62,767 nt of DNA. It comes from Rhodoluna sp. (GTDB lineage Bacteria > Actinomycetota > Actinomycetes > Actinomycetales > Microbacteriaceae). A program made the translations under genes and the position numbers. The DNA lies in NCBI RefSeq assembly GCF_024639375.1, contig NZ_JAHEIM010000012.1, positions 1 through 62,767 on the forward strand, written 5' to 3'. Shown piece by piece: positions 1 through 62,767 of the stretch. Positions within the stretch are counted from its first letter, which is position 1; each line of letters opens with the position of its first letter. The notes under the pieces are model-generated. The model worked only from the letters and a program-made list of their open reading frames with translations, searched no databases and was not told the origin of the DNA.

Positions 1-1089
1 CACTCTGGTGACACTCACGAATGGTTCAAGGCGGCGCACAAAAATCCGAAGGCACTTGAATCTGAGTTTTATTACTTCACCGACGGCAACACAAAATATG
101 ACGCCTGGTTTGGTTACCCGAGTTTGCCAAAGTTCAACTGGAACTCAAAGGAGTTGCGCAAGCGATTCATCGAAGGTAAAAACTCGGTGGTTGCCAAGTG
201 GCTCAAGGCGCCTTTCAACTTTGACGGTTGGCGCATTGACGTGGCCAACATGACTGGCCGAGTGCGCGATGAAGACATGTATCTGGATGTTGCCAAGACC
301 GTGCGCACCACCATGGTTGAAGTAAACCCGAACACCATTATGTTGGGGGAGTACACCGGTGACGCTGCCTATGAAGTGCAGGGCGACGGTTGGCAAGGCG
401 CAATGACTTATGCAAACTTCACACGCCCGGTTTGGCGTTGGTTGCACAAGCAGAGTGAACAAACAGAATTGCAAAACATGGGATACATCACCAAGGCCGA
501 AAGCGGCACTGACTTTGTGACCAGCTACACCCAATTCAACGCCGGGTTTCCGTGGCATGTTCGTACCAATAATTTGAACGCCCTCGATACCCATGACACC
601 CCACGCTTCAAAACTTTCGCCATCAAGGGTGCGCAAAAAGTTGCCGCCGGTTTGCAATTCACCATCCCAGGCATTCCAATGGTTTGGGCCGGCGACGAGT
701 TTGGCCTCGATGGCACTATCGGCGAGGAAGCGCGCACGCCAATGCCTTGGAACAACGAGCGACCAATCGAAAAGAACCTGGTTGCCGTTTATGCCAAGCT
801 GGCCGAGATTCGCAAGGCTAACCCGGCGCTAACCGAGGGCAGCATGCGCTTTTTATATGCCTCGGATGAAGCCGTGGTTTTCGTTCGTGAACACCGCAAG
901 CAAAGCATCCTGGTGTGCGCCACTCGCGGCAAAGATTCTTCGATCAAGTTGCACAAAGATGCGGTGTTTGGCCTTGAGCACTCGGTGAACCTTTTTGGTG
1001 GCGGCAAAATCGAAGTGAAAACCAACAGCGTGAAACTGCCGGGTGACAAGGTTTCAGTCAACATCTGGCGTTTGCCAGCCGCTAAATAA
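1..1089 (+). CDS. GH13 alpha-glycosidase, C-terminal part (5' truncated by window edge)
   Basis: The reading frame is open from base 1 and ends at TAA 1087-1089, so the true start lies outside the window. All three catalytic regions of a family 13 glycoside hydrolase are visible: the nucleophile Asp in GWRIDVAN (codon 238-240), the acid/base Glu in LGEY (codon 349-351) and the transition-state Asp in DTHDTP (codon 595-597). The GYPSLPKFNW stretch resembles the neopullulanase/cyclomaltodextrinase branch. It should hydrolyse alpha-1,4/1,6-glucans or maltooligosaccharides. The end carries the usual small beta-sandwich C domain. It is more distant from the second GH13 gene (29796-31454) than a recent duplicate would be. 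Exact substrate cannot be told. Confidence 0.9.
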   Translation, partial: HSGDTHEWFKAAHKNPKALESEFYYFTDGNTKYDAWFGYPSLPKFNWNSKELRKRFIEGKNSVVAKWLKAPFNFDGWRIDVANMTGRVRDEDMYLDVAKTVRTTMVEVNPNTIMLGEYTGDAAYEVQGDGWQGAMTYANFTRPVWRWLHKQSEQTELQNMGYITKAESGTDFVTSYTQFNAGFPWHVRTNNLNALDTHDTPRFKTFAIKGAQKVAAGLQFTIPGIPMVWAGDEFGLDGTIGEEARTPMPWNNERPIEKNLVAVYAKLAEIRKANPALTEGSMRFLYASDEAVVFVREHRKQSILVCATRGKDSSIKLHKDAVFGLEHSVNLFGGGKIEVKTNSVKLPGDKVSVNIWRLPAAK

Positions 1090-1138
1090 AGGTGATAAAG
1101 TCTTCTGGTGCCTGGCGCCAGTCGCCAATCTGCACAAC

Positions 1139-1210
<72 letters not shown>

Positions 1211-1227
1211 CGCACTAAAAACAACCA

Positions 1228-1254
1228 ATTGCCACCGTTTCACTAGGTGGCAAT
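1228..1254 (+). repeat. Hairpin in tRNA-Thr/tRNA-Met spacer
   Basis: A perfect 9-bp inverted repeat (ATTGCCACC 1228-1236 with GGTGGCAAT 1246-1254, 9-nt loop) lies between the two tRNA genes. It is not followed by a T run, so it may be a tRNA processing or weak termination element rather than an intrinsic terminator. Confidence 0.5.
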
Positions 1255-1258
1255 GCCC

Positions 1259-1332
1259 GGCTGGGTAGCTCAGGTGGTTAGAGCACACGACTCATAATCG
1301 TGGGGTCGCGGGTTCGAGTCCCGCCCTAGCTA
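1259..1332 (+). tRNA. tRNA-Met (CAT anticodon, probably elongator)
   Basis: The acceptor GGCTGGG (1259-1265) pairs with 1325-1331 using two G-T wobbles. The anticodon stem CACGA/TCGTG holds the loop CTCATAA (anticodon CAT), and the T arm is GCGGG-TTCGAGT-CCCGC. The acceptor stem is fully paired at position 1-72 apart from a G-T wobble. That, with similarity to actinobacterial elongator tRNA-Met, makes initiator tRNA less likely. A lysidine-modified tRNA-Ile cannot be strictly excluded. Confidence 0.93.
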
Positions 1333-1342
1333 CTGTCGCTCG

Positions 1343-1348
1343 TAAACT
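1343..1348 (+). promoter_or_regulatory. Probable -10 element (TAAACT), leaderless hadA
   Basis: The TAnnnT hexamer ends exactly 6 nt before the GTG at 1355 and no Shine-Dalgarno sequence precedes that start, so transcription probably begins at or next to the start codon. The hexamer sits 11 nt behind tRNA-Met. Confidence 0.55.
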
Positions 1349-1354
1349 AATCCC

Positions 1355-1798
1355 GTGGTAAATCCAAACGTGCAGGGCAAAAAATATCCGGCAACCCAGC
1401 CTTATCTGGTTGGCCGTGAAAAAATCCGCGAGTTCGCCCACGCGGTTAAATCAACCAATCCAATGAACTTGGATGTCTTCGCCGCACAAGCTGCCGGCTA
1501 TGACGACATCATTGCGCCGCCAACTTTTGCCGTGGTGATTCAGGAGCGTTCGCTGACAACTGTTTTGGCAGACCCAGAGGCTGGCATCGAATTCAGCCGC
1601 GTGGTTCATGGTGATCAGCGCTTCATTCACGAGCGACCAATAGTTGCTGGTGACGAATTGGTGAGCGAGCTAGAAGTAGCCAGCGTTAAGTCACTAGGTG
1701 GCAACTCAATGGTCACATTTGAAACCAAAATCTTCGATGTGAATAAAGACCTTGTTTGCACCGCCATTTCAACGCTTGTGGTTCGAGGTGCAGAGTAA
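1355..1798 (+). CDS. hadA: MaoC-like (3R)-hydroxyacyl dehydratase, subunit A (FAS1-type N-terminal hot-dog)
   Basis: This 147-residue single hot-dog protein resembles the HadA/UPF0336 family: an N-terminal YLVGREKIREFA segment, then APPTFAVV and a VVHGDQRF segment. HadA-type subunits lack the full catalytic motif and form the substrate-binding half of a HadA-HadB heterodimer that dehydrates 3-hydroxyacyl thioesters. GTG 1355 is chosen because the TAAACT hexamer lies 6 nt upstream, fitting leaderless translation. Its TAA overlaps the hadB ATG by one base, implying translational coupling. Microbacteriaceae lack mycolic acids, so the role is probably in another fatty-acid pathway; this is inference. 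Confidence 0.85.
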   Translation: MVNPNVQGKKYPATQPYLVGREKIREFAHAVKSTNPMNLDVFAAQAAGYDDIIAPPTFAVVIQERSLTTVLADPEAGIEFSRVVHGDQRFIHERPIVAGDELVSELEVASVKSLGGNSMVTFETKIFDVNKDLVCTAISTLVVRGAE

Positions 1799-2220
1799 TG
1801 ACTCACATCAACATTGCGTCACTAGAAGTTGGCCAAGAAATTGGCAAGCAAGAGTTTTGGTTTACTCGCGATTCACTAGTGCGTTATGCCGGTGCATCGG
1901 GTGACTTCAACAACATTCACTATCGCGACGATGTGGCACAAGCCGTTGGCCTGCCAGGAGTTTTGGCACACGGCATGCTCACCATGGGCGCCGCCGTTCA
2001 GGTTGCTGTTGATTGGGTTGGCGATGCCGGCCGAATCGCCGACTACCAGGTGCGCTTCACCAAGCCAGTAGTGGTTGATGCTCGCGAAGGCGCAGTGGTT
2101 TTGGTCTCTGGCAAAATTGCCGAGATTGACGCCGAAAACAAAATTGTTCGTGTTGATCTAACCGCAACTTTCAACGACACCACCGTGCTTGGCAAAGCAC
2201 AGGTTCGAGTTCGCCTGTAA
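1798..2220 (+). CDS. hadB: MaoC-like dehydratase, catalytic subunit B
   Basis: A 140-residue hot-dog fold protein with the catalytic hydratase-2 signature: YAGASGDFNNIHY (the Asp and His of the catalytic dyad) followed by PGVLAHGMLTMG. It should pair with the preceding subunit to dehydrate (3R)-hydroxyacyl-CoA/ACP. I start it at ATG 1798, which shares one base with the hadA stop. An in-frame upstream start at 1756 would overlap hadA by 43 bases and has no support. Its own TAA again shares one base with murB, so the three genes are tightly coupled. Confidence 0.88.
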   Translation: MTHINIASLEVGQEIGKQEFWFTRDSLVRYAGASGDFNNIHYRDDVAQAVGLPGVLAHGMLTMGAAVQVAVDWVGDAGRIADYQVRFTKPVVVDAREGAVVLVSGKIAEIDAENKIVRVDLTATFNDTTVLGKAQVRVRL

Positions 2221-3272
2221 TGAATTCGGTTAAACCACTAAGCGAATTAACCACCATTCGAGTTGGCGGCACACCTGCCGAAATTTTCGAAGCAAAAACT
2301 CGTGACGACCTAATCGAACACACACTTGGTGTTTGGCGATCGGGCGAAGACTGGTTGGTCTTGGGTGGCGGCTCAAATCTTGTGGTTTCCGACGACGTTG
2401 AAAATTTGCGCGTGATCAAAGTTGCCAATCTTGGCATTGAGCCAGTGCGCAATCGCGATGAGTCACGAGTTGTGGTGCGGGTGCAAGCGGGCGAATCTTG
2501 GGATGGCTTTGTGGCCCACACCATCGCTGCAGGCCTTGCTGGCATTGAGGCAATGAGTGGCATTCCGGGCACCGTGGGCGCTGCTCCGGTGCAGAACATT
2601 GGCGCCTATGGTCAAGAGCTAAGCGACACCATGGTGCGCCTCGAGTTCTTGGATTACGTGACTCACGAAGTTGCCATTCTTGAAGCCAAAGACTTGCAGT
2701 TTGGTTATCGCGATAGCGCAATTAAACGTGGTCGCCCAGGCGTGATCACTTGGGTTGAATTTGAATTACAAAACTTGGATGGCCTGAGTCGCCCACTTTA
2801 TTCAACTCAGATTGCTGCGGATCTTGGCGTTGCCATGGGCGCGCAGGTGCCGCTGGCCGATGTGCGAAACAGCGTGCTCAAACTTCGTGCCAACAAGGGA
2901 ATGGCGTTGAGTGACGCCGACCCAGATTCAGTTAGCTGCGGAAGTTTCTTTACCAACCCAATCGTGAGCGACAAAGTGGCTCGCACTCTGCCAGAAGATG
3001 CACCTCGTTATGAAAACGAAGAAGACGATGGTCTAACCGTGAAGCTATCAGCGGCATGGTTGATTGAAAACGCAGGAATTCAAAAGGGCTATCGAATTGC
3101 CGGCTCTAAGGCTGCAATTTCTAGCAAGCACACGCTTGCAATTGTGAACACCGGGGGTGCTACTGCCGAAGAAATTTTGCAATTGGCAACCTATGTGCAA
3201 ACCCGAGTGTCAAATAAGTTCGCAATCAACTTGGTGCCTGAACCAAACCTCGTTGGTTTCAGCCACGCTTAA
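2220..3272 (+). CDS. murB: UDP-N-acetylenolpyruvoylglucosamine reductase
   Basis: MurB reduces enolpyruvyl-UDP-GlcNAc to UDP-MurNAc with FAD and NADPH, the second committed step of peptidoglycan synthesis, in the cytosol. Visible features are the FAD-binding stretch VLGGGSNLVVSDD near residues 47-60, GIEAMSGIPGTVGAAPVQNIGAYG with the substrate-binding region, SCGSFFTNP carrying the catalytic Ser near residue 240, and AAWLIENAGIQKG. At 350 residues it has the usual actinobacterial length. It overlaps hadB by one base, so hadA-hadB-murB form one operon, and it ends at the shared terminator 3301-3331. Confidence 0.97.
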   Translation: MNSVKPLSELTTIRVGGTPAEIFEAKTRDDLIEHTLGVWRSGEDWLVLGGGSNLVVSDDVENLRVIKVANLGIEPVRNRDESRVVVRVQAGESWDGFVAHTIAAGLAGIEAMSGIPGTVGAAPVQNIGAYGQELSDTMVRLEFLDYVTHEVAILEAKDLQFGYRDSAIKRGRPGVITWVEFELQNLDGLSRPLYSTQIAADLGVAMGAQVPLADVRNSVLKLRANKGMALSDADPDSVSCGSFFTNPIVSDKVARTLPEDAPRYENEEDDGLTVKLSAAWLIENAGIQKGYRIAGSKAAISSKHTLAIVNTGGATAEEILQLATYVQTRVSNKFAINLVPEPNLVGFSHA

Positions 3273-3300
3273 ACGTTTGGCTCGTAAAAACTTGCCGATA

Positions 3301-3331
3301 AAAAAAGACCCGCACTTCGCGGGTCTTTTTT
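3301..3331. terminator. Bidirectional intrinsic terminator between murB and aspC
   Basis: The stem GACCCGC/GCGGGTC (3307-3313 with 3319-3325, loop ACTTC) is flanked by A6 on the left and T6 on the right. It can therefore stop transcription of both convergent genes. Confidence 0.95.
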
Positions 3332-3339
3332 ATTAGCAC

Positions 3340-4539
3340 TTAGCTAAAGAGTTTTTGCAAACGCTGAATGCCTTCTAGCAATGGCGCATCGCCAAGTGCA
3401 TAAGACAAGCGCACATAGCCTGATGGGCCGAAGGCCTCACCTGGCACAAGTGCAACTTCAGCGGTTTCAAGAATGTAGTCGCAAAGTTCTAGCGAAGTGT
3501 TGATTTGCTTGCCGCCCCACTCGCGACCCAACAGGCCGGTGACATCCGAGTAAACATAGAAAGCACCTTGAGGGGTTGGAGCAACCCAACCAGGAATCTT
3601 GTTCAACTCAGCAACCGCAATCTTGCGACGACGGTCGAAGGCTTCGCGCATGGCCAGCACTTCATCCTGAGGGCCGGTCAAAGCGGCAATCGCTGCACGC
3701 TGCGAAATGTTTGAGACGTTAGAAGAAAGGTGTGACTGCAAATTGCCAGCCGCCTTCATTGCGTCAAGCGGGCCAGCCATCCATCCCAAGCGCCAACCGG
3801 TCATTGCGTAAGTCTTGGCAACGCCGTTCACCAAAATGGTGCGGTCGATTAGCTCTGGAACTGCCTCAGTGATTGAGGTTGCCTTCACGCCGTCGTAAAC
3901 CAGGTTCTGGTAGATCTCGTCGGTAATTACCCAAAGGCCGTTTTCATAGGCCCAGCGACCGATTGCCTCGGTCTGCTCTCGGGTATAAACCGAACCGGTT
4001 GGGTTTGAAGGTGAAACGAAGAGCAAAACCTTCGACTTAGGGGTGCGAGCCGCTTCAAGCTGCTCCACGGTGACCAGGTAGTTCTGGTCTGCGCCGGCAA
4101 AAACCTCAACTGGCACGCCACCGGCAAGGCGAATGGCCTCAGGATAGGTTGTCCAGAACGGGGTAGGCATCAAAACCTCGTCGCCCGGGTCAACAATTGT
4201 GGCAAATGCCTGGTAAACCGCCTGCTTGCCACCGTTGGTGACAACCACTTGAGCAGCCGAGATTTCGGTGCCAGAGTCGGTCTTGGTTTTGGCGGCAATT
4301 GCCTCGCGCAGGTCTGGAAGGCCCACGGCCGGGGTGTAGCGGTGGTTTTTAGGGTCGCGAGCGGCCACAATGGCGGCTTCTACGATGTGGGCCGGGGTTG
4401 GAAAGTCAGGTTCGCCGGCTGCATAAGAGATGACTGGGCGGCCAGCTGCCTGAAGCGATTTGGCTTTGGCATCAACCTTGAGAGTGGCTGATTCAGCAAT
4501 GGCACCGATACGTTTTGAGATTCGAGGGAATTCAGGCAT
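3340..4539 (-). CDS. aspC: Aspartate aminotransferase, class I PLP-dependent
   Basis: A 399-residue fold-type I aminotransferase. Motifs in order: AGEPDFPTP (residues 41-49), [11 protein letters not shown] (176-186), [11 protein letters not shown] (207-217), the PLP-binding lysine K242 in [16 protein letters not shown], and a C-terminal VRLSYA arginine for the substrate carboxylate. It interconverts aspartate/2-oxoglutarate and oxaloacetate/glutamate. Related prephenate or alanine aminotransferases are possible alternatives. ATG 4539 is supported by a TAATCT hexamer 6 nt upstream and no Shine-Dalgarno sequence. It is a single-gene unit convergent with murB. Confidence 0.92.
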
Positions 4540-4545
4540 GCGACA

Positions 4546-4551
4546 AGATTA
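4546..4551 (-). promoter_or_regulatory. Probable -10 element (TAATCT on minus strand), leaderless aspC
   Basis: The hexamer is separated by 6 nt from the aspC ATG (4537-4539). There is no Shine-Dalgarno sequence in between. Confidence 0.55.
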
Positions 4552-4596
4552 GCAAGCAGAATCGGGCCTCGGATGGGCCAGCGCCCTAATTAGCCT

Positions 4597-4625
4597 TTGC
4601 GCAAAAGGTCCGCAGCGGTTATCCT
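4597..4625 (+). promoter_or_regulatory. Candidate promoter for tRNA-Trp/secE/nusG unit
   Basis: A TTGCGC -35-like box (4597-4602) is separated by 17 bp from a TATCCT -10-like box (4620-4625), pointing towards tRNA-Trp, secE and nusG. A GGAGG at 4630-4634 followed by a 10-codon TTG-started ORF (4639-4671) lies in the predicted leader. Confidence 0.4.
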
Positions 4626-4742
4626 TACAGGAGGTAGTTTGACAACTCCGGAAGCCTTATCTGGCAATTAAATCATTCTTAGATATTCAATCTATTAGTG
4701 TGCCCATTTGCCTGGCTTTCGAAGCAACAAACAACCCTGTAA

Positions 4743-4815
4743 AGGGTGGTGGCTCAATTGGTAGAGCATCGGTCTCCAAAACCGAGGGTTGCAGGTTCGA
4801 GTCCTGTCCGCCCTG
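4743..4815 (+). tRNA. tRNA-Trp (CCA anticodon)
   Basis: The acceptor AGGGTGG (4743-4749) pairs with CCGCCCT (4808-4814), with G as the discriminator. The anticodon loop CTCCAAA gives CCA, and the T arm is GCAGG-TTCGAGT-CCTGT. A single tRNA-Trp just before secE is a conserved actinobacterial arrangement. Confidence 0.96.
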
Positions 4816-4857
4816 CTGAAACGAAATGACTTCGGTCACAAAGAAAAGGAACGCCTC

Positions 4858-5121
4858 ATGGCAGATGAACTAGAGCAAGAAGACCTAGTCGAGAAAGCGA
4901 AAGCTGATCGTGCGTCAAAGCGCAACGTTTTTGCACGCGGTGCTCTTTTCATTAAGCAGGTTCTTGGTGAACTAAACAAAGTCACCAAGCCAACCTGGGC
5001 AGAACTTCGCAACTACACCGCAGTGGTGCTTGCATTCGTTGCAGTTGTAATGGTGATCATTACCGGTCTTGACTGGTTGTTCTACCAAGCTGTTACTTTT
5101 GTCTTCACCCCAACCGCATAA
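4858..5121 (+). CDS. secE: Preprotein translocase subunit SecE
   Basis: An 87-residue single-span SecE: a charged N-terminal half (EQEDLVEKAKADRASKRN), an amphipathic surface helix (FIKQVLGELNKVTKPTWAEL, residues about 37-56) and one hydrophobic transmembrane segment (about 61-80). It clamps the SecY channel halves in the SecYEG translocon. ATG 4858 has an AAAGGA ribosome site 8 nt upstream. The longer in-frame ORF from 4789 would run through the tRNA-Trp 3' half and is rejected. Position between tRNA-Trp and nusG confirms identity. Confidence 0.95.
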   Translation: MADELEQEDLVEKAKADRASKRNVFARGALFIKQVLGELNKVTKPTWAELRNYTAVVLAFVAVVMVIITGLDWLFYQAVTFVFTPTA

Positions 5122-5151
5122 TTTCGCTCCACAAATAAAAGGATTCAAACG

Positions 5152-6000
5152 TTGACTGATATGGAACGCGACGAGCTAGAGGCTTTGGCCGAAGTTGTTG
5201 CAACTGACCCAGCTGTCGAGCAAGCAATTGCCGAGGCAGACGCTGACTTTGCCGATTTGGCAAAAGACGCGGCTGTTGAGCTGGAGCAAGATCTAGAACT
5301 TGAAGAAGCAATTGTTGAGGCTGCCGAAGAGCAGGCTGCAATTGCAGACGAAATCGAAGAGGGTGCACCGGTTGACCCTTACGCAGAATTCAAAGCAGAA
5401 CTTCGCCGTCAGCCTGGCAAGTGGTACGTAATCCACTCATACGCGGGTTATGAAAAGCGCGTTAAGCAGAACATCGAAAACCGCAAGCTTGCAATCGAGG
5501 GCGGCGACGACATCTTCCAGATTGAAGTTCCAATGGAAGACTCAATCGAAATCAAGAACGGCCAGCGCAAGTTGGTAACCAAGGTACGCATCCCTGGTTA
5601 TGTATTGATTCGCATGGAGATGAACGAAGAGTCATGGTCACTTGTTCGTCACACTCCAGCAGTTACCGGCTTCGTTGGTAACTCTCAGAACCCAACACCA
5701 CTTCGCGCAGACGAAGCATTCAACATGTTGAAGAGCCTTTATGTATTGCCTGAAGAAGCAGAAGCCAAGGCTGCTGCCAAGGGTGGCGTTGCCGTTAAGG
5801 GCAAGGCTAAGGCTGTTCCAATCAACGTTGATTACAAGGTTGGCGAGAGCATCATGATCAAAGACGGCTCGTTTGCCGGTCTTCCAGGAACCATTAGCGA
5901 GATCAAGCCAGAAAGCGGCAAGCTTACTGTTTTGGTTTCACTGTTCGAGCGCGAGACTCCAGTGGAGTTGGGCTTCGAGCAGGTTGGCGCTCTGAACTAA
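5152..6000 (+). CDS. nusG: Transcription termination/antitermination protein NusG
   Basis: A 282-residue NusG. Residues 1 to about 85 form an acidic Ala/Glu-rich extension, characteristic of actinobacterial NusG and absent from E. coli. The NGN domain begins at [18 protein letters not shown] (about 92) and includes GYVLIRMEM and FVGN. A Lys/Ala-rich linker (about 200-220) precedes the KOW domain with [16 protein letters not shown]. It binds RNA polymerase and couples to Rho or ribosomes. TTG 5152 is chosen because AAAGGA (5138-5143) sits 8 nt upstream, while the ATG at 5161 would be too far away. Confidence 0.96.
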
Positions 6001-6045
6001 ACAAGTTTTATAAACAGTTTCCAAACAAACAAAAGGAAAATCAAA

Positions 6046-6477
6046 ATGGCACCGAAGAAAAAGATCACTGGCATGATCAAGCTTCAGATCAACGCAGGCG
6101 CTGCTAACCCAGCACCTCCGATTGGTCCAGCTCTTGGTCAGCACGGTGTGAACATCATGGAGTTCTGCACTGCGTACAACAACGCAACTGCAGACCAGAA
6201 GGGCAACGTCGTTCCGGTAGAAATCACCGTTTACGAAGACCGCTCATTCACCTTCGTTCTAAAGACCCCTCCTGCAGCCGAGCTAATCAAGAAGGCAGCA
6301 AACGTTCAGAAGGGTTCAGCAACTCCTCACACCGTGAAGGTTGCAACACTTTCGAAGGAAGCTTTGTACAAGATTGCCGAGCAGAAGATGTCAGATCTGA
6401 ACGCTAACGATGTTGATGCAGCTGCAAAGATCATCGCTGGTACTGCACGCTCAATGGGAATCACAACCGAAGCTTAA
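6046..6477 (+). CDS. rplK: 50S ribosomal protein L11
   Basis: A 143-residue L11 of the 50S GTPase-associated centre. The N-terminal domain has the proline-rich [25 protein letters not shown] segment around residues 18-42, the thiostrepton/23S-binding face. The C-terminal RNA-binding domain contains [13 protein letters not shown] and ends [11 protein letters not shown] 6046 follows AAAGGAAAATCAAA with good spacing. It is co-directional with nusG (45-nt gap) and with rplA (86-nt gap holding a candidate L1-binding hairpin). Confidence 0.98.
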
Positions 6478-6500
6478 GCAACACAAACCAATAGCAATTA

Positions 6501-6531
6501 GTGGGAGCATCGCGCGCGATGCGTTGACCAC
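6501..6531 (+). promoter_or_regulatory. Candidate L1-binding autoregulatory hairpin in rplK-rplA spacer
   Basis: The outer stem GTGG (6501-6504)/CCAC (6528-6531) encloses an asymmetric internal loop (GA opposite GTTGA) and a perfect palindromic inner stem GCATCGCG/CGCGATGC (6507-6522). The GUGGGAG...GUUGA...CCAC arrangement resembles the L1-binding helix of 23S rRNA. L1 is known to repress its own mRNA by mimicry. The element ends 32 nt before the rplA start. Confidence 0.5.
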
Positions 6532-6563
6532 GAACTGTGACCAATTAGAAAAGGAACAACAGA

Positions 6564-7265
6564 ATGGCAAAGCGCTCAAAGGCCTACCAGGCCGCAGCAG
6601 CTCTCATCACCGAGGGCAAGCTATACACCCCAGCCGAAGCAGTAGCTCTTATCAAAGAGACTGGTTCGAAGAAGTTTGATTCAACCATTGAGGTTGCACT
6701 TAAGCTTGGCGTCGACCCTCGCAAGGCAGACCAGATGATCCGTGGAACTGTTTCACTTCCACACGGAACTGGTAAGACTGCACGCGTAATCGTTTTTGCA
6801 ACTGGTGCCGCGGCTGACGCTGCAAAGGCTGCCGGTGCAGACGAAGTTGGCGGCGACGAACTGATCGAGAAGGTAGCCGCAGGCTGGACCGACTTTGACT
6901 CTGCAGTATCGACTCCTGAACTTATGGGTAAGGTCGGTCGCCTAGGTAAGGTTCTTGGTCCTCGCAACCTTATGCCTAACCCAAAGACCGGCACCGTGAC
7001 TCCAGATGTTGCGAAGGCAGTTACCGACATCAAGGGTGGCCGCATCGAGTTCCGCATCGACAAGCAGTCAAACTTGCACTTCATCATTGGCAAGGCTTCA
7101 TTCACAAAAGAGCAGCTTGGCGAAAACCTTGCAGTTGCACTTGAAGAAGTAAACCGTTTGAAGCCATCAAGCTCAAAGGGCCGCTACCTAATCAAGGCTG
7201 CACTTGCAACCACATTTGGTCCGGGCATTTTGCTAGACACCAACATCACCAAGGTTGAGTTCTAA
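6564..7265 (+). CDS. rplA: 50S ribosomal protein L1
   Basis: A 233-residue L1, full length. Family hallmarks are the N-terminal [25 protein letters not shown] region, [24 protein letters not shown] (residues about 49-72), [25 protein letters not shown] (about 123-147) and the KSNLHFIIG-like strand. It forms the L1 stalk of the 50S subunit and is a classical translational autoregulator. ATG 6564 has AAAAGGAAC upstream. The spacer before it carries the hairpin described at 6501-6531, and the GC-rich terminator at 7293 closes the unit. Confidence 0.98.
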
Positions 7266-7292
7266 GCCTTACCAAACGTTCACTTTGAATTG

Positions 7293-7320
7293 GGGATCGG
7301 GCCTTTAGGCCCGGTCCCTT
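7293..7320 (+). terminator. Terminator after rplA
   Basis: An 11-bp stem with one T-G wobble (7293-7303 with 7308-7318, loop TTTA) is followed by TTATTCGTT. The T tract is weak but the stem is very GC-rich. Confidence 0.75.
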
Positions 7321-7359
7321 ATTCGTTAGGCTGATAGCCGATTATCGAAAGGCGGGATA

Positions 7360-8814
7360 TTGCCACAACACGCATTTGGCGCAGCCACACTACTTGACCC
7401 GAAAGACCCTATGGGTTTGCGTGCACACGCGCCCCTGCTAGACGCATGGATGCGCGATATGGAAACAGACCGATCGCCATTCCAAATTCCTGGCCACAAG
7501 GGTCGCACCGATTTAACCGGTGCAATCGTTGACGGAGACATTCCAGTTCTGCCGGGCAACCACACCAATCGAATTTCACCATCGCTCATTCTTGAGGCAG
7601 AGGCAATTGCTGCCAAACTTTGGGGCGCAGACCTCTGCCGCTTTGGAGTGAATGGTTCTAGTGGTTCAAACCACGCAGCCGTAATGGCCGTTGCCTCACC
7701 TGGCGACAAAGTGATTGTTTCTCGCACCCTGCACAAATCAGTTTTGGTTGGCATGGTTTATGCGGGGGTCACCCCAATTTGGATTCGCCCTGAGATCAAC
7801 CCAGAAACTGGGTTGCCTGAATACTTGCCATCAACCCGTTTGGCAGAAACCATTGCAGCCAACCCAGACGCAAAAGCAGTTTTGATTGGCGAGCCTTCAT
7901 ATGTTGGCACCATGTCAAACATCCCTCGCTTGTCTAAAGTTTGTCACGACGCCGGCATTCCACTCGTTGTTGATGCAGCTTGGGCTGCCCACTATGGTTT
8001 TCACAAAGAGCTGCCAAACCACCCCCTTGCCGAAGGTGCCGACATCGTGGTCACCTCGGCCCACAAAACCTTGCCTAGCTACTCGCAGGCTTCATTTGTT
8101 TTGGTGCGCGAAGGCCTGGTAGACCTTGCCCGCTTCAACAAAATGTTCGACTCAACCCAAACCACATCAATGTCAGGTCGCATCTTGGCTTCTATCGATG
8201 CGGCACGTGCGCTGCTTGAGCGTCACGGTGCTGAGTTGATTGGCCCTGTAATCGAAGCCACCGAGCGCGGTCGCGATGCACTCCGTGCGGCCGGCATCCA
8301 AGTGATTGATGGCGAATACATTGACCCGTTGAAGTTGGTTATTTTGCTCGGATCAGTGGGTGCCGATGGCAACCACGTTGAAGCCGATCTATTGGCGGCC
8401 AACATCGATGTTGAAATGGCGAACCGCGACATCGTGATTCCGATGATTACATTTGCCGACACCCCAGATCGCATCAATGATCTGATTCAACGCATTATCG
8501 AATCGGTGAATCGTCACCGTGGGCCGGTTCGTCCGATTGAAATTCTGCCGGCGTTCTCGATTGAGCCTGAGGTTGTAGTCACCCCGCGCGAGGCCTTCTT
8601 CTCTGATTACGAAGTGGTTGATTCGGCCAATGCGGTTGGTCGAGTTTCAGCAGAAATGATTTGCCCTTACCCACCAGGCGTGCCGGTGTTGTCACCGGGT
8701 GAGCGCATTACCGAAGCGGCCTTGAGCGCATTGCTAAAGGCGCGCGACATGGGCGTGCGCATTGCATTTGTTGCCGACCCAACCTTGAAGACGCTCAAGG
8801 TTTTGCCTCAGTAG
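7360..8814 (+). CDS. Orn/Lys/Arg decarboxylase family PLP enzyme
   Basis: A 484-residue fold-type I decarboxylase of the short Gram-positive type (no wing domain). Motifs: QIPGHKGR (residues 42-49), FGVNGSSGSNHAAVMA (95-110), SRTLHKSVLVG (121-131), VVDAAWAAHYGF (203-214) and the PLP lysine K236 in TSAHKTLPSYSQ. The C-terminal domain starts around residue 375. It likely makes a polyamine or cadaverine from ornithine, lysine or arginine; the substrate is not readable from sequence. TTG 7360 has AAAGGCGGG upstream; ATG 7411 is a weaker alternative because it would cut conserved residues close to the start. Confidence 0.85.
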   Translation: MPQHAFGAATLLDPKDPMGLRAHAPLLDAWMRDMETDRSPFQIPGHKGRTDLTGAIVDGDIPVLPGNHTNRISPSLILEAEAIAAKLWGADLCRFGVNGSSGSNHAAVMAVASPGDKVIVSRTLHKSVLVGMVYAGVTPIWIRPEINPETGLPEYLPSTRLAETIAANPDAKAVLIGEPSYVGTMSNIPRLSKVCHDAGIPLVVDAAWAAHYGFHKELPNHPLAEGADIVVTSAHKTLPSYSQASFVLVREGLVDLARFNKMFDSTQTTSMSGRILASIDAARALLERHGAELIGPVIEATERGRDALRAAGIQVIDGEYIDPLKLVILLGSVGADGNHVEADLLAANIDVEMANRDIVIPMITFADTPDRINDLIQRIIESVNRHRGPVRPIEILPAFSIEPEVVVTPREAFFSDYEVVDSANAVGRVSAEMICPYPPGVPVLSPGERITEAALSALLKARDMGVRIAFVADPTLKTLKVLPQ

Positions 8815-8879
8815 TTGGAATAAACCAACCTGGCCTAGAGTTGTCTAGTGGGGGTTGACAAAGTTCAACTCAGAAAGAG

Positions 8880-9914
8880 ATGACGATGACTCAGGTTCGA
8901 TTTGGCCTAGACACCTTTGGCGACATGACCCGCGATAAGCAGGGCAACGATGACTCTGCCGGCCAGGTAATTCGCAACATTGTTGCGCAGGCGGTTTTGG
9001 CAGACGAGCTGGGCTTAGACAACTTCAACATCGGCGAGCACCACCGCAATGACTTTGCAGTTTCTGTTCCAGACACCGTGCTTGCCGGCATTGCAACCGT
9101 CACCAAGAACATCACCCTGGGCACTGGCGTGACCGTGCTTTCTAGTGACGACCCGGTGCGCGTCTATCAACGCTTTGCAACCATCCAGGCGCTATCAAAC
9201 GGCCGTGCCGAGATCACCGCTGGACGTGGATCTTTCACCGAGTCTTTTCCGCTGTTTGGCTATGAGCTGCAGGACTACGCAGTTTTGTTTGAAGAAAAAC
9301 TGGAGCTATTGGTTGAGCTTCTAAAAGAGCAACCAGTCACTTGGAGCGGCACCACTCGCGCTTCGCTAACCAACCAAGACGTTTACCCAAAGACCGAAAA
9401 ACCAATTGCAATTCGCGTTGGCGTAGGTGGCAGCCCAGAGTCAGTTATTCGTGCAGCGCGTTTGGGCACACCACTGGCGCTGGCAATTATTGGCGGCGAC
9501 CCAGCTCGCTTTGCGCCGTTTGCAAAACTATTTCACGATGCTTTGGATAAGTTTGGCCGCGAAGCATTGCCAATTTCAATTCACTCACCTGGTCACGTTG
9601 CCGACACAGATGAGCAAGCAATCGAAGAAATGTGGCCGGCCTATCAGGAGAGTTTCGGCCGCATTGGTCGCGAACGCGGATGGCAGCCAATGTCAAAAGA
9701 TCACTACTTGCACGAAGTGAACCATGGGTCGCTTTATGTGGGTGCACCAGAAACAGTGGCTAAGAAGATTGCCTATGCGATTGAATCGGTTGGTGCCCAG
9801 CGTTTTGACTTGAAGTATGCAACCGGCCCTCTTTCACACAACAAGCTAATGCACTCGATTGAGCTTTATGCCAACGAGGTTGTGCCTCGCGTTAAGAAAC
9901 TGCTAGCTAATTAG
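8880..9914 (+). CDS. LLM-class flavin-dependent oxidoreductase
   Basis: A 344-residue luciferase-like monooxygenase fold (TIM barrel). Typical stretches are LDNFNIGEHHRNDFAVS (residues about 41-57), VLAGIATVTKNITLGTGVTVLSSDDPVRVYQRFATIQALSNGRAEITAGRGSF in pieces, and a C-terminal VGAPETVAKKI. Members use FMNH2 or F420 to oxidise diverse small molecules; no substrate can be assigned. The start is either ATG 8880 or ATG 8886, both after AGAAAGAG. The stop overlaps the convergent helicase gene by 8 bp, with no terminator between them. Confidence 0.85.
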   Translation: MTMTQVRFGLDTFGDMTRDKQGNDDSAGQVIRNIVAQAVLADELGLDNFNIGEHHRNDFAVSVPDTVLAGIATVTKNITLGTGVTVLSSDDPVRVYQRFATIQALSNGRAEITAGRGSFTESFPLFGYELQDYAVLFEEKLELLVELLKEQPVTWSGTTRASLTNQDVYPKTEKPIAIRVGVGGSPESVIRAARLGTPLALAIIGGDPARFAPFAKLFHDALDKFGREALPISIHSPGHVADTDEQAIEEMWPAYQESFGRIGRERGWQPMSKDHYLHEVNHGSLYVGAPETVAKKIAYAIESVGAQRFDLKYATGPLSHNKLMHSIELYANEVVPRVKKLLAN

Positions 9915-12900
9915 CAAAAGCTAGAAGGCCTGCAAGACGACTGATGCATTTGACGTCTTGCACGTTTCTAAAGCTGGTGCGGGTTAGCAACGGCGAGTAA
10001 ACCAAGAAGCTGTTTGTCTTTGCTCGGGATAGCGCAACGTTCAATCGGTTTCGATCAAGCAAGAACTCTAAGCCGCGCGGCGCATCCTCGGCGGTTGATG
10101 CTGCCAAGCTAATAATCACGATGTCGGCTTCGCGACCCTGGAATTTATCTACGGTGCCAACCTGAATGTCTTGATAACCTTCGGCATCAAGGCCGTGACG
10201 CAGCAAATCAACCTGGGCGTTGTAAGGCGAGACCACGAGAATTTCGCTCATGCCAACTTGATCAACGTGCTTGCGAATAATTGCCAGCACTTGCTCCACT
10301 TCTTCGGGGGAGTGAGTTGAGTTGTTGTCATGGTGCACCTCGATTGCGCTTAGGCCAGGGGCCACGCCTTCGAGCACGTGCTTATTGGTGTCTGGGTGAG
10401 AGTGCAGACGACCCTCGTATGACAACCAAGAAACCGGCTCATTCACCTTTGGATGCATGCGGCGCGTGACCTCGACGAAGTAGCCGTGTTGAGCATCAAG
10501 AATCTTTTGCTCACCCATGTAGTGACCGAGCGCAGAGTTATCAACGCCGCCTGGGTGCACAGCCTGAACCACCTGGGTGAGTTGCTGCGGGTCGCCGAGC
10601 ATCACGATGTTTTTGGTGTTGGCGCCAATGGCGATTGCGTCAACCAGCGAGAACTGAGCGGCTTCATCGATGAACATGTAATCGAACTTTTGTGACATTA
10701 CCTGTGCAGCGCAAAAGACCCAAGACGTGCCGCCAACTACAGTGCCAACATTAAGGTTCTCGGTGCGCCACGTTGCAAGGCCGCCATTGTCTTTTGGCAC
10801 TGCCCAAGGCTTTGGCAATGATTCACCAGATGCGTTGCGCTTGGCAATTTGTTCAACGGGCACACCAGCTGAGATGCAACCGTGAAGCAGGTTTTCTACG
10901 GCCGAGTGTGAGTTAGCCACAACGCCAATTGATTTGCCTTGCTCAATTAGGTGCTTAATCGCGCGTGATGCAAGATAAGTTTTGCCAGACCCAGGTGGGC
11001 CCTGAACTGCAAGCGTTGAATGGTCAAGCGCATCGACTGCAGAGATTAGTGCAGGCAAATAGTCGTTTACGTTTGCTTGGGTTAGTGCTGCGCCGCCAAC
11101 CAAGTTTGGCTTGCGTCGCATGAGCAAATCGATTGTGGCATCGCCCGTAGGTGCGGGGTTGCGTGGGTCACCCCACTTATCTGTAATGCCGTGAACCCAG
11201 TCACCAACGGCCTCGGGTTTTGGAGCTGGTCTAATCGCCTCATTCTCAAAAAGCGCGTTTGGTTCATAGCCTCGATTTTCTGGAGTGGTTTCGCGAGTGA
11301 AGACCACCTCGCCATCGAGGTTGCTGATGACCTTGCCTTTATCAACTTCGTGTTGGTTAGCCCCAATGTCAAAACGAACATAAATGTCTTTGTCGTCTTT
11401 CAAAAAAGCTGTTTGCCCGGGTTCTAGAAAATACCGGTAGGTCTGCCGAGTTTTATTTGAACCGCGCATTGGCTGCGCATCAATCAGCTCGCAATCGCGG
11501 GCCACCAAAGCCTTGCGGTCGCTAGCTAGTGCGTCGTCGGTGGCTTCACGACGAATGCGCAAATCGCGCCATTTGATTACTTCTTCACGGTTGTAATAAA
11601 GCATCGAGTGAGCGATGGCCAGCCAGATCTTGGCGTTGTAATCGGCTTCTGGGTCTTCGCCCTCAGGCCAATCTTCAACGGCTGCCATCAGGTTTTTGGT
11701 GCCTTCAATTAGGCGTTCAAGTTCGAGCTCTGCCTTGCTTAGCGAACCGTCGGCTGAGCTCTTAGCCTCTAGTCGCGCTGCTTTTTTTGTTTCTACCGCA
11801 CTTCGAAACTGGGCATATTTGCTGCCAGCACCGGGCATGGCCGCCAACCACTCATAGAGTTCAAGCGTTGAAACGCAGTCGGTCTCGTTATAGAAACCGA
11901 TGTCGCGAATCAAAGTTGTTGCGGTTTCGGCATCGCCAACTTCAACTGCCATTCGGTAGTCTTCGTAGCCGTCGATGCTGGCTGCCGCATTTGAAACTTC
12001 GCCGGTGCGCTCAAAACCATAAATTGGCTCGAGGTACTTAATTGAATAACTCGGCTGGCTCACCAAGATAGAACCGCGCACAACCTTATAAAGATCAATC
12101 AGGCGGTCTTCTTCAAACAGCTGCGCAACTTCTTTTTCCATCACTCCGTGGCGAGCAGCCAAGCGGCTAAGCGCAGTTTTCTCATAAGGGGCGTAGTGAT
12201 AAATGTGGGCCGCCGGGTCGGCGCTCATCTCGGCAATGGCGTACTCAACAAAATCAATGAAGGCTTGCTTCTCTTGCTCTCGGTCGTGCGCCCAAAACTC
12301 AAAGAACCTCTTTTCGCGGTTTACGGCACCAAACAAATATTCCAAGCCGCCACCTGCGAAGTACGGAAAGCCCTCCATGTCGAAGAACACATCGTGAGCC
12401 GATGCCGGAGGTAGCACGCCAATTTCTGGGTCGTTGACCAATTCATAACTGTGCTTGCCCGTGGTTTTGAACGAGGTTTGCAAACGAGCCTGCTTGCGCA
12501 ATTTGTCGAAGCTGCCAGGCACAAAATCACTAGGGCGTTGTTCATCGGTTGCAGCACCGAGTGCGGCCATTGTGGTGATGCCGGCTTTTTGCAGCTTCTG
12601 AATCTGGCTCTTGTTGATGCCAGCTACCTGCACCAGGTGATCAATTTCAACGCGAGTATGTGCACACAAATCTGGGTATTCACAAATGTCGCAGGTTGAA
12701 GCAACCGGGCAATACAAACTCAGGTTCTCAAGTGCAAACTTCGAAACGTCAACGTTGCCCGCTAATTCATCAAACAAGTCACCCAGGTTTTGGCGAGCCT
12801 GCCGCATGGCAGGCACCACATCGCCTTCTTCAAAGGTTTCAACGCGACGGCTACCCAATACCAAACCGTGCTGCGCATCGACAGCCTTCAAACCGAGTGC

Positions 12901-13434
12901 ATCCAGGGCGTCAATGTAAAGCGCAACCTGTAGCAGGTAATTTGGCTTGGCCGAACCGGCCAGCTTCGCATCCCAGGCGATGTAGCCGTGCTTGCCCGCC
13001 AACTCAGCTACCTGGCGGGCAATCAATTTGCCGTTTTCAAAATCAAGCTCGTAATCGGCGCGAACCAAAAAGTCTGGACGGCCGCTGAATTCGGCACGGC
13101 CCACGCGGTGGCGCATTGAGCCCTGGTAGATCACTGGCACGCCAGCATTCATCAACTCAATAGTCTTGGCAATCTGGTCGCCGCCATCCGAAGGTTTTTG
13201 AAAGCCTTCGTCACCCAAGCACTCACGCAACTCAGCCTCAAGCTGGGCCTCGTATCGATTGCCATAGGTGATTGGCAGGCCCTCAACCGGCTTGTCGTAA
13301 GGCTTGATTAGCTCGGCAACGCCTGGCATGTGCAGCTCGCGCGCGACAGCCAGTTTGATGCAGTGTTCACATGAAGCGGCACGCATTAGGTCGCGTGTGT
13401 TAAACGACCAAATGTCGTCTTGAATTTTGCGCAT
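9907..13434 (-). CDS. RecB-like (Cas4-type) nuclease fused to SF1 helicase, TM0106-type
   Basis: A 1175-residue two-part enzyme. The N-terminal nuclease has GRPDFL (residues 118-123), DAKL (155-158) and QVALY (169-173), the PD-(D/E)XK triad. Candidate Fe-S cysteines C22, C25, C242, C248, C251 and C257 surround it as in Cas4/AddB. A middle RNase H-like/TM0106 region follows. The C-terminal third is an SF1 Dna2/Upf1-like helicase: GPPGSGKTYL (about 808), FIDEAAQ (about 920), GDPQQL, VGTVDKFQGREADIV and NRLNVALSRAK. It probably unwinds and trims DNA in repair or recombination; a defence role is possible. ATG 13434 has a CACGGGG ribosome site that can be buried by upstream CCCCGTG. Confidence 0.88.
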   Translation of the reverse strand: MRKIQDDIWSFNTRDLMRAASCEHCIKLAVARELHMPGVAELIKPYDKPVEGLPITYGNRYEAQLEAELRECLGDEGFQKPSDGGDQIAKTIELMNAGVPVIYQGSMRHRVGRAEFSGRPDFLVRADYELDFENGKLIARQVAELAGKHGYIAWDAKLAGSAKPNYLLQVALYIDALDALGLKAVDAQHGLVLGSRRVETFEEGDVVPAMRQARQNLGDLFDELAGNVDVSKFALENLSLYCPVASTCDICEYPDLCAHTRVEIDHLVQVAGINKSQIQKLQKAGITTMAALGAATDEQRPSDFVPGSFDKLRKQARLQTSFKTTGKHSYELVNDPEIGVLPPASAHDVFFDMEGFPYFAGGGLEYLFGAVNREKRFFEFWAHDREQEKQAFIDFVEYAIAEMSADPAAHIYHYAPYEKTALSRLAARHGVMEKEVAQLFEEDRLIDLYKVVRGSILVSQPSYSIKYLEPIYGFERTGEVSNAAASIDGYEDYRMAVEVGDAETATTLIRDIGFYNETDCVSTLELYEWLAAMPGAGSKYAQFRSAVETKKAARLEAKSSADGSLSKAELELERLIEGTKNLMAAVEDWPEGEDPEADYNAKIWLAIAHSMLYYNREEVIKWRDLRIRREATDDALASDRKALVARDCELIDAQPMRGSNKTRQTYRYFLEPGQTAFLKDDKDIYVRFDIGANQHEVDKGKVISNLDGEVVFTRETTPENRGYEPNALFENEAIRPAPKPEAVGDWVHGITDKWGDPRNPAPTGDATIDLLMRRKPNLVGGAALTQANVNDYLPALISAVDALDHSTLAVQGPPGSGKTYLASRAIKHLIEQGKSIGVVANSHSAVENLLHGCISAGVPVEQIAKRNASGESLPKPWAVPKDNGGLATWRTENLNVGTVVGGTSWVFCAAQVMSQKFDYMFIDEAAQFSLVDAIAIGANTKNIVMLGDPQQLTQVVQAVHPGGVDNSALGHYMGEQKILDAQHGYFVEVTRRMHPKVNEPVSWLSYEGRLHSHPDTNKHVLEGVAPGLSAIEVHHDNNSTHSPEEVEQVLAIIRKHVDQVGMSEILVVSPYNAQVDLLRHGLDAEGYQDIQVGTVDKFQGREADIVIISLAASTAEDAPRGLEFLLDRNRLNVALSRAKTNSFLVYSPLLTRTSFRNVQDVKCISRLAGLLAFAN

Positions 13435-13441
13435 TTATAAA

Positions 13442-13506
13442 CCCCGTGATGTTGTTCTAGCTGTTCGCACAGCTGTTGTCTTTATGAGTCAGATTGTGCC
13501 ACGGGG
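13442..13506 (-). promoter_or_regulatory. Leader able to sequester the nuclease-helicase ribosome site
   Basis: On the minus strand CCCCGTG-complementary arms (13500-13506 and 13442-13448, 7 bp) enclose an inner AGCTGT/ACAGCT hairpin (around 13460-13475). The downstream arm is the only Shine-Dalgarno-like sequence (CACGGGG), 7 nt before the ATG at 13434. Confidence 0.4.
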
Positions 13507-13515
13507 GTGTGACAT

Positions 13516-14487
13516 TTAGGCGTTTAGAACCGCATTCAGGTCAGCCAGAGTTGGCGGCTCGCAACCGGCACGCTCGCAGGTAATCGAGGCAGCAACGCCG
13601 GCAATGCGAACGAACTCGGCAAGTGCGTCATCGGTCAAGTTATCCAAGCGATCAAATGCATCGGTGCCCAACGCGTCAATGTCCGAAAGCTGACCCAAAA
13701 GATTGGCGCAGAAAGTATCCCCAGCGCCAACCGTGTCAACCACATTGATCTTTCGAGAGCCCACATCAATGCGACGGTCGCCGCGATAAATCGAAGTACC
13801 CGATGCGCCACGAGTTACCAAAACCACGCGGCCAGTGTCGCCAATCCACCCGCGAACAATTGCGTCGAGATCGGCACCGGCATCGAGCCCATATAGCCAT
13901 TCGATATCTTCATCGGATGCCTTGATGAGGTGGCTAAACGAATTCACGCGCTCGACACGAAGGCGCTCGGTGGTTGGGTCGAAACCCAGAGCAGGGCGCA
14001 TGTTGATGTCGTGACTAATGGTCACCGAGTTTTGTTCGAAGTGTGATTTGCCCCAGGCTTCAATCACTTTGTTGCCAGGCTCCATCGCCATGGTCAAGCA
14101 GCCAAATTGAATTGCGGTGGCGTGAAGGTTTTCAAGCTGCACGTCGGTTGGCAATTCATCTGGGGTCCATGCCCAGTCAGCAGTGCCGTTCACATAAAAC
14201 GCGTAAGCCGGAATGCCGTGCGAATCAATCGAAACAACCGCCAAAGTGGTTAGCTCAGGTGCACTAATAGTGAGGTCTAGGTTCACGCCGTTTGTTTCAA
14301 GGCGCTCACGGATGATTTTGCCGAAGCGGTCGTTGCTGATGCGACCCAAGAAACGGTGCGGCACATCGCGTCGAGCAAGCGCCAAAGCAACGTTGGCGTT
14401 TGCGCCACCAACAATCGCGTTGAACGAACCAGGCTGGTAGCGGTTCTCAATTAGGTCAATCAGGGCTTCGCCAATTACAAGGATCAT
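13516..14487 (-). CDS. PfkB-family carbohydrate kinase (fructokinase/ribokinase-like)
   Basis: A 323-residue ribokinase-fold sugar kinase. It begins ILVIGEALIDLI, has GGANANVALALARRD near residues 28-42 (the first PfkB signature), and ends with the second signature VDTVGAGDTFCANLLG, whose Asp is the catalytic base. It phosphorylates a sugar or nucleoside with ATP in the cytosol; the start GEALIDLIE resembles fructokinases. ATG 14487 is supported by a TAAACT hexamer 6 nt upstream with no ribosome site. It is divergent from the membrane protein at 14520 (32-bp gap) and lies upstream of the nuclease-helicase on the same strand. Confidence 0.9.
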   Translation of the reverse strand: MILVIGEALIDLIENRYQPGSFNAIVGGANANVALALARRDVPHRFLGRISNDRFGKIIRERLETNGVNLDLTISAPELTTLAVVSIDSHGIPAYAFYVNGTADWAWTPDELPTDVQLENLHATAIQFGCLTMAMEPGNKVIEAWGKSHFEQNSVTISHDINMRPALGFDPTTERLRVERVNSFSHLIKASDEDIEWLYGLDAGADLDAIVRGWIGDTGRVVLVTRGASGTSIYRGDRRIDVGSRKINVVDTVGAGDTFCANLLGQLSDIDALGTDAFDRLDNLTDDALAEFVRIAGVAASITCERAGCEPPTLADLNAVLNA

Positions 14488-14493
14488 GCCAAA

Positions 14494-14499
14494 AGTTTA
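14494..14499 (-). promoter_or_regulatory. Probable -10 element (TAAACT on minus strand), leaderless pfkB-family gene
   Basis: The hexamer lies 6 nt from the ATG at 14487. It shares a 32-bp divergent gap with the TAGGCT of the opposite gene. Confidence 0.55.
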
Positions 14500-14507
14500 G
14501 GGGGGTC

Positions 14508-14513
14508 TAGGCT
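14508..14513 (+). promoter_or_regulatory. Probable -10 element (TAGGCT), leaderless membrane-protein gene
   Basis: The hexamer lies 6 nt before ATG 14520 and no ribosome site is present. It is back-to-back with the minus-strand element at 14494-14499. Confidence 0.55.
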
Positions 14514-14519
14514 GAAGAC

Positions 14520-15548
14520 ATGAAGAAATTTCCGCTTGAGAACCGAGCCGTTGCACTTCCGTTAGCTGGAGTGGTTGTGACCTGGTGGGCCTTCATGCTT
14601 GCCCAAATCATTGATATCTTCACCCCGCCGCAGCAGTACTCAACCAATGGCATGCCTATCGCCGACGCCACGCTGCACCCTTCTATCTATGTTTTCTTCG
14701 CTGGCATTCTTGCCACCGCAATTTGTTCGCTTATTGGTCAGTCTTGGGCAATCAAGGCTCGTGCCACCTCGGATGCCAACGCGGCACTTGCTCGCTCTGC
14801 TCACCGCTTTGCCAACCTGATGGTGATTTTGAGTTTGGCAGCCGGTGTGATTTTTGTCATCGGCACTTTCATGGGCGCATTCAACTCTTATAGCGGTCGT
14901 TCAGAAAATCTTGTCGTGCGTTTGGTCGATGTTTACATTCCAATTTTGCTTGGCACCGCAATGGTGGTTTGGGTTTTGCTTCGCGCATTCGTAACCCGCG
15001 AGCACGAGCGCAACGAAGATGGCACCAAGGCTCGAATGAGCGAAACTCAAAAAGCCTTGACCCTCGGATACGTTGTGCCAATTTTGGCAACCGCCTTCGC
15101 CATCATCTTTGGTCTTGTGGTTTACGACATCACTCGCACCACTCTTCAGGTTTGGGTTTGGGTGATCATCGTTTTGATTGTTGCTTTTGGTGTTGTTGCC
15201 GGCACTCGCTTTGCGGCCAAGGCAAAGTCGGCAAAGGCCGAGGCGCCAAAGCCGCGCACCGCACTTGCTGCGGGAGCTACAGTTTTGAACTTTGTGCTTT
15301 CGATTGTTTTTGGTGGCGTAGTTGGCATCATGGCATTTGCCTATGGAAGCAGCGCTGTTCAGAAATTACAAACTTGGTCTGCACCGCCGGTGGATTGCAA
15401 AGACATGGATTGTCAATCAATTCCGGTTTTGAAACCAATCACCTGGCAGTGGCTAATTGAAGATGCAGCCCCGGCTAAGGTTTTGATTTTGCTCGCCGTT
15501 GTTGGCGTTTATTTCACCATCACCGAGCGCAACCGACAGGCAAAGTAG
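14520..15548 (+). CDS. Multi-spanning membrane protein of unknown function
   Basis: I do not recognise the family. The 342-residue product has about seven hydrophobic segments (roughly residues 14-34, 52-75, 98-120, 139-158, 180-203, 210-230, 258-280 and a last one near 318-335, so seven or eight). A Lys/Ala-rich cytoplasmic loop sits near 232-250. The last external loop has a Cys pair in PPVDCKDMDCQS that could form a disulphide. There are no transporter or enzyme motifs I can name. The HAD gene begins immediately after its stop, so the two are probably co-transcribed. Confidence 0.75.
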   Translation: MKKFPLENRAVALPLAGVVVTWWAFMLAQIIDIFTPPQQYSTNGMPIADATLHPSIYVFFAGILATAICSLIGQSWAIKARATSDANAALARSAHRFANLMVILSLAAGVIFVIGTFMGAFNSYSGRSENLVVRLVDVYIPILLGTAMVVWVLLRAFVTREHERNEDGTKARMSETQKALTLGYVVPILATAFAIIFGLVVYDITRTTLQVWVWVIIVLIVAFGVVAGTRFAAKAKSAKAEAPKPRTALAAGATVLNFVLSIVFGGVVGIMAFAYGSSAVQKLQTWSAPPVDCKDMDCQSIPVLKPITWQWLIEDAAPAKVLILLAVVGVYFTITERNRQAK

Positions 15549-16193
15549 TTGAAGTTTTCTGCAAGTGGGCTGCTGTTCGATAACGACGGTGTGCTGGTAG
15601 ACAGCCACGAAGCTGCCAAAGATGCTTGGGCAATTTGGTGCAGCGAATATGCACCGCACATTAACTGGGATAGCGCCGAAAATGCTGGCGTGCGCGCCGA
15701 AGACAAAGTGCGTCTTTGGGTGGCACCCGAGTTATTTGAAGAAGCCAACAACCGCATCAATCAACTTGAGCAAGACACCGCGCACGAAACCGTGCCACTA
15801 GGCGGAGCAGTGGAGTTGCTGCACTCACTAAAGCCAGGCACCTGGACAGTTTGTACCTCGGCGAATCCAAACCTTGGTCGAGCGCGACTCGAGGCCGCTG
15901 GCTTGCCGGTGCCTGCCGAACTGGTCACCGCCGCAGATGTGCAGAACGGCAAGCCAAACCCAGACCCTTATCTGTTGGGTGCCAAGCGCCTAGGTTTTGA
16001 GCCAGCCGACTGTGTGGTTTTTGAAGATGCTGAAGCGGGCGTAATCGCCGCTATTGAGGCTGGAGTGGGCTTAGTGATTGGGGTTTCCAAGCGAGCCATG
16101 AAAACCCAAGCCGACATCGTGGTCAAAGATCTATCAGGCATCACCTTTGACGGCGATACTCTGGTTATTCCAGATAAAAACCGACTTCGCTAA
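15549..16193 (+). CDS. HAD-superfamily hydrolase (sugar-phosphatase/beta-phosphoglucomutase-like)
   Basis: A 214-residue HAD subfamily IA protein. Motif I reads LLFDNDGVLVDS: the first Asp of DxD is kept but the usual DxDG becomes DNDG, as in some sugar phosphatases. Motif II is the CTSANP Ser/Thr (around residue 100), motif III the Lys in NGKPNPDPYLLGAKRLG and motif IV VVFEDAEAGVIAA. It should dephosphorylate a small sugar phosphate. The only in-frame start is TTG 15549, directly following the TAG of the membrane protein gene, which points to coupled translation. The two genes may act together, but nothing shows how. Confidence 0.85.
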   Translation: MKFSASGLLFDNDGVLVDSHEAAKDAWAIWCSEYAPHINWDSAENAGVRAEDKVRLWVAPELFEEANNRINQLEQDTAHETVPLGGAVELLHSLKPGTWTVCTSANPNLGRARLEAAGLPVPAELVTAADVQNGKPNPDPYLLGAKRLGFEPADCVVFEDAEAGVIAAIEAGVGLVIGVSKRAMKTQADIVVKDLSGITFDGDTLVIPDKNRLR

Positions 16194-16211
16194 AGATATC
16201 CGGGGATAAAA

Positions 16212-16868
16212 ATGTATGCACGCCAAGTGCTTGTTGTAGAAGACGAGTCATTGCTGCGCGACTTGATTGCAAAGATGCTCGAGTCAGCCGGCTTTCAAGT
16301 GACCACCGCAGCAAACGCAGCAGATGCGAAGCGAGCCTTTGAAGCGGTTGACCCAGACGCGGCCGTGATCGATGTTGAACTCGGCGCTGGCCCAAATGGT
16401 TTTGACTTCGCAGCCGCAGTGCACGAAGTGGCCCCGGATGTTGGCCTCGTGTTCCTCACCAATTTGCCGGACCCTCGTTTTGTTGGCCGACACTCAGACG
16501 ACCTGCCAAAGCACGTTGCTTATTTGCGCAAGTCGAAGTTGGTTGACGCCAAAGATTTGGTGAACGCAATCGAGGCAGTGCTGCGCGATTCTGTCACCAA
16601 AGAATTCCGCCACGATCAAGACCCAAACCGCCCACTTGCCGAATTGTCGCGCAAACAAATCGCGGTGTTGCAACTATTGGCGGCCGGTTATTCAAACTCG
16701 CAGATTGCCGAGAAGCGTTCAACCACCGTGCGTGCGGTTGAGGGCATTGTGAGCCGCACTTTTGCCGCGTTGGATGTTGACCCGCAGGCAGCCGGCAATG
16801 CACGCGTTGAAGCGGCATCAAAGTTCTTGCAGGCTTCGGGCAAGGCCATGCAGCTCGCTGATGACTAA
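16212..16868 (+). CDS. Response regulator with LuxR-type DNA-binding domain
   Basis: A 218-residue two-domain regulator. The receiver domain has the acidic pair E10/D11 in VVEDES, the phospho-accepting D54 in AAVIDVELGAG and the conserved Lys in AYLRKSK. The C-terminal HTH (LSRKQIAVLQLLAAGYSNSQIAEK, then TVRAVEGIVSR) is of the NarL/FixJ type. Phosphorylation by the sensor kinase encoded next is expected to control DNA binding. ATG 16212 follows GGGGATAAAA. The stop overlaps the kinase start by 8 bp, so the pair is translationally coupled. Confidence 0.93.
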   Translation: MYARQVLVVEDESLLRDLIAKMLESAGFQVTTAANAADAKRAFEAVDPDAAVIDVELGAGPNGFDFAAAVHEVAPDVGLVFLTNLPDPRFVGRHSDDLPKHVAYLRKSKLVDAKDLVNAIEAVLRDSVTKEFRHDQDPNRPLAELSRKQIAVLQLLAAGYSNSQIAEKRSTTVRAVEGIVSRTFAALDVDPQAAGNARVEAASKFLQASGKAMQLADD

Positions 16869-18606
16869 ACGGGCGATTACTCCGCGCACCAGTCTCTCAG
16901 CGGCAATCGATAATGCCGCCGGGCCGATTGCGGTTAGCAATCGCGTTCTAATTCAGTTTGCTTTTCCTTCGATCACCGGTTTGATTGCGCTCAATCTGAA
17001 TCGCTTCATTCAAAACCCAACCGCCTGGTTTGCAATTTCGCTTTCGGCCTACATAGCCACGGTGATTCCACTTCTGATTTTTAGATCAACAATCGCACCA
17101 ACCCAAAATCGCACAAGAATGCGCTTGCGCACATCAATTGCGTTTCTTATCGCGGGTCTAATTCGCGGCTTTGTTGTTTTCGTGGTTGGAACCCAACTTG
17201 GTGTGATTCCCGCAGAGGAGCTTCTGCTTCGACTTCTAAATGCACCCCTGTTTGTTTATGGGGCCGTGGCCACCTTTGCTATCTTCAACGCATCGCGATT
17301 GCGACACCTTGACACGCTTCAAAAGCTTGAAATTGAGAAAGCTACTTTGGATGAGTTGCGTGGCGGAATTCGCGAGCGCATCAAAATGCAAAAGCTTGAG
17401 CTGCTTCAGCGAATTCAAACCGTATTGAAGCCAGCCATTGAAGATGTGTCGAAGCAAATCAGCAAGAAGTCGAAGGGCGTGGATGTTTCTTCGAAGTTGC
17501 AAAATATTGTTGAAACCGTGGTGCGCCCACTCAGCCACGATGTTGGTTTGACTGATGAATTTGAAGCTGAAGTAAAGGTCGCGGCAAAGCGCGCGGTTGG
17601 TGCCGGCTTCAAGCAGAACTGGCCTGGCAGCCTCTCGGTTGGTCAAATGATTGTGGCGCCCTACATCACCTTTGCAACCGCATCGGTAGCGCTTGGCTTT
17701 CTCGCGGTGATGGCGCCTAACCACATTGCATTAGCTGGCTTTATTTCTCTTGCAGTGGTCTACCTAGGATTTGAGGCGATCAGCCGATTGCTGGTTCGCG
17801 TGTGGCTGCCCGCCTTTTTCGCATTCATCACTGCCACCATTGCTGCAACGATTCCGCCCGTTATTGCGGTGAACCTGATGTCGTTTGCGCTCACCCCGGT
17901 GCCATTTGGCGGGTCCATCCAATTTGTAATGTTTAGTTGGATCATTACCTGGATTTCTTTTTACATGCAGTTCTTGCGCACGCAACGTGCAGCCGCCGAA
18001 GCCGAGATGACTTCGGCTATTGCTGAGTTGGCAATTCTCAACTCTCAGTTGCGACAAGCTGCTTGGATGAATCGACGCAAGTTGGCGGCTATTTTGCACG
18101 GTTCTGTTCAGTCGGCGCTTTATGCCGCCGCCATTAAGTTGGCCAAGGCCGACAAGCCAACTAAGAAAGAAATCAAGGCCATTCAAGAAGATATCTCGGC
18201 TTCAGTTAGAAAGCTAGAACAGGCCGATGGTGGCGAATCGCTATCCGAGGTAATTGAACAAATTCAACAGGTGTGGGCAGGTGCCGTAAACATCACTGTG
18301 TCGCCAATTAGCAACGAATTGAAAATTACCTTTGAAAAGCACCCAATTGCGGCGTCTTGTGTAGCCGAAGTAATTCGCGAAGCGGTGAGTAATTCCGCCA
18401 AGCACGGCAAGGCCAACAACATTCAGATCTCGGTGCGCGAGAACGAAGCAGGGCTAATTGCAGTTGAAGTTTCGAACGATGGCAAGCCGGTAGCCGTGGA
18501 CTGCAAGCCTGGCTACGGTAGCTCGATTTTTGATGAGGTTGCGTTTAGCTGGTCGTTGAAAACTCAAGGGCCACTGACTGTGTTGGTCGCTTCAATCGCA
18601 ATCTAA
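16861..18606 (+). CDS. Membrane sensor histidine kinase, partner of the preceding regulator
   Basis: A 581-residue protein from ATG 16861 (the in-frame ORF continues back to 16762 inside the regulator; rejected because the ATG gives a tidy 8-bp overlap). Hydrophobic segments occur in two groups: about residues 27-118 (with a further span around 123-142) and about 265-375. They are separated by about 120 residues of charged helix. The phospho-acceptor-like His is in AAILHGSVQSAL. The ATPase N box reads VIREAVSNSAKHGKA and the G box GYGSSIFDE is short and divergent. The two membrane groups with a helical domain between them are unusual. The signal is unknown. Confidence 0.82.
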   Translation: MTKRAITPRTSLSAAIDNAAGPIAVSNRVLIQFAFPSITGLIALNLNRFIQNPTAWFAISLSAYIATVIPLLIFRSTIAPTQNRTRMRLRTSIAFLIAGLIRGFVVFVVGTQLGVIPAEELLLRLLNAPLFVYGAVATFAIFNASRLRHLDTLQKLEIEKATLDELRGGIRERIKMQKLELLQRIQTVLKPAIEDVSKQISKKSKGVDVSSKLQNIVETVVRPLSHDVGLTDEFEAEVKVAAKRAVGAGFKQNWPGSLSVGQMIVAPYITFATASVALGFLAVMAPNHIALAGFISLAVVYLGFEAISRLLVRVWLPAFFAFITATIAATIPPVIAVNLMSFALTPVPFGGSIQFVMFSWIITWISFYMQFLRTQRAAAEAEMTSAIAELAILNSQLRQAAWMNRRKLAAILHGSVQSALYAAAIKLAKADKPTKKEIKAIQEDISASVRKLEQADGGESLSEVIEQIQQVWAGAVNITVSPISNELKITFEKHPIAASCVAEVIREAVSNSAKHGKANNIQISVRENEAGLIAVEVSNDGKPVAVDCKPGYGSSIFDEVAFSWSLKTQGPLTVLVASIAI

Positions 18607-18638
18607 AAAATTGTCTAGCCAAAACGGCGAACTTCGGA

Positions 18639-18644
18639 TAACCT
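18639..18644 (+). promoter_or_regulatory. Candidate -10 element (TAACCT) for DEAD-box helicase gene
   Basis: This is the only TAnnnT hexamer of the local type upstream of the structured leader. It predicts a start near 18651 and a leader of about 130 nt. No convincing -35 box is seen. Confidence 0.35.
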
Positions 18645-18680
18645 TAGAAAGTTACGAAATCGTGACAGTAGTCGTTTGCG

Positions 18681-18780
18681 GATTTTCCTCCAAATAAGTG
18701 GGTCTAGCGCTGTTCGACTAGCCAGCGCTCATCAGCTACTCCCTGCTGAGCCCCACTCATAACTGAATTAAAGGAAAATC
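18681..18780 (+). promoter_or_regulatory. Structured 5' leader of DEAD-box helicase (three-way junction, buried ribosome site)
   Basis: GATTTTCCT (18681-18689) is perfectly complementary to AGGAAAATC (18772-18780), which contains the ribosome-binding site. Inside this 9-bp helix, GTGGG/CCCAC (18698-18702 with 18752-18756) closes a three-way junction. Its arms are AGCGCTG/CAGCGCT (18706-18712 with 18723-18729) and TCAGC/GCTGA (18732-18736 with 18745-18749). All stems are perfect Watson-Crick. I infer a translational on/off switch, possibly temperature-dependent or opened by the helicase itself. Confidence 0.6.
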
Positions 18781-18783
18781 ATC

Positions 18784-21087
18784 ATGCCAAATTTTGGTCA
18801 ATCAAACGCGCGCTCGTCAAAGGGCGCTCCTAAATCAGCAGGTAAGGGCCGTGCTCCAGCAGCCGGCAAAGGTCGCCCAGCGACCGGCAAAGCTGCAGGC
18901 TCAAACTTCAAAACTCGTGAAGATGGGAAAAGTCGCGACAGCGATTTTTCTAGAGGCGGCGCAGCTCGATCTTCCGGCCGCGCGCCTCAGCGCAGCTTCA
19001 GCGATGCACCTAGCCGTGCTCCACGCGAGCGTGGCGCATTCTTCGAAGATCGCCCAAAGCGCACCTACGGTGCAACCGAATCTTCAAGTCGCGACGCTAA
19101 CCTAGGCCGACCAAACCGCGAAGGTGGTCGTGACTGGTATCCAAAGACTGGCGATGCACGTTCAACCGAGCGCAAGCCTCGCTACAACTCAGACGACCGC
19201 GCTGCTCGCGATTCACGCCCTTCATATGGTGACCGTGATTCACGTCCGGCACGCGACTCACGCCCGTCTTATGGTGACCGTGATTCACGTCCAGCTCGTG
19301 ACTCACGTCCAAGCTACGGCGACCGCGATGCACGCCCAGCTTATGGTCGTGGCGACTCACGCCCAGCACGAGATGACCGTCCGTCATACGGCGATCGCCC
19401 AGCACGTGACGACCGCCCACGTCGTGACTCAGACCGCGCACCTCGCACATTCGGCGGTGGCTTCGGCGACCGCAACCGTGCGGAGCGCCCAAGCTATGGT
19501 CGCGATGACAAGACTCGTTTCGAAGAGCGCACTGCAAAGCGTGGTTGGTCTGAAGACCGTGGCCGCGAAGAGCGCAACCCAAACCGTCCAGACCGCGCAG
19601 CACGCGATGACTCACGCGAGTCAACCTTTCGTGGTGCACGTGACTCGAACCCAAACAAGAAGGCTTTCTTCGAAGACAAGGTTCTTGAGCGTCTAGACGT
19701 TGAGCAGTCAGAGGTAATCACCGAAGACTCATTCGAGACCATGGGTCTGCACCCGAAGGTTCTTATTGCACTTACCGGAATGGGCGCAGAGACTCCGTTC
19801 CCAATTCAGGCAAGCACAATTCCTGCAGCTATCTCTGGCCGCGATGTTCTTGGCCGTGGCAAGACCGGTTCGGGCAAGACCATTGCCTTCACCGTTCCTC
19901 TTGTTACCAAGTTGATCGCTGCTGGTTCAGTGCCTCGCAAGCCGGGCAAGCCACGCGCGCTGATTCTTGCGCCAACCCGTGAACTTGCAGACCAGATTGA
20001 CCGCACTGTAAACGGCATTGCCCGTGCGGTTGGTTTCTACACAACTTGTATCTACGGTGGTGTTCCTCAGCGCAAGCAAGAAAACGCAATGAGCCGTGGC
20101 GTAGACATCGTGGTGGCAACACCTGGTCGTCTAGAAGACCTAATGTCTCAGCGCATCATCGACCTAAGCGAAGTTGAAACTTTGGTTGTTGACGAAGCTG
20201 ACCACATGTGTGACCTTGGCTTCATCGAAGGCGTGCGCCGCATCATGCGCGCAGCCGGCGACAGCCAGAAGCTTTTGTTCTCGGCAACACTTGACCGCGA
20301 GGTTGACGCGTTGGTTAAGGAATTCCTTCCGGACCCTTACGTATACGAAGTGCCAAACGAAGAGAACGACACCGCAAACATCACTCACCGAGTTTTGACG
20401 GTGGACCAAGAAGACCGTTCGGCTGTATTGCTTCGCCTGGTTCAGGGTGAAGGCAAGTCGATCATCTTTACTCGCACCAAGATGACCGCTGAGCGTCTAA
20501 GCGAGAGCTTGACGCAGGCTGGCGTGCCAGCGGCTCGTTTGCACGGTGACCTAAACCAGAACCAGCGCAACCGAAACCTAGAGCGTTTCACTAAGGGTGC
20601 CTGCCGCGTTTTGGTGGCTACGGATGTTGCCGCCCGCGGTATTCACGTTGATGATGTTGCCTTGGTTATCCAGGTAGATCCACCAGAGGAATACAAGACT
20701 TACTTGCACCGCTCAGGCCGCACCGGCCGTGCTGGCAAGGAGGGAACAGTGATTACTCTGATTCCTCGCAACCGTCGTCGTCGCATGGAAGACCTATTGG
20801 GTCGTGCCGAGCGCGATGGCTTGTTTAGCGAAGTTCGCCCAAGCTCTGAATTGCTAGTTGACCTAGCCGGCCCTATTGCTGCTGCACCAGCGCCAGAAGT
20901 TCTTGACTTCGGTGACTCACGCGGTGGCTCAGGTGGCGGTGGCCGTGGTCGTGGTGACCGTGATGGTCGTGGCGGCGGTGGCCGTGGTGGTTCACGCGGT
21001 GGCAACTACGGTGGCTCAGGCAAGGGGCGTTGGTCAGACAAGCCGTCTGGCGACAAGCGCCCACGCGCGCGCAAATTCGAAGGCTAA
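18784..21087 (+). CDS. DEAD-box ATP-dependent RNA helicase with long disordered arms
   Basis: A 767-residue helicase. Residues 1 to about 300 are low-complexity Arg/Asp/Ser/Gly, including tandem 15-residue units built on SRPSYGDRD and SRPARD (about 141-210). The core has a Q motif (FETMG...FPIQ), motif I GKTGSGKT (about 357-364), DEAD (470-473), SAT (500-502), and HRSGRTGRAG. The tail from about 713 is RGG-rich. It remodels structured RNA, in ribosome assembly or mRNA decay, typically at low temperature. ATG 18784 has AAAGGAAAA 8 nt upstream, buried in the leader fold. The RG-rich arms are the kind that drive RNA condensates. Confidence 0.93.
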   Translation: MPNFGQSNARSSKGAPKSAGKGRAPAAGKGRPATGKAAGSNFKTREDGKSRDSDFSRGGAARSSGRAPQRSFSDAPSRAPRERGAFFEDRPKRTYGATESSSRDANLGRPNREGGRDWYPKTGDARSTERKPRYNSDDRAARDSRPSYGDRDSRPARDSRPSYGDRDSRPARDSRPSYGDRDARPAYGRGDSRPARDDRPSYGDRPARDDRPRRDSDRAPRTFGGGFGDRNRAERPSYGRDDKTRFEERTAKRGWSEDRGREERNPNRPDRAARDDSRESTFRGARDSNPNKKAFFEDKVLERLDVEQSEVITEDSFETMGLHPKVLIALTGMGAETPFPIQASTIPAAISGRDVLGRGKTGSGKTIAFTVPLVTKLIAAGSVPRKPGKPRALILAPTRELADQIDRTVNGIARAVGFYTTCIYGGVPQRKQENAMSRGVDIVVATPGRLEDLMSQRIIDLSEVETLVVDEADHMCDLGFIEGVRRIMRAAGDSQKLLFSATLDREVDALVKEFLPDPYVYEVPNEENDTANITHRVLTVDQEDRSAVLLRLVQGEGKSIIFTRTKMTAERLSESLTQAGVPAARLHGDLNQNQRNRNLERFTKGACRVLVATDVAARGIHVDDVALVIQVDPPEEYKTYLHRSGRTGRAGKEGTVITLIPRNRRRRMEDLLGRAERDGLFSEVRPSSELLVDLAGPIAAAPAPEVLDFGDSRGGSGGGGRGRGDRDGRGGGGRGGSRGGNYGGSGKGRWSDKPSGDKRPRARKFEG
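19204..19413 (+). repeat. Tandem 45-bp coding repeats in helicase N-terminus
   Basis: Three near-identical 45-bp units encode the 15-residue period SRPSYGDRDSRPARD, followed by degenerating copies (AYGRGDSRPARDDRPSYGDRPARDD). Synonymous differences between units (CGT/CGC, TCA) show they are not brand new. Confidence 0.85.
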
Positions 21088-21108
21088 TTTCGTAAAATCG
21101 AAAGTCGT

Positions 21109-21156
21109 TCACCCCTCGTCAATCTCTGCAAGTTAGAGTTTGGCGAGGGGTGATTT
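21109..21156 (+). terminator. Hairpin after helicase gene overlapping the DUF1800 ribosome site
   Basis: A perfect 10-bp stem TCACCCCTCG (21109-21118)/CGAGGGGTGA (21144-21153) is followed by TTTCGTTT. The 3' arm contains GAGGGG, the only ribosome-site candidate for the TTG at 21160. A TAGAGT hexamer (21134-21139) sits in the loop. Confidence 0.6.
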
Positions 21157-21159
21157 CGT

Positions 21160-22623
21160 TTGGCTGTCATAAATGACGTGCGTGCGCGCACGACCCTAGC
21201 CAAGCTCACCTATGGCTATAACCCAACCGATGTTGCCACTATTAAGGCGATCGGTTTGGAGGAATGGCTCAAAGATCAACTGACCCCGACCAAGGTTGAA
21301 ACCAGCGAATACTTGCAAGACATTTCAATGTTTCGTTCGCAAACAATGTCACTTCCGCAGATCTATCAAGATCGACTTTTCAAGGGCAAGCCAAGCCTGC
21401 TTTCAAATGAACTTGCGCACCTAACTCTGATTCGTCGCATCTATTCTTCGCGTCAAGTTTTTGAAATGTTGGTCGAGCTTTTCAGCGACTACGTGCCTGT
21501 TCCGCTTTTGGCAAAGAAATCGCTGGTTCGAGTTGATTACGACAACACCGTAATTCGTGCAAACGTGCTCGGATATTTTCCTAACCTTTTGGCCGCGGCC
21601 ACTTACCACCCGGCCATGCTTGATTACCTAAACGGCGACACCAACACCGCGCAGCATCCGAATGAAAATTATGGTCGTGAATTTCTAGAGCTATTCACGC
21701 TAACCCCGGGTGCGGGCTACACCGAAGATGATGTCAAGGGTGCTTCAAAAATGTTCTCGGGTATCTTTTGGGATGTTGCAACTGACACTCACCACGTGCG
21801 ACTAAGCCAGCACTACTTTGGTCAGATTAAAGTTTTTGGCTACACCGATAAAAACAAGGCAACCACGAGCGAAAATGCGGTGAAGTTGCGCATCAAGCGA
21901 TTCATCAAAAACATTGCACTGCGCCCCGAAACTGCAAATGCATTCAGCATTCGCATGGCCCGCAGATTTGTTGCCGATGTGCCACCAAACTCGCTAATCA
22001 AAAAGATGAGCGCCGAATACTTGCGCACCAAAGGGCACATCCCGAGTGTTTTCAAAGTGATGGCACTGAGCACAGAGTTTGCGGCAGCCAAGCCAACCAA
22101 GGTGAAGCGCCCGATGGAACACCTGGCCTCGACCGTGCGTGCTCTAAACGTTTCACTAGCGAACCCGGTGCCACAGCCGAATATAGAAGTGGTCAAGGAT
22201 TACGCCAAGGGTTCACCTATGCCGCCGGTGCTGACTGCACTAACCACTCAGGGGCACGCGCCTTTTGACTGGCCTTTTCCTAATGGCTACCCAGACATCG
22301 GTGAGCCTTGGACCACGCTTTCTAGCCAGGTGCAGCGTTGGAATTTCTCGACCAAGATTGCTCAGGGCAGAATGGCGAATGCTTTTGCCGACCCAAATTA
22401 TGCAACCCTGTTAAGCCCAACCAGCACAACGCCAAATGAAATTGTCACCGACTTGGCAGTGCATCTTTATGGTGCAGATTTACCAACTGCCGAAAAGACC
22501 AAGGTGTTGGCAATCGTAAATCAAAGCGTTCGCAATAACGGCGACCAAGCTAAATACATTTCAAATGTTGCGGCAACCGCAGCGGCACTTTTGCTTTCAA
22601 AACCAGATTGGAATTTGCGATGA
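21160..22623 (+). CDS. DUF1800 family protein
   Basis: A 487-residue protein of the DUF1800 family, recognised from the N-terminal helix with LAKLTYGYNP, the HPAMLDYLNGDTNTA-like segment (residues about 149-163), ENYGREFLELFTLTPGAGYTEDDVKGASKMFSG (about 170-202) and the PPNSLIKKM/FKVMALSTEF region. The function of the family is unknown; it nearly always sits beside a DUF1501 gene, as here. No signal peptide is evident at this start. TTG 21160 has GAGGGG upstream, and its TGA overlaps the DUF1501 ATG (ATGA). The two products are probably made in equal amounts. Confidence 0.88.
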   Translation: MAVINDVRARTTLAKLTYGYNPTDVATIKAIGLEEWLKDQLTPTKVETSEYLQDISMFRSQTMSLPQIYQDRLFKGKPSLLSNELAHLTLIRRIYSSRQVFEMLVELFSDYVPVPLLAKKSLVRVDYDNTVIRANVLGYFPNLLAAATYHPAMLDYLNGDTNTAQHPNENYGREFLELFTLTPGAGYTEDDVKGASKMFSGIFWDVATDTHHVRLSQHYFGQIKVFGYTDKNKATTSENAVKLRIKRFIKNIALRPETANAFSIRMARRFVADVPPNSLIKKMSAEYLRTKGHIPSVFKVMALSTEFAAAKPTKVKRPMEHLASTVRALNVSLANPVPQPNIEVVKDYAKGSPMPPVLTALTTQGHAPFDWPFPNGYPDIGEPWTTLSSQVQRWNFSTKIAQGRMANAFADPNYATLLSPTSTTPNEIVTDLAVHLYGADLPTAEKTKVLAIVNQSVRNNGDQAKYISNVAATAAALLLSKPDWNLR

Positions 22624-23891
22624 GTCACGACGAAGCAAATTGCGGTTGCGAAGAATTTCAGGAACTCACTCGCGGGGTTAGTCGTCGTGGATTTCTTGGG
22701 GGAGTGCTTGCACTTGGCGGTGGCTTGGCGATTGCTGTTGAACCAGGCTTCGATTACGCACTTGCAGCGCCCGGTCAAAACGCAGCCGATGTAATCATCA
22801 TGGTTTCAATGCGCGGCGGAATGGATGGCCTGATGGCTGTTCCGGTTTTGGGCGACCCGCTGTTGCAGCAAAGCCGACCGATCACAGCAGTTGCCGACAG
22901 CGAAAATCTAAATCTTGATAACCACTTCGGTTTGCACAAAAATCTTTCGGGTTTCAAAACCATGTTTGACAATCAAGAACTTGCCATCGTTCACGCGGTT
23001 GGCACACCAACTGGCACACGCAGTCACTTTGACGATCAACTTGCCATCGAGCTTGCCGCCTACAACAATCCAGACACCACCACCGGATGGCAGACTCGCT
23101 ATCTGAGCGCCATTGGCAGCACTGAAGTGCTTACCGGTTTCTCGGCATCGCAAAATAAGCCGGCTGCCTTCCGCGGCGCAAACCAGGCTGCATCATTTGA
23201 AGACCTAAGCCAAGTGACCATCACCAGCGTGGGCAACGACCGGGCAAGTTATCTTGAGCTGCTAAAGCAGATGCACAAAAACAGCGATCACCAATGGGCC
23301 AAGGCTGGGCTTTCTTCAATTGACGCGTCTGAAAAACTGCGTTCGGTTTCACAAACCTCGAGCGTCACTTATCCAGACACCGCACTCGGTCGTCGATTCA
23401 AACTTTTGGCAACCCTGCTGCACTCGGGCACACCAATCAAAACCGCAAATATTGATTTTGGTGGTGACCTTGATGTGCACAGCGAGGCTGGCATCGCTTC
23501 GGGCACCATGGCCAACAACTTCAAGAACCTGAATGACTCGGTAATGGCTCTGAAGCAAGACCTTGGCTCGCTGTGGAACTCGGTGACCATCGTGACCGTG
23601 ACCGAGTTTGGCCGTCGCCTGCAAGAAAACGCATCCGCGGGCCTCGACCATGGCTGGGGCTCGGCCATGTTCGTAATGGGTGGCGGAGTAAAGGGTGGAA
23701 AGATCGTGGCCAACTGGCCGGGTCTATCCCCAGAGAATTTGCACAACGGAGACCTGGCCGTGACCCTGGACTACCGCCACGTGATGGCCGATGTGCTGCG
23801 CTATCGAGGCAACCTATCTTCAACCGAGATCAATTCAATTTTCCCTGGGTTCCAATTTCAAGATCTCGGATTGGCCCGCCAGGTCAGTTAG
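22620..23891 (+). CDS. DUF1501 family protein with Tat signal
   Basis: A 423-residue DUF1501 (alkaline-phosphatase-fold-like) protein. The N-terminus has a twin-arginine motif in SRRGFLGG followed by a hydrophobic stretch and an A-x-A-like site near GFDYALAAPG, so it should be exported folded by Tat. Core stretches are SMRGGMDGLMAVPVLGDP, FGLHKNL, AIVHAVGTPTGTRSHFDDQLAIE, and TEFGRRLQENASAGLDHGWG with likely metal-binding Asp/His. The molecular function is not established. ATG 22620 overlapping the DUF1800 stop is preferred over TTG 22608. Confidence 0.88.
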   Translation: MSHDEANCGCEEFQELTRGVSRRGFLGGVLALGGGLAIAVEPGFDYALAAPGQNAADVIIMVSMRGGMDGLMAVPVLGDPLLQQSRPITAVADSENLNLDNHFGLHKNLSGFKTMFDNQELAIVHAVGTPTGTRSHFDDQLAIELAAYNNPDTTTGWQTRYLSAIGSTEVLTGFSASQNKPAAFRGANQAASFEDLSQVTITSVGNDRASYLELLKQMHKNSDHQWAKAGLSSIDASEKLRSVSQTSSVTYPDTALGRRFKLLATLLHSGTPIKTANIDFGGDLDVHSEAGIASGTMANNFKNLNDSVMALKQDLGSLWNSVTIVTVTEFGRRLQENASAGLDHGWGSAMFVMGGGVKGGKIVANWPGLSPENLHNGDLAVTLDYRHVMADVLRYRGNLSSTEINSIFPGFQFQDLGLARQVS

Positions 23892-23953
23892 TCGGCCGGC
23901 AAGCGAAGCTGCCACATTTCGCAACCGAATTCGACCCAAGCCCTGCCATTGTC

Positions 23954-23959
23954 TAGGCT
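23954..23959 (+). promoter_or_regulatory. Probable -10 element (TAGGCT), leaderless metB
   Basis: The hexamer lies 7 nt before ATG 23967, with no ribosome site between them. Confidence 0.55.
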
Positions 23960-23966
23960 TTAACGC

Positions 23967-25106
23967 ATGTCTGAATTTGAAACCCGCGCAATCCACTTTA
24001 AGCAAGAGCCTGACCGCAACAACGGTGCTGTAATTCCACCGATTTACCTTGCGTCAACTCACCGCCAGTCAAACATCGGTGAGCACATGGAGGGCATGGA
24101 ATACAGCCGCGTGGGCAACCCAAACCGCAACGCGCTTGAAGAGGCGCTTGCCAACCTTGAAGGCTCAAAGCACGGTTTCAGCTTTGCCTCGGGCATGGCC
24201 GCCGAAGACGCCATCATGCGTGTGCTTACCAGCGCTGGCGACCACGTTGTGATGACCAAGCAGATTTATGGCGGCACCTACCGCTTGATCGACAAAGTTT
24301 ATGGTGGCACCGGCGTTGAGAGCGACGTTGTTGACCTAACCGACGAAGCCGCTTTGCGCGCCGCAATTAAGCCTGGCAAGACCAAGCTGATCTGGATCGA
24401 ATCACCTTCGAACCCAACTTTGGCAATTGTTGACATCGCCCGCGTTTCTGAAATCGCCCACGAGTATGGCGTTTTGACTGTGGTGGACAACACTTTTGCC
24501 AGCCCATACCTTCAGCGCCCGATCGAGCTCGGTGCCGACATCGTGGTGCACTCAACCACCAAGTACCTTGGCGGCCACAGTGACCTTCTTGGAGGCGCAG
24601 TTATTTTCAACTCGGATGAGCTTGCTGAGCAGTTCCACTTCTTGCAGTATGCAACCGGCCCGGTTTCATCACCGTTTGACGCCTGGTTGACCCACCGCTC
24701 AATCAAGACTCTGGCAGTTCGCATGGAGCGCCACAGCTCAAACGCTCAGGCAATCGCTGAGTACCTGTTGGCACATCCGAAGGTTGAAGAGGTTTACTAC
24801 CCAGGCCTGCCTTCACACCCTGGCCACGAGATTGCCAAGCGCCAGATGGAACACGGTTTTGGTGGCGTGGTTTCATTCCGCCTGAAGGATGAAGCGGCTG
24901 CCCGCAAGTTCTGTGTTTCAACCGAATTGTTCATCTTGGCCGAGAGCCTTGGCGGCATTGAGTCATTGGTCAACTACCCGGCCGGCATGACCCACCTTTC
25001 ATTGATGGAGTCGCCGATTGCGGTTAGCAAGGCCTTGGTTCGCCTGGCTGTTGGCCTAGAGAACGTTAAAGACCAGATCGCCGATCTAGCCCAAGCACTG
25101 GGCTAG
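23967..25106 (+). CDS. metB: Cystathionine gamma-synthase (trans-sulfuration PLP enzyme)
   Basis: A 379-residue Cys/Met-metabolism PLP enzyme. It contains YSRVGNPNRNALEEALANLEGSKHGFSFASGMAA-type segments (residues 46-79), VVDNTFASPYLQRPIELGADIVVHS leading to the PLP lysine K199 in TTKYLGGHSDLLGG, and SLGGIESLVNYPAGMTH near 330. It joins cysteine to an activated homoserine on the way to methionine. Cystathionine gamma-lyase activity is a close alternative and sequence reading alone does not separate them. The ATG is set by the leaderless-type hexamer. The gene is monocistronic, with a stem around its stop codon (25086-25106). Confidence 0.88.
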   Translation: MSEFETRAIHFKQEPDRNNGAVIPPIYLASTHRQSNIGEHMEGMEYSRVGNPNRNALEEALANLEGSKHGFSFASGMAAEDAIMRVLTSAGDHVVMTKQIYGGTYRLIDKVYGGTGVESDVVDLTDEAALRAAIKPGKTKLIWIESPSNPTLAIVDIARVSEIAHEYGVLTVVDNTFASPYLQRPIELGADIVVHSTTKYLGGHSDLLGGAVIFNSDELAEQFHFLQYATGPVSSPFDAWLTHRSIKTLAVRMERHSSNAQAIAEYLLAHPKVEEVYYPGLPSHPGHEIAKRQMEHGFGGVVSFRLKDEAAARKFCVSTELFILAESLGGIESLVNYPAGMTHLSLMESPIAVSKALVRLAVGLENVKDQIADLAQALG

Positions 25107-25114
25107 ATCTGGGG

Positions 25115-25144
25115 TTGCGGGCCGGGCGCTGTCTGGCCTAAACT
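25115..25144 (+). promoter_or_regulatory. Promoter of rplJ-rplL
   Basis: TTGCGG (25115-25120) and TAAACT (25139-25144) are separated by 18 bp. The predicted start near 25151 gives a leader of almost 190 nt. Confidence 0.55.
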
Positions 25145-25150
25145 ATAGAA

Positions 25151-25339
25151 AGCCAAAGACCGTCGGTTTTGCCTTTTGCGAGGCAACGAAGGATACGAAA
25201 GTGTCAACCCACGCAGGTGTATTTAGAAGTTTTTATTCTTCGGTGTTTTCATCGACATGAATTTTCAAACTGCTTCATGCGTCTGCATGGAGCATTTTTT
25301 ATTTCCCGGGGCTACCGACATAAACAATCAAGGAGCGCC
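25151..25339 (+). promoter_or_regulatory. L10 leader with attenuator hairpin
   Basis: The long untranslated leader before rplJ contains a 10-bp hairpin TGCTTCATGC/GCATGGAGCA (25271-25280 with 25285-25294, one wobble) followed directly by T6 (25295-25300), a textbook intrinsic terminator 40 nt before the rplJ start. A long-range GTCGGT (25162-25167)/ACCGAC (25314-25319) pairing could close the whole leader. The L10-L12 complex is known to bind such leaders to control its own operon; the exact L10-binding kink was not resolved here. Confidence 0.7.
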
Positions 25340-25849
25340 ATGGCGAACAAGGTCGAGAAGGTAGCTGAGCTAACTGGTCTATTCCAGAACTCAAACGCCG
25401 TCTTTCTAACCGAGTACCGCGGACTCACTGTGAGCCAGCTTAAAGAGCTGCGCCGTTCAATCAGTGCCGACGCAACCTACGCCGTAGCAAAGAACACTCT
25501 TATTGAGATCGCTGCAAAGAACGCTGGAGTAGCCGCTTTTGACGGCCAGCTGTTCGGACCAACCGCTCTCGCTTTCGCAACCGGTGACGCAGTTACCGTT
25601 GCAAAGGCTTTGCGTGACTTTGCCAAGGCAAATCCTCTTCTAGTTGTAAAGACCGGTGTGCTTGACGGCATCGCTCTTACCGCCGAAGAGGTTAAGAAGC
25701 TTGCTGACCTCGAATCTCGCGAAGTTCTATTGGCCAAGGCCGCTGGACTTTTCAAGGCTCCGATGTTCAAAGCTGCTTACACAACTCAGGCACCGCTATC
25801 TCAGGCAGTTCGCGTTATCGACGCGCTTCGCGCCAAGCTAGCCGCCTAA
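25340..25849 (+). CDS. rplJ: 50S ribosomal protein L10
   Basis: A 169-residue L10: N-terminal NKVEKVAELTGLFQNSNAVFLTEYRGLTVSQLKELRR-type rRNA-binding domain in segments, YAVAKNTLIEIAAKN, and a C-terminal helix (VIDALRAKLAA) that anchors L7/L12 dimers in the stalk. ATG 25340 follows AAGGAGCGCC. The longer in-frame ORF from 25169 runs through the structured leader and is rejected. rplL follows after 51 nt. As in other actinobacteria the pair is split from rplK-rplA, here by about 18 kb. Confidence 0.97.
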   Translation: MANKVEKVAELTGLFQNSNAVFLTEYRGLTVSQLKELRRSISADATYAVAKNTLIEIAAKNAGVAAFDGQLFGPTALAFATGDAVTVAKALRDFAKANPLLVVKTGVLDGIALTAEEVKKLADLESREVLLAKAAGLFKAPMFKAAYTTQAPLSQAVRVIDALRAKLAA

Positions 25850-25900
25850 ACCAAAGCTTTACCAACCCAAAACGATTTATAAAAAACAAGGAGAAACATC

Positions 25901-26281
25901 ATGGCTAAGTTGACTACTGAGCAATTGATCGATGCATTCAAGGAACTGTCACTAATCGAGCTTTCAGAGTTCGTTAAGGCATTCGAAGAAGTATTCGAAG
26001 TTACCGCTGCTGCTCCAGTTGCTGTTGCAGCTGCTGCACCTGCTGCTGCTGGCGAAGCTGCTGCTGAGAAGGACTCATTCGACGTAGTTCTAGAAGCTGC
26101 TGGCGACCAGAAGATTCAGGTTATTAAGGAAGTTCGCGCACTGACCAACCTAGGTCTAGGCGAGGCTAAGGCTCTTGTTGACGGTGCACCTGCAACCGTT
26201 CTAGAGGGCGCTAACAAGGACGCTGCTGAGAAGGCAAAGGCTGCTCTAGAAGCTGCTGGCGCAAAGGTAACCCTTAAGTAA
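25901..26281 (+). CDS. rplL: 50S ribosomal protein L7/L12
   Basis: A 126-residue stalk protein. It has an N-terminal dimerisation helix pair ([29 protein letters not shown]), an Ala/Pro hinge (about residues 36-55, [20 protein letters not shown] in pieces) and the globular C-terminal factor-binding domain ([20 protein letters not shown]...[15 protein letters not shown]). It recruits translational GTPases. AAGGAGAAACATC precedes ATG 25901. A strong terminator follows at 26293-26327; rpoB is not next, unlike in many bacteria. Confidence 0.98.
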
Positions 26282-26292
26282 TAACGCTTCAT

Positions 26293-26327
26293 AAAACCCC
26301 GCTCGGCTTCGGCTGGGCGGGGTTTTT
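26293..26327 (+). terminator. Intrinsic terminator of rplJ-rplL
   Basis: AAAACCCCGC (26293-26302) pairs with GCGGGGTTTT (26317-26326), continuing into T. It ends only 4 nt before the -10 element of the next gene. Confidence 0.95.
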
Positions 26328-26330
26328 GTT

Positions 26331-26336
26331 TAGGCT
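26331..26336 (+). promoter_or_regulatory. Probable -10 element (TAGGCT), leaderless hydrolase gene
   Basis: The hexamer lies 6 nt before ATG 26343. It abuts the rplL terminator, so any -35 region would lie in the terminator 3' arm. Confidence 0.55.
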
Positions 26337-26342
26337 AAATAA

Positions 26343-26933
26343 ATGGTCAAAGTTTTGATGTTGCACGGTTGGACAAACCGTCGTTTGCCCGATGTTTGGC
26401 ACCACCAAATGACAACCGCACTTCGTCGTGCTGGCCACCAGGTTTTGTATCCGCAGTTTCCAAACCCAGACGAGCCGAGCCTGCAAGAGTGGCAAGACCT
26501 ATTAGTTGCCGAGTTGCAAATGCTGCACGATGCGGGCGAGGGCGAGACCGTGGTGATTGGCCACTCACTCGGTTGCCTCAACTGGATTCAAGCTGCCGCT
26601 ACCGGCAAGATCACTCAGCCTGTTGACCGCGTGCTATTTGTGGCACCGGCAGACCCAGAACTGCTGCAAGACATTGATGGCATCGCTGTAGATCTGAGCA
26701 AGCCCAGCGTGAACGCAGCCGTGCACGCCTCAACTAGTTCGCTTACCATCTTGGGCAGCGATGCAGATCCGTGGTCGCCACGTGGCATGCAGGCAACCTT
26801 TGGCGAGCCACTAAATGTCGAGGCCGTGATTATCACCGGGGCAAGGCATTTCACTGCTGCGGATGGCTGGGGCCAGTGGGCTGGCGTTGTTGACTGGGTT
26901 ATTGACCCGTCGGCAGACATCACCAAGCGCTGA
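26343..26933 (+). CDS. RBBP9/YdeN-family alpha/beta hydrolase
   Basis: A 196-residue small serine hydrolase. The N-terminal strand KVLMLHGWTN is followed by WHHQM, the nucleophile elbow GHSLGCLNW (residues about 78-86), an acid in GSDADPWSP (about 138) and a catalytic His in GARHFTAADGWGQW (about 160). The family has carboxylesterase or unknown activity; the substrate cannot be given. It is expressed from its own leaderless-type promoter right behind the rplL terminator. The next gene also has its own hexamer, so it is probably monocistronic. Confidence 0.88.
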   Translation: MVKVLMLHGWTNRRLPDVWHHQMTTALRRAGHQVLYPQFPNPDEPSLQEWQDLLVAELQMLHDAGEGETVVIGHSLGCLNWIQAAATGKITQPVDRVLFVAPADPELLQDIDGIAVDLSKPSVNAAVHASTSSLTILGSDADPWSPRGMQATFGEPLNVEAVIITGARHFTAADGWGQWAGVVDWVIDPSADITKR

Positions 26934-26951
26934 GCAAACCCAAGCCCTCGG

Positions 26952-26957
26952 TAGGCT
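26952..26957 (+). promoter_or_regulatory. Probable -10 element (TAGGCT), leaderless saccharopine-dehydrogenase-like gene
   Basis: The hexamer lies 6 nt before ATG 26964; the intervening bases contain no good ribosome site. Confidence 0.5.
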
Positions 26958-26963
26958 TGTGGG

Positions 26964-28250
26964 ATGCGAATTCTTCTAGTTGGTGCCGGCGGTGTTGGCG
27001 ACGCAATTGCAAAAGTGGCAGCCACTCGCAGTTTCTATGACATCTTTATCGTTTCTGACAACGACTTTGGTCGCGCCGAAAAAACTGTTGAATGGATTCG
27101 CAATCGCCACGGTGAAGAAGTGGCTTCAAAATTCTTGGCAGCAAAACTTGATGCCAGCCACGCAGCAAATGTTGTTGAACTTGCACGCAATCACAATGTG
27201 ACTCACCTAATCAACGCGGTTGAGCCGCGCTATTTGCCAACTATTTTCTCTGGCGCCTACACAGCCGGCATCAATTACATCGACCTAGCGATGAGTGTTT
27301 CTGAACCACACGAAGCCGACCCATATCACTTGCCAGGAATCAAAATTGGTGATGCCCAGTATGCACTGAGTGAGCAATGGGAGCGCGCCGGAAAACTTGC
27401 TTTGGTTGGCATGGGTGCGCAGCCAGGTTTGGCAAACGTGTTCGCACGCTACGCACAGGACTACTTGTTTAGCGAAATCAATGAGATTAGCGTTAAAGAC
27501 GGCGACAACCTAGAGATCGTCGATGAGCAAGGCAACCGCATGTTTGCGCCAGCGTTTTCAATTTGGAAAACCATCGAAGAGTGTTTGAACCCACCGTTGG
27601 TTTACGAGCGAAACCGCGGATGGTTCACCACTGAACCGTTTAGCGAACCAGAAATCTTTGAGTTTCCAGAGGGCATCGGTTCGGTTGAGTGTGTAAACGT
27701 TGAGCACGAAGAAGTTGCCATGTTGCCGCGACACATCGCAGCAAATCGAGTGTCTTATAAATATGGTTTGGGTGCCGAATTCATTTCAATCTTGAAGGTG
27801 CTGCACAAACTTGGGCTTGATCAAACCCGCCCGGTGCGAGTGCGTTCGGCTCAGGGCCCGGTAGAAGTTTCACCGCGCGACATGGTTGCCGCGGTGTTGC
27901 CAGACCCAGCTAGCCTTGGCCCTCAGATGACGGGCAAGACTTGCGCCGGTGTGCTGGTGACGGGCAAAGACAAAGATGGCCGCGACCGAGCTACCTATCT
28001 ATATCACGTGGCCGATAACTCGCAGACTATGGCCGAATTCGAAGCTCAGTGCGTGGTTGCCCGCACCGCCTACAACCCGGTGATTGCTCTAGAGCTGATG
28101 GCCGAAGGTGTTTGGCGGGGTGCCGGTGTGCTTGGCCCAGAGGCTTTTGATGCCAAGCCATTCTTAGATTTGATGTCTTCTAGCGTTGGCTATAACCAGC
28201 AGTGGATTGCGCAAGAGCGTTTGCCAGCGAGCCCACTGCGTCACCCCTAG
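26964..28250 (+). CDS. Saccharopine dehydrogenase family oxidoreductase
   Basis: A 428-residue protein with an N-terminal Rossmann fold (ILLVGAGGVGDAIAKVAA, acidic SDNDFGRAEK after strand 2) and the saccharopine-dehydrogenase C-terminal catalytic domain (LALVGMGAQPGLANVFARYA near residues 147-166, HIAANRVSYKYGLGAEFISILK). Relatives include saccharopine reductases and carboxynorspermidine dehydrogenase. The PLP decarboxylase at 7360 would be a pathway companion for a polyamine role, but it is 18 kb away and this is inference only. It shares the terminator at 28269-28308 with gnd. Confidence 0.8.
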   Translation: MRILLVGAGGVGDAIAKVAATRSFYDIFIVSDNDFGRAEKTVEWIRNRHGEEVASKFLAAKLDASHAANVVELARNHNVTHLINAVEPRYLPTIFSGAYTAGINYIDLAMSVSEPHEADPYHLPGIKIGDAQYALSEQWERAGKLALVGMGAQPGLANVFARYAQDYLFSEINEISVKDGDNLEIVDEQGNRMFAPAFSIWKTIEECLNPPLVYERNRGWFTTEPFSEPEIFEFPEGIGSVECVNVEHEEVAMLPRHIAANRVSYKYGLGAEFISILKVLHKLGLDQTRPVRVRSAQGPVEVSPRDMVAAVLPDPASLGPQMTGKTCAGVLVTGKDKDGRDRATYLYHVADNSQTMAEFEAQCVVARTAYNPVIALELMAEGVWRGAGVLGPEAFDAKPFLDLMSSSVGYNQQWIAQERLPASPLRHP

Positions 28251-28268
28251 CTCTCGTTTGCTAAGCAC

Positions 28269-28308
28269 AAAAAATCCCCCGCCTCGAAACCGAGACGGGG
28301 GATTTTTT
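28269..28308. terminator. Bidirectional terminator between saccharopine-dehydrogenase-like gene and gnd
   Basis: The stem TCCCCCG-C-CTCG/CGAG-A-CGGGGGA with loop AAAC is flanked by A6 and T6. It serves both convergent genes. Confidence 0.95.
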
Positions 28309-28315
28309 ATGAACT

Positions 28316-29764
28316 CTAGTGAGTGCTTGGGTCTTGCTCAACCTCGGTGCGGTCACCAGACCACAAGGTGTGGAAGGTTCCTGGTAGGTCTACGCGCTTG
28401 TAGGTGTGAGCACCAAAGAAGTCGCGCTGACCCTGAACCAAAGCCGCTGACAATCGAGGTGAACGCAAACCGTCGTAGTAAGAAAGTGAAGACGCAAACG
28501 CAGGAACAGGAATACCAGCAAGTGATGCGTTAGCAACAACCTGGCGCCATGATGACACCGAGGTGGCCACTGCCTGCTTGAAGTAAGGGTCAAAGATTAG
28601 TGACTCAAGGTCAGCCTTTGCGCCGTATGCATCAGCTATGCGGTTAAGGAACTGTGCACGAATGATGCAACCACCGCGCCAGATCTTTGAAACTGCACCA
28701 AGGTTGATGTTCCAGCCATATTCCTTTGCGCCGGCTCGAATTGCATCGAAGCCCTGTGCGTAAGCAACAAGCTTTGAAGCGTAAAGTGCGCGGCGAACGG
28801 CCTCAACGAACTCGCCCTTGTTGGCAATAATCCAAGCAGTTGCATCCGCAGGCAAACCATCAACCGCAGCACGCTGTGCAGCCTGAGATGAAAGTGAACG
28901 TGCGAATACGGCTTCGGCAATTCCAGAAACTGGAGTACCAAGGTTTAGTGCTGTCTGCACTGTCCAAACTCCGGTGCCCTTTGAACCAGCCTGGTCAAGA
29001 ATTACATCAACCAATGGCTTGCCGGTCTTTGCATCAACCTGCTTCAAAACTTCAGCGGTAATTTCAATCAAGAATGATTCAAGTTCGCCCTTGTTCCACT
29101 CTTCAAAGATGCCGGCAATCTCGGCAGGGGTGTAGCCGCCAGCGTGACGAAGAATGTCGTAAGCCTCGGCAATCAACTGCATGTCGGCATATTCAATGCC
29201 GTTGTGAATCATCTTCACAAAGTGGCCAGCGCCGTCGGTGCCAATGTGAGTCACGCATGGCTCACCCTCGGCAACCGCTGCAATCGAAGCAAGAATTGGG
29301 CCAAGAGTTTTATAAGCCTCAGCAGAACCACCAGGCATGATCGAAGGGCCCTTTAGCGCGCCTTCTTCACCGCCAGAGATTCCAGCGCCAACAAAGTTGA
29401 TGCCCTTTGCTGAAACATCTTTTTCGCGACGGATTGTGTCGGTGAACAACGCGTTGCCGCCGTCAACAATGATGTCGCCTGGCTCGAAGCGCTCGGCTAG
29501 CTGAGAGATAACCGCATCGGTGCCCTTGCCAGCCTGCACCATGATGATGGCAGTGCGTGGCTTGGCCAGTGAGGCAACGAAGTCGTCGATAGTTTCTGAA
29601 GCAATGAAGCCGGCTTCTGGGTGCTCGTTGATTAGCAACGCGGTGCGCTCGTATGAGCGGTTATAAACAGCAACGGTGTTGCCCTCGCGGCTAGCCAAGT
29701 TTCGAGCCAAGTTTGAGCCCATAACGGCGAGTCCAACGACTCCAATGTTTGCCTGTGCGGTCAT
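28316..29764 (-). CDS. gnd: 6-phosphogluconate dehydrogenase (decarboxylating)
   Basis: A 482-residue full-length 6PGDH. It has the N-terminal Rossmann motif GVVGLAVMGSNLARNLA, DGGNALFTDT, FVGAGISGGEEGALKGPSIMPGG (residues about 124-146), the catalytic KMIHNGIEYADMQLIAEAYD (about 182-201), and a C-terminal tail ending in the substrate-binding FGAHTYKRVD. It oxidises 6-phosphogluconate to ribulose-5-phosphate and CO2 with NADP. ATG 29764 follows AAAGGATAAAA. The upstream GH13 gene ends 31 nt before it, so glucose release and pentose phosphate flux may be co-expressed. Confidence 0.97.
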   Translation of the reverse strand: MTAQANIGVVGLAVMGSNLARNLASREGNTVAVYNRSYERTALLINEHPEAGFIASETIDDFVASLAKPRTAIIMVQAGKGTDAVISQLAERFEPGDIIVDGGNALFTDTIRREKDVSAKGINFVGAGISGGEEGALKGPSIMPGGSAEAYKTLGPILASIAAVAEGEPCVTHIGTDGAGHFVKMIHNGIEYADMQLIAEAYDILRHAGGYTPAEIAGIFEEWNKGELESFLIEITAEVLKQVDAKTGKPLVDVILDQAGSKGTGVWTVQTALNLGTPVSGIAEAVFARSLSSQAAQRAAVDGLPADATAWIIANKGEFVEAVRRALYASKLVAYAQGFDAIRAGAKEYGWNINLGAVSKIWRGGCIIRAQFLNRIADAYGAKADLESLIFDPYFKQAVATSVSSWRQVVANASLAGIPVPAFASSLSYYDGLRSPRLSAALVQGQRDFFGAHTYKRVDLPGTFHTLWSGDRTEVEQDPSTH

Positions 29765-29795
29765 TTTTATCCTTTATTTATAAGACTTTAGAATT

Positions 29796-31454
29796 TTACG
29801 CTTGAATCCATGCGGTGGCGTTTTGAGGCAACTTGCCTTGAACCAGCGCTTTGGATGTAGCCAAAACCTTGCCCTTAGGCAGCTTGATTGACTTGGTGCC
29901 AAAGTTGGTGATGCTCTGCCAGCCGTTAGGTCGCTTGAAGTGCAAAGTGGTTGGGCTGAGGATGTGGTTTACCCAGCTGAACTCTTCGGTGGTCTCAAGC
30001 GAACGGCGCAGCGCCATAAGCTCGCGGTAAAGCTCAAGGGTCGAGCCGTGCACGCCATCCTGAGCTTCAACCGAAACGTTGCCGTACCACTCAGGCTGAG
30101 GCAGGTGTGAACCGTTGGTGCCAAAGCCGAATGATGAACCGGTGCGGTTCCAAGGCAATGGCACACGGCAGCCGTCGCGGCTAAGGCCGAGCTCTGGGTT
30201 TCTAAAGAACTGAGGGTCTTGCATAAGTTCTGCAGGAATCTCGAGTGCTTCTTGCAAACCAAGTTCTTCACCTTGATATAGGTAGGTGCTGCCCGGCAGT
30301 GCAAGCAACAACATTGTCATGGCGCGAGCACGATCTAATCCGAGTTTCTCGTCAACCTTTGGGTTGAAACGGTTCTTGGCATACCACTGACCAAAGTCGG
30401 TGCCGTTTGGCAACCCAAAGCGGGTTGCGTGACGAATGATGTCGTGGTTGCTGAGCACCCAAGTGGTGCTGCTGCCCGAAGCCTTGGCGGCCTTCAGGTT
30501 GTAGTCGGCAATCTTGCGAACCTTCTTGGCATCCCAGCCAGCGCCGAGCATGTCAAAGTTGAAGCTTTGACCCAGGCCTTCGGTGCTTGCATAAGCAGGG
30601 CGACGGTTTGCATGAACCCAAGCTTCGGCAACCGCAACGCGTGGCGGGTTGTATTCGTTGAACACCTTGCGCCACTCGGCATAAATTTCGTGAACTTCGT
30701 CGCGGTCGAACAAGTCGTCCTCGCCGTTGTTCTTCATCACCGAAAGATCGAATGATTGACGCTCTGGTAAGTGACCGTTCTTGAGGTCTTTCACAAGTGC
30801 GTGAGCAACGTCGATACGGTAGCCGTCAACTCCACGGTCGCTCCAGAAGCGAAGGGTCTTGACGAAGTCTTCGCGAACCTCTGGGTTATCCCAGTTGAAG
30901 TCAGGCTGCTCGCTGGCAAACAAGTGCATGTACCACTGGCCAGGCTTGCCATCAGGCTCGGTTACGCGAGTCCATGCGGTTGGGCCAAAGTGGCTGGCCA
31001 ACTCTGATGGACGAATCTCGCCGTTGGCGCCCTTGCCATCTCTAAAGATGTAACGGTCGCGCTCAGGAGATCCTGGGCCGGCCTTTAGTGCAGCCTGGAA
31101 CCATTCGTGGTTGCTGCCCGAGTGATTAGGCACGATGTCAACGATCACGCGGATGCCCACTTTGTGAAGTTCTTGAACCATCACGTCGAACTCTTCGAGG
31201 GTGCCGATGCGAGGGTCTACGTTGCGGTAATCGTCAACGTCATAGCCACCGTCGGCCAAAGCCGATGGGTAGAAGGGGCTTAGCCAAATGGCATCAAGGC
31301 CCAAGCTCTTTAGGTAAGGAACCTTGCTGATGATGCCTTTGAGATCGCCAATGCCATCGCCGTTGCCGTCGGCAAAACTGCGAGGGTAGATCTGGTAAAT
31401 AACGGCTTGACGCCACCAGTCTTTGTCTCCAGCGAGCATAGTAAATTCAGCCAT
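29796..31454 (-). CDS. GH13 alpha-glucosidase / oligo-1,6-glucosidase
   Basis: A 552-residue enzyme from ATG 31454, which has GGAGCC 6 nt upstream; the in-frame extension to 31562 is rejected. It starts WWRQAVIYQIYPRSFADGNGDGIGDL and carries DIVPNHSG, the nucleophile Asp in GYRIDVAHALVKD, the acid Glu in VAVAEAWVH and the third Asp in VLSNHDIIRHATR. These fit GH13 subfamilies of alpha-glucosidase/isomaltase that release glucose from maltose or isomaltose in the cytosol. Motif residues after the nucleophile (AHALVKD) resemble actinobacterial alpha-glucosidases. gnd lies 31 nt downstream in the same direction. Confidence 0.93.
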   Translation of the reverse strand: MAEFTMLAGDKDWWRQAVIYQIYPRSFADGNGDGIGDLKGIISKVPYLKSLGLDAIWLSPFYPSALADGGYDVDDYRNVDPRIGTLEEFDVMVQELHKVGIRVIVDIVPNHSGSNHEWFQAALKAGPGSPERDRYIFRDGKGANGEIRPSELASHFGPTAWTRVTEPDGKPGQWYMHLFASEQPDFNWDNPEVREDFVKTLRFWSDRGVDGYRIDVAHALVKDLKNGHLPERQSFDLSVMKNNGEDDLFDRDEVHEIYAEWRKVFNEYNPPRVAVAEAWVHANRRPAYASTEGLGQSFNFDMLGAGWDAKKVRKIADYNLKAAKASGSSTTWVLSNHDIIRHATRFGLPNGTDFGQWYAKNRFNPKVDEKLGLDRARAMTMLLLALPGSTYLYQGEELGLQEALEIPAELMQDPQFFRNPELGLSRDGCRVPLPWNRTGSSFGFGTNGSHLPQPEWYGNVSVEAQDGVHGSTLELYRELMALRRSLETTEEFSWVNHILSPTTLHFKRPNGWQSITNFGTKSIKLPKGKVLATSKALVQGKLPQNATAWIQA

Positions 31455-31566
31455 TTTGGCTCCTTTGCGTTGGGGGGTACTGCCACAACGATATCGCACA
31501 TTTGGGGATGAATTAGCGGCAGGGGATGGTTGTTTCTGGGGTGCCCGCAGGCACAGGCCCAATTGA

Positions 31567-31572
31567 TAGGGT
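31567..31572 (+). promoter_or_regulatory. Candidate -10 element (TAGGGT) for MMPL transporter gene
   Basis: It predicts a start near 31579, about 40 nt before the chosen TTG 31619, leaving room for the AAAAGGA ribosome site. No clear -35 box is seen. Confidence 0.3.
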
Positions 31573-31618
31573 CAGTAAGGCTGACAAAGCCGTTCCGTTC
31601 GACCAAAAGGACTCAATC

Positions 31619-34219
31619 TTGGCCAGCTTGCTCTACAAACTTGGCATTTTCTCAGCTCGTAGAGCATGGCTAGTTCTTGGCGCCTGGCTTCTGATTCTGG
31701 CCACATCCGTAGCTTTGATGCTCACCGCCGGTGGCAAGCTTTCTTCGAGCATCTCAATCGACGGTGTGCCTTCGCAGAATGTCATTGATCAACTGCAAAA
31801 AACTTTCCCAGAAGCGTCTCGCGCATCTGGCCAGGTTGTTTTTCACAAGACTGATGGCGCTGAATTCACTGCGGCGGATGAAGTTGCGATTGCTAAAGCA
31901 CTCGCAGATGTGAAGTTGCTCACCGGCGTCTCGGATGCGCGTGACCCGTTCAACATCGAAACTGAAATTCAAGATCGTCGTGCGGAGGTTGCCAAGGGTT
32001 GGCAAGACATCACCGACGGTGAGAAGAAGATTGCCGATGGCAAGGTTTCGATCGCAACCAATAAGGCAAAGCTTGCCGATGGCCTAGTTAAACTCGATGC
32101 TGCCCAGACTAAGCTCGAAGCTCAATCGGCTCAACTTGAAGCTGGCATTAAGCAGGCGCAGGCTGCGGGTGCTCCTAAGCAGCAGATCGACGCAATGATT
32201 GCCAACCGTGCACCGATCGCTGGAGGCTTGGCGCAAATTGCTGCGCAGCGTCAAAAGATTCTTGATGGCCAGGCTCAATTGGTAACCGCAGCTGCCAAGT
32301 TGGTAACTGCTCAGGCTGATCTTGATGCAGCAAAACTGAAGCTTCAAGACGCAGACAAATTATTAGCTGCAACAAAAGAATTCTCAACAGTTTCAAAAGA
32401 CAAAACTGTTGCTTTGGCCACCGTGCAATTCACCGTGCCTAACAACCAACTTGAAGAGCCAATTCGCCAGGGTGTTGTTGATTCGCTGACAAACGCGAGT
32501 CTGCTCGGCATTCAGGTTGATTTTTCTCAGGAGCTAACTCGATCACTGAGTTCGATTCTTGGCGTTGGCGAAGTTGTTGGTTTGGCAATCGCCGCGGTTG
32601 TGTTGTTTGTGATGCTGGGTACTTTGATCGGAGCCGGCATGCCGGTCATCCTGGCGATTATCGGCGTTGGAATTTCAGCGTCAATCACCATGGTTCTTGC
32701 ATCGGTGATTGATATGACCTCAACCACTCCGGTTCTCGGAGTAATGCTTGGTCTGGCAGTTGGTATTGACTATGCACTATTTATTCTGAACCGCCACCGC
32801 CGACAGCTAAAGGCTGGCGTTGAACTGCGTGAGTCGATTGGTTTAGCTACCGGCACCTCGGGCAATGCTGTGTTCTTCGCTGGTATCACCGTGATCATTG
32901 CGCTTGCCGCCTTGAACCTAACGGGCATTGGCTTTGTTGGTCTGATGGGTTCAATGGGCTCAATCTCCATCGCCATTGCAGTTTTGATCGCCATCACGGC
33001 AACTCCAGCAGTTCTTCGTTTGATTGGCATGAAGGTGCTTTCTAAAAAAGAGCGTGCATTGGTTTCGCACGATGGTCACCTTGAAGAGCACATGCAACCT
33101 AAGAATGCCAACAAGCCGGTATTCGTAAACAAGCACCCGTGGATTTCAGCTTTCGCTGCGATTGCTGTTTTGGTGATTGCTGCCTTGCCGTTCTCGAGCA
33201 TGCGTCTTGGTTTGCCAGATGGCGGTGCAGAACCAAAAGACTCATCTCCAAACCGAGCTTACGTTTTGATTAGCGACAAGTTTGGCGAAGGCTTCAACGG
33301 TCAAATCTCAACCGTTGTTACCATGCCTTCGGCAGTTGCCTTGGATGACCAGACTGCACTGCAGACCCGCATTGCAACCGACCTGTTCTCTTTGCCAAAC
33401 GTGGTTGCAGTTGTGCCAGCTGCGGTTTCAGATGACAACAAGACTTTCTTGTTTCAGGTAGTGCCTGCAGTAAAGCCTTCGAGTGTTGAAACCGAGAAGT
33501 TAGTTTTTGATGTTCGTGATTTGGATGCAAAGTATGCGAGCGAGATGGATGCTTCGGTTGGCGTTACCGGTTTGACCGCAGCCAACATTGACATCTCGCA
33601 AAAAATCAGCAGCGTGCTACCGCTTTATCTAGGTGTAGTTCTTGCACTGTCACTGTTGTTGTTGATTCTGGTGTTCCGCTCGATTTTGGTGCCATTGCTT
33701 GCTGCCGGAGGCTTCTTGCTCACCGTGTTTGCAACTATGGGAACCGTGGTTGCGGTCTACCAATGGGGTTGGCTAGCCGATATCTTTGGCGTTCCAAACC
33801 CTGGCCCAATCCTTAGTTTCTTGCCAATCTTCTTGATTGGAATTCTGTTTGGCTTGGCCATGGACTACCAGCTGTTCTTGGTTTCGGGCATGCGTGAGGC
33901 ATTCACTCACGGCAAGTCTGCGAAGGATTCCATCAACTACGGCATGCACCTGAGCCGCGCTGTAGTTATCGCAGCAGCGTTGATCATGATCACCGTTTTT
34001 GGTGGCTTCGCGTTCTCGCACCTAACCATGATTCGCCCGGTTGGTTTTGGTCTCGCCGTTGGTGTGATCTTCGATGCGTTTGTAGTTCGTTTGGTTCTAG
34101 TGCCGGCAGCCATGACAATCTTTGGCAATGCAGCCTGGTGGCTGCCTAAGTGGCTAGATCGCATCTTGCCTGATGTTGATGTTGAAGGCGCCAAGCTCGA
34201 GCGAGAGCACCTGCACTAA
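31619..34219 (+). CDS. MMPL/RND-family transporter with extracytoplasmic coiled coil
   Basis: An 866-residue transporter. One N-terminal TM (about residues 16-37) is followed by a large external domain. Within it, residues 118-255 form a predicted long coiled coil of Ala/Lys/Leu/Gln with recurring DG turns (ITDGEKKIADGK, KLADGLVKL). MMPL halves follow: VVLFVMLGTLIGAGMP..., GLAVGIDYALFILNRHR, then a second external domain and a second TM bundle with GLAMDYQLFLVSGMREAF. These proteins export lipids or hydrophobic compounds using proton flow. TTG 31619 has AAAAGGA with 7-nt spacing; an ATG at 31526 lacks a ribosome site. Confidence 0.88.
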   Translation: MASLLYKLGIFSARRAWLVLGAWLLILATSVALMLTAGGKLSSSISIDGVPSQNVIDQLQKTFPEASRASGQVVFHKTDGAEFTAADEVAIAKALADVKLLTGVSDARDPFNIETEIQDRRAEVAKGWQDITDGEKKIADGKVSIATNKAKLADGLVKLDAAQTKLEAQSAQLEAGIKQAQAAGAPKQQIDAMIANRAPIAGGLAQIAAQRQKILDGQAQLVTAAAKLVTAQADLDAAKLKLQDADKLLAATKEFSTVSKDKTVALATVQFTVPNNQLEEPIRQGVVDSLTNASLLGIQVDFSQELTRSLSSILGVGEVVGLAIAAVVLFVMLGTLIGAGMPVILAIIGVGISASITMVLASVIDMTSTTPVLGVMLGLAVGIDYALFILNRHRRQLKAGVELRESIGLATGTSGNAVFFAGITVIIALAALNLTGIGFVGLMGSMGSISIAIAVLIAITATPAVLRLIGMKVLSKKERALVSHDGHLEEHMQPKNANKPVFVNKHPWISAFAAIAVLVIAALPFSSMRLGLPDGGAEPKDSSPNRAYVLISDKFGEGFNGQISTVVTMPSAVALDDQTALQTRIATDLFSLPNVVAVVPAAVSDDNKTFLFQVVPAVKPSSVETEKLVFDVRDLDAKYASEMDASVGVTGLTAANIDISQKISSVLPLYLGVVLALSLLLLILVFRSILVPLLAAGGFLLTVFATMGTVVAVYQWGWLADIFGVPNPGPILSFLPIFLIGILFGLAMDYQLFLVSGMREAFTHGKSAKDSINYGMHLSRAVVIAAALIMITVFGGFAFSHLTMIRPVGFGLAVGVIFDAFVVRLVLVPAAMTIFGNAAWWLPKWLDRILPDVDVEGAKLEREHLH

Positions 34220-34234
34220 TACGATTAAGGCATC

Positions 34235-37200
34235 ATGACCGACCTGCAGATCAACTACCCGGCTGACCTGCCGGTTAGTCAGCGTCGAGAAGAGATTCTC
34301 GAGGCAATTCGCAATCACCAGGTGGTTGTAATCGCCGGCGCTACCGGCTCGGGTAAAACCACTCAGATTCCCAAGATGTGTCTCGAGTTGGGGCGCACCA
34401 GCATTGCCCACACCCAGCCACGCCGAATTGCGGCTCGCGCCGTTGCCGAGCGCATCGCCGAAGAACTAAAGGTTGAGCTGGGCACGCTGGTTGGTTATCA
34501 GGTGCGCTTCACCGATAAGGCGAGTTCCGAAACCAAGGTCAAAGTTATGACCGATGGAATCTTACTCAACGCAATGCAGCGTCACCGCAACCTTGAGCAA
34601 TACGACACCATCATCATCGACGAAGCGCACGAGCGCAGTCTGAACATCGACTTTTTGTTGGGCTACCTCAAGCAGTTGTTGCCAAAGCGCCCCGACCTAA
34701 AAGTCATCGTCACATCGGCAACCATCGACCCTGAATCTTTTAGCAAGCACTTCAACGATGCACCGATTATCGAAGTTTCGGGCCGCACCTATCCAATCGA
34801 AGTGCGCTATCGAACCACCGCTCGCGAAGCAGGTGACGATGTTGACCCTGATGAAGAAACCACTGCCTCTGATTACATCGACGGCATTGTCAAAGCTTTG
34901 GATGAGTTGCAGAGTGAACCCGAGGGTGACACATTGGTGTTTTTGTCTGGCGAGTCAGAGATTCGCGATGCCCAAGAAGCAATCGAAGGGCGAATTGCAT
35001 CGGGCGCACTCGGTCGTGGTGTTGAAGTGTTGCCGCTTTATGGTCGCCTGAGCGCTGCCGAACAACACCGAGTTTTCGAAACCAGCAAACTTGTGGGCCT
35101 CAAGCGCCGTGTGATTTTGGCCACCAACGTTGCCGAAACAAGTCTGACGATTCCCAACATCAAATATGTAATCGATGCCGGCACCGCACGCATCTCTCGC
35201 TATAGCCCCCGAGCAAAAGTTCAACGATTGCCAATCGAAGCAATTTCTAAGGCCAGCGCTAATCAGCGTGCGGGTCGTGCCGGTCGAACTAGCGCGGGCG
35301 TGGTCATCCGTTTGTATTCAGAAGAAGAATATGAAGCGCGATCGGAGTTCACCGACCCAGAAATTCTGCGCACCAACCTGGCCTCAGTGATCTTGCAGGC
35401 CGCGCAGTTGGGGCTTGGCGACATCGCCGCATTCCCGTTCTTGCAGGCACCAGATTCACGCGGTGTGAAAGATGGCCTTGGGTTGCTCGCCGAACTTGGC
35501 GCGCTAAAAGACCCAAAGGGTAAGACCGTAGAGCTCACCAAGGTGGGGCGCAGCCTGGCCCGCCTGCCAATTGAACCGCGCTTTGGCCGCATGCTGCTTG
35601 AGTCTGCCCAACACAATCTAGTGCGCGAGGTGATGGTCATCGTTGCGGGACTAACCATTCAAGACCCGCGCGAACGCCCGCTGGCCAAGCGACCACAGGC
35701 AGACCTAGCGCACGCCCGATTTGCCGACCCAACCAGCGACTTCTTGAGCCTGTTGAATCTTTGGAACTACATCGAAGAGCAGCAAAAGAAGTTGTCATCT
35801 TCTGCCTTTAGGCGACTTTGCAAAAGTGAGTACCTCAACTATTTGCGTGTGCGCGAATGGCAAGACCTCATCAAGCAGCTCAAGCAAATCGCGAAGCCTC
35901 TCGACCTGGTGCCTGGTAACCCAAGAGTTGACCCAGATGGCATTCACAAGAGCTTGCTTTCTGGGCTGCTAAGCCAAATTGGTTTGAAGCAACTGAGCGA
36001 TAAAAAAGCTGCCGATTTGGTGAAGAAACCAAACAACGAGAAACCCGCCAAGGGTTCAAATGAATACCTCGGATCAAACGGCAAGAAGTTTGTGATTTTT
36101 CCAGGATCGACTCTGGCCAAGAAACCACCCGCTGCAGTCATGAGTGCCGAGCTGGTTGAAACCAGCCGCCTGTTTGCGCGAATGAATGCAGCTATTGATC
36201 CGGCATGGGCCGAATCGCTTGCCGGTGATTTGTGCAAGCGAACATTTAGCGAACCTCACTGGGAAAAATCCCAAGGCTCGGTTGTTGCCTATGAACGCGT
36301 GATGTTGTTTGGTGTGCCGATTGTTGTCTCTCGTCGCATGCAATATGCACGCATTGATGCCGAACTTTGCCGTGACCTTTTTATTCGTCATGCGCTTGTG
36401 CAAGGGGAGTGGGATTCCAAGCAACAGTTCGATCGCGCCAACCGCGCACTTTTGAAGCAGCTTGAAGCACTCGCCGATCGCGCTCGTAAACCTCAGTTCG
36501 CCCCGGATGAAGAAGACGTCTATCGCTTTTATGCAGCGCGAGTGCCATCCGAAGTTTTGTCGACCCGCACCTTTGAGGGTTGGTGGCGCAAGGCTAAGAA
36601 CGAAACCCCTGATCTATTGACCATGACTCGCGATGACTTGCTGCCGCCAGAGGTTAAAGAGCCGAGTGCGCAAGATAACCCGAGTGAGTGGTCTCTAAGT
36701 GATGGCACAAAACTCAAGTTGCGTTATCGCTATGAGCCTGGGGCAACCGACGACGGCGTCACGGTGGATGTGCCGGTGGCCCTGTTGCCAAAGGTAATGG
36801 CCGACGAGTTCGATTGGCTGGTTCCGGGCCTTCGCACCGAGTTAGTTGCCGAGCTGATTCGTAGTCTGCCTAAAAACCTTCGGCGCAACGTTGTGCCCGC
36901 TAACGACTGGGCGGCAAAGGCTTTGGCTACTTTGCCGGAGTATCCGGAGGACCCGCTAATTTCGACCCTAGCTAAGACACTTAGGGCGCTAAGTGGCACG
37001 CACATGACGGCTTCTGATATTGATGCGGCTGCGCTACCAACGGCACTACGCATGACCTATCGCGTGATTGATGAAAAGGGTCGCACGCTTGGTTTGAGCG
37101 TTGATTTGGCAAGCCTGCAGCAGAAGTTTGCTTTGGCTGAGCCAGGCCAACCTGCAAAGAAGGTTGTCGACACAGCCAAGCAAGAAGCCGAGTTGGTTTC

Positions 37201-37840
37201 GGCTGCAATGAGCAAAATTGCTTCGCCCGCGGATTACATCGCCGAGCATCTAAGCAAAGATGAGAAGCTGGCCATCGCGGCTGTTGGCTACAAGGGCACA
37301 GCGGCATTCGTTGACGATGCCATTCGCGCTTTAGTTGAAAGTGAAATTTCGAACCTTGGATTGCAGTCAGTTGCAGAAGACGTTGCAAAGGCAGTAACCG
37401 AGCGAATTATTGAAGAGTGTTTCAACTTGGCAAAGTTGCTACTCAAAATATCAACAGCAGCTCGAGAAGCAAGCAAAGCAATTTCTGAAGTTCAAGACTT
37501 CTCGTTGTTGTTTGTGCTCACCAACGAAAAGAATCACGTCGCATCGTTGATGCAGCCAAACATTGTTAGCGCCACCAGGCTTGCCCGAATTACAAGAATT
37601 CCTGTTTATCTGCAGGCTAGCAAAATGCGAATCGAAAAACTCGTCGAAAATTCTGAGCGCGATCGCATAGCCGAACTTGAACTCAACGAGGCCTTGGCTC
37701 TTTTAGAAAAAGCAGACCCTGCTAAGCGCGATCCAATCCGCTGGATGATCGAAGAATTGCGAATCAGCCTTTTTGCACAATCGCTTGGAACTGCGGAATC
37801 GGTTTCGGTTCAGCGCATCAAAAAAGCGCTTACTTTATAG
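34235..37840 (+). CDS. hrpA: DEAH-box ATP-dependent RNA helicase HrpA
   Basis: A 1201-residue HrpA, typical length. GATGSGKTTQ (residues 35-44), TQPRRIAARAVAERIA, DEAHERSLN (about 128-136), TSATID, FLSGESEI, ATNVAETSLTIP and QRAGRAGRT give all DEAH helicase motifs. A winged-helix/ratchet and OB region follow, then the bacterial HrpA C-terminal domain. In E. coli it rescues stalled or colliding ribosomes on mRNA. The start ATG 34235 follows TTAAGG. It lies 15 nt behind the MMPL gene, so it may be co-transcribed. The stop overlaps the convergent DUF1801 gene by 11 bp. Confidence 0.95.
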   Translation: MTDLQINYPADLPVSQRREEILEAIRNHQVVVIAGATGSGKTTQIPKMCLELGRTSIAHTQPRRIAARAVAERIAEELKVELGTLVGYQVRFTDKASSETKVKVMTDGILLNAMQRHRNLEQYDTIIIDEAHERSLNIDFLLGYLKQLLPKRPDLKVIVTSATIDPESFSKHFNDAPIIEVSGRTYPIEVRYRTTAREAGDDVDPDEETTASDYIDGIVKALDELQSEPEGDTLVFLSGESEIRDAQEAIEGRIASGALGRGVEVLPLYGRLSAAEQHRVFETSKLVGLKRRVILATNVAETSLTIPNIKYVIDAGTARISRYSPRAKVQRLPIEAISKASANQRAGRAGRTSAGVVIRLYSEEEYEARSEFTDPEILRTNLASVILQAAQLGLGDIAAFPFLQAPDSRGVKDGLGLLAELGALKDPKGKTVELTKVGRSLARLPIEPRFGRMLLESAQHNLVREVMVIVAGLTIQDPRERPLAKRPQADLAHARFADPTSDFLSLLNLWNYIEEQQKKLSSSAFRRLCKSEYLNYLRVREWQDLIKQLKQIAKPLDLVPGNPRVDPDGIHKSLLSGLLSQIGLKQLSDKKAADLVKKPNNEKPAKGSNEYLGSNGKKFVIFPGSTLAKKPPAAVMSAELVETSRLFARMNAAIDPAWAESLAGDLCKRTFSEPHWEKSQGSVVAYERVMLFGVPIVVSRRMQYARIDAELCRDLFIRHALVQGEWDSKQQFDRANRALLKQLEALADRARKPQFAPDEEDVYRFYAARVPSEVLSTRTFEGWWRKAKNETPDLLTMTRDDLLPPEVKEPSAQDNPSEWSLSDGTKLKLRYRYEPGATDDGVTVDVPVALLPKVMADEFDWLVPGLRTELVAELIRSLPKNLRRNVVPANDWAAKALATLPEYPEDPLISTLAKTLRALSGTHMTASDIDAAALPTALRMTYRVIDEKGRTLGLSVDLASLQQKFALAEPGQPAKKVVDTAKQEAELVSAAMSKIASPADYIAEHLSKDEKLAIAAVGYKGTAAFVDDAIRALVESEISNLGLQSVAEDVAKAVTERIIEECFNLAKLLLKISTAAREASKAISEVQDFSLLFVLTNEKNHVASLMQPNIVSATRLARITRIPVYLQASKMRIEKLVENSERDRIAELELNEALALLEKADPAKRDPIRWMIEELRISLFAQSLGTAESVSVQRIKKALTL

Positions 37841-38246
37841 CCTGTTTGATTAGCGCCACAACCTTCTTCTCTACTGCGTCATCCCAGGCAATCAATGCGA
37901 AGGATGTTGGCCACATCGCATCTTTATCTAGATTCGCTGCGTCTTGAAAGCCCAGGGTTGAATAGCGGGCCTTGAATTTGCCGGCATCTTGAAAGAACAA
38001 AATGGTTTTGCTTTCGGCGTTGCAATAGGCCTGCATGCCGTACCAAGTTTTTGCCTGAAGCTGTGGTGCGTTCTTCTTCACCAATTCGTGAATCTTTTTA
38101 GCAAGTGCCTTATCCGCAGGTGCCATCTTGTCGATCTTCTCGACCACTTCGGCTTCAAGCTGCTCGGGGCTCATCTTTTTTCTCGCCTTGGCGCGCTCAG
38201 CCATAGTTTCTTTCATGGCCTGCTTTTCGGCGTCACTCATTGCCAT
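37830..38246 (-). CDS. DUF1801/YdhG-like small protein
   Basis: A 138-residue protein: a charged helical N-terminus (about residues 1-45) then a domain with KTWYGMQAYCN, TILFFQDAGKFKARYSTLGF and MWPTSFALIAW, matching the DUF1801/YdhG family of unknown function (sometimes called iron chaperone-like). ATG 38246 shares one base with the stop of the upstream gene (TGATG), so the two are coupled; ATG 38240 is an alternative. It overlaps hrpA tail to tail by 11 bp without a terminator. Confidence 0.8.
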   Translation of the reverse strand: MAMSDAEKQAMKETMAERAKARKKMSPEQLEAEVVEKIDKMAPADKALAKKIHELVKKNAPQLQAKTWYGMQAYCNAESKTILFFQDAGKFKARYSTLGFQDAANLDKDAMWPTSFALIAWDDAVEKKVVALIKQAIK

Positions 38247-38704
38247 CAGTATTCGCCTTTCACCACAAAGAAACTGCCCCGGATTTCTCCGGCGAGCTTC
38301 GACTTCATTCGAGCAAATTTGAACTTGGTGGCCAACTCGTCGGGCACCGGCATGCCTAAAGAAAGTTTGAAACCAACGGCGCGCTTACCGCGGGGTTCAA
38401 GTGTGTAAAGCACGTTGATAGATAAACCGCTCTCATAGAAAACATAAGTCCAACGAACGCCCTCAACTTCGAACTCGGTGGCCTCGAGGGGTTTTGATGC
38501 AATCACGATGTCACGCTCTTGCAGAACCTTGGCAACATACTTCACTAGCTTCGCGGCCTTATCTGCAGGCTTTGTCACAAAATCGAGGTCATATTTATTT
38601 TTGAAGTAGCGCGCCTCATTTGCGCGAAGGCCGGCCAAGGCGTCGGCATAAGGCGAGCGTTCTAATCCTGCGGTGCTCACATTTACAAAATCGATCTTGG
38701 CCAT
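38246..38704 (-). CDS. Hypothetical protein, 152 residues
   Basis: I do not recognise the family. The product is soluble, basic and rich in alternating beta-like segments in its C-terminal half (VRWTYVFYESGLSINVLYTLEP, GFKLSLGMPVPDELATKFKFARM), with no signal peptide or cysteine. The N-terminal half is helical. It is translationally coupled to the DUF1801 gene that follows, so the two products may interact. ATG 38704 is preceded by a TACGCT hexamer 7 nt upstream, a leaderless arrangement. The gene is divergent from the zinc-finger-like gene at 38728. Confidence 0.75.
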   Translation of the reverse strand: MAKIDFVNVSTAGLERSPYADALAGLRANEARYFKNKYDLDFVTKPADKAAKLVKYVAKVLQERDIVIASKPLEATEFEVEGVRWTYVFYESGLSINVLYTLEPRGKRAVGFKLSLGMPVPDELATKFKFARMKSKLAGEIRGSFFVVKGEY

Positions 38705-38711
38705 GGCAACT

Positions 38712-38717
38712 AGCGTA
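38712..38717 (-). promoter_or_regulatory. Probable -10 element (TACGCT on minus strand)
   Basis: It lies 7 nt before the ATG at 38704. It overlaps the plus-strand TAATCT (38716-38721) by two bases. Confidence 0.5.
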
Positions 38718-38721
38718 ATCT
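38716..38721 (+). promoter_or_regulatory. Probable -10 element (TAATCT)
   Basis: It lies 6 nt before ATG 38728, with no ribosome site. It shares bases 38716-38717 with the opposing minus-strand element. Confidence 0.5.
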
Positions 38722-38727
38722 GCCTTT

Positions 38728-39174
38728 ATGAGTGATTTAAATGAAGTAGGCGACCGTGATAATTGGCGATGCTGGTTGTGTGACGCGGCCGTAGACCCTG
38801 ATGCTTCAGTTAATTCAGACCTTGGCCCAAGCACCGATAGCTTTGCTGCTGCGAAGTTAAAAAAGGGCGCCGTGGTCACCGAGCGTTTGGCGCACCGCAT
38901 GTGCAACACCATGCGCGGCAAGATCGCACCGGTTGTGCCTTGGTCTAAGGATTTGTTCGTGGTTGACCCGGCACCAATTTTTGAGACAGTTGAACGCCTA
39001 AAGGCAAAGGGCGGCCGCGAAATTGTTGCTCGCTGCCCAGATGAGAATGACGCCAATCAGGCATCCGAGTGGTTATTAGACCGCCTCACCCGGCTAGCGC
39101 CTGATTCAAAATTCACCACCCAGATAACTTCTGGTGGCGGTCAGTTCATGCTGGCGTTAAAAATCGGCGCATAA
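38728..39174 (+). CDS. Hypothetical protein with HNH-like zinc-binding cysteines
   Basis: A 148-residue protein. The N-terminal part has a CxxC knuckle in NWRCWLCDAAVDP (residues about 12-24) and, about 40 residues later, an HxxC in ERLAHRMCNTMRG. This spacing resembles the metal site of HNH endonuclease folds and fits the HRMCNTMRG tail of that fold, but no certain catalytic HNH triplet is visible. The C-terminal half (residues about 75-148) is a separate mixed alpha/beta region ending in a beta-rich GGGQFMLALKI. The function is unknown. It appears leaderless and divergent from 38246-38704. Confidence 0.75.
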   Translation: MSDLNEVGDRDNWRCWLCDAAVDPDASVNSDLGPSTDSFAAAKLKKGAVVTERLAHRMCNTMRGKIAPVVPWSKDLFVVDPAPIFETVERLKAKGGREIVARCPDENDANQASEWLLDRLTRLAPDSKFTTQITSGGGQFMLALKIGA

Positions 39175-39188
39175 TCAGAATGGAATAG

Positions 39189-39207
39189 AACCTATTTTTA
39201 TAGGGTT
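39189..39207. repeat. Imperfect inverted repeat upstream of katG
   Basis: AACCTA (39189-39194) and TAGGGTT (39201-39207) form an AT-rich imperfect palindrome with one bulged G, about 48 bases before the katG start. This is a plausible operator position, but no regulator is identified. Confidence 0.3.
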
Positions 39208-39212
39208 TGTAA

Positions 39213-41414
<2,202 letters not shown>

Positions 41415-41465
41415 CAACCGGCAAACGGCACGATTACAGATCTCAAATAGGGTAAGACTGTAAAG

Positions 41466-42119
41466 GTGAACTCTAATTTGAAATCTGTAATCGCCGAATT
41501 TTTTGGCACCGCCGCACTTGTGTGTGTTGTGGTTGGCTCAGGCATCATGGGCACCAATTTGTCGCAAGATGCTGGTGTTGCCTTGCTGATTAACACAGTT
41601 TCTACGATCTTTGCCTTGGCATTGCTGATTTTTGTTCTCGGCCCAATTTCGGGCGCGCACTTCAACCCAGCGGTAAGCCTTGCAGGATTGATTCGTAAAG
41701 AGATGTCAGTCTCAAAATTTGTTTGGTACACATTCGCGCAGGTCACGGGTGCCATTGCCGGTGCGGTGCTTGCAAACCTGATGTTTGATTCTGCTGCAAT
41801 CTCAATTTCGACTCATCAGCGAGTTACCGCCGGAACATTGATTGGCGAGGTGGTGGCAACCGCAGGGCTCATCATCGTGATTTACACCTTCATCGCTCGC
41901 GAGAAGCAAACACTGATTCCAATCGCAGTGGCCGCTTGGATTGGCTCGGCTTACTTCTTCACTTCGTCAACATCGTTTGCGAACCCGGCAGTAACCCTCG
42001 GTCGTATTTTCAGCGACTCATTTGCCGGCATTGCCCCAGAATCGGTGCTGCCATTTATTACGGCACAAATTGCGGGAATGGCCCTTGGTTTAGTTGGAGC
42101 CTCTGCACTGAAGCGCTAG
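41466..42119 (+). CDS. MIP-family channel (aquaporin)
   Basis: A 217-residue six-TM channel with two half-helices. NPA boxes are at 67-69 (GAHFNPAVSL) and 173-175 (SFANPAVTLGR). The start is NLKSVIAEFFGTAALVCVVVGSG. The Thr/Ser and small residues before the second NPA suggest a water-type rather than glycerol-type pore, but the selectivity filter arginine position (GR after NPAVTL) is common to both. The similar length to AqpZ supports aquaporin. The start is GTG 41466. It follows katG by 51 nt, and a TAGGGT/TAAGAC region just upstream may be a promoter. Confidence 0.9.
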   Translation: MNSNLKSVIAEFFGTAALVCVVVGSGIMGTNLSQDAGVALLINTVSTIFALALLIFVLGPISGAHFNPAVSLAGLIRKEMSVSKFVWYTFAQVTGAIAGAVLANLMFDSAAISISTHQRVTAGTLIGEVVATAGLIIVIYTFIAREKQTLIPIAVAAWIGSAYFFTSSTSFANPAVTLGRIFSDSFAGIAPESVLPFITAQIAGMALGLVGASALKR

Positions 42120-42127
42120 CTTCGCCT

Positions 42128-42149
42128 AGGCTTGTTGAGAAGCCTTTTT
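42128..42149 (+). terminator. Intrinsic terminator of aquaporin gene
   Basis: AGGCTT (42128-42133) pairs with AAGCCT (42140-42145), loop GTTGAG, followed by TTTT. Confidence 0.8.
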
Positions 42150-42164
42150 GTGTTAATTATTTAG

Positions 42165-42198
42165 CTTCACTCAAATCAGAAAATCGAAGAAAGTGAAG
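42165..42198 (+). repeat. Stem-loop overlapping ribosome site of small membrane protein
   Basis: CTTCACT (42165-42171) is perfectly complementary to AGTGAAG (42192-42198), which ends 4 nt before ATG 42203 and contains the presumed weak ribosome site. The loop is 20 nt. Confidence 0.4.
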
Positions 42199-42202
42199 AA
42201 AC

Positions 42203-42403
42203 ATGAACGAGGAAAAAAAGAACGACAAGGTTCAGGAGATGACCGATTGGGTCGAGCTTCGGGATTCTTGGACCAGAAAGCGTTTTGATTATCAAGAACG
42301 CTGGCACGGTTGGCGATCGCCGTTCGGTCTTGGCCTGGGATTTGTCTTGCTAAGTGCAGGGCTATTTCTGCTGAGTCTGGCGTGGAACAACCTGTTTGGT
42401 TAG
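42203..42403 (+). CDS. Small single-span membrane protein, 66 residues
   Basis: Family not recognised. The first half is highly charged (NEEKKNDKVQEMTDWVELRDSWTRKR) and the second half holds one hydrophobic segment (about residues 43-63, GLGLGFVLLSAGLFLLSLAW) ending NNLFG, so an N-in single-pass topology is likely. It is flanked by its own terminator at both ends (42128-42149 upstream, 42410-42442 downstream), which supports an independent transcription unit and a real gene. Three Trp residues near the membrane edge could be interfacial. Confidence 0.7.
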   Translation: MNEEKKNDKVQEMTDWVELRDSWTRKRFDYQERWHGWRSPFGLGLGFVLLSAGLFLLSLAWNNLFG

Positions 42404-42409
42404 TCCTAC

Positions 42410-42442
42410 AAAAAAGGCCCCGTATAATTCGGGGCCTTTTTT
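42410..42442. terminator. Bidirectional terminator between small membrane gene and VOC gene
   Basis: AAAAAAGGCCCCG (42410-42422) pairs with CGGGGCCTTTTTT (42430-42442), loop TATAATT. It serves both convergent genes. Confidence 0.95.
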
Positions 42443-42461
42443 CTTTCGGTTTCTCTAAGAA

Positions 42462-42860
42462 TTACTGAACGTGCTCTGGGTTCATGTAGAACAAATCCCA
42501 AAGGTGACCATCTAGGTCTTCGAATCCCCAGCTGAACATAAAGCCCATGTCTTGTGGCTCGTTCACCTTGCGGGCTCCGAGGGCGAACGCCTTCTCAGAA
42601 AGTTCGCGCACTTCATCCGCAGATTCGCAGGCAAAGGCCAAGATTGCCTCGGTGCTGGTTGAAGGGGCAATCGGCTTGTCAATGAAGCTTGAAAACTTTT
42701 CGTGCTCAATCAGCATCAAATAAACGGCGTCGTTCACAATCATGCAGGTTGAGGTCTCGTCGGTGAACTGCGCGTTGAACTTGAAACCGAGACCGGTGAA
42801 GAAATCAACTGACTTCTTGAGGCTAGCAACTGGCAGATTTACGAAGATTGAAGAGATCAT
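42462..42860 (-). CDS. VOC-family (glyoxalase/bleomycin-resistance-like) protein
   Basis: A 132-residue single-module vicinal-oxygen-chelate protein: SIFVNLPVASLKKSVDFFTGLGFKFN at the start, MIVNDAVYLMLIEHEKF in the middle, and a C-terminal FSWGFEDLDGHLWDLFYMNPE. The final Glu/His ligands are partly replaced, so metal binding and activity are uncertain. It may be a sequestering or isomerase-type member. ATG 42860 is preceded by TACAAT at 6 nt (leaderless type). The longer ORF to 42965 would overlap the AarF gene and is rejected. Confidence 0.85.
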   Translation of the reverse strand: MISSIFVNLPVASLKKSVDFFTGLGFKFNAQFTDETSTCMIVNDAVYLMLIEHEKFSSFIDKPIAPSTSTEAILAFACESADEVRELSEKAFALGARKVNEPQDMGFMFSWGFEDLDGHLWDLFYMNPEHVQ

Positions 42861-42866
42861 TCCCAA

Positions 42867-42872
42867 ATTGTA
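42867..42872 (-). promoter_or_regulatory. Probable -10 element (TACAAT on minus strand), leaderless VOC gene
   Basis: The hexamer lies 6 nt before ATG 42860. It separates this gene from the AarF operon that ends at 42901. Confidence 0.55.
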
Positions 42873-42900
42873 AGTCTTTGAAATGCCAAGCGGTAGGCAG

Positions 42901-44595
42901 CTATTTTGTGAAGCGCCCCGCGCCGAGCGCGTAGAGCAAAGGCAACACCGAAACACCAAGTGCACTGAATCCCAAGAACTCGTTGCTTGGCACTAGCAGC
43001 ACTCCGGCTATGAACAGCCCTGCGAATATGAATGCTGAACTGGCACGGCGAACGCTTGAGTCCAAAATTCTCATCCGTCGTTCCAGCTCTGGGTTGCGAA
43101 TAACCAGGTCGCCTCGTTCAATTCGGCTGAGGATGCTGTCGACGCGGCCGGGCAGTCGACTGAGTGTTGCCAAATTCGCAAGTAGGTCTTTGCCAACTCG
43201 GTTTAGCGCGCCAGAGCCCGAGCCATTCAGCAAAGAGCGTGCAAATGGATCAATGGCGTCCCAAATGTTGAACTCTCGGTTGAGTGAGCTTGTCACTCCA
43301 GATAGCAGCGAGAGAGCCCTGATCAAAAAGAGAAAATCTTTTGGAAGTTGAAAAGGTAGGGTGCGAATAAGCTCGCTGAATTCAAGGGCAAATTCGCGCA
43401 GTTCTTTAGGGTCAGTTTTGATTAGCTCGCCAACGCGAACCCCGCCAAATCGGTTGAAGAGCTTAAACACCGCATCCTCGAGCAGCAAAGTGTCAGCTGT
43501 TGGCAGCAGCACACCAAGATCCTCGCAAGCGGCAACCCAGGCACGTGCATCTCGCGAGGCAACCGCAAACAGAAATTTCTGAAGCCCAGCGCGCACCTCA
43601 GGGCTAACCTCGCCCATCATGCCAAAGTCGATATAGGTGAGTGTGAAGTCAGCGGGGGAGCCATCTGGCATCTTGGTGACAAAGATGTTGCCCGGGTGTG
43701 GGTCGGCATGAAAGAAGCCAGTCACGAAGAACTGTTCAAAAGTTGCTCGGGCAAGTTCGGCGGCCACCGCGTTCGGGTTTATCCCGGCTTCAACTAATGA
43801 ATCAACATCGGATATTTTTATCGCCGTCACGTCGGTGAGGGTAAGCACCCGACTTGCACTTCGCTCCCAAATCACATTTGGAGTTTGAATGCGTGCATCA
43901 TTCTCAAAATCCGAAGCAAAACGTTCTAGGTTCTCAGCCTCATGCAGATAGTTGATTTCTTGCAGAGTGATCTCGGCAAATTCTTCAACCAGTGCAGGAG
44001 CATCAGTTCGTTTAGAAACCAGCTTGACTCGAGATAACCAAACACCAACTTTGGTCAAGGCCTTCAGGTCGACCTCGACAATTTCTTCAATGCCTGGTCT
44101 GAGTACCTTGATCACAACATCGCTTATGCCAAGATCGGCGGCTAGCCCTGCAGAGAGTTTTGCTTTGTAGGCCTGACCCAGCGATGCGGCTGCGATCGGC
44201 TCAGGTGTTATTTCAGCAAATGCCGTCAATGGCCCCATGGCAAGTTCATGTTCAATTACCTGCAGAATGCTCTCGAAAGATTCGGGGGCAACTTCATCCT
44301 GAAGGCCCGAAAGTTCCTTGGTGATTTCTTCAGGCAAAACATCGAGCCTCGCCGACAAAAACTGGCCCACCTTCACCATCAAACCGCCGAGGTCAGCAGC
44401 TAAATCGTGAAAAGCCCTTGCTTGAATCTGCAATCTTTTGGTGCGGCCGCGGGCGCTAAATTTTTTCAAGCCAAAGCGTGGCAACACAATTTCGAACCAC
44501 CAGGCATTTGCTAAAGCCAGGGCGGCAAACCGCAGAATGCGCCGGTATCTGGCTTTGAGTGCTTTGCCTTTCGGCTGGCTTTTATTTTTCTGCAA
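42901..44595 (-). CDS. ABC1/AarF/UbiB-family protein kinase-like ATPase
   Basis: About 564 residues. ABC1 hallmarks are the KxGQ-like MVKVGQFLSARLD, the Ala-rich loop PIAAASLGQAYKAKL that replaces a normal P-loop, KVLRPGIEEIVEVDL, HADPHPGNIF and the metal-binding YIDFGMMGE. Two C-terminal TM helices follow (from ASSAFIFAGLF onwards). UbiB-type ATPases support isoprenoid quinone or lipid homeostasis at the membrane. The start is uncertain: TTG 44595 overlaps the upstream HTH gene by 14 bp and is the most economical; the open frame extends to 44685. Confidence 0.82.
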   Translation of the reverse strand: MQKNKSQPKGKALKARYRRILRFAALALANAWWFEIVLPRFGLKKFSARGRTKRLQIQARAFHDLAADLGGLMVKVGQFLSARLDVLPEEITKELSGLQDEVAPESFESILQVIEHELAMGPLTAFAEITPEPIAAASLGQAYKAKLSAGLAADLGISDVVIKVLRPGIEEIVEVDLKALTKVGVWLSRVKLVSKRTDAPALVEEFAEITLQEINYLHEAENLERFASDFENDARIQTPNVIWERSASRVLTLTDVTAIKISDVDSLVEAGINPNAVAAELARATFEQFFVTGFFHADPHPGNIFVTKMPDGSPADFTLTYIDFGMMGEVSPEVRAGLQKFLFAVASRDARAWVAACEDLGVLLPTADTLLLEDAVFKLFNRFGGVRVGELIKTDPKELREFALEFSELIRTLPFQLPKDFLFLIRALSLLSGVTSSLNREFNIWDAIDPFARSLLNGSGSGALNRVGKDLLANLATLSRLPGRVDSILSRIERGDLVIRNPELERRMRILDSSVRRASSAFIFAGLFIAGVLLVPSNEFLGFSALGVSVLPLLYALGAGRFTK

Positions 44596-45148
44596 GAACA
44601 GTGTGAAGGTCGTGCCGAGCCTGATCAAGAATTGCCGCTGCCTTGGCTTGCTGCTCGCGAGTTGCTGTTTGTGCAATGTCAGCAAGTACCGGTGGCAATT
44701 TAGATGCAGCCTTCAAAAATGTTGGCTCACAAGAAAGCCAGTTAAAGTCCATCGACTTTTTGGCTGCGGGAGCTGCCTTAGCTTCGCCCATTTTTTCTTG
44801 AGCGGCTGCAAGAGCCTCTTCGCCCAATTTGGTAAGTGTGTAGGTTTTGCGATCGCCCTTAGTTTTCACCAAGACCTTTTCGGCTTCTGCGAGTTTGGTG
44901 AGTGACTTGCTCACCTGGCCATCTGAGGGTGCCCAAGTGCCACCCGCTGCCAAGCTGATTGCCTTAACAATCTGAGTGGCTGTTTTTGAGCCGGCTTCTA
45001 GAGCTGCCAGAACGGCTGCCTCGACGCGCTCTTCGTCTGGTTGTGCCTTGAATCCGCGGTTCACGGTAGAAGTAGCCATGTCTTTCACGTAGCCCAATAG
45101 GCCCTCGATGGCTTGGCGCGGCTCAAAGCTGTTGGTTGCTGTGCTCAC
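44582..45148 (-). CDS. Winged-helix (PadR/MarR-like) transcriptional regulator
   Basis: A 188-residue protein. Residues about 40-115 form a winged helix: VEAAVLAALEAGSKTATQIVKAI, then DGQVSKSLTKLAEAEKVLVKTKGDRKTYTLTKLGEEAL, where the recognition helix and wing (GDRKTYTLT) resemble PadR-type regulators. A C-terminal helical region follows (about 115-188). It may regulate its own unit, including the overlapping AarF gene. GTG 45148 is firmly set by GGAGGGATAGCA just upstream. The ligand is unknown. Confidence 0.82.
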   Translation of the reverse strand: MSTATNSFEPRQAIEGLLGYVKDMATSTVNRGFKAQPDEERVEAAVLAALEAGSKTATQIVKAISLAAGGTWAPSDGQVSKSLTKLAEAEKVLVKTKGDRKTYTLTKLGEEALAAAQEKMGEAKAAPAAKKSMDFNWLSCEPTFLKAASKLPPVLADIAQTATREQQAKAAAILDQARHDLHTVLAEK

Positions 45149-45256
45149 TGCTATCCCTCCGTGGCAACGATTTATTACCCCTTGCTTATAAGGCTACGGA
45201 TGCGGTTTTCATTCCGCTTAGCTTGGGGAAAATTCGTATGTGAGATGGCCAAGACA

Positions 45257-45282
45257 AAAGCCCCAGATTTCTCTGGGGCTTT
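45257..45282 (-). terminator. Terminator of tRNA-Ser
   Basis: AAAGCCCCAGA (45257-45267)/TCTGGGGCTTT (45272-45282) form an 11-bp stem with loop TTTC. Read on the minus strand, it is followed by TTTTGTCTT, so it terminates tRNA-Ser. Confidence 0.8.
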
Positions 45283-45321
45283 CTCACTGTCTCATTAGTG
45301 AACGTCTTCTTTCGAAGAGCG

Positions 45322-45406
45322 CGGAGAATATGGGATTCGAACCCATGAGGGCTTGCACCCAACCAACTTTCCAAGCTGGCGCCATAGGCCACTAGGCGAA
45401 TTCTCC
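45322..45406 (-). tRNA. tRNA-Ser (GGA anticodon)
   Basis: On the minus strand the acceptor GGAGAAT pairs with ATTCTCC, the anticodon stem CCAGC/GTTGG holds the loop TTGGAAA (anticodon GGA), a long variable arm follows as expected for serine, and the T loop is TTCGAAT. The discriminator is G. Confidence 0.95.
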
Positions 45407-45437
45407 ATGGAACCCTACGAGTTTAGCCGCCGAAGGC

Positions 45438-45866
45438 CTATCCGAGGCGTTCGATTACGCCGCTAAGGGCAGTGCCCGCTTTCACGGTGTTGTAGATCGT
45501 GCCGAATTTCTGCAAGTTTTTGTGCAGCAGTTCTAGGCGAGCATCTGGCTCATCGGTCGCCACGCGCAAAACATAAGTGATGTCAGTGATTCGAGCTTCT
45601 TGTTCGGGGCGATGAGCGGTAAGTGAAACTTCGGCACCGGCATATGCAAATGGCAGCGTGGGGCTGATGCGTTCAATGCCCTTGAGCATGCATGCCGCTA
45701 AAGCTGCAAGCAAAAGCTCAACGGGATTCAAAGCGTCGACCCTGCCAGCCATGCTTGTGTCAATCACAAGTTCAACATCTTTGGCATGCACTACCGACCC
45801 CTCGCCATCAATGCGCTTGGCGTCGAGTTTGAAAGTCATCACCAGTTGCTCAGGCATCGTAGGCAA
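45438..45866 (-). CDS. OsmC-family peroxiredoxin-like protein
   Basis: A 142-residue OsmC/Ohr-type protein: a beta strand region, NPVELLLAALAACMLKGIERI with one of the two redox Cys, and a C-terminal region without an obvious second Cys in the canonical position. It may therefore be an OsmC-like protein of the YhfA branch and not a true hydroperoxide reductase. The start is TTG 45866 or ATG 45857; neither has a clear ribosome site. It begins just 1 nt after the MFS gene stop, so the two are co-transcribed. Confidence 0.8.
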   Translation of the reverse strand: MPTMPEQLVMTFKLDAKRIDGEGSVVHAKDVELVIDTSMAGRVDALNPVELLLAALAACMLKGIERISPTLPFAYAGAEVSLTAHRPEQEARITDITYVLRVATDEPDARLELLHKNLQKFGTIYNTVKAGTALSGVIERLG

Positions 45867-45867
45867 T

Positions 45868-47049
45868 TTATTTCTTGATAACTAAGGGTTTGGTGGCACC
45901 ACTGAAGATAGCCGTGATCACCATCATCACCAACGGAATACCAAAGGCAACGTATATGCTGGTGGCCTGACCCAAGGCACCAAGAGCTGGGCCAACCGTA
46001 ATGCTCGAGATGTAAACCACGGTGATGATCATGTTCACACGCGGTGATGCCATGGCCACATCGTCACCCATTGACGAAACCACCAGCGGGAACCCGAGAG
46101 AAATTCCTAGACCCCAGATGCAAATGCCAAGCATCTGCAGGCCTGTCATTTCGCTTGTCATGAAAATCAAGATTCCGGCAACGGTGAAAATTGCAGAAAA
46201 CAAAACAGTGCGAAAGCGACCGATGAGATCAACAATGAACCCACCAATCAAACGAGCGATGGTAATCACAATCCAGAAGACACCAAAAGCAGATGCAGCT
46301 TCAGCACCGCTGTAGCCGCCGTTGGTTAGAGCAATCGGCATCCAAGTGCCAGCGGTCATCTCGGCCATGATGAATGAGAAACCGAGCACTGCCAAAATCA
46401 AGCTGCGCTTCTCGCCCCAAACCGCAAGCGCCTGGCGCTTGTTCTTGGCTTTGGTTGCGTCGCTGACATCTGGGGCTTTGTGCTCTGGAAAAGCGAAACC
46501 TGCCGCGACCGCGAGCACGCCGATCAAGATTGCCGCCATGAAGAATGAGGTAGTAATCGAAACTTTTTGCGCGATCAAGTAGCTCGCAATCGATGCGGCC
46601 AACAACATGCCCACACCAAAAGAACCGTGAATTGCTGGGAACAGTGAACGCTTCGACGCTTTATCGACAGCCGAGCCTTCCATGTTGCCAATGAAATCGT
46701 TTAGAGCCATCGGCAGTCCCATGAAGAAGAGGCAAATGCTGGCGGTCAAAAAGTTGCCAGAGTCAACTGCAAAACCTAAAAGCCCTAGGGATGTTGCCGC
46801 CACGATGGCTATGGTCGTGTTGACGTTGCGCGAACCGAAGCGGTGCACCAAAGCGCCGGCAAAAAGAATGCCCGCTAGACCACCGGCGGGGTAGAGCATC
46901 GATAGCAAGCCCATCTGGGCGGTGTTGATGTGAAGTGCTTGCTGCACCTCGGGGCCACGGCTTACCCAGCTAGAAAAAAGAAATGCGCGAGTGAAGAAAA
47001 TTACAGAAGCTCCGGCAAACCAGAGTCCAATTCGTGGCGTCTTTGTCAT
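45868..47049 (-). CDS. MFS transporter (12-TM)
   Basis: A 393-residue major facilitator. It begins with RIGLWFAGASVIFFTRAFLFSSWVSRGPEVQQALHI-type TM1 pieces, has the motif A-like loop GALVHRFGSRNVN (residues about 64-76) and a second-half GGFIVDLIGRFRTVLF (about 267-282), with 12 predicted TMs. Substrate unknown; the pattern resembles sugar/drug MFS subfamilies such as YbjJ. ATG 47049 is supported by a TAGCCT hexamer 6 nt upstream. It is divergent from the SRP RNA gene and shares an operon with the OsmC gene. Confidence 0.88.
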   Translation of the reverse strand: MTKTPRIGLWFAGASVIFFTRAFLFSSWVSRGPEVQQALHINTAQMGLLSMLYPAGGLAGILFAGALVHRFGSRNVNTTIAIVAATSLGLLGFAVDSGNFLTASICLFFMGLPMALNDFIGNMEGSAVDKASKRSLFPAIHGSFGVGMLLAASIASYLIAQKVSITTSFFMAAILIGVLAVAAGFAFPEHKAPDVSDATKAKNKRQALAVWGEKRSLILAVLGFSFIMAEMTAGTWMPIALTNGGYSGAEAASAFGVFWIVITIARLIGGFIVDLIGRFRTVLFSAIFTVAGILIFMTSEMTGLQMLGICIWGLGISLGFPLVVSSMGDDVAMASPRVNMIITVVYISSITVGPALGALGQATSIYVAFGIPLVMMVITAIFSGATKPLVIKK

Positions 47050-47055
47050 TACATC

Positions 47056-47061
47056 AGGCTA
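47056..47061 (-). promoter_or_regulatory. Probable -10 element (TAGCCT on minus strand), leaderless MFS gene
   Basis: The hexamer lies 6 nt before ATG 47049. Confidence 0.5.
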
Positions 47062-47093
47062 ACAAGGCGATAGGCCCGTTGCTAACGCACATA

Positions 47094-47099
47094 TAAACT
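47094..47099 (+). promoter_or_regulatory. -10 element of the SRP RNA gene (TAAACT)
   Basis: It ends 7 nt before the inferred RNA 5' end at 47107, which independently fits a transcription start there. Confidence 0.6.
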
Positions 47100-47106
47100 T
47101 GTCCAT

Positions 47107-47194
47107 GGCTCCCCGCGTGGCGTCACCTCGGCTAACTCCCCCAGGATCGAAAGATAGCAAGGGTAACTGGGCTCTGATGGGTGCGCGGGGAGTC
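47107..47194 (+). ncRNA. ffs: Signal recognition particle RNA (bacterial small type, 4.5S)
   Basis: The terminal helix CTCCCCGCG (47109-47117) pairs with CGCGGGGAG (47184-47192). The apical region CCCCCAGGATCGAAAGATAGCAAGGGTAACTGGGC carries the conserved SRP54-binding AGCAAGGGTA and tetraloop (shown in part). A T-rich stretch TCTTTCATTTA follows. Its position just before dnaX is typical of actinobacteria. It guides nascent membrane proteins with Ffh. Confidence 0.92.
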
Positions 47195-47227
47195 TTTCAT
47201 TTATCCGGGGCAGTCAGCCCCAAAGGG

Positions 47228-47233
47228 TAGGCT
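47228..47233 (+). promoter_or_regulatory. Probable -10 element (TAGGCT), leaderless dnaX
   Basis: The hexamer lies 6 nt before GTG 47240. Confidence 0.55.
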
Positions 47234-47239
47234 CTATTC

Positions 47240-49057
47240 GTGGTCACCGCTCTATATCGTCGCTATCGCCCTGAAACTTTTGCCGAACTAATCGGCCAGT
47301 CTCAGGTAACCGCGCCTCTGATGACCGCCCTGCGCACCGACCGCGTAAACCACGCCTATTTGTTCTCGGGCCCGCGCGGCTGCGGCAAAACTACCTCGGC
47401 TCGCATCTTGGCTCGTTGCCTAAACTGCGCCGAAGGCCCAACCGACACTCCTTGTGGCAAGTGCCCAAGTTGCATTGAGCTTTCTAGGGATGGCGGCGGC
47501 TCACTTGATGTTGTTGAAATTGACGCGGCTTCGCACAACGGTGTTGATGATGCGCGTGACTTGCGAGAGCGTGCGATCTTTGCACCTGCTCGTGATCGTT
47601 TCAAGATTTTCATCTTGGATGAGGCCCACATGGTTACCCCACAGGGTTTCAATGCGTTGCTAAAAATTGTTGAAGAGCCACCTGCCCACGTGAAATTCAT
47701 CTTTGCTACCACAGAGCCAGACAAAGTTATTGGCACCATTCGTTCGCGCACTCACCACTACCCATTCCGTTTGGTGCCACCGGCTCAGATGCTCGAATAC
47801 CTTGAGCAGCTCTGCAAATCCGAAGGTGTTGAAATTGAACCAGGTGTGTTGTCGCTGGTGGTGCGCTCGGGTGGCGGTTCGGTTCGTGACTCTTTGTCTT
47901 TGCTTGATCAACTAATTGCCGGCAGCGAAGGCGGCAAAGTTGTTTATGAGCGCGCGGCTGCACTGCTTGGTTTCACTCACGCAAACTTGCTTGACGAAGT
48001 TGTTGATGCACTTGCTGCCAAGAGTGCGGCTGAGGTTTTTGCCAGCGTTGACAAAGTAATTCAGAGTGGCCAGGACCCGCGTCGCTTTGTTGAAGATCTG
48101 CTTGAGCGCTTGCGTGACTTGATTGTGATTGCCTCGGTTGGCGATGGCGCAAAGAATGTTTTGCGCGGAGTTGCCGCCGACGAACTAGACAAAATGGCAA
48201 CCCAGGCTGCTCGCTATGGAATTGCCGAACTAACTCACGCAGCCGAAACCGTAAACGATGCGCTAACCGAAATGACTGGCGCAACTAACCCTCGCCTGCA
48301 CCTAGAGCTCATGGTTGCCAAAGTGTTGGTTCCATCGAGCGATCAAACCGAAGTTGGTTCATTGGCTCGAATTGAAAGACTTGAACGCCGCATTGGTGTT
48401 GCTGGCACCCCGGATGCTTCGGCTCCTGTGGCCGCGGCTGCACCGGCAGCGGCGCCCGTTGCAGCGGTGCCAGCTAGTGCGCCGGTTGCCAGTGCTCCTG
48501 TGGCAGCGGCACCAGTTGTTGCAACACCAGTTGCAACTTCGATTGGCTCAGTCACCACTGCGCAACTTCGCGATGCCTGGCCAAACATTTTGACCGCGGT
48601 AAACAAAGCGTCGAAGCCCGTTTGGATGATTGCATTCTCACTAACCGTGATTGATTTCACCGGTGATGTTTTGACGCTCAAGTTTTTGAACCAAAAAGAT
48701 CTAGACAGCTTCAAGAACTCAGCAGGCTCGAGTGAAGTTTTGCGCAAGGCGATCTTCGATGCACTCGGCGTGCAGGTTAAGTTCAAGGCGCAGGTTGATG
48801 CTCCAGCTGAACCTGCGGCCGTGACCACGCCAATTGCGGTGGTTGCACCTGCAGCTCCGGTTGCACCTGTCGTTCCAGTTGCAGAACCTGAGCCGCAGGC
48901 ATCCGAAGCAGAAGAAGCACCTGCACCAGAAGCACCGGCCGAACCAGAAACCAAGTCACGCAATTCGAGCATGGTCGACGAATCGGCTCGCTATGGCGAA
49001 TCGCTATTGCGTGAGATGTTGGGCGCCGAGCCTATTGCCGACAAGAACGGCAAGTGA
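47240..49057 (+). CDS. dnaX: DNA polymerase III subunit gamma/tau
   Basis: A 605-residue clamp-loader ATPase. It has the Walker [21 protein letters not shown] (residues about 44-63), a four-Cys zinc module (C..C..C..C around 63-79), Walker B ILDEAH, sensor 1 FATTEPDKV and SRT finger [10 protein letters not shown], then DnaX domain III. The linker from about 395 is Pro/Ala/Val-rich. A tau-like C-terminal domain ([12 protein letters not shown] onwards) is present. I see no programmed-frameshift heptamer. GTG 47240 fits the leaderless hexamer. The stop overlaps recR by one base. Confidence 0.97.
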
Positions 49058-49653
49058 TGTACGAAGGCGTAGTTCAAGAGCTCATCGACGAGTTGGGTCG
49101 CTTGCCGGGCATTGGCCCAAAGTCGGCGCAGCGCATTGCTTTTTATTTGCTGCAAACCGATGACGACCAGGCCACCAAGTTGGCCCAGGTGCTAGCCGAG
49201 GTTAAAGAGCGCGTGCGCTTTTGCGAAATCTGCGGCAATGTCACCGAAGAAAACCAGTGCAATATCTGTCGCGATACTCGCCGCAACCGCACCCTTATAT
49301 GTGTGGTCGAAGAGTCGAAAGATGTGCAGGCTATCGAACGCACTCGTGAGTTCCGCGGTTTGTACCACGTGCTTGGCGGAGCAATCAGCCCAATCGAAGG
49401 CATCGGCCCAGACCAGTTGCGCATCAAAGAATTGATGACCCGTTTGGCCGACCCAGACATTCAAGAAGTGATTATTGCCACCGACCCGAACCTCGAGGGT
49501 GAAGCAACGGCCACATATTTGTCTCGCATGCTCAGCCCGCTTGGCATCAACGTGAGTCGTTTGGCATCGGGCTTGCCAGTTGGTGGCGACTTGGAATATG
49601 CCGACGAAGTTACCCTCGGCCGAGCCTTTGCCGGCCGAACTCAAGTGAAGTAG
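49057..49653 (+). CDS. recR: Recombination protein RecR
   Basis: A 198-residue RecR: helix-hairpin-helix [20 protein letters not shown] (residues about 11-30), the four-Cys zinc finger [16 protein letters not shown] (about 55-70), and a Toprim domain with [12 protein letters not shown] and [20 protein letters not shown]. With RecF/RecO it loads RecA at single-strand gaps. ATG 49057 overlaps the dnaX stop (TGATG); GTG 49054 is an alternative giving one more residue. dnaX-recR coupling is conserved widely. Confidence 0.97.
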
Positions 49654-49663
49654 ACTTTAGACT
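49651..49663 (+). promoter_or_regulatory. Candidate promoter(s) of lysC-asd: tandem TAGACT
   Basis: Two TAGACT hexamers lie 7 nt apart (49651-49656 and 49658-49663), the first overlapping the recR stop. They predict starts near 49663-49670, giving a leader of about 45-50 nt that includes the AAGGAGA ribosome site. Confidence 0.45.
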
Positions 49664-49714
49664 TCGCGTGGCAATTTGCCCGCAATATCGGCGAAATTTC
49701 AAGGAGATACGGTC

Positions 49715-50995
49715 TTGGCTCTGATTGTGCAAAAGTTTGGCGGTTCGTCTGTTGGAGACGCCGACAAGATCAAGCACGTAGCACGCCGAGTAATCGAAAC
49801 TCAAAAAGCCGGCAACCAGGTTGTGGTTGTGGTTTCAGCAATGGGCGACACCACAGATGAGCTGCTAGACCTAGCCAACTCAGTGGCCGAGGACCCAGCC
49901 AGAAGCCCTCGCGAGCTAGACATGTTGCTCACCTCGGGCGAGCGCATCTCAATGTCGCTTCTGGCTCTGGCAATCAACGCACAGGGTGGCCAATCTCAAT
50001 CTTTCACCGGTTCACAGGCCGGCATCGCAACCGACAACGTGCACGGCAATGCCCGCATCGCCGAGGTTAGCCCAGCCCGCATTCGCGAATCAGTTGACGC
50101 CGGCAACATTGCCATCGTTGCCGGTTTTCAGGGCTTCAACCGAGACTCAAAAGACGTGACCACACTAGGTCGCGGTGGCTCAGACACCACAGCGGTGGCG
50201 CTAGCCGCTGGCCTAAACGCAGACCTTTGCGAAATCTATTCAGACGTCGATGGCGTTTACACCTCAGACCCACGCGTAATCAAGGCAGCCAAGAAGCTTG
50301 ATGCTATCGACATCGAATCAATGCTTGAACTTGCTGCTGCTGGCGCCAAGATCTTGCACATTCGTGCGGTTGAGTTTGCTCGCCGTCACAACGTTGACCT
50401 TCGCGTTCGTTCAACTTTTAGCACCGACCCAGGCACAATCGTTTACTCGAAAAAAACAGGAGCAGGAATGGAAGAGTCAGTCGTTTCAGGCGTAGCTATC
50501 GACAAGGGCCAGACCAAGATTATGGTTATCGGCATTCCAGATGTTCCTGGTAAGGCAGCCGAGCTATTCACCATCGTTGCCGACGCAGGTGCCAACATCG
50601 ACATGATCGTTCAAAACACACCAACCGGCTCGGATGTCACTGACGCGGTTAGCGACATCGGTTTCACGCTGCCTAAGAGCGACACCAAGAAGGTTGCCGC
50701 TGCACTTGAGGCAGCAAAAGACCGCATGGGATACCGCGTAGTTGAAATCGATGAAGAGATTGGCAAGCTTTCAGTAGTTGGCGCAGGCATGCGCACTCAC
50801 TCTGGTGTTTCGGCAACCATGTTCCGCGCACTTGCCGAAGCTGGCATCAACATCGAAATGATTTCAACCTCTGAAATTCGCATCTCGGTAATCACCAGCG
50901 ATGATCAGGTTGACGCTGCAGCTCGTGCAGTGCACACCGCATTCGGTCTAGACACCGACATCGAAGCCGTCGTCTACGCCGGCACCGGTCGCTAA
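49715..50995 (+). CDS. lysC: Aspartate kinase (alpha subunit)
   Basis: A 426-residue aspartokinase. The start is [18 protein letters not shown] (the KFGGSSV phosphate motif), followed by [53 protein letters not shown] and [12 protein letters not shown]. Two ACT regulatory domains fill the C-terminal third ([39 protein letters not shown]) and bind lysine/threonine in homologues. TTG 49715 follows AAGGAGATACGGTC with correct spacing; the ORF start at 49676 is rejected. It heads the lysC-asd operon for lysine, threonine, methionine and diaminopimelate. Confidence 0.96.
50468..50995 (+). CDS. Aspartate kinase beta subunit (in-frame internal start)
   Basis: An ATG at codon 252 of lysC is preceded by AGGAG (50458-50462) at 5-nt spacing and begins [10 protein letters not shown], exactly where the Corynebacterium beta subunit starts (ACT domains only). 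The predicted 175-residue product would pair with the full-length chain as an alpha2beta2 enzyme. It is nested and in the same frame, so it is not an independent gene. Expression is inferred from the ribosome site and the known corynebacterial case. Confidence 0.65.
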
Positions 50996-51034
50996 AAACT
51001 TTTACCAATCTTTACCTCGAGTCAGGAGAACCAA

Positions 51035-52102
51035 ATGGCTAAGCCAAACCTCGCCCTTGTTGGAGCAACCGGAGCCGTTGGCACCGTGATGATTGGCATC
51101 ATCAACTCACGCCCAAACATCTGGGGCGAAATTCGTTTGATTGCTAGCCCTCGTTCGGCTGGAAAGAAGATTTTGGTTCACGGCGAAGAGCGCACCGTGG
51201 TTGCACTCTCACCAGAGGCATTCGACGGCATCGACATTGCAATGTTCGACGTACCAGACGAGGTTTCAGAAGTTTGGGCACCAATCGCTGCAGAGCGTGG
51301 CGCAGTTGCCGTTGACAACTCAGGCGCGTTCCGCATGAACGACCAGGTGCCACTAGTGGTGCCAGAGGTAAACCCAGAGCAGGCAAAGAACCGTCCGCTA
51401 GGCATCATCTCAAACCCAAACTGCACCACCTTGACCATGATGGCTGCCATGGGCGCGCTGCACTCAAAGTGGAACCTAAAGGAACTTGTTGTTTCTAGCT
51501 ACCAGGCTGTTTCAGGTGCAGGTGCTGCCGGCATCGACGAGCTATCTCGCGAGATCGAAGCTCTTGGCAAGACTGCTCCAAACTCAGGCCTAGCCACCGA
51601 CGACGTGCGCACCGCATTGGGTGCAGCCGGCAACGACCTTTCAGAGTCACCTTGGGCTCACCCAATTGCACTCAACGTAATTCCATTCGCCGGTTCACTA
51701 AAGGCTGGCGGTCACACTTCTGAAGAACTAAAGGTTCGCGACGAGTCTCGCAAGATTCTTGGCATTGCCGACCTAAAGGTTGCTGCCAGCTGTGTTCGCG
51801 TTCCAGTTCAAGTTGCGCACTCACTTACCGTGCACGCAACCTTTGCAAACCCATTGACCCCGGATGAAGTGCGCGCGGTGCTTGAGGCTCAGCCAACCAT
51901 CAAGGTTGTCGATGACCCAGCAAACCACAAGTACCCAACTCCAAACATGGTGGTTGGTCAGGACCCAACATTTGTTGGCCGCATTCGTCAGTCGCTCGAC
52001 TTCACAAACAGCATCGAGTTGTTTGTGGTTGGTGACAACCTTCGCAAGGGTGCAGCGCTAAACACTTATGAAATTGCCGAGCTTGTTGCTCGCGAGTTTT
52101 AG
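51035..52102 (+). CDS. asd: Aspartate-semialdehyde dehydrogenase
   Basis: A 355-residue Asd: Rossmann [19 protein letters not shown] (residues 5-23), [31 protein letters not shown] in pieces, the catalytic C130 in [29 protein letters not shown], and a catalytic His in [14 protein letters not shown]. It reduces aspartyl phosphate to the semialdehyde with NADPH. ATG 51035 has a CAGGAGAACCA ribosome site. A 39-nt gap after lysC indicates co-transcription. Confidence 0.97.
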
Positions 52103-52114
52103 AAGCTTTCAAGA

Positions 52115-52120
52115 TAACCT
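52115..52120 (+). promoter_or_regulatory. Probable -10 element (TAACCT), leaderless lipoprotein gene
   Basis: The hexamer lies 6 nt before ATG 52127, which decides this start over the in-frame TTG at 52121. Confidence 0.55.
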
Positions 52121-52126
52121 TTGACT

Positions 52127-52687
52127 ATGTCTCGACTACTAGCCGCAATTGTTGGCTTGGGTCTAGTCATCAGCCTCGGGGGATGCGCTGTTCCGGCTGC
52201 TGATGGCGGCTCGCCAACAGCTTTGCCAACCCCAACACCAGATCAGTCGCTCGTGCCTACTCAGGCACCTGCAACTATTGCTGATGTTGACCCAGAGACC
52301 TATAGCGACGGCTTCGGATGGTATTCATTCAAGGTTGGCGATGGCCCAGCTTGGTGCACTATCGCAACCGACATGAATCAAATCATCTGTGAGCAAAACG
52401 AAGCGACTGCGGTTTATGCGCCAATTCCTGCGCCAGCTGATTGCAGCGGCAGCTATGGCTACCAGCTTCGACTTTGGTCAACAACCCCAGCCTCGGGCGC
52501 AACCGCTGAATTCGTATGTGCCACCGGTCAATTCCAAGACCCAAGCCAATCGCAAGTGTTGCCTTCTGGCAGCCGCATCAATGTGCCACCGTTTTCTTGC
52601 TACGTGCAAGACATCACAGCGCGCTGCGACAACGAATCAGGTCAGTGGATGGCCCTTGGCCGGCAGACCTGGTCTTTGCACCCATAA
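52127..52687 (+). CDS. Putative lipoprotein, unknown function
   Basis: A 186-residue exported protein. It has a signal peptide with basic start (MSR), hydrophobic LLAAIVGLGLVISL and the lipobox LGGC with the lipidated Cys at residue 20. A Pro/Thr-rich linker follows (SPTALPTPTPDQSLVPTQ, about 29-46), then a domain of about 130 residues with four to six Cys (WCTIATDMNQIIC, DCSGSYGY, FVCATG, FSCYVQDITARC), which could form disulphides outside the membrane. No family recognised. It follows asd by 24 nt but has its own leaderless-type promoter, and is convergent with 52703-53593. Confidence 0.8.
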   Translation: MSRLLAAIVGLGLVISLGGCAVPAADGGSPTALPTPTPDQSLVPTQAPATIADVDPETYSDGFGWYSFKVGDGPAWCTIATDMNQIICEQNEATAVYAPIPAPADCSGSYGYQLRLWSTTPASGATAEFVCATGQFQDPSQSQVLPSGSRINVPPFSCYVQDITARCDNESGQWMALGRQTWSLHP

Positions 52688-52702
52688 GGCATCCGAAGTT
52701 TT

Positions 52703-53593
52703 TTAGTCGCGCGCTTCTAGTGTGATGAGTCGCACTTCTGGGCGGCAGAAGAAACGCACTGGCGCGTAAATCGAGTGGCCCAGACCGGCAACAACATTTA
52801 GCAACATGTCTTTGCCACCAAAATTCCATCCGCTAAGACCCTTGGCATTTTTATTTGGCAAATCGCAATTCGTGGTTAGCGCGCCAATCAGAGGCAAACA
52901 AACTTGACCACCGTGAGTGTGGCCGGCAAAGACCATTGCTGCACCGGCCTTGCTCATAGCCTCGAGCACGCGCATGTAGGGCGCATGGCTAACCCCAATA
53001 ACTACTTGTGCGTCGGCAACTCGGTTTGCCTGCGCGGGCAAGGTTTGCAAATCATCAAGGCCATCGTGTGCATCATCCACGCCAATAAAACCAAACTTCA
53101 CACCGTTGATGGTGATTTGCCCCTCGCGGTTATTTAGGTTCAACCAACCGGCTGCACGAAATGAACTCACTAATCTCGCTGTGTCGAGGGCGGGGCCTTC
53201 ACTGCGTTCAGATGGTTTGGCTAAGTAGCCGAGTGGGTTGCGCAACACCGGTGCAAAGTAATCGTTAGAGCCGTTTACAAAAACACCAGCATTTTGCATC
53301 AGCGGGCCAAGCGCAGAAAGCACTGGTGCAATTGCTTCACCATGCCCAAGGTTGTCTCCGGTGTTTATCACTAGGTCGGGGCGCAGCTCACCAAGTTTTT
53401 TGATGAAGCGCTGTTTGCGTTTTTGCCATGGGGCCATGTGAATGTCGCCAATGTGCAAAACGGTAATTGAAGGTGAACCCTTTGGCAGTAGTTTCACCGT
53501 GGCACGACGAATTACATAAAGGTGTCGCTCAACGCCAATGCCCCAAACGGCCGCGGCCGCTGCAAGTGCAACAACAACCCACAGCCACTGCAT
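52703..53593 (-). CDS. Membrane-anchored metallophosphoesterase
   Basis: A 296-residue calcineurin-like phosphatase. An N-terminal TM (residues 1-19) is followed by the metal motifs GDIHM (about 49-53), NTGDNLGHG, GSNDY, GVSHAPY and GHTHGGQVCLP. YkuE/lipid-A-precursor-like enzymes of this kind act on phospholipid or wall precursors; the substrate is unknown. ATG 53593 lies 2 nt after the stop of the class A PBP gene upstream, so the two are co-expressed, which fits a cell-envelope role. Confidence 0.9.
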   Translation of the reverse strand: MQWLWVVVALAAAAAVWGIGVERHLYVIRRATVKLLPKGSPSITVLHIGDIHMAPWQKRKQRFIKKLGELRPDLVINTGDNLGHGEAIAPVLSALGPLMQNAGVFVNGSNDYFAPVLRNPLGYLAKPSERSEGPALDTARLVSSFRAAGWLNLNNREGQITINGVKFGFIGVDDAHDGLDDLQTLPAQANRVADAQVVIGVSHAPYMRVLEAMSKAGAAMVFAGHTHGGQVCLPLIGALTTNCDLPNKNAKGLSGWNFGGKDMLLNVVAGLGHSIYAPVRFFCRPEVRLITLEARD

Positions 53594-53595
53594 GA

Positions 53596-56100
53596 TTATG
53601 GGCCGGTGCTGATGATCAACAGAATTGCACCAGCAGATGCGGCTGGAGTGCCGGCTGCTGGGTCAGTGCCCACAACCTTGCCCTTTGGCACGGTTGGTGA
53701 CTTCACAAAGAACTGTGTTTGCGATGGCTGAGGTTCACTCACTGCCGAGAAGCCGGCTGCCAACAATGTTGACTTCGCAGCTTCAACAGTCATGCCTGCA
53801 ACATCTGGCACCCCAACCTTGCCACCCTTAGAAATCAGAATGCGAATCTGTGAACCGCGAGGCACAACGGTTCCCACAGCAGGTGAGGTGCGAGCAACGC
53901 TGCCGGCTGGCATCGATGAAGCAACGCGTGAAGTGATTACTTTGGCGTTTAGGTCTGAAGATTTGATCAGCTCAACCGCAGCATCTGGAGCTTGACCAGC
54001 TGCGTTTGGAATGGTGATCATGGTGGCGTCAATCATGCTCTGAGGTGGCTGAGTGAACGCGGTGCCTGGGTAAAGTTTGTTGGCGGTCTTCATGATGGTT
54101 CGCCAAATATCGTGACGCACGGTGTTGGCAGCCTTGTTGTTCAACAGCAAGCCAGATAGCGACTTATTGCCAACTACGTTGCCAACCCAGGTTGCGGTTG
54201 CAACCGAGCTTGAGAAACCAGTCATCCAGGTGTGAACACCAGAGTCTGTGGTTCCGGTTTTACCGGCCAGGGGAGTGCCATCGCCAGTGTTAGATGCGCC
54301 ACCGGTTCCGCCAGAAATTACGCGTTGCATTGCATAGGTCATGCCGGCGGCAACCTCAGGAGTAACCGCTGGAGAGCAAAGGCTCTTAGGTGCGATCAAT
54401 TCTTTTTGGGTGCTGCGAACAATTACCTTGTCGATGGCAATTGGTGAACAGTAAACGCCGTGGTTTGATATGCCGGCCATTGCAGCGGCCATGGTGATCG
54501 GCGCAAGTTCGTTGGTGCCAATGATCGAAGCTGGCACATACTGCAGCTCGGTTCCGTCGGCACGGTGAATGCCAAAACGCATCGCGGTGTCGCGAATATC
54601 GCAAAGGTCTAGTTGGCTTGCCATCGCAGCGAATGCGGTGTTCACCGACATCGAAGTTGCCTGAACCACGTTTAGGTCTTCGGGTTCTTTCACAATGTTG
54701 TTTGGCTTCCAAGTGCCAACGATTCCACCACAACGAGATGAGAACTGTGATGCATCCCACTCCTGCACGCGGCCGTCAACGTGATCCATCAGGTGGAATC
54801 CGTTGGTTAACCACTGTGCCAAGGTGAAGACCTTATAAGTCGAACCAGTTTGGAAGCCAGAAGAACCACCGTAGTCACGGTCGGTTGCATAGTTCACCGA
54901 AGTGTGGCCCAGTTCTTTGCTTGAGGTCTGGTCAAAGATTCGGTTCTGGGCCATTGCCAATACGCGGCCGGTGCCAACCTGAACCGAAACGCTTGCGCTA
55001 CCGATTTGACTTGGTGCATCTGCCGGCGCCCAGGTCATTTCAGCCTTGTGCGCTGCTGCCTGCACCTTCATGTCCATGGTGCTGTAAATCTCAAGACCAC
55101 CACGGCGAAGCAAGTTTTCGCGGTCTTCAGGGGTGGCACCGAATTCGCTGTTGTTGCGCACTGTCCAAACCACATAGTCACAAAAGAAGGCTGTGGTCTG
55201 ATTTGCTTCACAACCGCTTGGAGTGTGGGTTAGGTGCACAGTGATTGGCGTTGCCTTTGCGGCCGATGCCTGTTCGCCAGTGATGTAGCCGGCGTCTTGC
55301 ATGTTGTTAATCACGTAGTCGCGGCGGCCCTTGGCGCGGTCAAGGTTGGCAGGGTCATCTGGCTTGTAGTCATTTGGTGACTTCAACATTCCAGCAAGCA
55401 ACGCTGCCTCAGGAATGTCTAGCTCGCTGGCCTTCTTGCCGAAGTAGTAGTTCGAGGCAGCTTCGATGCCGTTGATCTGGTTTCCAAAGAACGAAAGGTT
55501 CAGGTAACCAGCCAAAATCTCCTGCTTTGTTGCAACGCCCTCTAGAGCCATCGCCAAACGAATTTCGCGAAGCTTGCGGTCAATGCTCACCGCGGTTGCA
55601 TCGGCCATGGCCTGCTTGTCGCCACTGAGGTTTGCAGCCTCAACCAATGAGTTCTTCACATATTGCATGGTGATGGTAGAACCACCAGGGCCATTTCCCA
55701 AAGATGCCGCGCTGGTAATACCGGCACGAATCAATGAAACCCAGTCCACACCGCCGTGCTCAAAGAATCGAGGGTCTTCGGTGGCCACCACTGCATTGCG
55801 AATATTTGGTGACATTTGGTTGTAATCAATCGAGATTCGGTTCTCGTGATAGAAAGATGCAACCTCAACTGGCTTGCCGTCTGCGTTGCCATAAAGTGTT
55901 GAAGCTTGGGATGCGTTTACCGGGCGAATGTAATCTGGCAGGTTCTCAAAAATTGTGATTCCAGCGGATGCGGCAAAGCCACCCACAAGGGCAATCGGAG
56001 CCAAAAGCGCGAGGCCAACTACGCCTGCTAGTGCTGATAATCCGGTGTATTTAAGGATGCCGCCCGTAAGGGTTTCGGGCTTGCGGGGCGAACGAGACAT
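53596..56100 (-). CDS. Bifunctional penicillin-binding protein with PASTA domains
   Basis: An 834-residue class A PBP: a short basic N-terminus (SRSPRKPE), a TM (about residues 19-45), a GT51 transglycosylase with ATEDPRFFEHGGVD (catalytic Glu), and GGSTITMQYVKN. The transpeptidase follows with STYK (SxxK), SVN (SMSVNTAF) and KTG (AGKTGTTDS). Two PASTA repeats end the protein (IPNAAGQAPDAAVELI; VPDVAGMTVEAAKSTLLAAGF). It polymerises and crosslinks peptidoglycan. ATG 56100 has TAACCT 7 nt upstream, a leaderless arrangement; the upstream TTG 56121 is rejected. Confidence 0.95.
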   Translation of the reverse strand: MSRSPRKPETLTGGILKYTGLSALAGVVGLALLAPIALVGGFAASAGITIFENLPDYIRPVNASQASTLYGNADGKPVEVASFYHENRISIDYNQMSPNIRNAVVATEDPRFFEHGGVDWVSLIRAGITSAASLGNGPGGSTITMQYVKNSLVEAANLSGDKQAMADATAVSIDRKLREIRLAMALEGVATKQEILAGYLNLSFFGNQINGIEAASNYYFGKKASELDIPEAALLAGMLKSPNDYKPDDPANLDRAKGRRDYVINNMQDAGYITGEQASAAKATPITVHLTHTPSGCEANQTTAFFCDYVVWTVRNNSEFGATPEDRENLLRRGGLEIYSTMDMKVQAAAHKAEMTWAPADAPSQIGSASVSVQVGTGRVLAMAQNRIFDQTSSKELGHTSVNYATDRDYGGSSGFQTGSTYKVFTLAQWLTNGFHLMDHVDGRVQEWDASQFSSRCGGIVGTWKPNNIVKEPEDLNVVQATSMSVNTAFAAMASQLDLCDIRDTAMRFGIHRADGTELQYVPASIIGTNELAPITMAAAMAGISNHGVYCSPIAIDKVIVRSTQKELIAPKSLCSPAVTPEVAAGMTYAMQRVISGGTGGASNTGDGTPLAGKTGTTDSGVHTWMTGFSSSVATATWVGNVVGNKSLSGLLLNNKAANTVRHDIWRTIMKTANKLYPGTAFTQPPQSMIDATMITIPNAAGQAPDAAVELIKSSDLNAKVITSRVASSMPAGSVARTSPAVGTVVPRGSQIRILISKGGKVGVPDVAGMTVEAAKSTLLAAGFSAVSEPQPSQTQFFVKSPTVPKGKVVGTDPAAGTPAASAGAILLIISTGP

Positions 56101-56107
56101 AAACTCT

Positions 56108-56113
56108 AGGTTA
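56108..56113 (-). promoter_or_regulatory. Probable -10 element (TAACCT on minus strand), leaderless PBP gene
   Basis: The hexamer lies 7 nt before ATG 56100. Confidence 0.5.
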
Positions 56114-56141
56114 CCTGACAACCCCTGAGAGGATTCTGTAA

Positions 56142-56297
56142 ATGATTAAGTGGGAGTACATCACAACCCCTTTGCTATTGCACCGCGAGACCGCAATTTT
56201 GAATAACTGGGGGTCAGAAGGTTGGGAATTAGTGCAAATCGTGACCGGCCCCGAGGGCGGTCTTGTAGCCTTCTTTAAGCGCCAAATCGCCGCTTAA
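56142..56297 (+). CDS. DUF4177 small protein, 51 residues
   Basis: A short gene: ATG 56142, GAGAGGA ribosome site about 8 nt upstream, stop TAA 56295-56297. The product begins MIKWEYITTPLL, has NNWGSEGWELVQIV in the middle and ends FFKRQIAA, matching the DUF4177 family of about 50-residue actinobacterial proteins of unknown function. Its stop codon overlaps the AAGGAG ribosome site of the RidA gene, so the two should be translated together. It is divergent from the class A PBP. Confidence 0.88.
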   Translation: MIKWEYITTPLLLHRETAILNNWGSEGWELVQIVTGPEGGLVAFFKRQIAA

Positions 56298-56307
56298 GGA
56301 GACCTAA

Positions 56308-56778
56308 ATGTCAAGAATTGAAACCCTGATGGCTGAACTTGGCCACCCGCTGCCAGAAGTTGCCAAGCCAGTTGCTGCCTATGTGCCAGCTGTGTCTAGC
56401 GGCAGCCTTTGCTTCACCTCTGGTCAGTTGCCATTTGTTGATGGCAAGTTGCCGGCAGCCGGCAAGGTGGGCGAGGGCGTTGGCCTGGTGGACCCTATTC
56501 GCGCTAAAGAGTTGGCTCAGATTTGCGCTTTGAACGCGCTTGCTGCTTTGAAGGGCGAAATTGGCAACCTAGACCGAGTGACCCGCATTGTTAAGGTTGT
56601 TGGCTTCGTGGCTTCGGCTCCAGAATTTACCGGCCAGCCTGCGGTTATAAACGGCGCTAGCGAGTTCTTGAGTAAGGTTTTTGGAGACTTGGGCATTCAC
56701 GCTCGTTCGGCCGTTGGAGTGGCTTCATTGCCACTTGACTCAGCCGTTGAGGTCGAAATCATCGCGGAGTTCAACTAA
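56308..56778 (+). CDS. RidA/YjgF-family protein
   Basis: A 156-residue Rid protein: VAAYVPAVSSGSLCFTSGQLPFVDGKLP (residues about 22-49), AQICALNALAALKGEIGNLDRVTRIVKVVGFVAS and HARSAVGVASLPLDSAVEVEIIAEF. The usual RidA Arg of the R(S/T)(A/V) motif is present in ARSAVGV. Rid proteins hydrolyse reactive enamine/imine intermediates from PLP enzymes. The length and insertion before the core fit a Rid subfamily with slightly longer N-terminus. It is coupled to the DUF4177 gene and ends at the terminator stem 56798-56838. Confidence 0.9.
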   Translation: MSRIETLMAELGHPLPEVAKPVAAYVPAVSSGSLCFTSGQLPFVDGKLPAAGKVGEGVGLVDPIRAKELAQICALNALAALKGEIGNLDRVTRIVKVVGFVASAPEFTGQPAVINGASEFLSKVFGDLGIHARSAVGVASLPLDSAVEVEIIAEFN

Positions 56779-56797
56779 CAAAACTTCAGCTTTAAAA

Positions 56798-56838
56798 GGA
56801 AACCCCCGAGTCTAGAGAGAGAAGACTCGGGGGTTTCC
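56798..56838. terminator. Strong 16-bp stem between RidA and acetyl-CoA synthetase genes
   Basis: GGAAACCCCCGAGTCT (56798-56813) is perfectly complementary to AGACTCGGGGGTTTCC (56823-56838), loop AGAGAGAGA. On the minus strand it is followed by TTTTAAAG, so it is best for the acs direction; it can also block the opposite one. Confidence 0.85.
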
Positions 56839-56848
56839 AGCATTAATG

Positions 56849-58822
56849 TTAGTCGCTCGCGCCACCGGCAATTTTGCCGCTAATGATATCCATCACCGAG
56901 GTATCAGCCAAGGTGGTCACGTCGCCAACCGGGCGATCTTCGGCAACATCGCGCAACAAGCGGCGCATGATTTTGCCCGATCGAGTCTTTGGCAATTCAC
57001 CAACCACCATGATGGTGCGCGGTCTTGCGATTGGGCCAATTTCCTTGGTCACGTGATCACGCAAGATCTTGCTAACGTCTGCATCAGAACCAACTGATTC
57101 CAGCTGACTCTGACGCAAAATCACAAATGCCACAACGGCCTGGCCGGTGGTTTCATCCTTAGCGCCAACTACGGCTGCCTCGGCAACAAACGGGTGTGAC
57201 ACCAAAGCCGATTCGATTTCGGCGGTCGATAGGCGGTGCCCCGAGACGTTCATCACATCGTCAACGCGGCCGAGCAACCAAAGGTCGCCGTCCTCGTCGA
57301 ACTTGGCGCCGTCACCGGCAAAGTAAATGCCGTCGAACTTCGACCAGTAGGTGTCTTGGAATCGCTCCGGGTCGCCCCAGATTCCGCGAAGCATTGACGG
57401 CCAAGGTTCGGTGATGGTCAGCAATCCAGCGTGACCATTGCCAAGCACGTTGCCGTCGTCATCCAAGATTTTCAATTCGATACCCGGCAGCGGCAACTGT
57501 GCCGAACCAGGCTTCAAAGTTGTGATGCCCGGCAGTGGTGAGATCATGATTGCGCCGGTTTCGGTCTGCCACCAGGTGTCAACAATCGGAGCATGCCCGC
57601 CTCCAATAACCTTGCGGTACCACATCCACGCTTCTGGGTTAATTGGTTCACCAACCGAACCAAGAACGCGAATGGTGCTGAGGTTGTATTGGTTCGGAAA
57701 CTGGCTGCCCATCTTCATAAACGAACGAATTGCAGTTGGTGCGGTGTACAAAATTGAGACGCCGTACTTTTGCACGATGCTCCACCAGCGACCCCAGTCA
57801 GGTGTTTCTGGTGTGCCTTCATAAATTACTTGGGATGCCCCGTTGGCTAGCGGGCCGTAGGCAACATAGCTGTGGCCGGTGATCCAACCGATGTCGGCGG
57901 TGCACCAGTAAACGTCTTGTTCGGCGTGAAGGTCGAAAACATTTTTGTGTGTGTAAGCGGCTTGGGTTAGGTAACCACCGGTGGTGTGCAAAATGCCTTT
58001 TGGCTTGCCGGTGGTGCCAGAGGTGTAAAGAATGAAAAGCGGGTGCTCTGCGTGAAATGGCTGAGCAACGTGTTCGTCGCTTGCTTCGCCTAGTGCGAGT
58101 GACCAATCGATGTCACGACCTTCAACCCAGGCAACATCTTGGTTGGTTCGCTTCACAACCAAAACATTTTTTACCGAGGCGCACTTGCCGCCGCTGAGTG
58201 CTTCGTCAACAGCTGGCTTAAGTGCACTTGCCTTGCCCTTGCGGTAGCCGCCATCCGCGGTGATAACAAGTTTTGCCTGGGCGTCTTCGATGCGTGTGCT
58301 TAGTGATTCGGCAGAGAAGCCACCAAAGATAACTGAGTGCACGGCACCGATGCGAGCAACGGCTTGCATGGCCACAATGGCCTCGGGAATCATCGGCATA
58401 TAAATTGCCACACGGTCGCCGGCTTTGACGCCCAACTCGGTGAGCACGTTGGCTGCCTTTTTTACCTGACGGGTGAGCTCGGCATAGGTGACTTCGCGGC
58501 TGTCGCCAGGCTCGCCTTCAAAGTAAAGCGCTACGCGGTCGCCATTGCCGGCCTCAACGTGGCGGTCGAGGCAGTTATAAGAGATGTTGATTTCGCCGTC
58601 GTGAAACCAACGGGCGAATGGGGGATTGGTCCAGTCGAGAACCTGAGTGAAGGGTTTGTGCCAGTGCAGCTCTTTGGCCTGGTTGGCCCAGAAAGATAGG
58701 CGGTCTGCTTGAGCCTGCTGATAGAGCGCCGGCTGGGCTATGGCCTGGCGGGCAAACTCCGAATCTGGGGCAAAATGGCGGTCTTCGTGAAGCAGGTTTT
58801 CAATTTCGTGATCCGCAGACAT
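56849..58822 (-). CDS. acs: Acetyl-CoA synthetase (AMP-forming)
   Basis: A 657-residue acyl-adenylate enzyme. Visible are the N-terminal FWANQAKELHWHKPF, YTSGTTGKPKGILHTTGGYL (A3 loop), WCTADIGWITGHSYVAYGPL, TWWQTETGAIMISPLPG, DGIYFAGDGAKFDEDGDLWLLGRVDDVMNVSGHRLSTAEIE, and the C-terminal PKTRSGKIMRRLLRD with the acetylatable lysine. It activates acetate. ATG 58822 lies 6 nt after GGAGG; the preceding ATG (58825) is too close and the ORF to 58873 lacks support. It is divergent from the Tad cluster across 287 nt holding three hairpins. Confidence 0.96.
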   Translation of the reverse strand: MSADHEIENLLHEDRHFAPDSEFARQAIAQPALYQQAQADRLSFWANQAKELHWHKPFTQVLDWTNPPFARWFHDGEINISYNCLDRHVEAGNGDRVALYFEGEPGDSREVTYAELTRQVKKAANVLTELGVKAGDRVAIYMPMIPEAIVAMQAVARIGAVHSVIFGGFSAESLSTRIEDAQAKLVITADGGYRKGKASALKPAVDEALSGGKCASVKNVLVVKRTNQDVAWVEGRDIDWSLALGEASDEHVAQPFHAEHPLFILYTSGTTGKPKGILHTTGGYLTQAAYTHKNVFDLHAEQDVYWCTADIGWITGHSYVAYGPLANGASQVIYEGTPETPDWGRWWSIVQKYGVSILYTAPTAIRSFMKMGSQFPNQYNLSTIRVLGSVGEPINPEAWMWYRKVIGGGHAPIVDTWWQTETGAIMISPLPGITTLKPGSAQLPLPGIELKILDDDGNVLGNGHAGLLTITEPWPSMLRGIWGDPERFQDTYWSKFDGIYFAGDGAKFDEDGDLWLLGRVDDVMNVSGHRLSTAEIESALVSHPFVAEAAVVGAKDETTGQAVVAFVILRQSQLESVGSDADVSKILRDHVTKEIGPIARPRTIMVVGELPKTRSGKIMRRLLRDVAEDRPVGDVTTLADTSVMDIISGKIAGGASD

Positions 58823-58935
58823 CATCGTCCTCCAAAATAGGCAGTCTGCTAAATCTTGCCATAAAGAAAACATTTCTATTTATTTTTTTTCGCGAAAAGG
58901 AAGGATTTTGCCAAATTGTTGTTTATTCTTAATGC

Positions 58936-59019
58936 GTCGGTTTTTTACCGACCTGCGATACCAGTTTCCCCCAAATTTGGTATCGCCTGGCCCCAATCCC
59001 TCCCCCAGGGCTTGGGGCC
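58936..59019. repeat. Three consecutive hairpins in the acs/tad divergent gap
   Basis: Hairpin 1 is GTCGGT/ACCGAC (58936-58941 with 58947-58952). Hairpin 2 is GCGATACCA/TGGTATCGC (58955-58963 with 58978-58986). Hairpin 3 is GGCCCCAA/TTGGGGCC (58989-58996 with 59012-59019) with a further CCCT/AGGG inside its loop. All stems are perfect. They are packed nearly end to end in the acs upstream region and the leader of the Tad ATPase gene. Confidence 0.7.
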
Positions 59020-59109
59020 CCCTAATTTAACTGGGCATCTAGTCGGCTGGTTTTCCACAGATTGCCTGGGTTTTCAATAATCCTCGGATGACTGCCGCAC
59101 GCTGGTGGG

Positions 59110-60024
59110 GTGATTCCTGAAGAATTGGGCCCAAAGCTGGCTGGTCTGCTGAGCCAGCCAGGCGTGACCGATGTCTTGGTCAACGGCTGCACTGAGGTGT
59201 GGCTGCAGCGTGGTGGGGCCGGCATGGTTCGCATCCAAAGCCCGTTTGAATCAGAACAAGAGCTGGCCCAGTTGGCCCAGGCAACCATTGCGGCCGGTGG
59301 CCGACACCTCGACCAAGCCAATCCCTTTGCCGACGTTGCCATTGGGGCCGTTCGGTTTCATGCCAGCCTCGCTTCAGATTGCAACCCGGCAACCCACATT
59401 TCAATTCGTAGTCACATCGAGCGCCAATTTGGGCTTCGGCAGTTATGCGATTTTGGCATGTTCGATTCTCAACAATTGCAGTTGCTGCAATCCATCGTTG
59501 CAGCCAAGCAAAACTTTTTGATTGCTGGCCCAACCGGCAGTGGCAAAACCACTTTGCTGCGCGCAATGTTGGGCGAATGTGCAAACGACCGAATCATCGC
59601 TCTCGAAGACGTTGCCGAATTGCAACTGGCGGCGGGTCATTTTGTTGCCATGCAAACCAGGCAGCCAAATGTTGAAGGCAAGGGCGAAATAACTCTCGAG
59701 CGATTGGTGCGCGAAGCGTTGCGAATGCGGCCAGATCGAATTGCGGTTGGTGAAGTGCGCGGTGTTGAGTTAGTCACCATGCTTCAGGCTCTGAACACCG
59801 GTCACTCGGGTGCAGGTGCAACAATTCACGCCAACAGTCTGCCGCATGTGGTTTCGCGGTTGAACCTGATAGCGCACCAAGCCGGTTTAGGGCGAGCCGA
59901 ACTAGCTGAGTTGGTTTCGAGCGCACTCGACTGGGTTTTGTTTGTTGACTCGCGCTGTCTAATTTCGATTGCCAAATTTCAGAGAGCGCGCAACGGGTTG
60001 CTCGAGGTGGTCGTTCATGAGTGA
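59110..60024 (+). CDS. TadA/CpaF-type secretion ATPase (short form)
   Basis: A 304-residue type II/IV secretion ATPase. An N-terminal domain (GVTDVLVNGCTEVWLQR, then ISIRSH near 98-102) precedes Walker A GPTGSGKTT (140-148), the Asp box IIALEDVAELQL, Walker B MRPDRIAVGEVRG and the His box HSGAGATIHANS. It lacks the roughly 100-residue N-terminal extension of full TadA, as in the actinobacterial Tad-like clusters that lie beside DNA-processing genes. It should power assembly of Flp-type filaments. GTG 59110 has only a weak ribosome site. The stop overlaps the next gene by 8 bp. Confidence 0.88.
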   Translation: MIPEELGPKLAGLLSQPGVTDVLVNGCTEVWLQRGGAGMVRIQSPFESEQELAQLAQATIAAGGRHLDQANPFADVAIGAVRFHASLASDCNPATHISIRSHIERQFGLRQLCDFGMFDSQQLQLLQSIVAAKQNFLIAGPTGSGKTTLLRAMLGECANDRIIALEDVAELQLAAGHFVAMQTRQPNVEGKGEITLERLVREALRMRPDRIAVGEVRGVELVTMLQALNTGHSGAGATIHANSLPHVVSRLNLIAHQAGLGRAELAELVSSALDWVLFVDSRCLISIAKFQRARNGLLEVVVHE

Positions 60025-60811
60025 TGTAGTGCGACAACTTTCGGCGTTGGTTGGTGCTGGGTTGCCGGCAATCAAAGCAAGGCAACTTGTGCAAGAGCAA
60101 CTAGATCAAGTTTCAGCGGCCGAGTTAAAACACATCGACCTAATCTTTGACATCTGCGTAAAAACCGGTGGGCCAATTGCGGCTTCATTAGATCGACTGG
60201 CCAACGTTATGACTCATAGGTTCAAGCAGCACCAGCAAGCGCAGGTTGCCTTTGCCGCACCAAAAGCTACAGCAAAGCTGGTGATGGCCTTGCCGGTGTT
60301 GGCCTTGCTGGCCGCGCAGTTGCTGGGCATGAATCCGGTCAGAGCAATTTTCACAACACCTGTAGCGTTTGCCTCGGTGTTGATTGGTGGCGCATTGCTT
60401 TATGGCGGGCGAGTGTGGAGCAACTCAATGTTGGCCAAAGCTGTGCCCGAGCAATCAGATGCCGGTGCTTTTTTAGACGCAGTGGCGGTGGCGCTCAACG
60501 CGGGCCTCAATGTGCAGCAGGCTGTGTTGATTGCCAAGCAAAGTTTTGCTCAGCACTTTGACCAAGTTGATCAAGAATCAATCGACGAATTACAAAAGGC
60601 CATTGACCTAAGTTCGCAAAGTGGTGCAGCAATCGCACCTTTGTTGATCGCCAATGCCGATCGACTCAGAGAAGCGCAAAACAACCACACCGCCAATCGG
60701 TTGGCAAAACTTTCGGTGAGTCTGATGATTCCTCTTGGGCTGGCTGTTTTGCCCGCCTTTGTTTTGCTTTCAATTGTGCCCATTGCCATCAGTTTGCTAA
60801 CCAATAAATAG
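60017..60811 (+). CDS. TadB/TadC-type inner-membrane platform protein
   Basis: A 264-residue type II secretion F-domain protein. A short N-terminal helical section (QLSALVGAGLPAIKARQLV, residues about 6-24) is followed by two hydrophobic spans near 95-112 and 115-135, then a second F domain with AVAVALNAGLNVQQAVLIAK, and a final TM (LAVLPAFVLLSIVPIAISLL, about 240-260). ATG 60017 overlaps the ATPase gene; the ORF extension to 59969 is rejected. Only one platform protein is present where full Tad systems have both TadB and TadC. Confidence 0.85.
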   Translation: MSDVVRQLSALVGAGLPAIKARQLVQEQLDQVSAAELKHIDLIFDICVKTGGPIAASLDRLANVMTHRFKQHQQAQVAFAAPKATAKLVMALPVLALLAAQLLGMNPVRAIFTTPVAFASVLIGGALLYGGRVWSNSMLAKAVPEQSDAGAFLDAVAVALNAGLNVQQAVLIAKQSFAQHFDQVDQESIDELQKAIDLSSQSGAAIAPLLIANADRLREAQNNHTANRLAKLSVSLMIPLGLAVLPAFVLLSIVPIAISLLTNK

Positions 60812-60822
60812 AAGGAGAAGAA

Positions 60823-61032
60823 ATGCTACAAAAATTGCGCGACGAAACCGGTGCCGCAACAGCCGAGTATGCAATTGCCACTATGGCTGCCGTTGGGTTT
60901 GCCGGCTTGCTCGTAGTGATCATGCGCAGCGACGAAGTCAGAACAATCCTGTTTGATCTGGTGAAGAGCGCTTTGAGTTTTACCAACCCAAATGGCGAGG
61001 CAGCGGCAGTTGACCCTGCGGCAGGTTTGTGA
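60823..61032 (+). CDS. Flp pilin-like protein (DUF4244)
   Basis: A 69-residue pilin-like protein. Its N-terminus MLQKLRDETG is followed by AATAEYAIATMAAVGFAGLLVVIM. If cut after Gly10, Glu lies at +5 and Tyr at +6, the exact type IVb Flp processing pattern. A hydrophobic helix follows and the short C-terminus is acidic. It matches the DUF4244 family seen in actinobacterial Tad-like clusters. It is probably the major filament subunit. AAGGAGAAGAA precedes ATG 60823. It overlaps the next gene by 4 bp. Confidence 0.85.
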   Translation: MLQKLRDETGAATAEYAIATMAAVGFAGLLVVIMRSDEVRTILFDLVKSALSFTNPNGEAAAVDPAAGL

Positions 61033-61379
61033 AGTTCAAGCTTTCTAGCGATCAAGGTTCGGTCACTGCTGAGTTAGCAGTTGCACTCCCCGCGGTGGCC
61101 ATGGTGCTAACCATCACAATCGCGGCTTTTGGCCTTCAGATCGAACGCCTCAAGTTGGTTTCAAACGCGGCAACCATTGCGCGAGCAATTGCCCGAACCG
61201 AGTCGGCAGAATCAGTGAACCAACTTGCCGCGGCCTTGGCTGGGTCTGCAAGTTTGATGCTAGAAACCAAAGCCGACTTAATTTGCGCCAGATTGACCCG
61301 CGGTTTTAGCCTCCCGAGTTTGCCGGGTAAGACACTTGAGTTGAGTGAGGTGCAATGCGCCAGAAAATTAGGACTCTAG
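61029..61379 (+). CDS. TadE-like pseudopilin
   Basis: A 116-residue protein with an N-terminal type IVb motif: DQG followed by SVTAELAVALPAVAMVLTITIAAFG, again with Glu at +5 after the Gly. The remainder is a short extracytoplasmic domain with a Cys pair (LICARL, QCARK) that could form a disulphide. It is probably a minor pilin initiating the filament. GTG 61029 overlaps the pilin stop (GTGA). It overlaps the next gene by 25 bp, again implying coupling. Confidence 0.82.
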   Translation: MKFKLSSDQGSVTAELAVALPAVAMVLTITIAAFGLQIERLKLVSNAATIARAIARTESAESVNQLAAALAGSASLMLETKADLICARLTRGFSLPSLPGKTLELSEVQCARKLGL

Positions 61380-61720
61380 CGGCGCGTCTGCTGGGTGACC
61401 AGAGGGGCGCCGGCACCGTGCTGGTGTTTGGGCTTATGGCGGCTTCGGTGGGAGCCTTCAGCTTGGCCAACCTGTTTGCTTTCAACCTTTTGCAGCAGGC
61501 CAGACTTCAGGCTCAGACCGAATCCATCGCTTTGGCGGCCACCGACGCCCTGAGGGGCCTAAATACCGGGTTTCCATGTGCCGAAGCCCAGAGGTTAGCC
61601 TCCTTATATAGGCTTCAACTTGACAGGTGTCGTATTGTCAAATTCGAAGTATTCATTTCGACCCGTTTAAATGGGCTCGGTATAGTTCTAACCGCAACAG
61701 CCCACGCGGGGCCAAGCTAG
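61355..61720 (+). CDS. TadE/TadG-like secreted membrane protein
   Basis: A 121-residue protein. Its N-terminus is basic (RQKIRTLAARLLGDQR), followed by GAGTVLVFGLMAASVGAFSLANLF. The expected Glu+5 is missing, so it may not be processed as a pilin. A C-terminal part holds two Cys (FPCAEAQ, DRCRIV). Proteins of this type occupy the last position in actinobacterial Tad-like clusters. It overlaps the TadE-like gene by 25 bp. topA begins 30 nt downstream on the same strand. Confidence 0.75.
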   Translation: MRQKIRTLAARLLGDQRGAGTVLVFGLMAASVGAFSLANLFAFNLLQQARLQAQTESIALAATDALRGLNTGFPCAEAQRLASLYRLQLDRCRIVKFEVFISTRLNGLGIVLTATAHAGPS

Positions 61721-61750
61721 GCGCTTGACCCCCGATATAAAGGAGTGCCA

Positions 61751-62767
61751 TTGGCTGCAAGCCACAAACTGGTCATCGTTGAGTCACCTGCAAAGGCCAA
61801 GACGATCTCTAAGTTCCTCGGCAACGACTACACGGTTTTGGCATCGATTGGCCACATCCGTGATCTGGTCGACCCTAAAGACTTGCCAGCCGATAAGAAA
61901 AAGGGCTCGCTGGCTAAATTCTCGATTGATATCGAAAACGATTTTGAACCGTATTACGCAATCTCGGCCGGAAAGAACAAAACCGTCACCGATTTGAAGA
62001 AAGCCTTGGTTGGCGCCGAGGAGCTCTATCTCGCAACCGATGAAGACCGCGAGGGTGAGGCCATCGCATGGCACCTACTTCAGGTCTTGAAGCCAAAAGT
62101 TCCAGTGAAGCGCATGGTGTTTCACGAGATTACTAAAGAGGCAATTCAATCGGCGCTTGAGCACACTCGTGCGGTTGACGACAACCTAGTTCAGGCTCAA
62201 GAGACCCGTCGCGTTGTTGACCGCCTGTATGGCTACGAGATTTCTCCGGTGCTTTGGCGCAAGATCAACCGTGGCCTTAGCGCCGGTCGCGTGCAGTCAC
62301 CGGCAATGCGCTTGGTGGTAGAGCGTGAGCGCGAGCGCATGGCTTTTGTTTCGGCTAGCTATCACGACGTTGAAGCAACCTTTGACCCACAGGCTGCTGG
62401 TGAACCACAGTTTGTTGCCAAGCTGCAGAGCATCGGTGGTAAGCGCATTGCTACCGGTCAAAACTTTGACGACACCGGCATGCTAACCAGCGACGTAATC
62501 TTGCTGAGTGCCGCCGAGGCCGAAAAACTTGCCGAGGCAGTTCGCTCGGGTAGTGCAAAAATCGAAGTTTCTTCGGTTGAAGCTAAGCCGAGCACACGTC
62601 GCCCGGCTGCACCTTTCACTACTTCAACACTGCAGCAAGAGGCTTCACGCAAATTGCGCATGTCGGCAAAGCAGACCATGGATACCGCGCAGTCGCTGTA
62701 TCAAGAAGGTCACATTACTTATATGCGAACCGACTCACCAACTCTTTCGACTCAGGCGATTAATGCT
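61751..62767 (+). CDS. topA: DNA topoisomerase I, N-terminal part (3' truncated by window edge)
   Basis: The frame is open from TTG 61751 to the window end (339 codons). It has the Toprim domain HKLVIVESPAKAKTISKFLGNDY (in part), SIGHIRDLV and ATDEDREGEAIAWHLL, then GLSAGRVQSPAMRLVVEREREI-like segments. The active-site Tyr is codon 62720-62722 (Tyr324) in HITYMRTDS. It relaxes negative supercoils through a 5'-phosphotyrosine intermediate. AAAGGAG at 61739-61745 with 6-nt spacing sets the TTG start. Its proximity to a Tad-like cluster is a conserved actinobacterial layout. Confidence 0.96.
   Translation, partial: MAASHKLVIVESPAKAKTISKFLGNDYTVLASIGHIRDLVDPKDLPADKKKGSLAKFSIDIENDFEPYYAISAGKNKTVTDLKKALVGAEELYLATDEDREGEAIAWHLLQVLKPKVPVKRMVFHEITKEAIQSALEHTRAVDDNLVQAQETRRVVDRLYGYEISPVLWRKINRGLSAGRVQSPAMRLVVERERERMAFVSASYHDVEATFDPQAAGEPQFVAKLQSIGGKRIATGQNFDDTGMLTSDVILLSAAEAEKLAEAVRSGSAKIEVSSVEAKPSTRRPAAPFTTSTLQQEASRKLRMSAKQTMDTAQSLYQEGHITYMRTDSPTLSTQAINA

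Follow-up and report, generated by a model that had tools for sequence, protein, structure and literature searches.

cspA-type cold-shock leaders and RNA thermometers are structured leaders of temperature-response genes, in which alternative folds occur. The leader of rne exerts its control through RNA degradation. Among DEAD-box RNA helicase genes, crhR of Synechocystis autoregulates at the transcriptional and the post-transcriptional level, transcript and protein stability included, as outlined in PMC3485376. The helicase gene described here lies in a window of 62,767 nucleotides from Rhodoluna sp., the window being the whole stretch of DNA that was analysed. Its leader is predicted to bury its own ribosome site, and it contains a conserved long-range helix that is lost from the predicted fold as the transcript grows, which suggests a switch acting during transcription.

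The leader in the window and in its relatives

The gene starts at ATG 18784 and the preceding ORF ends at 18606 (Table 1). The encoded protein matches the Pfam families DEAD (1e-43) and Helicase_C (3e-32); its best NCBIfam is CshA, with 320 bits, under the cut-off of 646 for that family. No DbpA RNA-binding domain was found after the helicase core, Pfam at E 0.001 giving DEAD, Helicase_C and ResIII only. DbpA binds 23S hairpin 92 through its C-terminal RNA-binding domain, and the window loop GCUGUUCG is one that we take to resemble this hairpin. A hairpin 92 mimic was nevertheless rejected, as relatives carry GCAGUUCG, GCUUUCAA or GCGAUUGA and the helicase is without the DbpA domain. From the promoter-like sequence, the 5' end of the RNA is predicted to lie at about the 5' hairpin P1; most relatives exhibit TANNNT at the -10-like position (by eye).

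Table 1 Features of the helicase leader and gene in the window (positions are those of the window)
Feature	Position	Strand	Evidence or remark
TAACCT, -10-like element of likely promoter	18639..18644	+	sequence; directly 5' of relatives' 5' hairpin
P1, 5' hairpin, 6 bp	18651-18656 with 18661-18666	+	at predicted RNA 5' end; covariation
Long-range helix, 5' strand UAGUCG	18669..18674	+	pairs in all 47 copies
Conserved UUUGC after long-range strand	18675..18679	+	columns invariant or nearly so
Anti-ribosome-site strand of 9-bp closing helix, GATTTTCCT	18681..18689	+	sequence; partner permutation
P4, 6 bp, AGTGGG/CCCACT	18697-18702 with 18752-18757	+	sequence; A2 cells 90.5% paired
P5 hairpin, 7 bp, AGCGCTG/CAGCGCT	18706-18712 with 18723-18729	+	sequence, MFE
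Long-range helix, 3' strand CGACUA	18715..18720	+	pairs with 18669-18674
P6 hairpin, 5 bp, TCAGC/GCTGA	18732-18736 with 18745-18749	+	encloses conserved UACUCC; covariation
Ribosome-site strand of closing helix, AGGAAAATC	18772..18780	+	pairs perfectly with 18681-18689
DEAD-box RNA helicase	18784..21087	+	767 aa, basic N-terminal extension, Gly-rich tail

An earlier note on this DNA had described a 9-bp helix that encloses three perfect stems and covers the ribosome site. The 9-bp helix is borne out, its perfect pairing being read from the sequence itself, and the inner stems P4, P5 and P6 do form a three-way junction; the lengths of 7 and 5 bp given for two of them are right, and P4 comprises 6 bp instead of 5. 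The ribosome site AAAGGA lies at 18770-18775 and ends 8 nt before the ATG; the closing helix masks most of it. Burial of the site is predicted, the unpaired probability of four ribosome-site bases being at most 0.008 from 5 to 45 °C, which lends no support to the opening by temperature that had been suggested. The view that such a fold is unlikely by chance is upheld: the 111 nt from 18676 to 18786 have an MFE of -32.2 kcal/mol (z -3.15), and 0/200 dinucleotide shuffles were as good. For the 162 nt from 18639 to 18800, the MFE is -42.3 kcal/mol (z -2.22), with 4/200 shuffles as good. A simple scan of 18500-18900 showed 0 terminator-like sites, and terminator-based transcription attenuation was rejected on this result.

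Two elements had been overlooked, namely the 5' hairpin P1 and the long-range helix formed by UAGUCG and CGACUA. The latter strand is contained in the P5 loop of the window, and the GC of the conserved UUUGC is opposite a conserved GC preceding CGACUA. The helicase core was searched in 67 genomes of the genus Rhodoluna, 66 of which gave some match. When only the leader served as DNA query, independently of any model, 29 of these genomes matched (the window's own is counted), for the most part along two conserved blocks with variable sequence between them. Leaders were collected with the pattern AGTAGTCGTTTGC, two changes being allowed, and were kept if the downstream start reads MP or MA, three being taken by hand, which yielded 43 distinct rows. 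Alignment A1 comprises these and L025 and L026, added by hand (45 leaders); alignment A2 comprises 38 rows, after removal from A1 of L017, L062, L069 and L070, with divergent 3' halves, and of the near copies L003, L009 and L044. The 3' half of L017, L069 and L070 is unrelated to that of the other leaders.

In the relatives, a -10-like TANNNT is followed by the 5' hairpin, UAGUCG-UUUGC, a variable hairpin P2 and CAGUC. The middle part comprises a pyrimidine run complementary to the ribosome site, a hairpin P3, GUGUGUGGGU and a loop NGUUCGACUA; the 3' part comprises hairpin P6 with an invariant UACUCC, the 3' strand of P4 and the ribosome site. P2 and P3 are present in most relatives and missing from the window and from L016, so what the earlier note had described is the 3' part of a shortened member. 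The columns with the highest invariance surround the long-range helix and the UACUCC loop. Pairing of this loop with AGUAG near the 5' end was considered and discarded, as several leaders are without AGUAG. Conservation is strongest in the 5' hairpin together with the long-range helix.

Covariation and pairing with the ribosome site

Covariation among relatives, which had been put forward as a check, was found across the leader helices, and the suggested reading was not refuted by it. Seven helix segments (38 pairs) were counted in A2, of which the window has four (P1, the long-range helix, P4 and P6); the window's 7-bp P5, whose closing pairs vary between clades, and the closing helix are outside the count. 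In these segments 95.8% of cells are paired, versus 85.5% in shuffles, 22 of the 38 pairs exhibit two-sided changes (13.8 in shuffles) and the covariation score is 0.320 (0.143 shuffled); 0/500 shuffles were as high on each of five measures. When partners were shifted by 1 to 3 columns, at most 48.3% of cells were paired. P1 shows 96.9% of cells paired and changes on both sides in 5/6 pairs, P6 shows 95.3% and changes on both sides in 4/4 modelled pairs, and P4 has two-sided changes at one pair. On a helicase-core tree, which shares 32 leaders with A2, parsimony gave 23 pair-type changes for P1, 24 for P2, 21 for P6 and 7 for P4, and just 2 for the long-range helix, of which five pairs were modelled.

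The long-range helix pairs in 45/45 leaders of A1 and also in L020 and in the second copy of genome G064, which covers all 47 matches of the covariance model R1 described below (47/47). Two-sided changes are observed in three of its six pairs, the remaining three never varying: C-G becomes U-A in L030, L052 and L063, U-A becomes A-U in L025, L026, L059 and L068, and G-C becomes G-U in L013 and L014. L020, which is outside the pattern, has UUAGUUA fully paired with UGACUAA and completes with L013 and L014 a series of G-C, G-U and A-U. On a 38-leader tree, from which L020 is absent, only one change falls at each of three pairs. In some rows, such as L025 and L018, the local P5 pairing is lost and the long-range pairing is kept (by eye).

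For the pyrimidine run, the best helix with the 30 nt before the ATG had a mean score of 16.8 (43 leaders), a value lowered by a misplaced partner window for L062 and L068. Permuted partners gave a mean of 15.3 (sd 0.3, highest 16.5), and 0/5000 permutations, uncorrected for the relatedness of the leaders, reached the observed value; the mean for the shuffled run was 12.2. A tree-based test of the ribosome-site flanking pair found 2 independent pairs on supported branches and, as there are only 2, it cannot reach significance. The pair after CCT is C-G in 19 of 45 leaders, U-A in 16, U-G in 2, C-A in 3 and A-A in 5, and it is thus mismatched in 8/45, the window included. Some clades have a weak anti-ribosome-site helix, of 5 bp in L029, L064 and L067. 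Over 40 leaders, the GGA of the ribosome site is unpaired with a probability of 0.07 on average at 20 °C, versus 0.28 with the upstream sequence shuffled; it is more buried than in the shuffled context in 34 of the leaders and not in the other 6.

Distribution and a second RNA in the family

A covariance model, R1, was built from these leaders; it excludes the long-range helix, and most of the leaders that it matched, the window's too, were training rows. R1 gave 47 matches in 45 of the 67 genomes of the genus, and in 20 of the 22 good-quality genomes. The same type of helicase start follows 45/47 copies; the contigs of the other two, L048 and L049, end before it. Of the good-quality genomes, G041 and G054 are the ones that R1 does not match. 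In G041 the leader is reduced to the 5' hairpin, GUAGUCGUUUGC and a later UGGCUA able to pair with two G-U, and in G054 the core search found no close helicase match. Across 249 Microbacteriaceae genomes, searched with the stricter filters used for large sets, R1 matched in the five of the window's genus only. An exact pattern occurred in 21 stretches of the genome collection. Nineteen of these are in contigs titled Rhodoluna, Microbacteriaceae, Micrococcales, Actinomycetales, Actinomycetota or, once, Auritidibacter; the two others (Halomicrococcus and Pseudomonas) are taken as chance.

At the gathering threshold, none of the 4227 families of Rfam 15 matched the window or 19 related loci, and when 15 loci were searched permissively, no match fell within a leader. 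These results agree with the suggestion of an undescribed RNA family, since the covarying leader is found in 45/67 genomes of the genus without an Rfam match. Our literature searches, mostly outside subscription journals, found no description of this helicase leader.

Other Microbacteriaceae genera carry before the orthologous helicase a different conserved RNA, R2, with the motifs GGUCGGCUCU...GUAAGUCNGGUGGGCCGGUUU...CGGYCCCGGCC...GCCCGGGU, which, like R1, appears not to be listed in Rfam. The R2 model matched in 181 of the 249 family genomes and in 67/85 genera, with none in the five Rhodoluna-type genomes. In an order-wide sample, 22/297 matched, 20 in the family and two marginally (E 0.004 and 0.008). 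R2 precedes a helicase core in 27 of 30 loci checked; of the remaining three, two are shortened and one is without a helicase core in reach. In an alignment fitted to the R2 model itself, 97.0% of cells are paired versus 91.4% shuffled and 10/23 pairs have two-sided changes (0/500 shuffles as high for each), and for further pair types 3/500 shuffles were as high. The 5' helix of R2, of which three pairs were measured, without a shuffled control, is predicted in 11/15 leaders to form early (at least 0.7) and to be lost from the full-length fold (below 0.15). Pairing of GCCCGGGU with the ribosome-site region scored 16.7, versus 15.1 for permuted partners (sd 0.5, highest permutation 17.0; 15 leaders). 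With automatic start calls behind R2 (26 rows, starts mostly wrong), there was no excess over permutation (13.8 versus 13.9). The predicted accessibility of GGA in R2 ranges from 0.05 to 0.69 (14 leaders). In genus g13, the leader is short at the four loci viewed by eye, and a hairpin contains or adjoins the ribosome site. In cross-searches, R1 missed the R2 loci and R2 missed the window and the Rhodoluna leaders tried, and a common origin of R1 and R2 is without support in them.

Predicted alternative folds, a proposed switch and known systems

Folding of growing transcripts was modelled by equilibrium computations without pseudoknots or kinetics. In transcripts ending at CGACUA, the mean probability of the long-range helix is 0.94, reaching at least 0.5 in 40/40 leaders. 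About 14 bases further on the mean is 0.50 (at least 0.5 in 21/40), and in the full-length leader it is 0.00 (0/40). For the window, the corresponding values are 0.96 at first and 0.06 about 14 bases on. For roughly one leader in two, the model thus has the early fold yield long before transcription reaches the ribosome site. When both 6-mers were kept and the rest was shuffled, an early probability of at least 0.5 was reached in 86/320 sequences, and early formation with late loss in 60/320. It is because early formation and late loss exceed this control that we read the leader as a sequential-folding switch. Forcing the long-range helix as a nested helix costs 5.3 to 19.3 kcal/mol over the MFE (mean 10.3; 20 °C, 40 leaders). 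In the forced early fold, the accessibility of GGA ranges from 0.09 to 0.99 and is above that of the free fold in 39/40 leaders. As the long-range helix competes with the junction fold in the nested models, alternative folds are indicated and not a single lid.

Based on these observations, we propose that the leader is a co-transcriptional, cis-acting translational switch on the DEAD-box helicase, with the helicase as the most likely accelerator, a reading that we put at a probability of about 0.55. During transcription P1 would form, then UAGUCG/CGACUA, and this 5' domain would leave the ribosome site, made later, freer (open). Once the 3' half is made, the region would refold to the P4/P5/P6 junction with the anti-ribosome-site helix (closed), which is the more stable fold in the model. 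The rate of passage from the open to the closed fold would then set the amount of helicase, provided that the early fold is metastable in the cell and that the two folds exclude each other: abundant helicase would close its own message, and in the cold, or when helicase is scarce, the early fold would persist and more helicase would be made. DEAD-box proteins open short helices and relieve folding traps, with which PMC7948464 agrees, and this makes the helicase itself the most likely accelerator. We therefore favour a helicase that would help the leader to reach the closed fold, the reverse sign of the helicase-opened switch suggested earlier. A two-fold switch whose effector is left unnamed is somewhat the safer proposal and we hold it to be fairly probable. 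That an excess of helicase shuts off its own synthesis through leader refolding, by opening a metastable 6-bp helix on the way to the closed ribosome site, is put forward tentatively, with the odds somewhat against it. The broader idea is that the leader gauges RNA-unwinding capacity through a trapped early fold, whose rate of resolution by the helicase would set the amount of helicase, and that unrelated RNAs (R1 and R2) arrived at this design at least twice; it is possible, if rather doubtful.

Pseudoknots lie beyond the folding model, and UAGUCG/CGACUA could therefore be present together with the closed fold; in the window this would take the form of a pseudoknot between a loop and the 5' strand. 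A single three-dimensional fold, in which this pseudoknot coexists with the junction and the closing helix and forms a binding site that stabilises repression, perhaps for the RG-rich extension of the helicase or for a ribosomal protein, would accommodate the clustering of invariant columns at the long-range helix and the UACUCC loop, and CGACUA does lie largely in an open loop, free for UAGUCG, in several clades as well as in the window. However, CGACUA is partly paired locally in the MFE of many relatives and nested folding gives the exchange of early and late folds in 40/40 leaders, and we consider a single fold unlikely. A role limited mainly to mRNA stability or RNase processing, without a regulated switch, is improbable: 5' terminal hairpins do protect RNA 5' ends, and P1 is such a hairpin with conserved pairing and diverse sequence, but this would explain neither why a conserved long-range helix alternates with the closed fold nor why the anti-ribosome-site strand matches its own ribosome-site region.

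The same low standing is given to a small-molecule riboswitch with the 5' domain (P1, the long-range helix, P2 and P3) as aptamer. The complex fold, the conserved internal loop and loops and the competing fold over the ribosome site would suit it, but the window and L016 do without P2 and P3, G041 retains little besides P1 and the long-range strands, and what follows 45/47 copies is a helicase start, visible in the coding sequence, and no metabolic gene. An RNA thermometer opened by warming is the least probable of these explanations, and very improbable in itself. In its favour, the model pairs the ribosome site and genes of this class are tied to the temperature response, in accordance with what PMC3485376 outlines for crhR, but in silico the site bases of the window are unpaired with a probability of at most 0.008 even at 45 °C, and a cold-shock gene would require the opposite sign.

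With regard to known systems, the proposed switch resembles crhR in being attached to a DEAD-box helicase gene with an autoregulation connected to temperature (PMC3485376), and differs in that Synechocystis belongs to another phylum. With pnp and rne, it shares an RNA-processing enzyme that acts on its own 5' leader (for rne, PMC10989929). In pnp, however, control is by RNA degradation, whereas refolding is proposed here and cleavage is not indicated. Actino-pnp is Rfam RF01688, which the helicase leader does not match, and among the 4227 families those of the cspA type and of thermometers likewise do not match it. R2 is like R1 in preceding the orthologous helicase, in an early 5' helix that is later lost and in its complementarity to the ribosome site; it differs in that no shared sequence was detected and that the predicted burial of the ribosome site is weaker. 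Two unlisted RNA families at one orthologous helicase across Microbacteriaceae would provide a comparative system for RNA chaperone balance, and the retention of a leader of about 130 to 220 nt in genomes of 0.8 to 1.6 Mb is notable. Known inputs of cis-regulatory RNAs include metabolites, temperature and ribosomal proteins; if the proposed switch is true, RNA-unwinding activity, read out by a leader, would be a new one.

Conserved and altered helicase leaders

The sequence UACUCC in the loop of P6, the 5-bp hairpin of the leader, is at positions 18737-18742 in the window and is invariant in all 38 leaders of the alignment, among which no pairing partner for it was found. The genome G029 carries two copies of the helicase gene (L029 and L062); both are preceded by a separate leader, and one of these leaders is shortened. 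In another genome of the genus, G041 (L080), the leader is reduced to the 5' hairpin and GUAGUCGUUUGC with its possible partner UGGCUA, the remainder being lost. The Microbacteriaceae genus g13 (L083-L086) exhibits a short leader with, as judged by eye, a hairpin of the CCUUAGGC...CCUAAGG type at the ribosome site.

Gene neighbourhood

The ORF overlapping the response regulator gene gives a weak HATPase_c match, below the cut-off of that family. In G041 and g13, the upstream neighbour of the helicase instead resembles, by eye, a small glutaredoxin-type ORF. On the downstream side, the ORF following the DUF1800 gene may encode a DUF1501 protein, the usual partner of DUF1800.

Features of the window and of related helicase loci
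Feature	Position	Remark
Response regulator, then overlapping ORF	16212-18606	directly upstream of helicase
DUF1800 protein, then further ORF	21160-23891	DUF1800 match, E 1.3e-88
Bacterial small SRP RNA	47104-47200	
tRNA gene	1139-1210	
tRNA gene	1259-1332	
tRNA gene	4743-4815	
tRNA gene	45322-45406	
Reduced leader of G041	L080, ~1040 to 925	minus strand
Hairpin leader of g13	L083-L086, 60-70 nt preceding helicase start	by eye
R2 example	L096:3702-3830	minus strand

A different leader in other Microbacteriaceae

Upstream of the orthologous DEAD-box helicase in other Microbacteriaceae (L087-L105 and L136-L165) lies a different leader RNA, R2, also unlisted. The helicase was located downstream of R2 in 27 of the 30 loci checked, and a model search matched R2 in 181 of 249 Microbacteriaceae genomes, representing 67 of 85 genera.
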